A stretch of 36,547 bases of DNA, from contig CAJOLW010000004.1 of NCBI GenBank assembly GCA_905235525.1, positions 1-36,547 on the forward strand, in the 5' to 3' direction. Made by a program: the position numbers and the translations under genes. This DNA is from an uncultured Bacteroidaceae bacterium. GTDB taxonomy: Bacteria > Bacteroidota > Bacteroidia > Bacteroidales > Bacteroidaceae. The notes under the pieces are model-generated. The model was given only the letters and a program-made list of their open reading frames with translations, made no database searches and was not told where the DNA came from. Below are positions 1 through 36,547 of this stretch, one piece after another. Position 1 is the stretch's first letter, and every line of letters begins with the position of its first letter.

Positions 1-57
1 AGTAATGTATAACAAACTTTTTGTACCTTTGCTGCACACTACCAAAGTGGTATACTT

Positions 58-498
58 TTAGATTATTATCTGGTATACTTTTGCATTATCATTTACATTA
101 TTAATCATGAGTAAAACACGTGCCAATTCTTCCAGAGTGATTTCTTCCGTTGCTGCTTTTGCACGAAGGCGATAGGTCTCGAATGTTGTTCTATTGCCGT
201 TCTCACATAAGATGGACTCATCATTGATAAAACCATTCTCTTTTAAGCAACTTATCAGATTCTCTCTGCGGAGTTTATAGCGTTGCAAATTGCGGCGCAT
301 GCTGCGTTTCAAGGTTCTATCTGCATTGGTCGTGATAGGCTTCCCTTTTTCAAAGTTTGTTTGTTCATCAACAGTTAAAGGGTTTACACGAACTCCCAAT
401 TTGACGATAGACGATTTCTCGTCCTTGTTTGTGGCTTCATTCACCACAGCCCAACCGATACTTGTTGTGCCTAAATCGAGGCCTAAAATTTTTTTCAT
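58..498 (-). pseudogene. cas9: Truncated Cas9, N-terminal fragment (type II-C)
   Basis: The 146-residue product begins with the RuvC-I motif of Cas9 (ILGLDLGTTSIGWAVV; the catalytic Asp is residue 8), followed by an arginine-rich bridge helix at about residues 59-83 (RTLKRSMRRNLQRYKLRR) and the start of the REC lobe. Full Cas9 proteins are roughly 1000-1500 residues. Here recognisable sequence ends at about residue 132 (ELARVLLMIN). Where Cas9 normally continues with a KKRGYKS-like segment, 14 unrelated residues lead to a stop. HNH, RuvC-II, RuvC-III and PAM-interacting domains are absent from the window, so nuclease activity is not expected. A Bacteroidetes-type promoter and a divergent tracrRNA gene upstream are intact. 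The rest of cas9 could lie beyond base 1 if an element inserted here, or could be deleted. Identification as Cas9 is firm; the cause of truncation is inferred. Confidence 0.9.
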
Positions 499-536
499 TG
501 TGGTAAAAGTATTTCTAATTTGAAGTTATTTGCTGC

Positions 537-568
537 CAAATTTACGAAAAAACAATAAAATTGTCAAA
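537..568 (-). promoter_or_regulatory. Promoter of cas9 remnant
   Basis: On the minus strand a TTTG (plus positions 565-568) is followed after exactly 20 bp by TAAATTTG (537-544). This matches the Bacteroidetes -33/-7 consensus TTTG...TAnnTTTG. Transcription would start near 530, giving a leader of about 30 nt before the cas9 ATG at 498. The -33 box lies only 5 bp from the -33 box of the divergent tracrRNA promoter. Confidence 0.65.
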
Positions 569-573
569 ATAAA

Positions 574-605
574 TTTGTATATTATCTAAAATCATCGTAA
601 TTTTG
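574..605 (+). promoter_or_regulatory. Promoter of tracrRNA
   Basis: TTTG at 574-577 and TAATTTTG at 598-605, separated by 20 bp, fit the Bacteroidetes promoter consensus. A start about 6 nt downstream would place the RNA 5' end at about 611, exactly where the anti-repeat begins. Confidence 0.7.
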
Positions 606-610
606 CCTCA

Positions 611-694
611 CTAATTTGAAGCAAATCACAATAAGGATTATTCCGTTGTGAAAACATTCAGGTTTCTGCCCTCGTCCTTAACGGGGGCTTTTTT
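611..694 (+). ncRNA. tracrRNA of type II-C CRISPR-Cas
   Basis: The RNA would begin with an anti-repeat at 611-631 (CTAATTTGAAG followed by CAAATCACAA). This is complementary to the 5' portion typical of Bacteroidetes II-C CRISPR repeats (TTGTGATTTGC-like). A nexus-like segment AAGGATTATTCCG follows at about 633-645. The gene ends in a strong intrinsic terminator: an 8-bp stem (668-675 with 681-688, one G-T pair), a 5-nt loop and six T residues. Position next to the cas9 5' end and divergent orientation are common for II-C loci. No CRISPR repeat is seen in the window, so guides, if any, must be elsewhere. The assignment rests on anti-repeat, nexus, terminator and neighbour; the exact 5' end is inferred from the promoter. 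Confidence 0.85.
668..694 (+). terminator. Rho-independent terminator of tracrRNA
   Basis: GCCCTCGT (668-675) pairs with ACGGGGGC (681-688) across a CCTTA loop and is followed by TTTTTT (689-694). Confidence 0.85.
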
Positions 695-1034
695 ATTATA
701 ATTGGATGAACTTTCAGCCCCCCCAAAAAGTGATACTATTGATACAGGATAAATCTTGACGAATTGATTCATGTCTTTCCTCTTATTCTATCTTTAGATT
801 ATTATTGTTTTCTACTGCAAAGATACACTCCTGCTGTTTCAAATCACGGTACAGGTTTCACTTTTTTCGGTATTGTATATGCAAAATTACATAATAAATC
901 TCAAAAATGAAAGAATGGGAGAATGAAATATCGAAAAAAGTGAGGTGGGTTAATAGCCGATGTCTTATTCAGTCATTTTCACGTTGTTATGTCATTCGCT
1001 GTTCCCTTGCAAAAGTCGGCACGGTGCGCCTCTC

Positions 1035-1090
1035 ATTTCACGCACTCAGCGTGAAATATTTCGTTCTTACAGCGCATAATATTTCACGCT
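1035..1090. repeat. Overlapping, mutually exclusive hairpins
   Basis: ATTTCACGC (1035-1043) pairs perfectly with GCGTGAAAT (1049-1057) across 5 nt. The shared middle arm AGCGTGAAATATT (1048-1060) also pairs perfectly over 13 bp with AATATTTCACGCT (1078-1090) across 17 nt. The two hairpins cannot form together. Confidence 0.75.
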
Positions 1091-1262
1091 GGAAGACGAT
1101 ATTTATAACTATAAGTTGACAACGATTCCGTTCCTATCGCTCAATCGCACCGAAGGTGCAGGGTTAAACCTAAATCGGGGAAATCTTACTCAATTCCCCT
1201 TAAATTATTGCCTAAATAACATAAATTCACAACCTTTATGCCAGATTTTGGGTAAGTTTTAG

Positions 1263-1270
1263 TAATTTTG
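1263..1270 (+). promoter_or_regulatory. Candidate -7 box for DUF2271 gene
   Basis: TAATTTTG matches the Bacteroidetes -7 consensus TAnnTTTG and lies 27 bp before the ATG at 1298. The -33 element is weak: the nearest TTTG (1247-1250) is only 12 bp away. Confidence 0.45.
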
Positions 1271-1297
1271 TGCAGTTATTCTCAAAACTATTGTGAT

Positions 1298-1891
1298 ATG
1301 AAAAAGATTTTTACTGCCATCATCGTAACCGTGTTTTTGGCAATTCCTGCTGTGGCACAGAACAAGAATGCCAAGGCTGCAAAGCCAAGTTCGCTCGAAG
1401 TTTCATTCAACTACCAGCGTCAGGCTGGTCCTGGATCTAACCAGTATGCCGTCTGGATTGAGAATGAGAAAGGGGAAGTGGTCAAGACACTTTTTGTCAC
1501 CTCGTTCACCACTAAGGTTAGTGCTCGTGGCAATGAACAACCTGTGCGTGGCTACATTAAACGTCCGTCCTGTGTACCTACATGGGTCAAGGCATCTAAG
1601 GCGAATGACCTCTCTGACCAACAGTTGGATGCTTTCACTGGAGCAACTCCACGAACAAACGGAACTCAGACCTTCACTTGGGACTTCACCGACCAGAAGG
1701 GAAAGGCTGTACAGAAAGGCACTTACAAGGTGTTTGTCGAGGCTACGTTGTACAATGCCAGCATAATCCTCTATTCTGGTTCTTTCTCAACTCAGGGCAA
1801 GGTGGGCAATGTTGCGCTGACCTCGCAACTGACTGAGCCTGCCGATAGTCACAAGAATATGGTGACTGATGTCAAAGTTGTTCTGAAATAA
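1298..1891 (+). CDS. DUF2271 family secreted protein
   Basis: The start chosen is the ATG at 1298, because it begins a clean signal peptide (MKKIFTAIIVTVFLAIPAVAQ). An in-frame ATG ten codons earlier would add an untypical leader. The mature part of about 175 residues has the features I associate with DUF2271: a beta-rich 'VWIENEKGEVVKTLFVT' strand, the segment 'DAFTGATPRTNGTQTFTWDF', and 'KAVQKGTYKVFVEA' as in other Bacteroidetes periplasmic DUF2271 proteins. This family is often found next to FMN-binding or flavinylation proteins, but no such neighbour is present here. The gene stands alone, upstream of a strong hairpin repeat that separates it from the converging surface-protein operon. 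Function unknown; the family assignment is from memory of motifs. Confidence 0.7.
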   Translation: MKKIFTAIIVTVFLAIPAVAQNKNAKAAKPSSLEVSFNYQRQAGPGSNQYAVWIENEKGEVVKTLFVTSFTTKVSARGNEQPVRGYIKRPSCVPTWVKASKANDLSDQQLDAFTGATPRTNGTQTFTWDFTDQKGKAVQKGTYKVFVEATLYNASIILYSGSFSTQGKVGNVALTSQLTEPADSHKNMVTDVKVVLK

Positions 1892-1903
1892 CTCAAATCT
1901 CGT

Positions 1904-2033
1904 AAGTGCTCAACTTCTTTGGAGTTAAAGGAGTTAAAATACTTAAAACCCAATGTTATGCTGTTGTCAGAGTATCGGCTTTTAACTTCTGAGCGGAGCG
2001 ATAACTCCTTATAACTCCTTTAACTCCAAAGAA
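1904..2033. repeat. Dispersed hairpin repeat, copy 1 (possible bidirectional terminator)
   Basis: A 22-bp perfect inverted repeat (1915-1936 with 2012-2033, arms built on GGAGTTAAAGGAGTTA) encloses a middle block containing CTGAGCGGAGCGATAACTCC in a close variant. A second copy, alike almost along its whole length, lies at 15397-15529. The element fills the gap between the convergent genes ending at 1891 and 2073, so it may stop transcription from both sides. Confidence 0.8.
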
Positions 2034-2072
2034 ATAAAACATAAGAAACTTGTATAATTTATAGAACCTGCC

Positions 2073-2927
2073 TTACTTGAACCTCAAGGTGTCGATCGTG
2101 GTGGAGTTGTAGTCTAATTTGATGTCGAGGTAAGGTTCTGTCCGGTAGATGGTCTTTGTCTGGGCGCTGTAGTAGCGCACATGGGCTTTTGCGTCCGTTT
2201 TATTCATGTTGTGGGCTGTCATCAACCAGAGAGATCGTTCTTTCACGTTTTCCTGACGTTCTCCCACGCCGCAGCATTCGTCGCCGATGAAGACTGCCAT
2301 CTCGTCGTCGGGTGACGGGGTGAAGGGCAGGTCGTCGGGTAGGGTGAGGAAGCGGGCGGTCATGGGACGCAGGGTGAAGAGGAAAAGTTCGTCGTCACCG
2401 ACGGTGTCGTCTTTCACGTTGAAAATGTTCTTGGCGATGTAGGTCTGGTTGCTTGCCGCGTGGTAGTACTGCAGTTCCACTTCGTCATCGTCGCTATCGT
2501 AGGGGATGTAGAGCATGAAGCAATACAGTGTGTTTTCTACATCGGGGATGTAGTAGGGGACGGGCTCCTCGATGTCGCGCGCTTCGCCGTTGACTATGGC
2601 TGCCATGCGGTCGTCTTCGGCAAGTCGGACGCCGAAGTCTTCTGACACGAAGACAATGGCGGTCATGTTGTTCTCGTAGTCGTAGAAGTCCACTTTGTCC
2701 CAGTCGGGCTTTCCTTGCAGGTCGCCCGAGGGGAGGGTGTTGAGGTCGAAGGTCCAGTGGGGGGCATTGGCTACGGTCTCGCCATGAAGTTCTGTTGTGG
2801 TGCCACCGTTCTGGGATGAGTTGCTGTCATCGTCGTCTGATGAACTGCACCCCCACAGCATGGTGAGGGATGCAGCAATCATGAGTATTGAATATATCTT
2901 TTTCATTGTCGGTTGTTTTTTGATCAT
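2073..2927 (-). CDS. Surface lipoprotein with duplicated beta module
   Basis: The N-terminus contains a lipoprotein signal with lipobox LWGC (Cys 27 from the first ATG). It is followed by SSSDDDD, an acidic run like the surface-export signal of Bacteroidetes lipoproteins. The first ATG overlaps the TAA of the giant gene upstream (TAATG), suggesting translational coupling. An internal ATG at codon 8 (position 2906) gives a more typical signal peptide and may be the true start. The mature protein is two copies (about residues 87-175 and 181-280) of a module with the pattern 'DDxMAxxxxGExxxG ... VxxxYYxAxTxTIY'. The same module occurs twice near the C-terminus of the 3163-aa protein. I infer that the lipoprotein is the membrane-anchored partner of that protein. 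No enzymatic motif is seen. Confidence 0.8.
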   Translation of the reverse strand: MIKKQPTMKKIYSILMIAASLTMLWGCSSSDDDDSNSSQNGGTTTELHGETVANAPHWTFDLNTLPSGDLQGKPDWDKVDFYDYENNMTAIVFVSEDFGVRLAEDDRMAAIVNGEARDIEEPVPYYIPDVENTLYCFMLYIPYDSDDDEVELQYYHAASNQTYIAKNIFNVKDDTVGDDELFLFTLRPMTARFLTLPDDLPFTPSPDDEMAVFIGDECCGVGERQENVKERSLWLMTAHNMNKTDAKAHVRYYSAQTKTIYRTEPYLDIKLDYNSTTIDTLRFK

Positions 2928-5900
2928 TACTTAATCATCACTTTTTGTCCGTTGAAGATGTAGGCACCAGGGGTGGCGGGTCGGCGCTCTCCGATGCGGA
3001 TGCCCGTGAGGGTGTACCAGATACCGTCTTCGTAGGCTGCTGTGCTGCTGAAGTCGATGACTCTTGGCACGTCGGTTGTGCCTTCGAGGGTGTCGGCCTG
3101 GTAGATGATGCCTGAGCGTGTGGCTGCTCCGAGCACTGTGCCGTCGCGTTCGAGGGTGAAGGTGAGTGCTTTCTTCTCTTCACCTCCGACGGAGAGGAAG
3201 AAGGTTTCTTCGCCGTCCATGTCCATTGCCTTGGCGATGCCGCAGAGTTCACCTTCGGCATAGGCGCAGAGGAGGTCACCCTCTTGGGCTTGGATGCCTT
3301 CGGTGCGCGCGATGAGATTCATCGTGGTGCTGCGGGTGTTGGTCCACAGTGGCTCGTTGTCGTCTTCGAAGGTGTTGTCACGTTCTTTGGCTGCTGCTGC
3401 AATGGCTGCTGTGCTCTTGAACGGATAGACGAACTTGATTTCGGTCTCGGGGTGCTCGTTGGTCACATGGTGATAGAGCATGTAGCCCTTGCCCGGTTTC
3501 ATGTACTGGAGGTTGCCTCTCCATCCTCCCACAGAGGCGGCGAAAGTGGCGAACTCGTCTTGGCTCTTGATGATGTCGCCGTCGCTGGCTTTGAGATTGA
3601 GGTCTTCGAGGGCTTCGTTGATTGGCAGGTTGACCATCGGGGTGTAGCCTATGTAGTTCCACTTGGGGTGGAGGGTGATGGTACGGTCTGCCTCGTCGAT
3701 GAGGGCGCTTCCTTCGATGTGGATGGTCTGTGCCTTCTGGCTCTTGATGTAGTACATGCGGTCGGTGCGCAGCGGTTCGTCGGAGCCGTTGTTGTTCCAC
3801 ACGCCTCGGTAGTAGTTGTAGAAGGACTGGTTTTCGGGGTCTTTGAGTTGGTCACCGTCCTGCCACTTGCCGCGCTTGAGGAATTGGTTGATGTCACCGG
3901 CATCGGTGCTTTTCATGTTGAGCGACACCCATGTCCAGGTCGGCGTGAGTTCCAGCGACCTCTGGAGGTTGGCGTTGGCGGTCATCACGACGGGCTTGTC
4001 GTAGGATGCCACGATGCTGTCGGGCTGGTAGGTGATGTTGCGGTCGGCATTGATTCCGTAGGTGATACCTGATGCTGCATCCCAGAGGCGGAAGTGGACT
4101 TCGCTCTTCTTCTTCTCGCCATAGACGGTGAGGTAGAAGAGTGCCTTGCCGTTATGGTCTATGGTGACATGGGTGGTGCCGAGGCACTTCTCGTTCTCGT
4201 CGAAGGCGGCGAGGAGGTTTTCCTTGTTGGTGATGACGGTGTCGCCCATCTTCACCTGTGCAATGACCTGCATGTTGTTCTGACCGTTCTTGTTGAAGGT
4301 CCAGTCGGGTGTTGCCGCTGTCTTCTTGATGGTCAGTGCGAGCGGATTCACGAGTTCCTCTTCGTTCTTCAGGTAGAGCACATCGTTGTAGGTGCCGATG
4401 TTGATGTCCTTGGAGATGGTGATGTGGAGGGTGATGGTCTCTTCTGGGTCGAGGGTGTCCATGGTGCCTTCTTCGATCGTCATCCAGTCGGGAATGCCTT
4501 CGATGGTGAAGTTTTGCTGTGCACCGCCGTGGTTGTTGATGTTGACGGTGAAGGTGTAGTCTTCGTCTTGCTGTGCGTCGATGTTGATGATTTTCTGCGA
4601 TTCAGCCCAACGCACGGAGTTGCGGTCGATGAATGCCGACCAGGTGACGGGTTGTGCCATTTCGTTGCCGTTGAGGTCTTCGATGCCCATGGCTGTGATG
4701 TTCACCGAGGTGCGGTCGATGTCCTTGGGCAGTTCCTTGAGTTCGATGATCATCTCGTTGTCTTTGGTGACGAAGTCGAAGCGGAGGTCGCGCAAGGCTC
4801 CCTTTTCCTTGACGGCGGCGTATTCGGTGGTTGACTTCATGGAGTTGGTCAACTGGCTGCCGTTTCCGAATGCGTCGGCTTTCGTGCTCACGGTCTTCTG
4901 GAGTTCGGTGTCCCACTTGTTGGTGAAATAGTTGGTGGAGTATTCCATCATGGTTCCGCTGCCGGTGATTTGGCGCACGTTCTCGCTGAATGGGATGTAT
5001 GCCAGAAGTCCTATTTCGTCTCCGGAATGGCTGATGTTCATGCGCTGCTTGACCACATTGCGAGGCAGTGCCATGTCCCAAAGGGTGATTTCGTCGATGA
5101 AGCCTTCCATCGGGGTGTATTCCACCAGTTTGCTCTCGGCGTCGGTGGCATTGATCTGACCCAAGCGGAAGGGGGATGAACCGTAGAGTTTACCGAAGCC
5201 GGTTGCTTGTGTCTGTCCTGCCAGTTCGCCGTCCACGTAGGCTGAAGCCATGTTGGCTGGGCGGTCCACCACAAAGGTGATCTGGTGCCACTGGTCGTCG
5301 GCATAACTCTTGCTCATGACGATGCTGGTGGTGTCGGAACTGATGGTGAGTTTCTGGTCTCTCACACCGATGAAGAGTTTCTCGTTGGCATTTTCTTCAT
5401 CTTTCACTCCGTAGCCTGATGCGAGGATGGGGAAGTTGTCTTTTTCCTTTGCCCTGAACCACATGGAGAGGGTGTAACTCTTTTCGGCTGAGGTGCGTTC
5501 GAACATGTCGCGCTTCAGTTCGTGGGTGAAGTGCTTGCCGTTCAACTGGAAGGAGCATCCCTCGGGCGTGATCCATTCTGTGTTGTTCATCGTCAGGTTG
5601 TTGCCCAGGGTTCTGTCTTCAATACTTTCGCCGTAACCTTCGTTCATGGGGTAGTAGGCGACGAGATCCACTTCGTTGCCGTAGATGGTCTTGTTGGTGC
5701 TCTCCTCGATTTCGCTGGCGGTCAATGCCTTTGACCAGATGCGTGCTTCCATCAGGCTGCCTGCAAAGTTCTTGCCGAAGCGCATCTTGCCGCTGCGCTT
5801 GATGGGCACGAGCACAGTTTCCTTTTTCAGCAGTTTTTCGTTCTGATAGATGGATATCTGCTCGGCATTATGATCATACACGACTGCGATGCGCTGGAAG

Positions 5901-8900
5901 TTAGGACCGAGGTCGTCAAGTTTGGCGGAGATGGATTGCTGTCTGGTCACGTTCATCAATGACTTCACAATCAGGTAAGGTTCCTTGTTGATGAGGTCGA
6001 GGCTGATCTTGAATCCGTAGGCGTCGTAGTTGTAGTCGTGCTCGAAGAGCATACTGCTCGAGTTGAGGGATGCGTCGGGACGCACCATCATATCGACGGT
6101 GAAACTCTCGTCGGGGGCGTTGTAGTCTTCTTCTGTCTCGAGATAGGAATCTGTGCCACCTGTCAGGTGGAGGTAGGTGCTGGTGCCAATCACGCTGTTG
6201 TTGGGCAGACCTGTCACCTTGAAGTTGTTGGATGACAAGAGCCGGTTGGCGTTGATGCTCTCGCTGAAGACGAGTTTGAGGTCGTCGCCCACACCGAGGA
6301 TGCCGTTGGCTGGCTGTGGGGAGCCGAAGATCTGCGGACGGCGTGTGTCCTTGATGCCCGAGAAGACGGGTGAGGCATTGGTGACGAAGTCGTTGCCCAG
6401 GCGGCTGTAGGTGACGGCACGGAGGTCGTATTTCAGTTCAACAGGGTCGCTGTCGCCATAGAAGGCATGGGTGAGGGTTCCGCCCATGAGCATGGCTTTG
6501 GTGCCTGTGCCTTTCTGGAAGAGGCTATCGACATTGTAGTAACTGCACAGGTTGGTCCAGCGTGACTCGGGTTCTGAACTCTGCTTGTATTGCAGTTCCA
6601 CATGGTCGAAGTTGCGGAAGTTGACGTCATAGCCTCCTACGGTCACCGGCATGTAGTATCTGCCACGCTCGTCTTGTGCCGAGTTGGTGTTCATCACCCA
6701 CTTGTCTTGCGGGGTGATGACCGCGATAGGACTGGCGCTCGGCACGAAGTGGACGGACAGGCTCACGGTGTCAGCCACAGTGGGGTCGCACTGTGAACGG
6801 AGGGCGATACGGATGTTCTCGTAGTCATCCACCATGCCTTGTCCTATCTCAAACACTTTCACCATGCCGGTGCCGTAAGGTACCACCACGGAGCGTCCAT
6901 TGCCCAGCGGTGCACCGTCCATGATGAGGGATGCGCCTGTCTGGTTGGTCTTGTCGAGCAGCACGAGGTCGAACGAGCCCTCTTCACGCAGGGTGCCTTC
7001 GTTGCTCAGCACAAGGTTGAACTTGGCTCTCTCGCCATAAGGCACATTGCTGATGATGTGGTTCTCAACGGTGATGCGGGGTTTTTCAACCTGTCCGGTG
7101 GCTGCTGAGAGCACAGTGCCGGGACGGTAGTATTTTGACACGTCGGCTGGTTCGTATGGACATTTGGTACTGCCGCCCATGGCACGAAAGACGAAGTTGC
7201 CTTGAGAGAATTTCTGCTTGTCGCCAGCCATGCCGACAACGTTCGTGCTGGTCACCACCTGCTCCACATCGTGATAGACATCAATGCTCAGGTTGCTTTC
7301 AGGATTGGTCTCCAGATGATAGCCTTGAGTGACTGACTCCGAGAGATCAGAATTGTTGTCGGAACTGTAGTTTGCGTTGATGGATGGCACAATCTTCAGT
7401 TCAGAGTGGGTGCCTGCTGTTGAAATCTCTACGTCAAAGGCGCCATTATTCTCGAGGGCTTTCATTGTGGAACTTATCTTCGTCACATTGCTCAAATCTG
7501 CCGCGGCAAGGGTCTTTGTAGATGTAACCAGAGCTCCGTTTTTAGGCTGCGTTTTATAATTGATGACAACTTGCTTTTGACCCCCATCACCAAACCTCTT
7601 ATAAAAGCGTTCACCCCAATTCTGGAAGTTCTCGTTTGAGTTGAAAGCACTGGTGCCAGCTGAAAGACCGATGTTTGCCAATTGGTTGAACCACTTCATC
7701 CCGCTTTCGGCAGTCCATTCTGTCACATCCATACCCAGTATAGGAATGTGATAGTCGCGACTCACTTTCGAATCAAACGACTGGTTGTGGGTGATGCCTA
7801 TGCCACCGGAGATGGTGTGGCTCTCCAAATAGAAGGAAGCGTCTTCCGCGACTTTGTATGCCTTTCCCGCATCGTATTCCATCGTACTCCGATTGGTTCT
7901 GTCGACGGTTTGGAATGCCTGAATCTTGTCGTACTCATTGTAGGCGATGATGTATTCCCACTGAGCGATGAGGTCGTTCATGATGCGCACAGAGTCGGTG
8001 AGTGCGGCTTCCTTTGCCATCTGCTTGCGCAACCCCAGCATATCTATATAGTCGGGGGTGATCACCTCGTAGTTCAGTCTGTCGTGCAACTCGTCGTAGC
8101 GGTCGATAGAGATGTACTGCAACGAATCGTCGAGGTTGTCCTGTCCGTAGCGTGGGTCGTCTTCACTGCGCAACGAGAGGAACACATTGTTCAGCGTAGC
8201 ATTTGCTCTGGCTTTTGCCTCTGCGCGCGTACCCTTGTAGATGTAGGAGTTGCGGGCAAGACGAAGTTTGGGCAGCAATGTGTTCAGAATGTAGTCCTGG
8301 GTGTAGGCGAATTCTGTCTTCACCTTGGGACCCACCCGAACTGCATAGTCGCTGATGAGGTAGCAGGGCTGTCCGATGGAATTTTCACCTTGGGCAATCA
8401 ACGTGCAAGGCCCGTCTGTTTCACTGAGCATCCCCAGTTCTTTCAGATAGAGGTAGGTGGCTTCGTTGATGGCACGCACATGGCGCACATAACTGGTGGC
8501 AGCCACCAACTCGTTACCGTAGAAGATGTCGGCTTTGGCACCCACCATGGATGGGTCAGCGCTGGTCTCCATGCGTTTATTCATCGTGAAGGTGGTATGA
8601 CCTTGATAGGCAAAGTGAGCGCCTACGAGCGGGATTGCATTGGGGCTGACGGTGAGCGTGGTCTTGGTGGAGGACTGTGTACCGATGTATGTGCCGCCAC
8701 CCATTCCTGCATAGGTTCCCTGCATGATATTGGCACCGGTTCCTTTCTGGTAAGTGAGTTGCAGCGACAAATCGATGTCGAAGGTGCAGTGGAACTCGTT
8801 GGTGAAGGTGGAACCTGTGTCAATCCATGCATAACTCTTGCTGCCTGGAGGGTCGCGTAGGATGCCGTTGAGCGTGATGACTTCGCCTGCACTGATGACG

Positions 8901-11900
8901 TCGTCGGTGACTTGCTGCTCACCCATCACGAATGCCCGCAGATTTCGGCTGTCGATGAATTGTCCTTCGTGTTCGAGATCGACATCCATGTGACGCAAGG
9001 CGTTGGTGCCTTGCACGTCATAGACGGTGTTCATGATGTTCACGCTGATGTCGACCGAACCTGTGCGTTCATCCAAAGTGCAGATGGAATCGCGTTGCGT
9101 GGCGGAAAAGTCATCGTAGAAATGCACCTTGCCTCCACGTACGGGAACGCTCTCACATTCATCTGTCACCTCACCATTGTAGTAGTAGTTTTCGGTGGCA
9201 GTGATGCGGAAGTAGTGCATGCCCGTCTGGAACACAGGATAGTCAAATGTGTAGGTCTTCGTGTTGGAGTCGTAGAGCGGTACGGTAATGGCATCTCCAC
9301 CATTGGCTGCCGGCTCTGTGTATCCGGCCAGACCATAGTGAGGTTGCGGTTCGCCCTTTTCGTTCAATTCGGTGATGTTCACATCGGGCTCCACACGGAA
9401 GATGCGGTTGTAGATGGCGTTGTAGTTGAGTTGTTGATTGCCATAAGTGATGGTTTGGGTGGCCAGGCTGTCGGTTAAGTCAAGCACTTCGCTGACTTTT
9501 CCTTTCTGGAAGAGCGTCGGATGACCTTTGGCGGAGATTTCCACCACTTTGTAGCGGATAGGCAGGAGTTTTGCCTGATATTCACCAGTCTCCACGTTGG
9601 GGGTGATGATGACACGGTGACGCTCGGTGAGGACGGTGCTGGTCTTCTTGCCGCTTGCCGTCTCGAATGCGAGCGTGTCGTTCACCACCGTCAGGGCATC
9701 GTTCAACTGATCCTTGACGAGCCATGAGCGTTGGTTGCCCTCTTGCTCGAGCACGATGCGGAGGTCGTCGCCGAGGTTGTTCTTCGAGAGTCCGAAGCCC
9801 AAGGTCTTTTCACCTTGGTCAAGACCGCCCACGATGCGTCCGATGGTGTGAACCTTGGTCTGGTCCCAGAAGAACACATTGGTCTGGTTGCTGTTGATGG
9901 GGCGGGCAACACCATTGTTGTCGGCATAGAGTCCGTCAAACATGAAGGTGTGTCCTTCTTTCTCCACCGTCAAGCGTTTCGTGCCTTTTCGCGCCTTGAA
10001 CTGGAAGTGGCCGTCGTTGTCGGAAATGATGATGTTGCCGCTCTTGTCCACGACCGTCTCGCCGTCAACCTTGAATGATGCACCATACACAGGCACTGTG
10101 GTGTTCTCATAATAGACATAACCATCAATGTCGAAGGCATCATCGCTGATGAAGTTCTTGTTGAAGAACTCTGTCTGGTTCTTGTTCAGATAGACAGGAT
10201 ATTCCTTCGGGTCGAGGCTGGGGTACATCGTTGTCTTAGGCACAACGATGTAAGGCATGTCGCTGTACGGCACATCGGGGAAGATGTAGGCACCCGTGCT
10301 GGATGTCTTGACGGATGACACTTCCTCTCTCTGCCCGTTCTGCTCGCGGAAGAGTTTCACTTCCACATCGGCAAGTCCTGTTCCGTCCTTGAAAGTAAGG
10401 AAGCCTGCAATCTTGCCTGTGGCGCGGCGTTTGCCGGTAGCATCCACGGAGATTGACTTTTCGCCGTCCGTGCATTCGTACTGAATGGTTAGGCGATACT
10501 CCACATCTTTACCTGCCTCCACAGCGTAGTCGTCATAATATGGAAGGGAGAGATTGACGGGCAGTTCTTCCCACTTGTTCTGGTTCTGTTTCAGAACGGT
10601 CAACTTGTCGATGCGCTTCATGTCGACGTTCCACGACAGATGGATACGGTCTTGCTCCGTATCGTAGGAAGCCTTGAAGTCGCCAATCTCGGTTTCGTCC
10701 AACAGGGGCTCAATCGTTGTCACGTAGGTGGTGCTGCCTCCCACCTTCGTCCTGATGCTGACATCGACCGTGCGGTTGGGCATGATCTCCGTCGGGTCGT
10801 TTGGCAGATAGAATATCTTATAGGAGTATTTTGTGCAAGGCGAGAAGCCGTTGTCATCCACCCATTGGAAACTGTTTGAATAGATGGTGCCGGTGGGGGA
10901 CTCAACGTCTGCACCACCTTTCCGCACGAGGTCCGTCACGTCGAAATCTTCGTCATAGATGACGGTCTCGCCATTCTTCATGAACTCCGCAGTGCGCCGG
11001 ATGATGGTGCGCGCATCGACAGGAAAATAGGAATGGTCGTCGGGAGCATAACTCAATGGGGAGGAGTAATGCCAGATGATGATGGGATTCATGTCTTTCA
11101 GCAATACGCTTTGGAAACTTGCATACTTCACTTCGACGTTATAGCCCGGCACATCGTCGCGTTTGTTTCTCCAGTCATATTGCCCGATGTTTCCCTCGGT
11201 CGCGCCAATGGCTGCACGATAGATGCGATAGCGGACGCTGTTGTGGAGGGTGTCGCCATAGCAGCCTTGGGTGCTGTCGGTATATTCGTAGTTTGCCTTG
11301 CCTTGCTCCATCAGTATCTGACTGATGGTTTCCCAGGAAGATGTGCTTTCTTCCGTATTTTTGTTCAGGTTGTAGAGTTGGCGCTGGATGATGAAGGCAT
11401 CGGTGTACAATGCGTCCTCCTCATCCGCATTGGGGACAGTCCATTTCAGCACCGAGGCAGCCTTCTTGCCCCATTCGGCTTTCAAGTCAAAGTCTTTGGG
11501 GTTGTGAACAGCCTTGATGGTGACAGTCTTGGGTGGCAAGTTATAGTAGGTATATTGGTTGTAGGGCACTTGCGCTTCCACCTTCACCTGATGGGTGTAA
11601 TTGGTGGAAGGTATGTATAGGGAATAACCGTCTTTGGACTTCTTGCACTGGTCGGTGATGTCAATGTTGGCAGTTCCTTGGGTCGTGTCCAGTTCTGTCA
11701 CCTTCGTCACTTTGAGTTCCGCACCCGTGGTGTTGGCAACAACCATGCTGTAGAAGCCGGCATACTCGCCCACTGGTGTGAATATAGGTTCGCTGAGGGT
11801 CAGTTCCGGCACGGCGGAAAAGATGATGGGACTGCCTGTTATTTCACGGTTGCTGACGTTCTCACCATGCCCCACGGGACCATTGATGTAGAATTTCACT

Positions 11901-12418
11901 TCCTTGCCAGCCCAATCGGTCGGATAGTACCAGTCGAACTCGGCAAAGCATCGTGCCTCGCCCTTCGGCTTTTTCACGCTGAAACTTTGGGTTCTGGATT
12001 CCAACTGCTGACTTCCGCTCGTTGTGTTCGTCAGCACCAGCACGCCGTTGCCTCCGGGATAGTTTCCCTCCGCATTTCCCGAGAAGCGCGTATAGAGGGT
12101 GATCCAGTCATCGCTGTTGCTCCGGTCATTCTTGTTGTATAGGGAAACGATGTACCTTCTTTTCTGACCGGGTGTCTCTGCGAAGATCCAGGCACCGTCG
12201 GGACAGTCCGACGTTTGCTCGAGATAGCCGTTGGGAGACAGGCCCGAGATTTGGTCAAGGTGCATCACCTTGATGTGTACGCATCCCTGGCCTTTCGGAG
12301 TGACCATAAAACACATGGAAGTGTATTTCGCCTGGAAATAGTCTTCCGCTTTCATGTTTTGTGGTAAAGCCAGCAGCGCCACCGCCAGCCATAACCATAG
12401 TAAGTGTCTTAATTTCAT
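2927..12418 (-). CDS. Giant (3163-aa) multidomain exported surface protein
   Basis: A signal peptide (MKLRHLLWLWLAVALLALPQ) opens an uninterrupted 9.5-kb gene. In order I see: fibronectin-like beta regions to about residue 650; two carboxypeptidase-regulatory/CnaB-like domains (about 663-735 and 760-830); a long region of about 1200 residues that I cannot assign; an SbsA-type Ig-like segment (about 2025-2075, 'RRPQIFGSPQPANGILGVGD'); two LamG/concanavalin-like domains (about 2085-2270 and 2280-2470); a BACON-like domain (about 2612-2700); two copies of the module also found in the downstream lipoprotein (about 2710-2810 and 3030-3125) flanking a 'WVSLNM...GKGYML' segment; and a C-terminal tail 'WYTLTGIRIG...GAYIFNGQK' resembling those of type 9 secretion cargo. 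This suggests an adhesin or glycan-binding surface protein. It is last but one in the minus operon. Residue positions are approximate and function is inferred. Confidence 0.85.
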   Translation of the reverse strand: MKLRHLLWLWLAVALLALPQNMKAEDYFQAKYTSMCFMVTPKGQGCVHIKVMHLDQISGLSPNGYLEQTSDCPDGAWIFAETPGQKRRYIVSLYNKNDRSNSDDWITLYTRFSGNAEGNYPGGNGVLVLTNTTSGSQQLESRTQSFSVKKPKGEARCFAEFDWYYPTDWAGKEVKFYINGPVGHGENVSNREITGSPIIFSAVPELTLSEPIFTPVGEYAGFYSMVVANTTGAELKVTKVTELDTTQGTANIDITDQCKKSKDGYSLYIPSTNYTHQVKVEAQVPYNQYTYYNLPPKTVTIKAVHNPKDFDLKAEWGKKAASVLKWTVPNADEEDALYTDAFIIQRQLYNLNKNTEESTSSWETISQILMEQGKANYEYTDSTQGCYGDTLHNSVRYRIYRAAIGATEGNIGQYDWRNKRDDVPGYNVEVKYASFQSVLLKDMNPIIIWHYSSPLSYAPDDHSYFPVDARTIIRRTAEFMKNGETVIYDEDFDVTDLVRKGGADVESPTGTIYSNSFQWVDDNGFSPCTKYSYKIFYLPNDPTEIMPNRTVDVSIRTKVGGSTTYVTTIEPLLDETEIGDFKASYDTEQDRIHLSWNVDMKRIDKLTVLKQNQNKWEELPVNLSLPYYDDYAVEAGKDVEYRLTIQYECTDGEKSISVDATGKRRATGKIAGFLTFKDGTGLADVEVKLFREQNGQREEVSSVKTSSTGAYIFPDVPYSDMPYIVVPKTTMYPSLDPKEYPVYLNKNQTEFFNKNFISDDAFDIDGYVYYENTTVPVYGASFKVDGETVVDKSGNIIISDNDGHFQFKARKGTKRLTVEKEGHTFMFDGLYADNNGVARPINSNQTNVFFWDQTKVHTIGRIVGGLDQGEKTLGFGLSKNNLGDDLRIVLEQEGNQRSWLVKDQLNDALTVVNDTLAFETASGKKTSTVLTERHRVIITPNVETGEYQAKLLPIRYKVVEISAKGHPTLFQKGKVSEVLDLTDSLATQTITYGNQQLNYNAIYNRIFRVEPDVNITELNEKGEPQPHYGLAGYTEPAANGGDAITVPLYDSNTKTYTFDYPVFQTGMHYFRITATENYYYNGEVTDECESVPVRGGKVHFYDDFSATQRDSICTLDERTGSVDISVNIMNTVYDVQGTNALRHMDVDLEHEGQFIDSRNLRAFVMGEQQVTDDVISAGEVITLNGILRDPPGSKSYAWIDTGSTFTNEFHCTFDIDLSLQLTYQKGTGANIMQGTYAGMGGGTYIGTQSSTKTTLTVSPNAIPLVGAHFAYQGHTTFTMNKRMETSADPSMVGAKADIFYGNELVAATSYVRHVRAINEATYLYLKELGMLSETDGPCTLIAQGENSIGQPCYLISDYAVRVGPKVKTEFAYTQDYILNTLLPKLRLARNSYIYKGTRAEAKARANATLNNVFLSLRSEDDPRYGQDNLDDSLQYISIDRYDELHDRLNYEVITPDYIDMLGLRKQMAKEAALTDSVRIMNDLIAQWEYIIAYNEYDKIQAFQTVDRTNRSTMEYDAGKAYKVAEDASFYLESHTISGGIGITHNQSFDSKVSRDYHIPILGMDVTEWTAESGMKWFNQLANIGLSAGTSAFNSNENFQNWGERFYKRFGDGGQKQVVINYKTQPKNGALVTSTKTLAAADLSNVTKISSTMKALENNGAFDVEISTAGTHSELKIVPSINANYSSDNNSDLSESVTQGYHLETNPESNLSIDVYHDVEQVVTSTNVVGMAGDKQKFSQGNFVFRAMGGSTKCPYEPADVSKYYRPGTVLSAATGQVEKPRITVENHIISNVPYGERAKFNLVLSNEGTLREEGSFDLVLLDKTNQTGASLIMDGAPLGNGRSVVVPYGTGMVKVFEIGQGMVDDYENIRIALRSQCDPTVADTVSLSVHFVPSASPIAVITPQDKWVMNTNSAQDERGRYYMPVTVGGYDVNFRNFDHVELQYKQSSEPESRWTNLCSYYNVDSLFQKGTGTKAMLMGGTLTHAFYGDSDPVELKYDLRAVTYSRLGNDFVTNASPVFSGIKDTRRPQIFGSPQPANGILGVGDDLKLVFSESINANRLLSSNNFKVTGLPNNSVIGTSTYLHLTGGTDSYLETEEDYNAPDESFTVDMMVRPDASLNSSSMLFEHDYNYDAYGFKISLDLINKEPYLIVKSLMNVTRQQSISAKLDDLGPNFQRIAVVYDHNAEQISIYQNEKLLKKETVLVPIKRSGKMRFGKNFAGSLMEARIWSKALTASEIEESTNKTIYGNEVDLVAYYPMNEGYGESIEDRTLGNNLTMNNTEWITPEGCSFQLNGKHFTHELKRDMFERTSAEKSYTLSMWFRAKEKDNFPILASGYGVKDEENANEKLFIGVRDQKLTISSDTTSIVMSKSYADDQWHQITFVVDRPANMASAYVDGELAGQTQATGFGKLYGSSPFRLGQINATDAESKLVEYTPMEGFIDEITLWDMALPRNVVKQRMNISHSGDEIGLLAYIPFSENVRQITGSGTMMEYSTNYFTNKWDTELQKTVSTKADAFGNGSQLTNSMKSTTEYAAVKEKGALRDLRFDFVTKDNEMIIELKELPKDIDRTSVNITAMGIEDLNGNEMAQPVTWSAFIDRNSVRWAESQKIINIDAQQDEDYTFTVNINNHGGAQQNFTIEGIPDWMTIEEGTMDTLDPEETITLHITISKDINIGTYNDVLYLKNEEELVNPLALTIKKTAATPDWTFNKNGQNNMQVIAQVKMGDTVITNKENLLAAFDENEKCLGTTHVTIDHNGKALFYLTVYGEKKKSEVHFRLWDAASGITYGINADRNITYQPDSIVASYDKPVVMTANANLQRSLELTPTWTWVSLNMKSTDAGDINQFLKRGKWQDGDQLKDPENQSFYNYYRGVWNNNGSDEPLRTDRMYYIKSQKAQTIHIEGSALIDEADRTITLHPKWNYIGYTPMVNLPINEALEDLNLKASDGDIIKSQDEFATFAASVGGWRGNLQYMKPGKGYMLYHHVTNEHPETEIKFVYPFKSTAAIAAAAKERDNTFEDDNEPLWTNTRSTTMNLIARTEGIQAQEGDLLCAYAEGELCGIAKAMDMDGEETFFLSVGGEEKKALTFTLERDGTVLGAATRSGIIYQADTLEGTTDVPRVIDFSSTAAYEDGIWYTLTGIRIGERRPATPGAYIFNGQKVMIK

Positions 12419-12517
12419 ATTGATTGTTTTTTTATTAATTCAATCTTTAACTCTTAATTTTTAACGCTAACTTTAACCCTGACTCTAACTCTCAACGGTC
12501 AACTCTCATCCCTCAAC

Positions 12518-12652
12518 TCAGTCTGCCTCTGATGGATCTGTGTAGTCTTCTCCAAAACTAAGGGTGGGAGAGCCCAATTGCATCATGGGTGTCGCTGCAA
12601 ACAGAATCTCTGTTATTTCAGGCTTAATGTATTCTTTCTTCTTCATTATCAT
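12518..12652 (-). CDS. 44-aa 'YIKPE' small peptide
   Basis: A short frame with ATG at 12652 (or 12646) and stop at 12518-12520 starts 5 nt after the stop of the 505-aa gene. The product has the lysine-rich start KKKEYIKPEITEIL, then ATPMMQLGSPTLSFG and an acidic end (EDYTDPSEAD). It aligns with the 62-aa peptide encoded just after the C10 peptidase at 18770: both have KKxYIKPE, a hydrophobic stretch, a Met, then SPxL. Conservation of this pattern at two loci, each time directly behind a gene for an exported protein with the same C-terminal tail, supports it being a real gene. It has no signal peptide. I recall similar short peptides in other Bacteroidales, without known function. Confidence 0.75.
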   Translation of the reverse strand: MIMKKKEYIKPEITEILFAATPMMQLGSPTLSFGEDYTDPSEAD

Positions 12653-12657
12653 CTTTT

Positions 12658-14175
12658 TTATGGAATGAGTATTTTGTGTCCATGGTATAAAAAGACTCCC
12701 TTTTCGGTGGGCTTGCCATTCAATTTCCTGCCGTTTAAGGTGTACCAGCCGTCCTCTTCGTCGATGGCATCAGTTGTGTGACCCACAGACTTGATGCCAG
12801 TGATGGTTTCATCTTCAAGTTGGAAGTCGTAGCGGATGCTGCCCATTGCTTCTGAGGGAACTTTCAGATAGGCTTTGTTTCGTGCCAATGAGCCAGAATT
12901 GGCAGGTACGAAAGTGCCACTTTTCAAGATGTATTCTGTGCCATCACCCACAAAACCGATGGGACTGACATGGGAACCTTGGAGGAGATTGCTGGAATAG
13001 TCGGCAAGTCCTGCATCTGTGGTATGCGACAAGGTGATGTCTTCACCCTCATATTCTTCTGTCTCATAATAGACGAGTGCGCCACACCCTTCGTTGAGGG
13101 TGCTGACCTGATGGAGTGTGATGGTGTTGGATGCCTTGTCTGCACTTGTCACAATATAGGCTTTTATGCCCTTTAGGTCGGTGTAATTGCCGTTGGGCAC
13201 AATGGAAAGCCATTTCTTCTCTGGGGTAAAATGGAAGGTGATGTCTTGATTCTTGCAGAAGGAATTGAGTTGAGGATAAGAACCTGACTCAATGACCCAA
13301 ACGAGGTTGTTTACTTCTGTGTTCAAGATTCCAGTCCAATAGGCTTGATTCGTCATTTCGTCAGTGGAGGCACCTTTGACAGTCATTGCAGAAGGAGAAT
13401 CTTCTCCAGATGCAGACCCGATAATCACATCGCCGCCAAGTGTGAAACCTTCTACGCTAACAGTCTCTGTTTCATATCTGCAACATTCCAAATGATCATC
13501 AACTGTTCCGTCCCACTGACCTGCAATGTAGCCGAAAAAAGAGTTTGTATTTGCGCTGGTTACTTTGACTGTTGTGCTGATCACGTAGCATCGTTGAAGG
13601 GTGGCGTCTTTTGCATGGCCTACCAATCCACCAGCGTTTGCTTCTGATGCCGCACTTGCTGTCACGTTTCCTTCATGCCAGCAGTTCTCCATCTTCCCTG
13701 TAGAATAACCACAGAGTCCTCCGACATACTGGGCGCCTGAGACGGCTATGTTGCTATAGCAACTGCTGATTTCACCTAACTTCAGATAACCACAAATGCC
13801 ACCGACATAAGTGCCGCCACAAATGCTGGTGCCTTCGATACCGACATCTCTCACGCTGCCGCCATCAATGTGGCCGAACAAACCAGCATAGTCGTTGCTT
13901 CCAGTGATGTTGAGATGAGTGATTTTGTGTCCCCATCCTTCAAAATTTCCCTTGAAGGGATGTTCCTCTGTGCCGATGGGAGTCCATGCTTCTTCATTCA
14001 GATCAAGGTCAACTTCCAGATAAATGTTTTGGCCAACATAGGTTGTCCCGCCATTGACGGCATCTCTAAAATCTTTCAATGCTTGTGTGTTTGTGATCAT
14101 TATATCTGCAAACAAATTCTCTGTCACTAACCACAGCAAGAGGGTGGAAAGAAAGTAAAACATCTTGGCTCTCAT
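12658..14175 (-). CDS. GLUG-repeat exported protein with T9SS-like tail
   Basis: The 505-aa product starts with a signal peptide (MRAKMFYFLSTLLLWLVTENLFA; the ATG at codon 4 is an alternative start). Residues about 75-200 contain repeated GLUG-type units: 'NDYAGLFGHIDGGSVRDVGI', 'GTYVGGICGYLKLGEISSCYS', 'AQYVGGLCGYSTGKMENCW', 'ANAGGLVGHAKDATLQRCY'. This is the beta-helical pattern of Bacteroidetes adhesin-like proteins. The C-terminus ends 'GWYTLNGRKLNGKPTEKG...GHKILIP', nearly the same as in the C10 peptidase and giant protein. It is the first gene of the minus operon and is followed after 5 nt by the 44-aa peptide. A promoter candidate lies in the divergent gap. Likely a surface-attached or secreted beta-helix protein; the ligand is unknown. 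Confidence 0.85.
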   Translation of the reverse strand: MRAKMFYFLSTLLLWLVTENLFADIMITNTQALKDFRDAVNGGTTYVGQNIYLEVDLDLNEEAWTPIGTEEHPFKGNFEGWGHKITHLNITGSNDYAGLFGHIDGGSVRDVGIEGTSICGGTYVGGICGYLKLGEISSCYSNIAVSGAQYVGGLCGYSTGKMENCWHEGNVTASAASEANAGGLVGHAKDATLQRCYVISTTVKVTSANTNSFFGYIAGQWDGTVDDHLECCRYETETVSVEGFTLGGDVIIGSASGEDSPSAMTVKGASTDEMTNQAYWTGILNTEVNNLVWVIESGSYPQLNSFCKNQDITFHFTPEKKWLSIVPNGNYTDLKGIKAYIVTSADKASNTITLHQVSTLNEGCGALVYYETEEYEGEDITLSHTTDAGLADYSSNLLQGSHVSPIGFVGDGTEYILKSGTFVPANSGSLARNKAYLKVPSEAMGSIRYDFQLEDETITGIKSVGHTTDAIDEEDGWYTLNGRKLNGKPTEKGVFLYHGHKILIP

Positions 14176-14235
14176 GTTTTTTAAAATCGTGTGTTTTATT
14201 AATAGTCAGTGGTTGTATTTCACTCAATACAAGTG

Positions 14236-14266
14236 CAAAATTGCGCATTTTTTTTTATTTTGCAAA
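14236..14266 (-). promoter_or_regulatory. Candidate promoter of surface-protein operon
   Basis: On the minus strand TTTG (plus 14263-14266) and CAATTTTG (plus 14236-14243) are separated by 19 bp, one mismatch from the -7 consensus. A perfect 12-bp palindrome ATTTTGCAAAAT (14257-14268) overlaps the -33 box and could be an operator. Confidence 0.45.
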
Positions 14267-14375
14267 ATAAATGCGTTTTTTTTCTTCATAATAGTGCATT
14301 TTTTTTCTAAGTATATTCTTCAATAGTCTTTGGGATGTTTTTTTTGTAGTTTTTTTATATTTTTTTTGATTATGT

Positions 14376-14406
14376 TTTGATGCCATGAAGAAAAATTGTA
14401 AATTTG
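14376..14406 (+). promoter_or_regulatory. Promoter of Sel1/TonB-C gene
   Basis: TTTG (14376-14379) and TAAATTTG (14399-14406) with a 19-bp spacer fit the Bacteroidetes consensus. The gene starts at 14465, giving a leader of about 50 nt. Confidence 0.6.
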
Positions 14407-14464
14407 TGGCGAAAATAACTTTTTTACTAACTATTGATAATTGAATCAACAAATTGAGAGAATC

Positions 14465-15310
14465 ATGAAAAGGAGAATTTTAGTGCTCGTTGCCGCCGTG
14501 TGTGTGACAATGGGGATGCAAGCACAGTTTTTTCCTGGGTTTAACCCGCAACAAGCAAAGTTGAAGGCGCAGCAGGAGGCTGAAAAGGACTATCAGAAAG
14601 GAAATGAGTTTCTGAAGCAGAAAAAGTATGACAGGGCGTTCGACTCCTATCAGAAGGCTGCCGATGCCGGACATGCAGGTGCGCAGTACAATCTGGGCAC
14701 ATTTTATATAGAGGGCAAGGTGGTGATGCAAGACTATGAAAAAGCAGTGGAGTGGTTTGAAAAGGCAGCCCTCCAAGGTGTGAAAGATGCACAATACAAC
14801 CTCGCAGCCATCTATCATCAAGGTGCCGGCGTGCCCAAAGATGAGGAGAAGGCGCAGTATTGGGCAAGGGTGTATAAGGATATTGAGAAACTGGAGGTGA
14901 AGAAGGAAGAGCCGCAGCCCAATTTTCCCTTCCCTCCAAGACCGCAAGAACCAGTGGAGGAAGTGCCAGACGAACAGGCTGAGTTCGAGGGTGGTCAACA
15001 GGCTCTGATGACATGGCTGTCGCAGAATATGAAATACCCGGTAGAGGCTGTGGAGGATGACGCTCAGGGTAGGGTGTTGGTCGGTTTCATCGTCAATAGG
15101 GATGGTAGCGTTGACGATGTGAAGGTGGTGAAATCGGTTCATCCCGCTCTGGACGAGGAGGCTGTGCGTGTGGTGAAAGCCATGCCTAAGTGGAAGCCAG
15201 GCAAGAAGGGAAATAAGACGGTGCGTGTGAGATACACATTGCCGATGACTTTCAAGATGCAGGAGGCACCTAAGGCGGAAGGCTCTGAAGGCGGGGCTGC
15301 AGCACAGTGA
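14465..15310 (+). CDS. Sel1-repeat and TonB C-terminal domain protein
   Basis: The start is placed at the ATG of MKRRILVLVAAVCVTMGMQAQ, a cleavable-looking signal peptide; an upstream in-frame ATG at 14441 would bury it. Of 281 residues, about 55-140 form two to three Sel1-like repeats (AADAGHAGAQYNLGTFYIEG, AALQGVKDAQYNLAAIYHQG). A proline-rich linker follows (about 149-165), and residues about 175-265 form a TonB C-terminal domain (GRVLVGFIVNRDGSVDDVKVV ... MPKWKPGK). True TonB is anchored in the inner membrane by an uncleaved N-terminal helix. This one looks cleaved, so it may be a periplasmic or outer-membrane adaptor rather than an energy transducer. It is divergent from the surface-protein operon. 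Domains are clear; role is inferred. Confidence 0.85.
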   Translation: MKRRILVLVAAVCVTMGMQAQFFPGFNPQQAKLKAQQEAEKDYQKGNEFLKQKKYDRAFDSYQKAADAGHAGAQYNLGTFYIEGKVVMQDYEKAVEWFEKAALQGVKDAQYNLAAIYHQGAGVPKDEEKAQYWARVYKDIEKLEVKKEEPQPNFPFPPRPQEPVEEVPDEQAEFEGGQQALMTWLSQNMKYPVEAVEDDAQGRVLVGFIVNRDGSVDDVKVVKSVHPALDEEAVRVVKAMPKWKPGKKGNKTVRVRYTLPMTFKMQEAPKAEGSEGGAAAQ

Positions 15311-15396
15311 AGTCGCTAACTTCGAGCGCAGCATTAACTTCTCTAACTTCAAAAAAGTGAAGCATGCAAACTTAAGATTATTAACTCAACTTTCGC

Positions 15397-15529
15397 AAGT
15401 GCTCAACTTCTTTGGAGTTAAAGTAGTTAGAGGAGTTAAAGTAGTTAAAGCCAAATGTGATGCTGGTGTCAGAGTCTCGGCTTTTAACTCCTGAGCGGAG
15501 CGATAACTCCTTATAACTTCTTTAACTCC
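15397..15529. repeat. Dispersed hairpin repeat, copy 2
   Basis: This is homologous to 1904-2033. It opens with AAGTGCTCAACTTCTTTGG, carries an extra 18 nt of GTTAAAG-type repeats, and shares the CTGAGCGGAGCGATAACTCC core and the closing TTTAACTCC arm. The inverted arms match with few mismatches. It fills most of the gap between the Sel1/TonB gene and the C10 peptidase. I see no clear promoter for the peptidase in the rest of the gap. Confidence 0.8.
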
Positions 15530-15584
15530 CCCAAAATAAAACAGACGAAACTTGAATTATTAATACACAAAGACTTTCATCAAT

Positions 15585-18500
15585 ATGAAGAAATCTCTAC
15601 TTCTCATTCTTGGCTTGTTGCTGACCACATCCCTTCTCGCAGGGCCTGTCGGCAAAGATGAAGCCAAGGTGAAAGCGCTGGCATTCCTGAATGGAAACAG
15701 CAGTCGGAAGGATGGTGTGGCAAAGGCGCCGCGCCAACAGCAAAATTTGTCGCTGGCAGCGACGGGTGATGCGTACCATGTGTTTAACATTGGTTCTGGC
15801 AATGGCTTTGTTATCGTCAGTGCATCAGACCTCACGCCCGACATCATCGGCTACACAGACGAGGGTGCGTTCGATGCACAGAACATGCCCGACAACATGA
15901 AGGCGTGGTTGCAAAGTTATGCTGACCAGATTGCTTATCTGGAGAAAAATGGCGAGTCGCCGGCAGCAGAGGCAAAGGGATTGCGCAAGGCACCTGCAAG
16001 CGTGAAGGCTCCGATTGCTCCGCTGATTGAGACACTGTGGGATCAGACGGCTCCTTACAATAATCAAGTGCCTTCGGGCTGTGCGACAGGTTGTGTGGCA
16101 ACAGCGATGTCGCAGATTTTGTATTATTGCAATCAGAAGGAAGGCTTTCCTGTAGGCACTACGAAAGATATTGCCGGATATACAGATGAGAATAGTCATT
16201 CTGTGCTTGCATGTCCTCAGATCGCTTTTGAATGGGCAAATATGTTGAAGACCTATTCGGGAGGAGAGTCTTCTGCTGAAGAGGCGGCTGTTGCCACATT
16301 GATGCAATATTGCGGTGCTTCGGTCGGCATGAATTATGGTGCAACTTCAAATTCTAACACCATGCTGATACCTGATGCATTGAAAGAATACTTTGGATTT
16401 GACCATCATTTGAAGAATGTATATCGTGACCAATATACGGCTATAGAATGGGATAACCTGATTTATGATGAATTGAAAGCGGAACGTCCTGTCGTCTTCA
16501 GCGGACGTTCTTCGAGTGGCGGACATGCCTTCATCTGTGACGGATACAGTGAGGATGGCTATTTCCATTTCAACTGGGGATGGAGCGGATCAGGCAATGG
16601 ATACTTCTTGCTCTCTATGCCCAATCCTAGCACAGTAGGTGTTGGCGGTGGTACGGCAAAAGATGGTTATTCAATGAACCTGAACGCTGTCATCGGCATT
16701 CAGAAGCCAACTGGTGACTTCACGGAAGAAGATGCTTGTTTAACTGTTTCGACATTTAACTATATAGGTTCGTCAATTGTTGCCAACACGGAAACATCTT
16801 ATGCCGTCAATTTCGATTATTGCCTTTCAAGCACGATGACATTTACACACGATATGCAATTTGCTTTAGGTATATATGATGAAGAAGATAACTGGGTGCG
16901 CTCATCTGGCAATTTGACAAATGTGGCCGATTTTTCTCCTTCTGGATGGATAGAGGGAAGCCGTTCTTTCATTATGGATTTTACAGGGCTCACTTCTGGC
17001 AAGACATACAAGATAAAGTTGGTGTGCAGAATGAAAGGTGCATCTGATTGGGTGCAATGTGAGGGTTCAGATAAGTACTACATCAAGGCGGAAGTGGGTG
17101 CGACAACCACAACCCTGACCACCGTGAATCCAGAGGTCAATCTGACTGCCTCTGATTTCGAACTGGTAACGGACGGAGTGGCAGGTATGGTACAGACGCT
17201 TAACGTGAAGGTGAAGAACAACAGTGCCACAGATGCTTACCACTCAAACCTCTATCTCTTTAAGAGTGGTACCAGATATGCTGCCATTGGGTTGCATCTG
17301 GATGCCGATGCCTCTACAATCGTGTCATTCACATTCATCCCGACATCAGCGGAAACTGCTTACTGGAAAATCACGACAGATGAGGCAGGAACGAAATCTA
17401 TTGGTACTGAAACCGTCACTATCAAGTCGGCTGTGGCAGCGGATAACACGCCCACCTTGACCTCTACCCACTCTCTGAATCTGAGTGACGATGAACAATA
17501 TATCCTCGGCACGAAGTTGATTGATAAGGTGACACTTACGAATACGAGTACAACAAAGGCGTTTACAGGTTGGATTTATCTGGCTGTTTATAAGTGGGAA
17601 GGTGGAACTGGCTCTCCTACAAGCACGGAGACTCAGCAGGTGGTCATCCCTGCAAATTCATCAATCGTGGTACCACTCGAAATGGATGTGGTAATTGATG
17701 GTGAGTATAGTGTGGTGATGCGCTATTATCACAATGATGCATGGGATACGGCATTGCCTGATAATACATATACTACTTATGTGGTTAAGCCGGCCGTTAA
17801 GACGATGGCTGTTGATGGTACAGAGACTATAAAACTGGCAGAGGATTCCTTCACAGTTCCTACTGATGCGGCTGTGGTTGACCTGCGTGGACAATCGTTG
17901 GTGACTTCCATTGCTCCTAACAGCAACCCGAACACGCTCTATCTGCTGGATGCCTCTGCTACAGTGCCTACAGGTATTTCAAACAATGTTGTAAAGGGAA
18001 CAACTGCTGCTAATATCGTGTTGGAAGATGGTTATGACTTCTACACGCCAATCGATTTTACAGCCACGAAGATTAGGTACACGCGTACCTTCACGGCAGG
18101 TGCAGATGGTTCAGGCAATGGGTGGAGCACCATTATATTGCCATTCGATGTGGCAACCGTGAAGCAAGGCACGACTCCTGTCGATTGGTTCAAGAGTAGT
18201 TCCGACACAGGCAAGGACTTCTGGCTTTATCAGTTCATAACTGATGGCAAGGGGGCTGTGGACTTTGACTATGCAAGTAGCATTCAGGCTAACACTCCTT
18301 ACCTTATCACTGTACCAAGCGATCATTGGGGTGCAGCGTTCGATTTGACAGGCAAGGCAATTACCTTCAAAGCCAGCGATGCCGCTATCAAGGCGGATGA
18401 GACGAAGACCCAGAGTGGTTTCTACTATATGTTTACGGGTGGTTCGCAGAAGCAGGCTGTTACAGACTCTTATGTGCTGAATGCGGAAGGTAATAAGTTT

Positions 18501-18752
18501 GCCAAGACTACAGGCGATGTGGAACCATTCCGCGCTTACTTCTATGCTTCATCGCACAACTTGCAGGCAGATGCACTTGCCATCGGGTTTGTTGACAATA
18601 GTGAGGCTACAGGCATCACTGAGTTGGCAACAGGTAATGATGCAGAAACGGCAGATGGCGCATGGTACACGCTCTCAGGCGTGAAACTTGCGGGTAAACC
18701 ATCCGAAAAGGGCATCTATATTTATCATGGTAAAAAAGTTGCAATCAAGTAA
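15585..18752 (+). CDS. C10 family (streptopain-like) cysteine peptidase with T9SS-like tail
   Basis: The 1055-aa product has a signal peptide (to about residue 19) and a Spi-type inhibitory propeptide (about 22-130, 'AKVKALAFLNG ... AYHVFNIGSGNGFVIVSASD'). The catalytic domain spans about 140-370, with Cys 170 in GCATGCVATAMSQIL, His 314 in GGHAFICDGY and the Trp motif HFNWGWSGSGNGYF at about 328-341. The Cys-His spacing of 144 is close to that of streptopain. About 600 residues of Ig-like beta domains follow, and the tail is 'AWYTLSGVKLAGKPSEKG...HGKKVAIK'. Such enzymes are secreted zymogens that degrade host or dietary proteins. A 62-aa peptide gene begins 17 nt downstream. All catalytic residues are present, so activity is expected. 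Confidence 0.92.
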   Translation: MKKSLLLILGLLLTTSLLAGPVGKDEAKVKALAFLNGNSSRKDGVAKAPRQQQNLSLAATGDAYHVFNIGSGNGFVIVSASDLTPDIIGYTDEGAFDAQNMPDNMKAWLQSYADQIAYLEKNGESPAAEAKGLRKAPASVKAPIAPLIETLWDQTAPYNNQVPSGCATGCVATAMSQILYYCNQKEGFPVGTTKDIAGYTDENSHSVLACPQIAFEWANMLKTYSGGESSAEEAAVATLMQYCGASVGMNYGATSNSNTMLIPDALKEYFGFDHHLKNVYRDQYTAIEWDNLIYDELKAERPVVFSGRSSSGGHAFICDGYSEDGYFHFNWGWSGSGNGYFLLSMPNPSTVGVGGGTAKDGYSMNLNAVIGIQKPTGDFTEEDACLTVSTFNYIGSSIVANTETSYAVNFDYCLSSTMTFTHDMQFALGIYDEEDNWVRSSGNLTNVADFSPSGWIEGSRSFIMDFTGLTSGKTYKIKLVCRMKGASDWVQCEGSDKYYIKAEVGATTTTLTTVNPEVNLTASDFELVTDGVAGMVQTLNVKVKNNSATDAYHSNLYLFKSGTRYAAIGLHLDADASTIVSFTFIPTSAETAYWKITTDEAGTKSIGTETVTIKSAVAADNTPTLTSTHSLNLSDDEQYILGTKLIDKVTLTNTSTTKAFTGWIYLAVYKWEGGTGSPTSTETQQVVIPANSSIVVPLEMDVVIDGEYSVVMRYYHNDAWDTALPDNTYTTYVVKPAVKTMAVDGTETIKLAEDSFTVPTDAAVVDLRGQSLVTSIAPNSNPNTLYLLDASATVPTGISNNVVKGTTAANIVLEDGYDFYTPIDFTATKIRYTRTFTAGADGSGNGWSTIILPFDVATVKQGTTPVDWFKSSSDTGKDFWLYQFITDGKGAVDFDYASSIQANTPYLITVPSDHWGAAFDLTGKAITFKASDAAIKADETKTQSGFYYMFTGGSQKQAVTDSYVLNAEGNKFAKTTGDVEPFRAYFYASSHNLQADALAIGFVDNSEATGITELATGNDAETADGAWYTLSGVKLAGKPSEKGIYIYHGKKVAIK

Positions 18753-18769
18753 ATAAAGGAGATAGAACA

Positions 18770-18958
18770 ATGAATAAGAAAGTATATATCAAACCGGAAC
18801 TGGACATGGTGCAGGTGGCACCTCAGTCAATGATTGCAGCATCACCGTCACTGCCATCGTCACCTGGAGGAAAGCCGGGAATCGGTATCAAGGCTAATCT
18901 GTACGACGAGGATGAATTGATTGATTTTGACAAGGAGTTGAATGGTCTGTTATGGTAA
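18770..18958 (+). CDS. 62-aa 'YIKPE' small peptide
   Basis: The gene begins 17 nt after the C10 peptidase stop and surely shares its transcript. The peptide starts MNKKVYIKPELDMVQV and continues with MIAASPSLPSSPGGKPGIG. It ends in an acidic part (YDEDELIDFDKELNG) closing with LLW. There is no signal peptide or membrane segment. It shares the KKxYIKPE start and the Met...SPxL block with the 44-aa peptide at 12518-12652, which likewise follows an exported protein with the same C-terminal tail. A Gly-Gly inside a Ser/Pro-rich middle is reminiscent of leader-peptide cleavage sites, but no processing transporter is nearby. Possible roles are a peptidase inhibitor, export partner or peptide product; none is shown by the sequence. 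Confidence 0.8.
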   Translation: MNKKVYIKPELDMVQVAPQSMIAASPSLPSSPGGKPGIGIKANLYDEDELIDFDKELNGLLW

Positions 18959-19020
18959 CTCAATTTTCGCAAGTTGAGTTTGGGGGGAATTAAAGAAGTT
19001 GAGCACTTGCGAAACTTGAG
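18959..19020. terminator. Hairpin after the C10 peptidase/peptide unit
   Basis: CTCAATTTTCGCAAGT (18959-18974) pairs with ACTTGCGAAACTTGAG (19005-19020) with two mismatches, starting at the stop of the 62-aa gene. The right arm includes 20 nt (18995-19014) that exactly match, in reverse complement, 15391-15410 at the edge of repeat copy 2, so it is a partial third member of that repeat family. There is no T-run. The rest of the gap to 19248 shows only AT-rich DNA and a weak -7-like TAACTTTA at 19187-19194. Confidence 0.55.
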
Positions 19021-19248
19021 TAGGGTAATATTTGTCAAACAATAGATGGAAGGAAGCCGGCATGTTCTCGCATGTCGGCTTTCTTCTTTGGGGTATTTCA
19101 GTTTGTTTTAAGTGTGGAAAGAGGTGATTTTAGTGATAAAAAGTGAAAAAAGTGTGTTTGTTATCCGCTAACCCATATTTTTTGTGTAACTTTACCTCCG
19201 ATTTCCTGAAAGGGAAGCGATAATGGATAATCGACAATAGAAAAACAG

Positions 19249-19602
19249 ATGATGGCTAAAAGATTTTTTACCAGTTGTGTGGCTTTTGCTTTGGGTGTTT
19301 CGGTTCTGATGGCTGACCCTGCAAGCGATTTCATTAACAAGTATGAACTCTTCGTGGATGGCGTGGTTGTCCTCGATAAGGACAATACGCTGCCTGAGAC
19401 CATGGACTCGCTCAAGTATGTGTATAAGGAACTGACGAAGGAGTATAAGGGTGTGAAGAAGCAGATGACGCAGATCCAGTTGGAGAAATACTATAACCTG
19501 AAGGCACGTTACCAGAAGACAGTGGCGGTGTGGAACACGAAACGTGGCGCTAAGACTGTCGGCGGATGGGTGAAAGGTGTAGTGGGGAAGAAGAAAAAGT
19601 AG
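19249..19602 (+). CDS. Small secreted protein, unknown function
   Basis: A 117-aa product (116 if the second of two adjacent ATGs is used) with a signal peptide MMAKRFFTSCVAFALGVSVLMA. The mature part is mainly helical and charged: 'PASDFINKYELFVDGVVVLD' is followed by 'SLKYVYKELTKEYKGVKKQM' and a basic end GKKKK. Bacteroidales encode similar small secreted helical proteins with no assigned role. It lies 122 bp upstream of the lipoate ligase; repeats in between make it doubtful that it belongs to the glycine cleavage operon. I do not recognise a function. Confidence 0.7.
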   Translation: MMAKRFFTSCVAFALGVSVLMADPASDFINKYELFVDGVVVLDKDNTLPETMDSLKYVYKELTKEYKGVKKQMTQIQLEKYYNLKARYQKTVAVWNTKRGAKTVGGWVKGVVGKKKK

Positions 19603-19605
19603 AAG

Positions 19606-19653
19606 AAAGCCCCCTCCAACTAAAGCCCCCTCCAACTCCCCTGTTTAGGGGAG
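19606..19653. repeat. CCCCCTCCAACT direct repeat and hairpin
   Basis: AAAGCCCCCTCCAACT occurs twice in tandem (19606-19621 and 19622-19637). CTCCCCT (19636-19642) then pairs with AGGGGAG (19647-19653) around GTTT. This C-rich intergenic motif is of a kind common in Bacteroidetes genomes. Confidence 0.7.
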
Positions 19654-19666
19654 GGAAAGATTTCAG

Positions 19667-19720
19667 GTTAGGGTTAATGTTAGGGTTAAAGTTAAGGTTA
19701 GGGTTAAAGTTAAGGTTAAA
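19667..19720 (+). repeat. 18-bp tandem repeat with TTAGGG units
   Basis: GTTAGGGTTAAAGTTAAG occurs twice exactly (19679-19696, 19697-19714). It is preceded by the partial unit GTTAGGGTTAAT (19667-19678) and followed by GTTAAA. It ends 4 bp before the lipoate ligase ATG, so it forms the translation leader of that gene. Confidence 0.85.
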
Positions 19721-19724
19721 TCAG

Positions 19725-20435
19725 ATGAAGTATATTGTATTACCGGAAGAAAAGGTTCGTCGCCTTTCGTTTTATTTGGCTATGGAAGAATGGGCGGCTC
19801 GTTATCTGGATGAGCCTGAGTGCTTCTTCATGTGGCAGGTGGAGCCGACTGTGATTTTTGGCCGCAATCAGGTGGTGGAAAATGAGGTGAATGTGCCGTA
19901 TTGTCGTGAGAAAGGCATACAGATGTATCGGAGGAAAAGTGGTGGGGGATGTGTGTATGCAGACATGGGAAACGTGATGCTGTCGTATGTGTGTGACGGA
20001 GACGATGTGGGGTTCACGTTCAACAAGTTCATCAATATGGTTGTGCTGGTGCTTCGGCGATTGGGTGTTGAGGCAGTTGGGTCGAGTCACAACGACGTGA
20101 TGATTGGTGACAGGAAGATGTGCGGTACGGCATTTTATCATCTACCGGGACGGAATATCGTACACAGCACATTTCTCTATGATACGGATATGGAGAACAT
20201 GTTGCAGGCAATCACTCCAAGTCGGGAGAAACTGCAACGGAAGGGGGTGGAGAGTGTGCGTCAGCGCATCACGCTGCTGAAGGATTATACGGACAAGGGG
20301 CTGGAAGAGGTGAAGGCTCTGATGAGGGCCACGCTTTGTGTAGGGGAGAGGGTGCTCACTCCTTCGGAGGTGGCTGAGATAGAGCAGATTGAAGCGAATT
20401 ATCTGAAAGAAGATTTTATACAAATAGTAACCTGA
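19725..20435 (+). CDS. lplA: Lipoate-protein ligase A family protein
   Basis: The ATG at 19725 is chosen because homology starts there; the open frame extends 53 codons upstream through repeats. The 236-aa protein has the biotin/lipoate ligase motifs: RRKSGGGCVYADMGNVMLSY (69-88) for lipoyl-adenylate binding, SSHNDV (120-125), and the conserved lysine K131 in GDRKMCGTAF. The C-terminal accessory domain of long LplA proteins is mostly absent, so it is a short-form ligase or transferase. It attaches lipoate to carrier proteins. Its place 8 nt before gcvT, in an operon with gcvH, points to GcvH as a substrate. Whether it uses free lipoate or transfers it from another carrier cannot be seen. Confidence 0.88.
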   Translation: MKYIVLPEEKVRRLSFYLAMEEWAARYLDEPECFFMWQVEPTVIFGRNQVVENEVNVPYCREKGIQMYRRKSGGGCVYADMGNVMLSYVCDGDDVGFTFNKFINMVVLVLRRLGVEAVGSSHNDVMIGDRKMCGTAFYHLPGRNIVHSTFLYDTDMENMLQAITPSREKLQRKGVESVRQRITLLKDYTDKGLEEVKALMRATLCVGERVLTPSEVAEIEQIEANYLKEDFIQIVT

Positions 20436-20443
20436 CAGGTGCG

Positions 20444-21538
20444 ATGGAAGGAAATATTGAAAATAAGGAAAAACGTACTTGCTTGTATGACAAGCACGTG
20501 GACTTGGGGGCTTTGATGTCTCCCTTTGGCGGTTTTGAGATGCCCATTCAATATGCGGGCATCACAGTGGAACACCATGCTGTGCGCGAGAAGGTGGGAC
20601 TCTTCGATGTGTCTCACATGGGAGAGGTGACGGTGCGTGGCAAGGATGCAGAACGCTATGTGCAGCATATCTTCACGAACGACATCGCTGGTGCTCCCGT
20701 GGGGAAGATTTACTATGGCATGATGTGCTATGAAGATGGTGGTACAGTGGATGACCTCTTGGTGTATAAGATGGGGGAGAATGATTTCTTCCTTGTCATC
20801 AATGCCGCTAACATTGACAAGGACTGGGCATGGATGCAACAGCAAACAACGGGTTTTGACATCGACTTGCAGAACCGTTCGGACGATTACGGACAGATTG
20901 CTGTGCAGGGACCAGAGTCGGAGCAGGTGATGGAGGCGGTGCTGGGGATTCCTTGCAGCGAGTTGTCTTTCTATATGGTGAAGACGGTGGGCGATGTGAT
21001 CGTGTCTCGCACGGGTTATACAGGTGAGGATGGTTTCGAGGTGTATGCCACTCCAGAATATATCCGTGAGTGCTGGGACAAACTCATTGCCGCAGGTGTG
21101 CAGCCTTGTGGATTGGGATGCCGTGACACTTTGCGCTTTGAAGTAGGACTTCCGCTTTACGGCGATGAACTTTCCGAGACGATTTCTCCCATTATGGCAG
21201 GACTCTCCACGTTCGTGGAGTTGGAGAAACCAGAGTTTATCGGTCGGGAGGCTCTTCTGAAGCAGAAAACGGAAGGCGTGGCAAAGACGTTGGTGGGCAT
21301 TGAACTGGCTGACCGTGCGATTCCACGTCATGGCTATGCTGTGCTGAAGGATGGCAAGACAATCGGTGAGGTGACGACGGGATACCATACACTCTCGACA
21401 GATAAGAGTGTGTGTATGGCACTGGTGGACCGTGAGTATTCAGCACTGGACACAGAGGTGGAAATCCAGATTCGGAAGAAGACTTTCCCGGGGAAGGTGG
21501 TGAAGAAGCGTTTTTATGAGAAACATTACAAGAAATAG
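20444..21538 (+). CDS. gcvT: Glycine cleavage system T protein (aminomethyltransferase)
   Basis: At 364 residues it has normal length. It transfers the methylene group from the aminomethyl-lipoyl arm of GcvH to tetrahydrofolate, releasing ammonia. Typical motifs are 'GGFEMPIQYAGITVEHHAVR', 'VGLFDVSHMGEV', 'SRTGYTGEDGFEVY' and 'GLGCRDTLRFEVGLPLYGDEL', which contribute to folate binding. The C-terminal barrel domain follows from about residue 275. The gene lies 8 nt behind the lipoate ligase and 25 nt ahead of gcvH. Confidence 0.97.
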   Translation: MEGNIENKEKRTCLYDKHVDLGALMSPFGGFEMPIQYAGITVEHHAVREKVGLFDVSHMGEVTVRGKDAERYVQHIFTNDIAGAPVGKIYYGMMCYEDGGTVDDLLVYKMGENDFFLVINAANIDKDWAWMQQQTTGFDIDLQNRSDDYGQIAVQGPESEQVMEAVLGIPCSELSFYMVKTVGDVIVSRTGYTGEDGFEVYATPEYIRECWDKLIAAGVQPCGLGCRDTLRFEVGLPLYGDELSETISPIMAGLSTFVELEKPEFIGREALLKQKTEGVAKTLVGIELADRAIPRHGYAVLKDGKTIGEVTTGYHTLSTDKSVCMALVDREYSALDTEVEIQIRKKTFPGKVVKKRFYEKHYKK

Positions 21539-21563
21539 AAATTACTAAAAACAGAATTGGATT

Positions 21564-21953
21564 ATGGCAAAGGTTATTGAAGGACTCTATTATTCTGAGT
21601 CGCATGAGTACTTGAAAGTGGAAGGAAACATTGGTGTTATTGGCATCACTGATTATGCACAGCACGCCTTGGGTAATGTGGTCTATGTGGACATGCCCGA
21701 CGTGGATGATGAGGTGGAGGCAGGTGCCGAGTTTGGTGCAGTGGAAAGCGTGAAGGCTGCCAGCGACGTGAATTCTCCCGTGAGCGGCACGGTGGTGGAG
21801 GTGAACGAGGCATTGGAAGATGCGCCCGAACTCCTCAACCAAGATGCTTACGAGAACTGGATCATCAAGGTGGAAATGAGCGACGAGTCAGAACTCGAAA
21901 ACCTGATGGATGCCAAGGCATATGAGGCTTTCTGCGAGAAAGAAGCGCACTAA
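21564..21953 (+). CDS. gcvH: Glycine cleavage system H protein
   Basis: At 129 residues this is the lipoyl carrier of the glycine cleavage complex. The lipoylated lysine is K64 in the motif GAVESVKAASDVNSPVSG. The N-terminal SESHEYLKVEG and the 'YAQHALGNVVYVDMP' segment are typical. It shuttles the aminomethyl group among P, T and L proteins. The ligase at the head of the same operon is the likely lipoylating enzyme. Confidence 0.97.
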   Translation: MAKVIEGLYYSESHEYLKVEGNIGVIGITDYAQHALGNVVYVDMPDVDDEVEAGAEFGAVESVKAASDVNSPVSGTVVEVNEALEDAPELLNQDAYENWIIKVEMSDESELENLMDAKAYEAFCEKEAH

Positions 21954-21982
21954 ATCATAACTCTTAACTCTTAATTTCTAAG

Positions 21983-23299
21983 ATGTTTAAATATTTTCCG
22001 CATACGGATGATGACCTGAAAATAATGATGGAGAAGGTAGGAGTGAAGAACTTCGACGAACTCTATGCTCAGATACCAGAGAGTATCCGTTTCAGGGGTG
22101 ATTATCAAATTTCTTCGGAAGAGACAGAGACGGAAGTGCGCCGTGTGTTCGACCTGCTGGGTTCACAGAACAAGCAACTGACTTGTTTTGCAGGTTATGG
22201 CGTATATGACCATTATACTCCTTCTGTCATTCCCCATCTGTTGCAACGCTCAGAGTTCCTTACCTCTTATACACCTTATCAGGCTGAGATTTCGCAAGGC
22301 ACGCTGCATTATATTTTCGAATATCAGAGCATGATGGCGGAATTGACAGGCATGGACATCAGCAATGCCTCGATGTATGATGGCACAACGGCTGCTGCCG
22401 AGGCGATGATGATGGCAGTGGCGGCTGGCAAGAAAGTGAACAAGGTGTTGGTGTCGGGAGGGCTGAACCCCCGCACCCGTGAGGTGATTGACACATACGC
22501 TCTGCATCACGGCATCGAGTTGGTGACGATTCCTATGAAAGATGGCGTGACCGACCTCTCAACGCTCAACGCTCTACTCTCTACTCTTGAGGGTGTGGCT
22601 GGCGTGATGGTGCAACAGCCGAATGTGTATGGCATCGTGGAGGACTTCACGGGCTTTGCCGAGGCGTGTCATGAAAAGAAGGCACTCTTCATCATGGACT
22701 GCGTGGCTGCTGACCTGGCAGTGCTGAAGACTCCAGCGGAATGGGGTGCAGACATTGCCGTGGGTGAAGGCCAGAGTTTGGGCATTCCGATGCAGTTCGG
22801 AGGGCCTTACGTGGGTTATATGTGCTGTACGGAGAAACTGATTCGTAAGATGCCGGGACGTATTGTCGGCATGACAAAAGATAATCGCGAACAACGTGCT
22901 TTTGTGCTGACGTTGCAGGCTCGTGAACAGCATATCCGTCGTCAGAAGGCGACTTCTAATATCTGTAGTAACCAGAGTCTGATGGCACTTTGGGTGACCG
23001 TGTATCTCTCGTTGATGGGCAAGCAAGGCATGAAGGAGGCGGCTCAACTTTCCTATGCCGGTGCCCATTACCTGTGTGACGAACTGCTGAAGACAGGACG
23101 TTTCCATTTAGCATACGACAAGCCTTTCTTCAACGAATTTTATGTGAAGTATGATGGCGATGTGGATACTCTCTATCAGCGTTTTATCGATGCAGGCTTC
23201 TTGGGAGGCGTGAAACTGGAGGATGGTCTGCTCTTTGCTGTGACTGAAAAGCGAAATAAGGTTGAAATTGACGAACTCGTAAAAATTGCAGCGCTATGA
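21983..23299 (+). CDS. gcvPA: Glycine dehydrogenase (decarboxylating) subunit 1
   Basis: The 438-aa protein is the N-terminal half of a split P-protein: it opens with 'YFPHTDDDLKIMMEKVGVKN' and has 'CFAGYGVYDHYTPSVIPHLL', 'YTPYQAEISQGTLHYIFEYQ' and 'LQAREQHIRRQKATSNICSN'. Together with subunit 2 it decarboxylates glycine using pyridoxal phosphate; the PLP lysine is in subunit 2. Its stop overlaps the gcvPB start by 4 nt (ATGA), which fits equal production of two subunits. Many bacteria fuse the two; Bacteroidetes differ, and a split form is a normal variant. Confidence 0.97.
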   Translation: MFKYFPHTDDDLKIMMEKVGVKNFDELYAQIPESIRFRGDYQISSEETETEVRRVFDLLGSQNKQLTCFAGYGVYDHYTPSVIPHLLQRSEFLTSYTPYQAEISQGTLHYIFEYQSMMAELTGMDISNASMYDGTTAAAEAMMMAVAAGKKVNKVLVSGGLNPRTREVIDTYALHHGIELVTIPMKDGVTDLSTLNALLSTLEGVAGVMVQQPNVYGIVEDFTGFAEACHEKKALFIMDCVAADLAVLKTPAEWGADIAVGEGQSLGIPMQFGGPYVGYMCCTEKLIRKMPGRIVGMTKDNREQRAFVLTLQAREQHIRRQKATSNICSNQSLMALWVTVYLSLMGKQGMKEAAQLSYAGAHYLCDELLKTGRFHLAYDKPFFNEFYVKYDGDVDTLYQRFIDAGFLGGVKLEDGLLFAVTEKRNKVEIDELVKIAAL

Positions 23300-24711
23300 A
23301 TAACAAACTATACGGAAAACTGATTTTCGAACTTTCGAAAAAAGGACGCGTAGGCTACAGCCTGCAAGATAATGAGTATGGCAATTATGAGATACCTGCT
23401 TCCATGCAACGTGCAGAGGAAGTTGATTTGCCTGAATGTGACGAGTTGACAGTAGTGCGCCATTATACCAACCTTTCGAACAATAACTTTGGTGTGGATA
23501 CGGGATTCTATCCTTTGGGTTCGTGTACAATGAAGTACAACCCCAAAATCAATGAGGAGATGGCGGCACAGTCACCGTTCCAGAGCCTGCATCCCGAACA
23601 ACCTGCCGACACGGCAAAAGGTGCGTTGGAGATGGTTGCAATGCTGGAGCATTCACTGTGTGAACTTACGGGGTTGGCTCACTTCACTTTCAAACCATAC
23701 GCAGGAGCACATGGCGAGTTGACAGGACTCATGACCATCGACAATTATCACCGCTCACGTGGCGATTTGGCTCGAAAGAAGGTCATTGTTCCAGACTCTG
23801 CTCATGGCACCAATCCTGCCTCGGCAGCCGTGTGCGGATTGGAGATTATCGAGGTGAAGTCGTTGGCTGACGGTACGGTTGATTATGAAGACCTGAAGCG
23901 TATCGTAGCGGAGCAGGGTAGTGAGATTTCCGCCATGATGATGACCAATCCCAACACGCTTGGACTTTTTGAAACGCGCATCCCTGAGATTGCAGCACTC
24001 ATCCATGATTGCGGTGGTTTGATGTATTACGATGGCGCTAACTTGAATCCGATGCTGGGTGTATGTCGTCCTGGTGACATGGGTTTCGACGTGATGCACA
24101 TCAATCTGCACAAGACGTTCTCCACTCCGCATGGAGGTGGCGGTCCTGGCAGTGGTCCAGTGGGAGTGCGTGAGGGATTGCAGGAGTTCTTCCCTGTGGT
24201 GTCACCTTATCATGGTAACTTCAGCGTGATGATGCGCGCTTATGCCTATATTCTTTCCTTAGGACGTGAACATGTGAAAGAGGTGGGACCTCTTGCCACG
24301 CTCAATGCCAACTATATTAAAGAGAGTCTGAAGGATGTTTACGAATTGCCCATTGATGGCTTGTGCTGTCATGAATTTGTGTTTGACGGTCTGAAAGACA
24401 AATCGACAGGTGTCACCACGATGGATGTGGCGAAGCGTTTGCTGGATTACGGCTATCATGCTCCGACCATCTATTTCCCCTTGCTCTTCCATGAGTCTTT
24501 GATGGTAGAGCCTACTGAGAACGAGTCGAAGGAGACGCTCGATGAGTTCATCGCTGTGATGCGCCAGATTGCCGAGGAGGCAAAGACGAATCCTGATGAG
24601 GTGAAGTCGGCACCGCACAACACGCCTATTGGACGTGTGGATGATGTGTTGGCAGCCAAACATCCTGTCACTACATGGAAGGTGCTGAAAAATGAAAGAA
24701 TGGAAGACTGA
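23296..24711 (+). CDS. gcvPB: Glycine dehydrogenase (decarboxylating) subunit 2
   Basis: The 471-aa protein carries the catalytic PLP-binding lysine K273 in 'HINLHKTFSTPHGGGGPGSG', together with 'YPLGSCTMKYNPKINE' and 'PDSAHGTNPASAAVCG'. It overlaps subunit 1 by 4 nt. The last residues (LKNERMED) come from an AATGAAAGAATGGAAGA-type low-complexity sequence, suggesting that the C-terminus has been extended into an intergenic motif. The next gene starts 12 nt later. Confidence 0.97.
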   Translation: MNNKLYGKLIFELSKKGRVGYSLQDNEYGNYEIPASMQRAEEVDLPECDELTVVRHYTNLSNNNFGVDTGFYPLGSCTMKYNPKINEEMAAQSPFQSLHPEQPADTAKGALEMVAMLEHSLCELTGLAHFTFKPYAGAHGELTGLMTIDNYHRSRGDLARKKVIVPDSAHGTNPASAAVCGLEIIEVKSLADGTVDYEDLKRIVAEQGSEISAMMMTNPNTLGLFETRIPEIAALIHDCGGLMYYDGANLNPMLGVCRPGDMGFDVMHINLHKTFSTPHGGGGPGSGPVGVREGLQEFFPVVSPYHGNFSVMMRAYAYILSLGREHVKEVGPLATLNANYIKESLKDVYELPIDGLCCHEFVFDGLKDKSTGVTTMDVAKRLLDYGYHAPTIYFPLLFHESLMVEPTENESKETLDEFIAVMRQIAEEAKTNPDEVKSAPHNTPIGRVDDVLAAKHPVTTWKVLKNERMED

Positions 24712-24723
24712 AAAAATGAGGAA

Positions 24724-26061
24724 ATGAAAGAAACGAATCTCATTATCATCGGTGCAGGACCAGGAGGATACCGTGCTGCTGAATATGCTGCCAAAAACGG
24801 ACTGAAGGTGGTTATCTTTGAGGGTGACCATGTGGGAGGTACTTGTCTTAATGTCGGGTGCATCCCCACAAAGGCCTTTGCCCGTGATGCGGAGATTATG
24901 CAGACGTTGAATAACGCTGAAATCTTTGGTTTGAATGGACTTGATTATAATTTTGATATTCAAAATGTTATTCGAAGAAAGGATGAAGTAGTTTCTTCGC
25001 TTCGTTCTGGCATTGAAACGTTACTTTCTCACCCCAACATCACACTGATTAAGGCTGAGGCGCAGTTTGTTGATGCCCATACGGTGATGGCTGTAGGGGA
25101 GGAATATGCAGCCCCTCATATTGTCATTGCAACGGGGTCTGTGCCCAAGGCTTTGTGTTTGGAAAAGCCTGCCGAACGTTGCGTGCTTGACTCTTCTGAT
25201 TTGCTGTCGATTGATCATCTGCCTGAGCGTCTCTGTATCATTGGTGCGGGGGTGATTGGCATGGAGTTCGCCAGCATTTTCAATGCGTTTGGTGCGGAGG
25301 TGACGGTGGTGGAATTTCTCAAAGAATGTCTGCCAGTACTTGACGCTGACATCGCCAAACGGTTGCGCAAGTCGTTGGAGAAACGAGGTGTGACTTTCCA
25401 CATGCAGAGTGCAGTGACAGCCATCACCCATGACGGGGTGGTGTTTACAGACAAGAAAGGCAATACCGTTACGGTGGAGGCTGATGAGGTGTTGATGGCG
25501 GTAGGTCGTGCACCTCGGGTGTTTAACCATTTCAGTCGTGCAGGTTTTGAGTATTCTGAGCGCATGGGCGTTGTGGTCAATGAGCATCTCCAAACGACAG
25601 TCCCACATATTTATGCTATTGGTGATGTGAATGGTCTCCAGATGCTGGCTCATGCCGCTGAGATGCAGGGTGTCCATGTGGTCAACCAAATCTTGGGGAA
25701 GTCTGATGAGATCCGTCTCGACATCATGCCTGCTGCCATCTTTACCCAACCTGAAGCGGCATGTGTGGGATTGTCTGAAGACTGTTGCAAGGAACGTGGC
25801 ATTGAGTATGTGTGCAAGAAATCTTTCTGGCGTGCCAATGGAAAGGCACTTGCGATGAACGAGTTGGAAGGATTGCTCAAACTGATGGTTTCACCGCAGG
25901 GTGACATCTTGGGTTGTCATGCTTATGGTGCTCATTCTGCAGACCTTATCCAAGAGGTAAGCGCACTGATGTGTCGCAACACCACGGTGGAACAGTTGGC
26001 TGATATTGTCCATATTCATCCGACACTTTCTGAGATTTTGCAGTCTGCAGCAGAGCAGTAA
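24724..26061 (+). CDS. lpdA: Dihydrolipoamide dehydrogenase (L protein)
   Basis: A 445-aa FAD/NAD flavoprotein. It has the N-terminal FAD motif GAGPGG (10-15), the redox-active disulfide C41-C46 in GGTCLNVGCIPTKAF, the NAD-binding GAGVIGMEFASIF, the second FAD motif 'HIYAIGDVN', and the C-terminal His-Glu pair in 'HIHPTLSEIL'. It reoxidises the dihydrolipoyl arm of GcvH with NAD+, completing the glycine cleavage complex encoded by the operon. It could also serve 2-oxoacid dehydrogenases, none of which is in the window. Confidence 0.95.
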   Translation: MKETNLIIIGAGPGGYRAAEYAAKNGLKVVIFEGDHVGGTCLNVGCIPTKAFARDAEIMQTLNNAEIFGLNGLDYNFDIQNVIRRKDEVVSSLRSGIETLLSHPNITLIKAEAQFVDAHTVMAVGEEYAAPHIVIATGSVPKALCLEKPAERCVLDSSDLLSIDHLPERLCIIGAGVIGMEFASIFNAFGAEVTVVEFLKECLPVLDADIAKRLRKSLEKRGVTFHMQSAVTAITHDGVVFTDKKGNTVTVEADEVLMAVGRAPRVFNHFSRAGFEYSERMGVVVNEHLQTTVPHIYAIGDVNGLQMLAHAAEMQGVHVVNQILGKSDEIRLDIMPAAIFTQPEAACVGLSEDCCKERGIEYVCKKSFWRANGKALAMNELEGLLKLMVSPQGDILGCHAYGAHSADLIQEVSALMCRNTTVEQLADIVHIHPTLSEILQSAAEQ

Positions 26062-26110
26062 TACTTGAAAGAATGATATCTATTATCATCAATATCAATT
26101 TATTATCTAA

Positions 26111-27553
26111 ATGAAAAGGATTTTGTTTTTTATGTTTGCCTTCTTGCTGACAGGTGTCTTGGCATTGCAGGCACAAACGGCAAGGCAGTTTACGATTGAC
26201 CTTACAGAAGACGGGAAGGCACAGATGGTTGCTTTTCTGCCAGAAAAACCTTCAGGGAAAGCCATTGTCGGCATACCGGGCGGTGGTTATTCGGTGTTGT
26301 CCAACACCCATGAGGGTACTCAGTGGTCGGGGTGGCTCAATGAGCGTGGCATTGCTTATTTCGTGGTGAACTACCGTCTGCCGAATGGTGACCGCACGAT
26401 ACCAATTGGTGATGTGGAGAAGGGGTTCCGCATTGTGCGCGATTCAGCAGCCGTATGGGGCATTCAGCCTCGTGATGTGGGTATCATGGGATTCTCGGCA
26501 GGTGGACATCTTGCATCAGTCATCTCCACTCTTTCCCCTTATGAAGTCCGTCCTGATTTTACGATTCTCTTCTATCCTGTCATCTCGATGGACGAGCGAG
26601 TGTCGCACGTTTATTCCTGTCGCAATTTCCTCGGCGAAGACCAAAAGAATCCTGAAATGGTGCGTAAGTATTCGACTCAGAATGCTGTGCAGCGCCACTT
26701 GACCCCTCCTGCTGTTATTTTCATGTCAAGTGATGACAACCTCGTACCTCCTGTAACGAACGGAGTGGAGTATTATCGTGCAATGCGTAATGCTGGCAAC
26801 GAATGTGCCATGCACATTTATCCTACAGGTGGTCACGGATGGGGATTCGGTTCTTGGTTCAAGTATCATAACCAGTTGGTAGCAGAACTGGAGGCTTGGC
26901 TTAATGCGCATCCTGGTCCCAACCCTGATGCTGTGCGTGTGGCATGTATCGGAAACAGTATCACCGATGGACATGGCATTGATTTAGCGCCTGTCAATGG
27001 CTATCCGGCTCTCTTGCAGCAACGGCTCGGAAAGGATTACTGGGTGAAGAACTTCGGTGTAAGCGGACGCACCTTGCTCAACAATGGCGATATGCCCTAT
27101 ATGAAGGAGACTGCTTGGAAGGATGCTTTGGCATTCGACCCCGATATTGTTATCATCAAATTGGGAACCAATGACTCAAAGCCTCAGAACTGGAAATATG
27201 CTTCGGAGTTCAAGCAGGATCTTCAGCAGATGATTACCACTCTCTGTCCTGCATTGGCAAAAACGGCAAAGAAAGGCAAGAAGGCGAAAAATGCACAACC
27301 AATCAAGCCCCAGATATTCCTCTGCACCCCTATTCCTGCTTTCAAGTCCTCATGGAACATCAATGAAACCATCATTGCTAACGAGATTGTCCCTATCCAG
27401 CAGGAAGTGGCACAGCAATATGGTTTGCAGGTTATCGACCTCCACACCCTTTTTGCTAACGATGCTGACAAAGTGCAAGATGATGGCATCCACCCCAATC
27501 AGGCTGGTGTCCGTCGCATCGCCGAGATTGTGGCTGACGCTTTGAAGAAGTGA
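26111..27553 (+). CDS. Two-domain secreted esterase (alpha/beta hydrolase + SGNH/GDSL)
   Basis: The 480-aa protein begins with a signal peptide (MKRILFFMFAFLLTGVLALQAQ). Residues about 30-270 form an alpha/beta hydrolase of the acetyl-esterase type, with oxyanion GIPGGGY, nucleophile S129 in GFSAGGH, and probable D209 and H242. Residues about 274-480 form an SGNH hydrolase: GNSIT with S283, G317 in VSGR, N354 in GTND, and D458/H461 in DDGIHPN. Both catalytic sites look complete. Such pairs act on acetylated plant polysaccharides such as xylan. A lysine-rich insert, KTAKKGKKAKNAQPIK (about 384-399), interrupts the SGNH domain. It lies 49 nt after lpdA on the same strand, but function suggests a separate unit. 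Substrate is inferred. Confidence 0.88.
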   Translation: MKRILFFMFAFLLTGVLALQAQTARQFTIDLTEDGKAQMVAFLPEKPSGKAIVGIPGGGYSVLSNTHEGTQWSGWLNERGIAYFVVNYRLPNGDRTIPIGDVEKGFRIVRDSAAVWGIQPRDVGIMGFSAGGHLASVISTLSPYEVRPDFTILFYPVISMDERVSHVYSCRNFLGEDQKNPEMVRKYSTQNAVQRHLTPPAVIFMSSDDNLVPPVTNGVEYYRAMRNAGNECAMHIYPTGGHGWGFGSWFKYHNQLVAELEAWLNAHPGPNPDAVRVACIGNSITDGHGIDLAPVNGYPALLQQRLGKDYWVKNFGVSGRTLLNNGDMPYMKETAWKDALAFDPDIVIIKLGTNDSKPQNWKYASEFKQDLQQMITTLCPALAKTAKKGKKAKNAQPIKPQIFLCTPIPAFKSSWNINETIIANEIVPIQQEVAQQYGLQVIDLHTLFANDADKVQDDGIHPNQAGVRRIAEIVADALKK

Positions 27554-27572
27554 CAGCGCTGACTGTATAAAG

Positions 27573-27608
27573 CAGGCGCCCGTAAAGTCGGAACTTTACG
27601 GGCGCCTG
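27573..27608. terminator. Convergent-gene terminator hairpin
   Basis: CAGGCGCCCGTAAAG (27573-27587) pairs perfectly over 15 bp with CTTTACGGGCGCCTG (27594-27608) around TCGGAA. It lies between converging genes ending at 27553 and 27650. T-runs are weak on both sides. A second small hairpin, GCGGC/GCCGC, follows at 27617-27631. Confidence 0.75.
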
Positions 27609-27649
27609 TGTGTTTGCGGCCTCATGCCGCTTTATGTGTGAGTTGACTT

Positions 27650-28912
27650 TTATTCTACGCTGTCGCATCGGTCAGTGTAGAATTTCTTGAAATCTTCCCA
27701 ACGGTAGTAGGGATAGAGGTCGTTAGGCAAAGGAAGGGATACCTCTTCACCATTGAGGATGCACTTGATGAGGATGGGTTGTCCGGGTTTCTTGCTGTGA
27801 TAGAAAACAATTTGTAAATTTGACGCCTTACCCATTGTCCAGTTCTGGTAGCAGTTCTTCACCTCATAGGGGTCTTCAGGGTCGATGTCTGCTCCGTTGA
27901 TGCCCATGAGCACGGTGAGGGGTCCCAAACATGTGTCGTGTCCGAATCGGAGGTCTGCCAAGCGTTTGGTTTTTCCATTCAACACATTGTCAGCCTTTTT
28001 GATGATGTCGCGCAAGATTGGAATCATGTCATAGCGTGGCTCAAATACCCATGTGTAGGAACCGAGGTTCTCGTTCTCCCAACGGGCGGCAATCTCTTCG
28101 TCTGTGATGATGCCTTCCATCATGCCATCATGTCCGATGCTGGGCAGTGAAGTGTAGAGATTGATGAGATCGCCCGCAATGCTGTTAGGGTTGCCTGGCA
28201 GTCCTTCGGTACTGGTGAACACGCGTGTGATAATTTTCTCTCTCAGGTTGTCATTATTTTGGAACTTCTGACGGTTTGCCTCGAATCGGGGTCTTGACCT
28301 AGGGAATCTCTTGTAGTTAGGATTCTGTCGGTCGTCGGGCTTCACACCATCAAGAACCTTGCGTGCGGATTCCTCGCGGATTTCCAACTTGGGGTTGCAT
28401 TGTGCGAGTTCTTGGCAGAAGGAAGCCATGCTGAGCACACAACGACCAGTGAGCGATGAAATGGCATAGATGTCACCGCCCTGCTTAAACATGTCTTCGA
28501 AGTTGTTATACATCGTCCGTGCAATGTACTGGTGTTGTTCCCACCCTAAATCGCTCAATTCGCTCACACTGGTAGCGAGTTCTGTTTTGGCAGCCATAAA
28601 CTTTGTGCGGAAGGCTTCTCCAACGGGAGTAAGTTGATTCTTTTCGTGTGCCTTTCTGAGGAGAGAGTCCAGATTGCGATAGAGCATGTCATTCCAATAG
28701 TAGCGTGAGCCATGACGGCCATAGTGGCTGATGTAAAATGCTTTGTAGCCTTTTGGCGACTTTGTCAGTGCAACAGGCTTCATGGAGTAAGGATAGTCCT
28801 GTCCATAGGCTTTTCTCGGGTCAGCCTTGACCTGTTCGAGGGCTGAAATGCCTTGCGCCCATGTTGATAGGGCGATAACCCACAAGAGTAGGGCATTGAG
28901 GATTTTTTTCAT
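27650..28912 (-). CDS. Histidine-type phosphatase (phytase/MINPP-like), secreted
   Basis: The start at 28912 gives a signal peptide (MKKILNALLLWVIALSTWAQ); the frame is open 94 codons further upstream but without homology. The 420-aa enzyme has the histidine acid phosphatase motif RHGSR with nucleophile H67 and the proton-donor HD pair H325-D326 in 'RFGHDTCLG'. The combination with 'SELSDLGWEQHQYIARTMY' resembles bacterial multiple inositol polyphosphate phosphatases. It probably releases phosphate from inositol phosphates or other organic phosphates in the periplasm or outside. The nitroreductase gene lies 61 nt upstream on the same strand. No conserved residue appears missing. Confidence 0.88.
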   Translation of the reverse strand: MKKILNALLLWVIALSTWAQGISALEQVKADPRKAYGQDYPYSMKPVALTKSPKGYKAFYISHYGRHGSRYYWNDMLYRNLDSLLRKAHEKNQLTPVGEAFRTKFMAAKTELATSVSELSDLGWEQHQYIARTMYNNFEDMFKQGGDIYAISSLTGRCVLSMASFCQELAQCNPKLEIREESARKVLDGVKPDDRQNPNYKRFPRSRPRFEANRQKFQNNDNLREKIITRVFTSTEGLPGNPNSIAGDLINLYTSLPSIGHDGMMEGIITDEEIAARWENENLGSYTWVFEPRYDMIPILRDIIKKADNVLNGKTKRLADLRFGHDTCLGPLTVLMGINGADIDPEDPYEVKNCYQNWTMGKASNLQIVFYHSKKPGQPILIKCILNGEEVSLPLPNDLYPYYRWEDFKKFYTDRCDSVE

Positions 28913-28973
28913 TGATGTGTAGTTTTGAATAGGATAGTAAATATTAGTAATAAAGTTTGAATTTTTATTTCTC

Positions 28974-29474
28974 TTAAAAGAAGATATTATCCATCTCCTT
29001 ACGTTTCTTCTCCTTCCTTTCATCGGCAGGATAACCAATGGGAATGAGTACGCTTGGTTCTTCATTCTCAGGCAAGGCAAACAATTCTTTGCACAGGTCG
29101 GCGTCGAAGTTACATACCCAGCATGTACCCAGTTCTTGCTCTGTGGCTGCCAAACACAAGTGCTCCACGGCAATGGCGATGTCAATGTCTCCATGATGCT
29201 TCCCGTCTGCTCTCACCCATTCTTCGTCATGAAGTACGGAAGCGATGATGTAGAGGGGAGCCGTAGCGAACCATTCACGGTTGTAGCACTGTCGCAATTT
29301 CGATTTTTCCTCGTCATTACAGATGATATGGAATCGCCAAGGTTGTTTATTCACTGCCGAAGGTGCCATGCGTACACATTCTATGAGATAGTCTAATTTC
29401 TCCTTTTCTACAGTGCGTGGTTGATAAGCCCTGCAACTATATCTGTTTTTCACAAGTTCCAAGAAATCTTTCAT
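28974..29474 (-). CDS. Nitroreductase family protein
   Basis: The 166-aa protein is a short FMN-dependent nitroreductase-like flavoenzyme. It starts 'LVKNRYSCRAYQPRTVEKEK' (Arg and Ser contact FMN phosphate in the family), has 'RMAPSAVNKQPWRFHII', and the central 'IDIAIAVEHLCLAATEQELGTCWVC' helix. It ends 'PIGYPADERKEKKR'. It reduces nitro, quinone or similar electrophilic compounds with NAD(P)H in the family at large; its own substrate is unknown. It is divergent from the secreted hydrolase at 29804 and may be cotranscribed with the phosphatase downstream, though their functions do not obviously match. Confidence 0.9.
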   Translation of the reverse strand: MKDFLELVKNRYSCRAYQPRTVEKEKLDYLIECVRMAPSAVNKQPWRFHIICNDEEKSKLRQCYNREWFATAPLYIIASVLHDEEWVRADGKHHGDIDIAIAVEHLCLAATEQELGTCWVCNFDADLCKELFALPENEEPSVLIPIGYPADERKEKKRKEMDNIFF

Positions 29475-29528
29475 GCTGTTGAGTTTCGGAATAGGATAAA
29501 AAACGGTTTTGGATAAAATATTACGCTA

Positions 29529-29536
29529 CAAAGTTA
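29529..29536 (-). promoter_or_regulatory. Candidate -7 box for nitroreductase gene
   Basis: Minus-strand TAACTTTG fits TAnnTTTG, about 55 bp before the ATG at 29474. The nearest TTTG upstream gives a 16-bp spacer, shorter than usual. Confidence 0.4.
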
Positions 29537-29743
29537 GCGATAAATTCCAAGACAAAAGATAAAACAAAAGAAAAAGTTCTATCTTTCCATGCAATTTTAT
29601 GAAGATGGAAATGGAATGACTCGTTTTATTGCAAGGTGTTCAACACCTCTTATGTTGACACAAAACATTGCTATACATTACAATAATGTTCTTCAAATGA
29701 TGATAAAATAGTAAAACAATTTTTTCAATTTTCAAAAAGGTCG

Positions 29744-29751
29744 TATCTTTG
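29744..29751 (+). promoter_or_regulatory. Candidate -7 box for alpha/beta hydrolase gene
   Basis: TATCTTTG fits the Bacteroidetes -7 consensus, 52 bp before the ATG at 29804. The -33 region is T-rich without a clear TTG. The rest of the 330-bp divergent gap is AT-rich with nothing else recognisable. Confidence 0.5.
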
Positions 29752-29803
29752 TGCACATAAATCTTTTTATAACCCTAATAGTTATTATCAATTACTTACA
29801 ATC

Positions 29804-30721
29804 ATGAAAACTAAACTTTTTTTTATTTTGATGCTTGCCTTCATCGTGAAGGCAGATGCACTTTATGCACAAGCGAAGAGTACGGAACTTGAAGAGGGCG
29901 GAACTGGTCCATACAAGGCTGTGATGTATGAAGTGGATGGATTTGGAGAGCATACGGTATTTGCTCCAAAGGATTTGTCACAGTTCAGCGCCAAGAACCC
30001 TCTCCCTGTTTTGGTGTGGGGTAATGGTGGGTGTGCTAACTCTCCTCGCGGACATGAGAAGTTCCTCAATGACCTTGCATCTTACGGCTATATCGTTCTT
30101 GCGACGGGTGTTATGCCTGCACAGGATGCACCTCGTGGTATGGGGGGCGGTATGGGCATGGGTGGCCAGTCTCGTACGGAACAGCAGGTGGAGTCAATGG
30201 ATTGGGCTTTTGCACAGAATGCAGACAAGAATAGTCCTTACTACCAGAAGATTGACACGAAGAACATCTGTATTGCAGGAATGTCGTGCGGTGGTCTGCA
30301 GGCACTTTTCAATTGTTTTGACAAACGTGTCACTTCTATCATGATTTGCAACAGTGGTCTGCTCAACGATGGTGGAAACTCTCCTATGGGTGGAATGCCA
30401 AGTGTGCCAAAAGACAAATTGAAGGATATCCATTGCCCCATCATGTATATGCTCGGTGGCGAATCAGATATTGCTTATGCAAATGGTATGGATGACTTTA
30501 AGCGTATTACTCATGTCCCAGCCATTGCTGTGAACTTGCCAGTGGGACATGGCGGAACTTATAATCAGCCACATGGTGGTGAGTTCGCTATTGTTGCCCG
30601 TGCATGGCTTGATTGGCAACTGAAAGGTGACAAGGAGGCGCCTAAGATGTTTGTGGGCGACAATCCTGCCATTCTGCAACGTCCAGACTGGAAGTTGGAG
30701 AAGAATGCGAAAGTGAAGTAA
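29804..30721 (+). CDS. Secreted alpha/beta hydrolase
   Basis: The 305-aa product has a signal peptide to about residue 23 (FILMLAFIVKADALYAQA). The fold markers are 'PLPVLVWGNGGCANSP' (oxyanion region), nucleophile S161 in GMSCGG, probable acid D222 in 'GGESDIAYA', and H249 in 'VGHGGTY'. A Met/Gly-rich loop, RGMGGGMGMGGQ (111-122), sits between the oxyanion strand and the nucleophile elbow. The arrangement recalls cutinase/dienelactone-hydrolase-like secreted esterases of Bacteroidetes. It is alone between a divergent nitroreductase and a strong terminator, so it is probably monocistronic. Substrate unknown. Confidence 0.85.
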   Translation: MKTKLFFILMLAFIVKADALYAQAKSTELEEGGTGPYKAVMYEVDGFGEHTVFAPKDLSQFSAKNPLPVLVWGNGGCANSPRGHEKFLNDLASYGYIVLATGVMPAQDAPRGMGGGMGMGGQSRTEQQVESMDWAFAQNADKNSPYYQKIDTKNICIAGMSCGGLQALFNCFDKRVTSIMICNSGLLNDGGNSPMGGMPSVPKDKLKDIHCPIMYMLGGESDIAYANGMDDFKRITHVPAIAVNLPVGHGGTYNQPHGGEFAIVARAWLDWQLKGDKEAPKMFVGDNPAILQRPDWKLEKNAKVK

Positions 30722-30748
30722 AGTTTTCCTATAGGGATATACATAATG

Positions 30749-30790
30749 GAGTGACCCCAAAAGTTAGTTAAAAAACTTTTGGGGTCACTC
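30749..30790. terminator. Strong bidirectional terminator hairpin
   Basis: A 17-bp perfect inverted repeat, GAGTGACCCCAAAAGTT (30749-30765) with 30774-30790, encloses an 8-nt loop. It lies between convergent genes ending at 30721 and 30809. T-rich and A-rich runs within the arms would serve both directions. The motif TGACCCCAAAAGTT also resembles insertion-sequence ends that I recall from Bacteroidetes, so it could be derived from one. Confidence 0.75.
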
Positions 30791-30808
30791 TTAATAAGAG
30801 AAGAATGC

Positions 30809-31222
30809 CTATTCTCCGATTATTGTTGCTACCAACTTTCTTGTTCCGCCATAATTGCGGTACTCGCAGAAGTAAATGCCTTGCCATATTCCCATGTTTA
30901 GGTGCCCGTTTGTAATGGGGATGGTCAGACTAACACCGCTCAATGTTGATTTTGCATGAGCCGGCATGTCATCGGTACCTTCCAAAGTGTGCTCATATTC
31001 AGGACGATTTTCAGGCACGAGGTGGTTGAAGATAGTCTCCATATCTACACGAACATCGGGATCAGCATTCTCATTAATGCTCAATCCACAACTGGTATGT
31101 TTGCAAAAGATGTTGATTACACCGATTGGGGGGAGTTCGGGCAACTGACGAATAATCTCATTGGTCACCAGATGAAAGCCTCTTGACTTAGGCTTTAGCG
31201 TTATCTCTACTTGTTGAATCAT
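30809..31222 (-). CDS. YjbQ/UPF0047 family protein
   Basis: The 137-aa protein has the family signatures 'INIFCKHTSCGLSINENADP', 'DVRVDMETIFNHLVPE', 'EGTDDMPAHAKSTLSG' and 'GIWQGIYFCEYRNYGGTRKL'. YjbQ proteins were reported to have weak thiamine-phosphate synthase activity and are annotated as secondary thiamine-phosphate synthase enzymes; the physiological role is not settled. It is a single gene, convergent with the secreted hydrolase. No thiamine genes are near. A candidate promoter lies 26 bp upstream of the start. Confidence 0.93.
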   Translation of the reverse strand: MIQQVEITLKPKSRGFHLVTNEIIRQLPELPPIGVINIFCKHTSCGLSINENADPDVRVDMETIFNHLVPENRPEYEHTLEGTDDMPAHAKSTLSGVSLTIPITNGHLNMGIWQGIYFCEYRNYGGTRKLVATIIGE

Positions 31223-31247
31223 ATTGAATGTTGTTGATATTTCGCCA

Positions 31248-31278
31248 CAAAATTACTGAAAAACGAGTGAAGAATAAA
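31248..31278 (-). promoter_or_regulatory. Candidate promoter of yjbQ-like gene
   Basis: On the minus strand TAATTTTG (plus 31248-31255) fits the -7 consensus. TTTA (plus 31275-31278), one base off TTTG, stands 19 bp away. Confidence 0.45.
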
Positions 31279-31428
31279 GTTTTTTTACCTATTTACGACT
31301 TCATGAAAGGAATTTGTTTGTTTTTGTAGATTGGGTACACACTATAGATTAGCGATGCGGCATTAAAAGTATGTGTTTTTAGTTCAAATCAGGTGTTGAA
31401 TTGTGAAAAATCTCCTGATGGCACATTT

Positions 31429-31474
31429 TTTTTTGCAATGGTAGTGCAAAAAAGGGAAAAAATCGCCAACTTTG
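31429..31474 (+). promoter_or_regulatory. Hairpin and candidate promoter before GH51 gene
   Basis: TTTTTTGCA (31429-31437) and TGCAAAAAA (31445-31453) form a perfect 9-bp inverted repeat with a 7-nt spacer. A -7-like CAACTTTG (31467-31474, one mismatch) follows, about 120 bp before the GH51 start. The inverted repeat sits where a -33 box or operator would lie. The remaining gene-free DNA of 31223-31596 shows nothing further. Confidence 0.4.
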
Positions 31475-31596
31475 TATCTCCAATATGATGTTGTGTTCCT
31501 ATATGCACAAAACTACAATGGGTCGTGAGTAGCCAAAACTATTTGTGAAAGTATATACAGCATATACAATGATATGTATCAAAAACAAGGATAAAT

Positions 31597-34035
31597 ATGA
31601 TCAACAGAAAAACTCTTCTTATGGGTGCTTGTGCTATTTTTGCAGTTGCACTCCAGGCACAAGTGACTATCGACATAGACCTCCAGCAACGTGGACCGAA
31701 GGTGAGTCCCATGCTTTATGGCATCTTTTATGAAGACATCAACCATGCTGCTGACGGTGGTATCTATGCCGAATTGATACGCAACCGTTCCTTTGAGGAC
31801 GGACCACGCTTTGGCGCACCTGCTGACATGCAGGGCTGGACGACGTGGGCTTCCAATCCGTCACGAGTTACAGCAAGACTCATACAGTCCTCCAAAGAAA
31901 CGCCGTTGCTAAATAGTGTGCAGCACAATGCCTTAGAACTGACTGTCAAGGCATCGACAACAACGCCTGTCAGTCTGGTGAACGAGGGCTTTTGGGGTAT
32001 TAACGCTGTGCAAGGACGCAACTACCGTTTGTCATTCTGGGCTAAAACTTTGAAATATCAGGGCACTGTGAAGGCAACGCTCTGTTCACAGGATGGCTCA
32101 CAACTCTATGCCGAGACTGTGATCAACGGTTTCCCTGCCGACAAAACCAAAGGATGGAAAAAATATGAAGCCATACTCACAGCAAACGACAACGATCCAC
32201 ACGCACAATTTGCATTGGTATTCGATGGTGTGGGGCAGGTGCAGATAGATATGGTGAGCCTTTTTCCGCCTACGTTCAAGAATCGAGAGAACGGTATGCG
32301 TCCTGACTTGGCCAATATGCTGTGGCAGATGCATCCGAAGTTCATGCGCTTCCCCGGAGGCTGCTTTGTAGAGGGGCAGGAGAGTCCAGACAACGCTTTC
32401 CGCTGGGAACGTACTATCGGACCGATAGAGGAGCGCGAAGGTCACTGGAACGTGAACTGGGGGTATCGTACTACTGATGGACTTGGCTATCATGAATACC
32501 TGCAACTGGCAGAAGATTTGGGTGCCAAACCGCTCTATGTGGTAAACGTGGGAATATGGCACGGTGGTCAGACACCTTACGATAGTATTCAGCCTTGGAT
32601 TGATGAGTGCATGAATGCCATAGAGTATGCTAATGGTCCCGTTACATCTAAATATGGTGCTATGCGTGCTAAGAACGGACATCCAGAGCCTTTTGGACTG
32701 GAATATTTGGAGGTTGGCAACGAAAATAATCAGCCTGACCCTCGCCAGCAGAGCGACCATTACTATGAGCGCTACGAGCAGTTCTACAAGGCAATCCGCA
32801 CTAAGTATCCTAATATGAAAATTATTGGGAATGTGGTGGCTTGGGGCGATGATAATCCGAAGTGGAACAGCAAGTTGCCCGTGGATTTACTGGATGAGCA
32901 TTATTACCGTTCACCCGACTGGTTTGCTGCTGCCTTTCACAAATACGACAGTTATGATCGTCAAGGTCCTAAAGTCTATGTGGGTGAATATGCCGTGACC
33001 AATGGTTACGGCAACTTGGGCAATATGAATGCTGCCTTGGGCGAGGCTGTCTATATGATGGGAATGGAGAATAACTCAGACGTGGTGGAACTGGCATCTT
33101 ATGCCCCCATCTTTGTCAACGAGAATGATGCCCGTTGGCGTCCTGACATGATTCGCTTCAATAGTAGTCGTGTGATGGGTACCCCCAGTTACTACGTTCA
33201 GCAGTTGATGCCGCAGCACTTGGGCACACAGGTAGTGAAGGTGGTGCAGACTGACCCCTACAAGGGTAAAGTTTCTAAACCGTTGACCCCGAAACAGAGT
33301 CGTGTAGGATTCGGGACGTGGAACACACGTGCTACGTTCGAAACTGTCAAGGATGTAGAGTACGTCTATGGTGACTGGCAGAAGGAGGGTAACACTGTAC
33401 GACAGACGGGGCGTAAGGAAGCCACACTGTGTATTGAGAAAGACATCGTCAATAGCGATCACTACACGTGTAAGTTCCGTGCTCGTAAAGAAGAGGGTGC
33501 AGAGGGATTCATCATTATCTTTAATTATGTGGATGACAAAAACTATTGTTGGGTAAACTTAGGTGGATGGACTAACACACAGCATGCCATCGAACAGATA
33601 AGTAATGGAGGAAAGTTGTTGGCTGATAGTAAACGGGGACATGTGGAATCTGGTCGCTGGTATGATGTCACCCTACAGGTGGCTGCTGACAGTGTGAAGG
33701 TGTGGCTCGATAACGAACTGCTTTTCAATACGGTGCTGAAGCATGATAATACGAAAGGTGTATTCTCCTCAGCCACCTTCGATGACACCACCGAAGAACT
33801 TATTGTGAAAGTGGCTAACACCAGTGATGTGGCGACCACTGCCAAACTGAACCTAAAGAACTTCATGCCAAGAGATGCTCGTGTGGTGCGTCTGGCAGCC
33901 AACGATGGTATGGAGGAGAACACATTTGATGCGCCTACCACGATTCATCCTGTGGAGCAATTACTCTCTCCCGAAGATGGCAATGTTCTGTTTGACGTGC
34001 CCCCATACTCACTGAATATCGTCAGAATGAAGTGA
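31597..34035 (+). CDS. GH51 alpha-L-arabinofuranosidase, secreted
   Basis: The 812-aa protein has a signal peptide (ACAIFAVALQAQ) and starts the mature part with 'QQRGPKVSPMLYGIFYEDIN'. Residues about 70-225 look like a carbohydrate-binding beta domain. The GH51 barrel follows, with RFPGGCFVEG (251-260), acid/base E376 in LEVGNENNQ and nucleophile E464 in YVGEYAVTNG. Residues about 560-740 form an extra LamG/3-keto-glucoside-hydrolase-like beta-sandwich (FIIIFNYVDDKNYCWVNLGG) inserted before the C-terminal GH51 beta strands ('LNLKNFMPRDARVVRL'). It removes arabinose side chains from arabinoxylan or arabinan. Both catalytic glutamates are present. It stands alone, not in a SusC/D locus within this window. 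Confidence 0.93.
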   Translation: MINRKTLLMGACAIFAVALQAQVTIDIDLQQRGPKVSPMLYGIFYEDINHAADGGIYAELIRNRSFEDGPRFGAPADMQGWTTWASNPSRVTARLIQSSKETPLLNSVQHNALELTVKASTTTPVSLVNEGFWGINAVQGRNYRLSFWAKTLKYQGTVKATLCSQDGSQLYAETVINGFPADKTKGWKKYEAILTANDNDPHAQFALVFDGVGQVQIDMVSLFPPTFKNRENGMRPDLANMLWQMHPKFMRFPGGCFVEGQESPDNAFRWERTIGPIEEREGHWNVNWGYRTTDGLGYHEYLQLAEDLGAKPLYVVNVGIWHGGQTPYDSIQPWIDECMNAIEYANGPVTSKYGAMRAKNGHPEPFGLEYLEVGNENNQPDPRQQSDHYYERYEQFYKAIRTKYPNMKIIGNVVAWGDDNPKWNSKLPVDLLDEHYYRSPDWFAAAFHKYDSYDRQGPKVYVGEYAVTNGYGNLGNMNAALGEAVYMMGMENNSDVVELASYAPIFVNENDARWRPDMIRFNSSRVMGTPSYYVQQLMPQHLGTQVVKVVQTDPYKGKVSKPLTPKQSRVGFGTWNTRATFETVKDVEYVYGDWQKEGNTVRQTGRKEATLCIEKDIVNSDHYTCKFRARKEEGAEGFIIIFNYVDDKNYCWVNLGGWTNTQHAIEQISNGGKLLADSKRGHVESGRWYDVTLQVAADSVKVWLDNELLFNTVLKHDNTKGVFSSATFDDTTEELIVKVANTSDVATTAKLNLKNFMPRDARVVRLAANDGMEENTFDAPTTIHPVEQLLSPEDGNVLFDVPPYSLNIVRMK

Positions 34036-34131
34036 ATCAAGGCGGATTGATATTTTGCAAGATCTCACCTTATTTTCAATAGAGTGTTACTTCGGGAAGT
34101 TGGGTGACAGATAGCGGAAGCAAGAGATACG

Positions 34132-34644
34132 CTATTCTTCCTTGATGTCATCGGGCCACCAGAACTGTTGCAGTTCGTGGATGATGTCATCCCAATCCTG
34201 CATGGTGAACGTACCTTCACCCCTCATCATGATGGTCATGGTGATGTCGTTGTAGGTACGATGGATGTTTGTGTCCCTGAATCCGTTGCACAAATAGAAA
34301 TTGTGACGACGTTTACGTTGGTCTATGTTCTCACAGACTTGCATTGGACTTTCCATGTCCAGGACGCATGTTTGACCCTTGTACTTTTCTATCAACAGGG
34401 TCAGTATCTGTTGACCATAACCTTTGCCACGTAGTTCTTCACGCACGGCAAAGTACCAGTACCAGTTGAAAGATTTACGTGAATATACAATGGTGAAACC
34501 AATGAAGTCCTCTCCTTCGTAATATGCTGTAAAATCCAACGGCATTTCCCCGACCAGGCGCATCAAGTCCTTCCAAGGGATTTGTTCGTCTTCTGGAAAT
34601 GCCGTTTCATAGAGTTGTTTAATTTTTTCATCAGCATTAGGCAA
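34132..34644 (-). CDS. GNAT family N-acetyltransferase
   Basis: The 170-aa protein has the acetyl-CoA pyrophosphate loop RGKGYGQQ (72-79) after a beta strand 'WYWYFAVREEL', and 'FYLCNGFRDT' near the end as in GNAT proteins. N-terminal residues 'ADEKIKQLYETAFPEDEQIPW' are typical of a Bacteroidales/Firmicutes subgroup. It is the last gene of the minus operon, starting 12 nt after the MmcQ/YjbR stop. Substrate unknown. Confidence 0.85.
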   Translation of the reverse strand: MPNADEKIKQLYETAFPEDEQIPWKDLMRLVGEMPLDFTAYYEGEDFIGFTIVYSRKSFNWYWYFAVREELRGKGYGQQILTLLIEKYKGQTCVLDMESPMQVCENIDQRKRRHNFYLCNGFRDTNIHRTYNDITMTIMMRGEGTFTMQDWDDIIHELQQFWWPDDIKEE

Positions 34645-34656
34645 TCTTTTTGATAG

Positions 34657-35001
34657 TCATTTCTTCTTGTATTTTGCCTTTACAATTTCGTATGAGTTTC
34701 GAGTCAGTTCCTTCAGCAGATTGTCAGGAACGGTTTCTGGATTGATTCCAATCCAATGCTTGGGTGATTCGTTGTACGGATTTCCGATACACTCATACTG
34801 TGCCTTCAGGTCTTCAATGCGTTCTGGCTGGCATTTCAGCGAGATAATTGAGAAATCGTTGCAGTCGAAGAAAGAGAACATGTGTCCCATTACATAGAAC
34901 ACCAATACTCCTACTCCGTTCTTAAACTTCTGGAAAGGCAGTTTTTCTTCTATGTCATCGCCCAATGACAGGCAATACTCACGATAGTCTTCTATATTCA
35001 T
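34657..35001 (-). CDS. MmcQ/YjbR family protein
   Basis: The 114-aa protein has the family pattern: 'MNIEDYREYCLSLGDDIEEK' at the start, 'FSFFDCNDFSIISLKCQPER' in the middle and 'SPKHWIGINPETVPDNLLKE' with a terminal 'SYEIVKAKYKKK' helix. Members have a double-stranded DNA-binding-like (CyaY-like) fold. DNA binding is proposed from structure, not shown here. It overlaps the MBL-fold gene upstream by 4 nt (ATGA), implying coupled translation. Confidence 0.88.
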   Translation of the reverse strand: MNIEDYREYCLSLGDDIEEKLPFQKFKNGVGVLVFYVMGHMFSFFDCNDFSIISLKCQPERIEDLKAQYECIGNPYNESPKHWIGINPETVPDNLLKELTRNSYEIVKAKYKKK

Positions 35002-35750
35002 ATTTCAATTGTATCTCCCTCTTTGGTGATTTCCCAGAAAGGAATATTCTTTGCATCAGTAAACTCCTTCATGCGCCATGCAGACTTAAAGCCACTGGCA
35101 ACGAAATGCATAGGAACGAACAGCCCGACTCTGAAACGCTCAATGAACTGTCTTCCACCGAGTGTATAGCCGTTGCCTACTCGTCCATCCACAGGGAACA
35201 TTACCAGGTCAAAGTTATCCGTCACTTTGCGGATGTCTTTCAGTTCGCCCAAGAACTGTTTTTCGTGGGTAATTGGGTCAATGTCTTCTTCAAACTCTTC
35301 GCTATAGATAGTCTGTCCAAGCACTGCATTAGGCAGAAACCTCGCATACCAGTTACAAAGATCACCAGCATGGAAGATACGTTTCCCCTCAGTTTCAACA
35401 ATCCATGATACTCCACTGTCGTTACTACCCAATGCTTTGACGGAAATCCTTTCATCTGACCATGATGCTCCTTTGGCTAACCATACATCGGCTTCTTCCT
35501 TGGTTGCTCTCCTATGCCGGAGTATATCTTTGCTCAGGATATATATGATATTCAGTTTTTGTTTCTTCCACTCGAAGATGTCCCTCGTGAAATGGTCTTC
35601 GTGGAAATGACTGGAAAAGACATAAAGTGGTTTCTTACTCTCTAAGATTGCATCAATCACACCTCTTGGATCCATCCAATAATCAAAGATCAGGATGGAC
35701 CTCTCTGCTTCAAGAGCAAAACCACTATGAAAAATGTATGTAAGTTTCAT
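34998..35750 (-). CDS. MBL-fold metallo-hydrolase
   Basis: The 250-aa protein starts 'MKLTYIFHSGFALEAERSIL' and has the metal-binding motif SSHFHEDHF (H48, H50, D52, H53), later 'RIFHAGDLCNWY' and 'VGLFVPMHFV', which supply further metal ligands. This is the UlaG/RNase Z-like branch of the superfamily. It is probably a cytosolic hydrolase of unknown substrate. Its ATG overlaps the stop of a decayed upstream gene (ATGA), which shows that the latter was once coupled to it. Confidence 0.88.
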   Translation of the reverse strand: MKLTYIFHSGFALEAERSILIFDYWMDPRGVIDAILESKKPLYVFSSHFHEDHFTRDIFEWKKQKLNIIYILSKDILRHRRATKEEADVWLAKGASWSDERISVKALGSNDSGVSWIVETEGKRIFHAGDLCNWYARFLPNAVLGQTIYSEEFEEDIDPITHEKQFLGELKDIRKVTDNFDLVMFPVDGRVGNGYTLGGRQFIERFRVGLFVPMHFVASGFKSAWRMKEFTDAKNIPFWEITKEGDTIEI

Positions 35751-35957
35751 GCCTTCCTTTTTTTCAAATTACTTCCTTTTGAAAAGCCACAATAGAAAGA
35801 CTGGAGTTGTTCTCCCATCTGACTCTTCATCATCTCAAATGAATGATTCCCTGTGCAATGACTGGTATAGAAAAGGGTGTCTGGGTATTGACAGCCCATG
35901 CTCAGTTCCCAAAGCAGGATTGTTCGTGCGATTATCTGTTAATACTGTCCACTTCAT
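35747..35957 (-). pseudogene. Remnant of a second MBL-fold hydrolase (DHPS-like)
   Basis: The ATG at 35957 opens a frame reading MKWTVLTDN followed by RTNNPALGTEHGLSI. This is the characteristic start of MBL-fold hydrolases of the dihydropteroate-related type ('xxVLxDNxTxxxxLxTEHGLSxxI'). It then becomes unrelated and stops. A frame shifted by one base reads FYTSHCTGNHSFEMMKSQMG and EQLQSFYCG to a TGA at 35747-35749. This is the characteristic C-terminus of the same family (YTGHCTGxxAFxxLKxxMG). The intact gene would be about 750-800 bp, so roughly 550-600 bp have been lost internally with a frame change. The TGA overlaps the ATG of the following MBL gene. It is certainly non-functional as a hydrolase, because the HxHxDH segment is missing. 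Confidence 0.75.
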
Positions 35958-35986
35958 GCGCTTTGTTTTAAAGGTTCTGGATTTAA

Positions 35987-36307
35987 CTACTTCTTTCTCT
36001 TTGGCTTGGGTTCAGGAAGACTTCGGCATGTCTGCTTTACCAATTGAGAAAGGTAATCATGGTCATCTACATCTGCTATGTAGAAATAGTCCTTTGCCCC
36101 ATCGTAGGGCGGACACAATTCTTCCGTTCTGAGCAATGGCTTTACTTCCTCAGTAGGTTTCAGATAGAACCTGTCATCACAAATAAGACCGAATATCTTC
36201 CCGTCGCAATATATGCCATAGTCGCCAAACATTTTCTTGGCAACTATTTCACCTGCTTCTGAGCACTGGTCAACAATATACTGTACAAAGTCTATGTTAC
36301 TTGCCAT
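35987..36307 (-). CDS. TfoX N-terminal domain protein
   Basis: The 106-aa protein consists only of the TfoX/Sxy N-terminal domain: 'VQYIVDQCSEAGEIVAKKMF' followed by 'GDYGIYCDGKIFGLICDDRF' and 'YLKPTEEVKPLL', then 'PPYDGAKDYFYIADVDDHDY' and a basic tail PKPKRKK. TfoX regulates competence in Gammaproteobacteria, but stand-alone N-terminal domains are widespread and uncharacterised. It begins 24 nt after the phosphopantetheinyl transferase stop and precedes the decayed MBL gene by 29 nt, in one operon. Confidence 0.88.
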   Translation of the reverse strand: MASNIDFVQYIVDQCSEAGEIVAKKMFGDYGIYCDGKIFGLICDDRFYLKPTEEVKPLLRTEELCPPYDGAKDYFYIADVDDHDYLSQLVKQTCRSLPEPKPKRKK

Positions 36308-36331
36308 ATAAATTGAAATTTACTTTATTTG

Positions 36332-36547
36332 TTAAATGGAGTTGGTTGCACGATAGTTGCACACGGTATATACAAAACCGCAGTCCTGACGGACAATTGT
36401 GTCAAATGTGAGCAGGTTGAGCGTTTCGGGGGTAAAGAGCGACGGAAGGTCGTCGTTGATGCCTTCGCCTGTCAGTTTCAAGGCAGCCTCTTTCTTTGTC
36501 CACAACTTCGTAAACTCTATACATGGATCAGCCGAAGAGGTGATGTG
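36332..36547 (-). CDS. 4'-phosphopantetheinyl transferase superfamily, C-terminal part
   Basis: Only the last 71 residues are in the window; the gene runs off the right edge. The frame reads EFTKLWTKKEAALKLTGEGI followed by NDDLPSLF and ends 'VCNYRATNSI'. The W-T-x-KEA-x-x-K motif is the metal/CoA-binding signature of Sfp-type phosphopantetheinyl transferases, which activate acyl- or peptidyl-carrier proteins. It is the most upstream visible gene of the minus operon. Which carrier protein it modifies cannot be told from here. Confidence 0.8.
   Translation of the reverse strand, partial: HITSSADPCIEFTKLWTKKEAALKLTGEGINDDLPSLFTPETLNLLTFDTIVRQDCGFVYTVCNYRATNSI

What the first reader, a model, noticed from the sequence alone, without database searches (positions are those of the whole stretch)
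58..694. Beheaded II-C CRISPR locus: Cas9 stub with intact tracrRNA gene
Seen: a 146-residue Cas9 stub (RuvC-I and bridge helix only) divergent from a tracrRNA gene with matched promoter, anti-repeat and terminator; no repeats in the window. Known: tracrRNA is useless without Cas9 and a repeat array. Inference: the locus is either freshly interrupted, with the rest beyond base 1, or the tracrRNA and the bridge-helix stub are kept for another role, such as RNA binding or regulation of a second Cas9 elsewhere. The clean promoters and terminator argue against long decay.
Basis: partly seen in the sequence, partly recalled or inferred. Interest (0 to 1): 0.75.

Follow-up and report, generated by a model that had tools for sequence, protein, structure and literature searches.

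The report
Cas9 gene cut by transposon end
A bacterium's CRISPR-Cas9 gene is broken near its start by the end of a jumping gene, right where the assembled DNA piece stops, so this looks like a recently disabled immune locus (a known kind of event) whose guide-partner RNA gene is still intact.

Summary
Window 98-498(-) encodes residues 1-133 of a type II-C Cas9 (96% identical to an intact relative), divergent from an intact tracrRNA gene at 609-694(+). But base 1 is the end of contig C4, and bases 1-97 are not cas9: they are the terminus of an IS21-family insertion sequence. The junction is sharp: six IS-end homologues tested stop at base 97 (one at 96), and cas9 of three relatives aligns from base 98. 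The stub's last 13 residues come from IS DNA. Searches of the assembly found no other Cas9, no cognate repeat and no intact type II cas1; it does hold a separate type III-D locus. C4 reaches 97 nt into its IS and contig C14 reaches 98 nt into a related IS end, as expected if a multi-copy IS broke the assembly. The rest of the locus is thus either unassembled/unbinned or deleted; I cannot tell which. The stub shows no sign of relaxed selection (2 nonsynonymous, 13 synonymous lineage changes), so the hit looks recent. IS insertion into cas genes is published. The reading that stub or tracrRNA was kept for a new role, or for a second Cas9, has no positive support.

The parts
1..97 (+). terminus (istB-proximal end) of an IS21-family insertion sequence, cut off by the contig end; on the minus strand it starts TGTAAAT and carries two copies of AAAAGTATACCA
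   Evidence: 82-91% identical over 85-98 aligned positions to elements in four related genomes; homology stops at base 97 or 96; in L058 the same sequence directly follows an IstB_IS21 fragment, PF01695 E 4.5e-14
98..498 (-). 5' part of cas9, codons 1-133 plus two bases (RuvC-I segment and arginine-rich bridge helix; domain names recalled)
   Evidence: TIGR01865 93 bits; 89% nt identity to G027 cas9 starting at base 98; 96% aa identity over residues 1-133
58..97 (-). read-through tail of the stub in IS DNA, with the stop codon; not Cas9 sequence
   Evidence: ORF and comparison with G027 cas9
537..567 (-). predicted cas9 promoter: TTG at 565-567 and TAAATTTG at 537-544
   Evidence: TAnnTTTG match; TTG read by eye; consensus recalled
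575..605 (+). predicted tracrRNA promoter: TTG at 575-577 and TAATTTTG at 598-605
   Evidence: TAnnTTTG match; TTG read by eye; consensus recalled
609..694 (+). tracrRNA gene: anti-repeat 610-632, terminator hairpin 668-688 plus T6 at 689-694
   Evidence: alignment of the window with 16 relative loci; fold and duplex

Best explanation
This is the tracrRNA-proximal remnant of a type II-C CRISPR-Cas9 locus, inactivated by insertion of an IS21-family element after codon 133 of cas9. Shown: the sharp IS/cas9 junction at 97/98, the contig end 97 nt inside the IS, the intact tracrRNA gene, and that searches of the assembly found no other Cas9 and no cognate repeat. Inferred: the contig broke because the IS is present more than once in the sequenced sample; the event is recent; the stub, which lacks the rest of RuvC, HNH and the PAM-interacting part, cannot be a nuclease; the tracrRNA may still be transcribed but has no known partner in this genome. 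Whether the remaining locus was deleted or only left out of the assembly is undecided; I put deletion at about 55%, because the far side of the locus should otherwise appear on some contig.
For: Window = whole contig C4, 36547 bp. Of six IS-end homologues tested, five stop at query base 97 and one at 96, while 3 of 3 cas9 relatives tested align from base 98. IstB_IS21 fragment next to the same end in L058. C14 ends 98 nt inside a related IS end. Intact relatives: 8 of 13 fetched loci carry a long cas9 ORF plus a cas1-like ORF beside the tracrRNA (G027's cas1 and cas2 confirmed as Cas1_II and Cas2_II); of 9 loci scanned for repeats, 7 have arrays, 5 with the exact repeat matching this anti-repeat and 2 with a sibling repeat. 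The same Cas9 model finds full-length cas9 in G027, G033 and G023 but only the stub in G000. A DNA query of G027's array, cas2, cas1 and rest of cas9 finds nothing in G000 but aligns to the loci of G033, G023, G011 and G008. Lineage-specific changes in the stub: 13 synonymous/2 nonsynonymous in G000, 13/1 in intact G027. Natural IS insertion into cas genes is documented: 163 cases, 20 IS families, 57 genera (PMC10359306, abstract and section 6).
Against: No transposase gene and no second IS end beside cas9 is in hand, so insertion is inferred from one terminus. A target-site duplication cannot be checked. The IstB model finds two partial hits in G000 that pass its cut-off (34.2 bits on C36, 33.1 bits on C14, inside ORFs of 507 and 710 aa); I read them as other ATPases, and so no body of this IS is in the assembly. 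If the IS is multi-copy, more right-type ends than this one would be expected in the bin; only C4 and the C14 variant were found. The flanks of C4 and C14 share no short direct repeat at the IS ends, so these two ends are not the two sides of one simple insertion.
Confidence: 0.88

Rival explanations
1. The tracrRNA, with or without the bridge-helix stub, was kept for a new role, for example as a small regulatory RNA or as an RNA-binding peptide.
For: The tracrRNA gene is undecayed (86 of 86 nt as in G012, G010, G043). In G043 an identical tracrRNA persists although no Cas9 was found in that 98% complete genome. A type II-C associated small RNA with a regulatory role is reported in Neisseria meningitidis (PMC13431127; only the start of its abstract seen in the listing).
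Against: No Cas9 partner in G000. The stub's substitution pattern equals that of intact G027, so it gives no sign of selection after the break, and its C-terminus is IS sequence. G043's -7 box reads TAATTTCG, off consensus, which looks like the start of decay. The tracrRNA is just as conserved in intact loci.
Confidence: 0.04
2. The IS disrupts cas9 in only part of the sampled population, or C4 is a chimera; the organism as such has an intact type II-C locus that was not binned.
For: The contig ends 97 nt inside a mobile element, where assembly paths branch; contamination is listed as 2.74%.
Against: The junction is a clean element terminus, as in transposition, and the assembly shows no cas9 remainder, cas1, cas2 or array of this type.
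Confidence: 0.08

Closest known systems
Type II-C CRISPR-Cas loci of Bacteroidales relatives with 47-bp repeats (e.g. G027/MAG RUI029; Bacteroides fragilis type II-C, PMC5704556, passages seen)
   Same: cas9 start, divergent promoters and tracrRNA as in G027, G033, G023
   Different: cas9 stops after codon 133; no cas1, cas2 or array of this kind found in the assembly
Natural IS insertions into cas genes (Sheng et al. 2023, PMC10359306; abstract, passages and section 6 read)
   Same: a transposable element interrupts a cas gene and must abolish its product
   Different: only one IS end is visible here; the main text of that paper does not mention IS21 or tracrRNA; its supplementary lists were not seen
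IS21-family insertion sequences (IstA/IstB)
   Same: terminus with repeated internal motif; the same end follows an IstB fragment in L058
   Different: body, transposase and second end are outside the contig

Membership tests
type II-C CRISPR-Cas | complete cas9 with RuvC and HNH | tested here: not met
   only profile positions 2-118 of 1070 matched; no remainder in the assembly
type II-C CRISPR-Cas | tracrRNA with anti-repeat to the cognate repeat | tested here: met
type II-C CRISPR-Cas | cognate repeat array | tested here: not met
   none in window or assembly; assembly may be incomplete
type II-C CRISPR-Cas | cas1 and cas2 next to cas9, no csn2 or cas4 | tested here: not met
   contig ends before that side; elsewhere only a cas1-cas2 fusion remnant on C42 and the Cas1 of a type III-D locus on C10; csn2 and cas4 not searched
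IS21 family | terminal sequence shared with elements that carry IstB | tested here: met
IS21 family | IstA/IstB genes inside this copy | not testable with these tools
   contig ends 97 nt inside the element
IS21 family | target-site duplication flanking the copy | not testable with these tools
   second junction not in the assembly

The most novel reading that the evidence does not exclude
In this genus the tracrRNA gene outlives Cas9 as a free-standing, still transcribed RNA with its own use (for instance regulation of host transcripts, or readiness to serve an incoming Cas9): it is identical in two genomes where no complete Cas9 was found (G000 and G043) and is shared by two very different Cas9 types (the ~1385 aa kind and the ~1565 aa kind).
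Probability: 0.05. Interest if true: 0.6.

Novelty: new member of a known kind. Interest (0 to 1): 0.17.

Why it matters
It shows how a striking 'stub plus intact tracrRNA' can arise from an ordinary transposon hit at a contig edge, and warns against reading contig ends as biology. The side observation that an identical tracrRNA gene persists in G043, where other genes sit in place of the cas genes, would let one ask how long tracrRNAs survive Cas9 loss.

Tried and rejected
Second Cas9 elsewhere in the genome: not found. A first try with Cas9_PI PF16595 found nothing, but its control genomes also gave nothing, so it is void. Rfam: no gathering match; below-threshold tracrRNA hit only. Recurrent stub of the same length: of 80 Cas9 loci in genome contigs (the best 80 of 282 confirmed), 64 have a closed ORF of at least 900 aa from the match, 11 run off the stored sequence and 5 are closed and shorter. 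One of those five, L115, ends at residue 134, but by a nonsense codon with Cas9 sequence continuing behind it, not by an IS. Synteny to find the missing left neighbour: the gene at 1298 has 9 relatives in 44 other genomes of the genus, but in the 9 regions fetched the neighbourhoods differ, so it does not tell deletion from missing contig. Stub or tracrRNA as viral cargo: 2 viral contigs records hold the tracrRNA core, both beside cas9 sequence. A scan of the loci in hand for tracrRNA cores without a Cas9 start within 700 nt gave 13 of 122 hits, with duplicates and orientation variants; I checked only G043 and, for contig position, G021. Literature: 'orphan tracrRNA' gave 0 papers; the search on cas9, tracrRNA, insertion sequence, pseudogene and orphan gave 1; four further searches ran, listings seen only, apart from passages of PMC5704556 and the abstract, passages and section 6 of PMC10359306. 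I do not claim that orphan tracrRNAs are absent from print. No structure prediction was run.

Full report
What is there. The 146-aa ORF at 58-498(-) is real and is the start of a Cas9 (TIGR01865 93 bits over profile 2-118 of 1070). On the other strand an 86-nt tracrRNA gene lies at 609-694: it aligns with 16 loci from related genomes and is identical in 3 of them. Its anti-repeat (610-632) pairs with the 47-bp repeat of intact relatives at -29.0 kcal/mol, better than any of 300 shuffled repeats (best -25.6), and it ends in a terminator hairpin with T6.

The window is the whole of contig C4 of a 72-contig assembly (99.78% complete, 2.74% contamination), so base 1 is a contig end. Cas9 homology does not reach it. 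Cas9 of G027, G033 and G023 aligns to the window from base 98 (89, 84 and 83% identity), whereas bases 1-97 match another kind of sequence, present in four other genomes of the genus at 82-91% identity, with shorter matches in two more places of related genomes and on C14 of this genome. Of six such homologues tested with a longer query, five stop at base 97 and one at 96. In L058 this sequence follows directly on an IstB fragment (PF01695, E 4.5e-14, profile 182-237 of 238), which identifies it as the istB-side end of an IS21-family insertion sequence. So cas9 was hit after codon 133, and the last 13 residues of the stub are IS-encoded.

Why the contig ends here. C4 reaches 97 nt into its IS; the only other similar end found in the genome closes contig C14 and is 98 nt long. 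Equal overhangs at two unrelated contig ends are what an assembler with one word length would give at a multi-copy element. This is inference; reads were not available. No body of the IS was found (two partial IstB-model hits inside other long ORFs).

What is missing. The Cas9 model finds in G000 only the stub and a 12.6-bit hit, while it finds full cas9 in G027, G033 and G023. A DNA query with G027's array, cas2, cas1 and rest of cas9 finds nothing in G000; the same query aligns to four relative loci. No cognate repeat array exists in the assembly. G000 does carry a separate type III-D locus on C10 (Cas10, Cas7_IIId, Cas5_IIId, Csx1, Cas1, Cas2) with a 40-copy array of an unrelated repeat, and a decayed type II cas1-cas2 fusion on C42, whose Cas1 part is 38% identical over 159 residues to the G027 Cas1 and is thus from another locus. 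Whether the lost part was deleted or not assembled stays open; synteny did not help.

Age. Against G033 as outgroup the stub has 13 synonymous and 2 nonsynonymous lineage changes, intact G027 13 and 1: no relaxed selection is detectable in 133 codons, though power is low. Frame, promoters, anti-repeat and terminator are undamaged. The break is therefore probably recent.

Mechanism. Transposition into cas9 removes most of RuvC, HNH and the PAM-interacting part (domain layout from general knowledge of Cas9), so RNA-guided cleavage is lost. The tracrRNA may still be made but has neither crRNA nor Cas9 in this assembly. IS attack on cas genes is a described, common process (PMC10359306; 163 cases).

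The other branch. That stub or tracrRNA were kept for a purpose lacks positive evidence. The best point for it is G043, where an identical tracrRNA and two leftover repeats flank foreign genes in place of cas9-cas1-cas2 and no Cas9 was found. That shows that a tracrRNA can persist in sequence after Cas9 loss; G043's altered -7 box suggests decay rather than use.

Noticed in passing
L047:240-5772 (G043 contig C8): cas9, cas1 and cas2 are gone; foreign genes, one with NOV_C and sacsin-like ATPase domains and a PADLOC TmtA match (8.7e-58), sit between two leftover type II-C repeats and an identical tracrRNA gene; no Cas9 was found in that genome.
   Followed up: partly
G000 C42:37093-37866 (L008:9094-9867): ORF that fuses the N-terminal part of a type II Cas1 (residues 1-169) to the latter part of a type II Cas2 (173-235): a decayed adaptation module near a contig end.
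   Followed up: partly
L046 (G012) and L048 (G010): the same 86-nt tracrRNA and the same repeat serve a Cas9 of about 1565 aa that is only 32% identical to the stub, as if cas9 had been swapped behind a kept tracrRNA and promoter.
   Followed up: no
window 731-889: non-coding stretch beyond the tracrRNA terminator is about 76% identical to the flank of the G027 locus, and a part of it to the flank of the G043 locus.
   Followed up: no
L009 (G000 C10:144000-162000): type III-D CRISPR locus with Csx1, Cas1, Cas2 and a 40-copy array.
   Followed up: partly
L181:533-1254 (viral contigs record): tracrRNA core beside a Cas9 start with an in-frame stop after residue 216, on a contig that also reads as having an integrase-like gene (by eye); Cas9 homology continues behind the stop.
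   Followed up: partly
L133 and L137 (two contigs of MAG RGIG4941): two loci of one genome whose cas9 ORF closes at the same 782 residues; in the matching G015 locus the rest of cas9 is in another frame.
   Followed up: no
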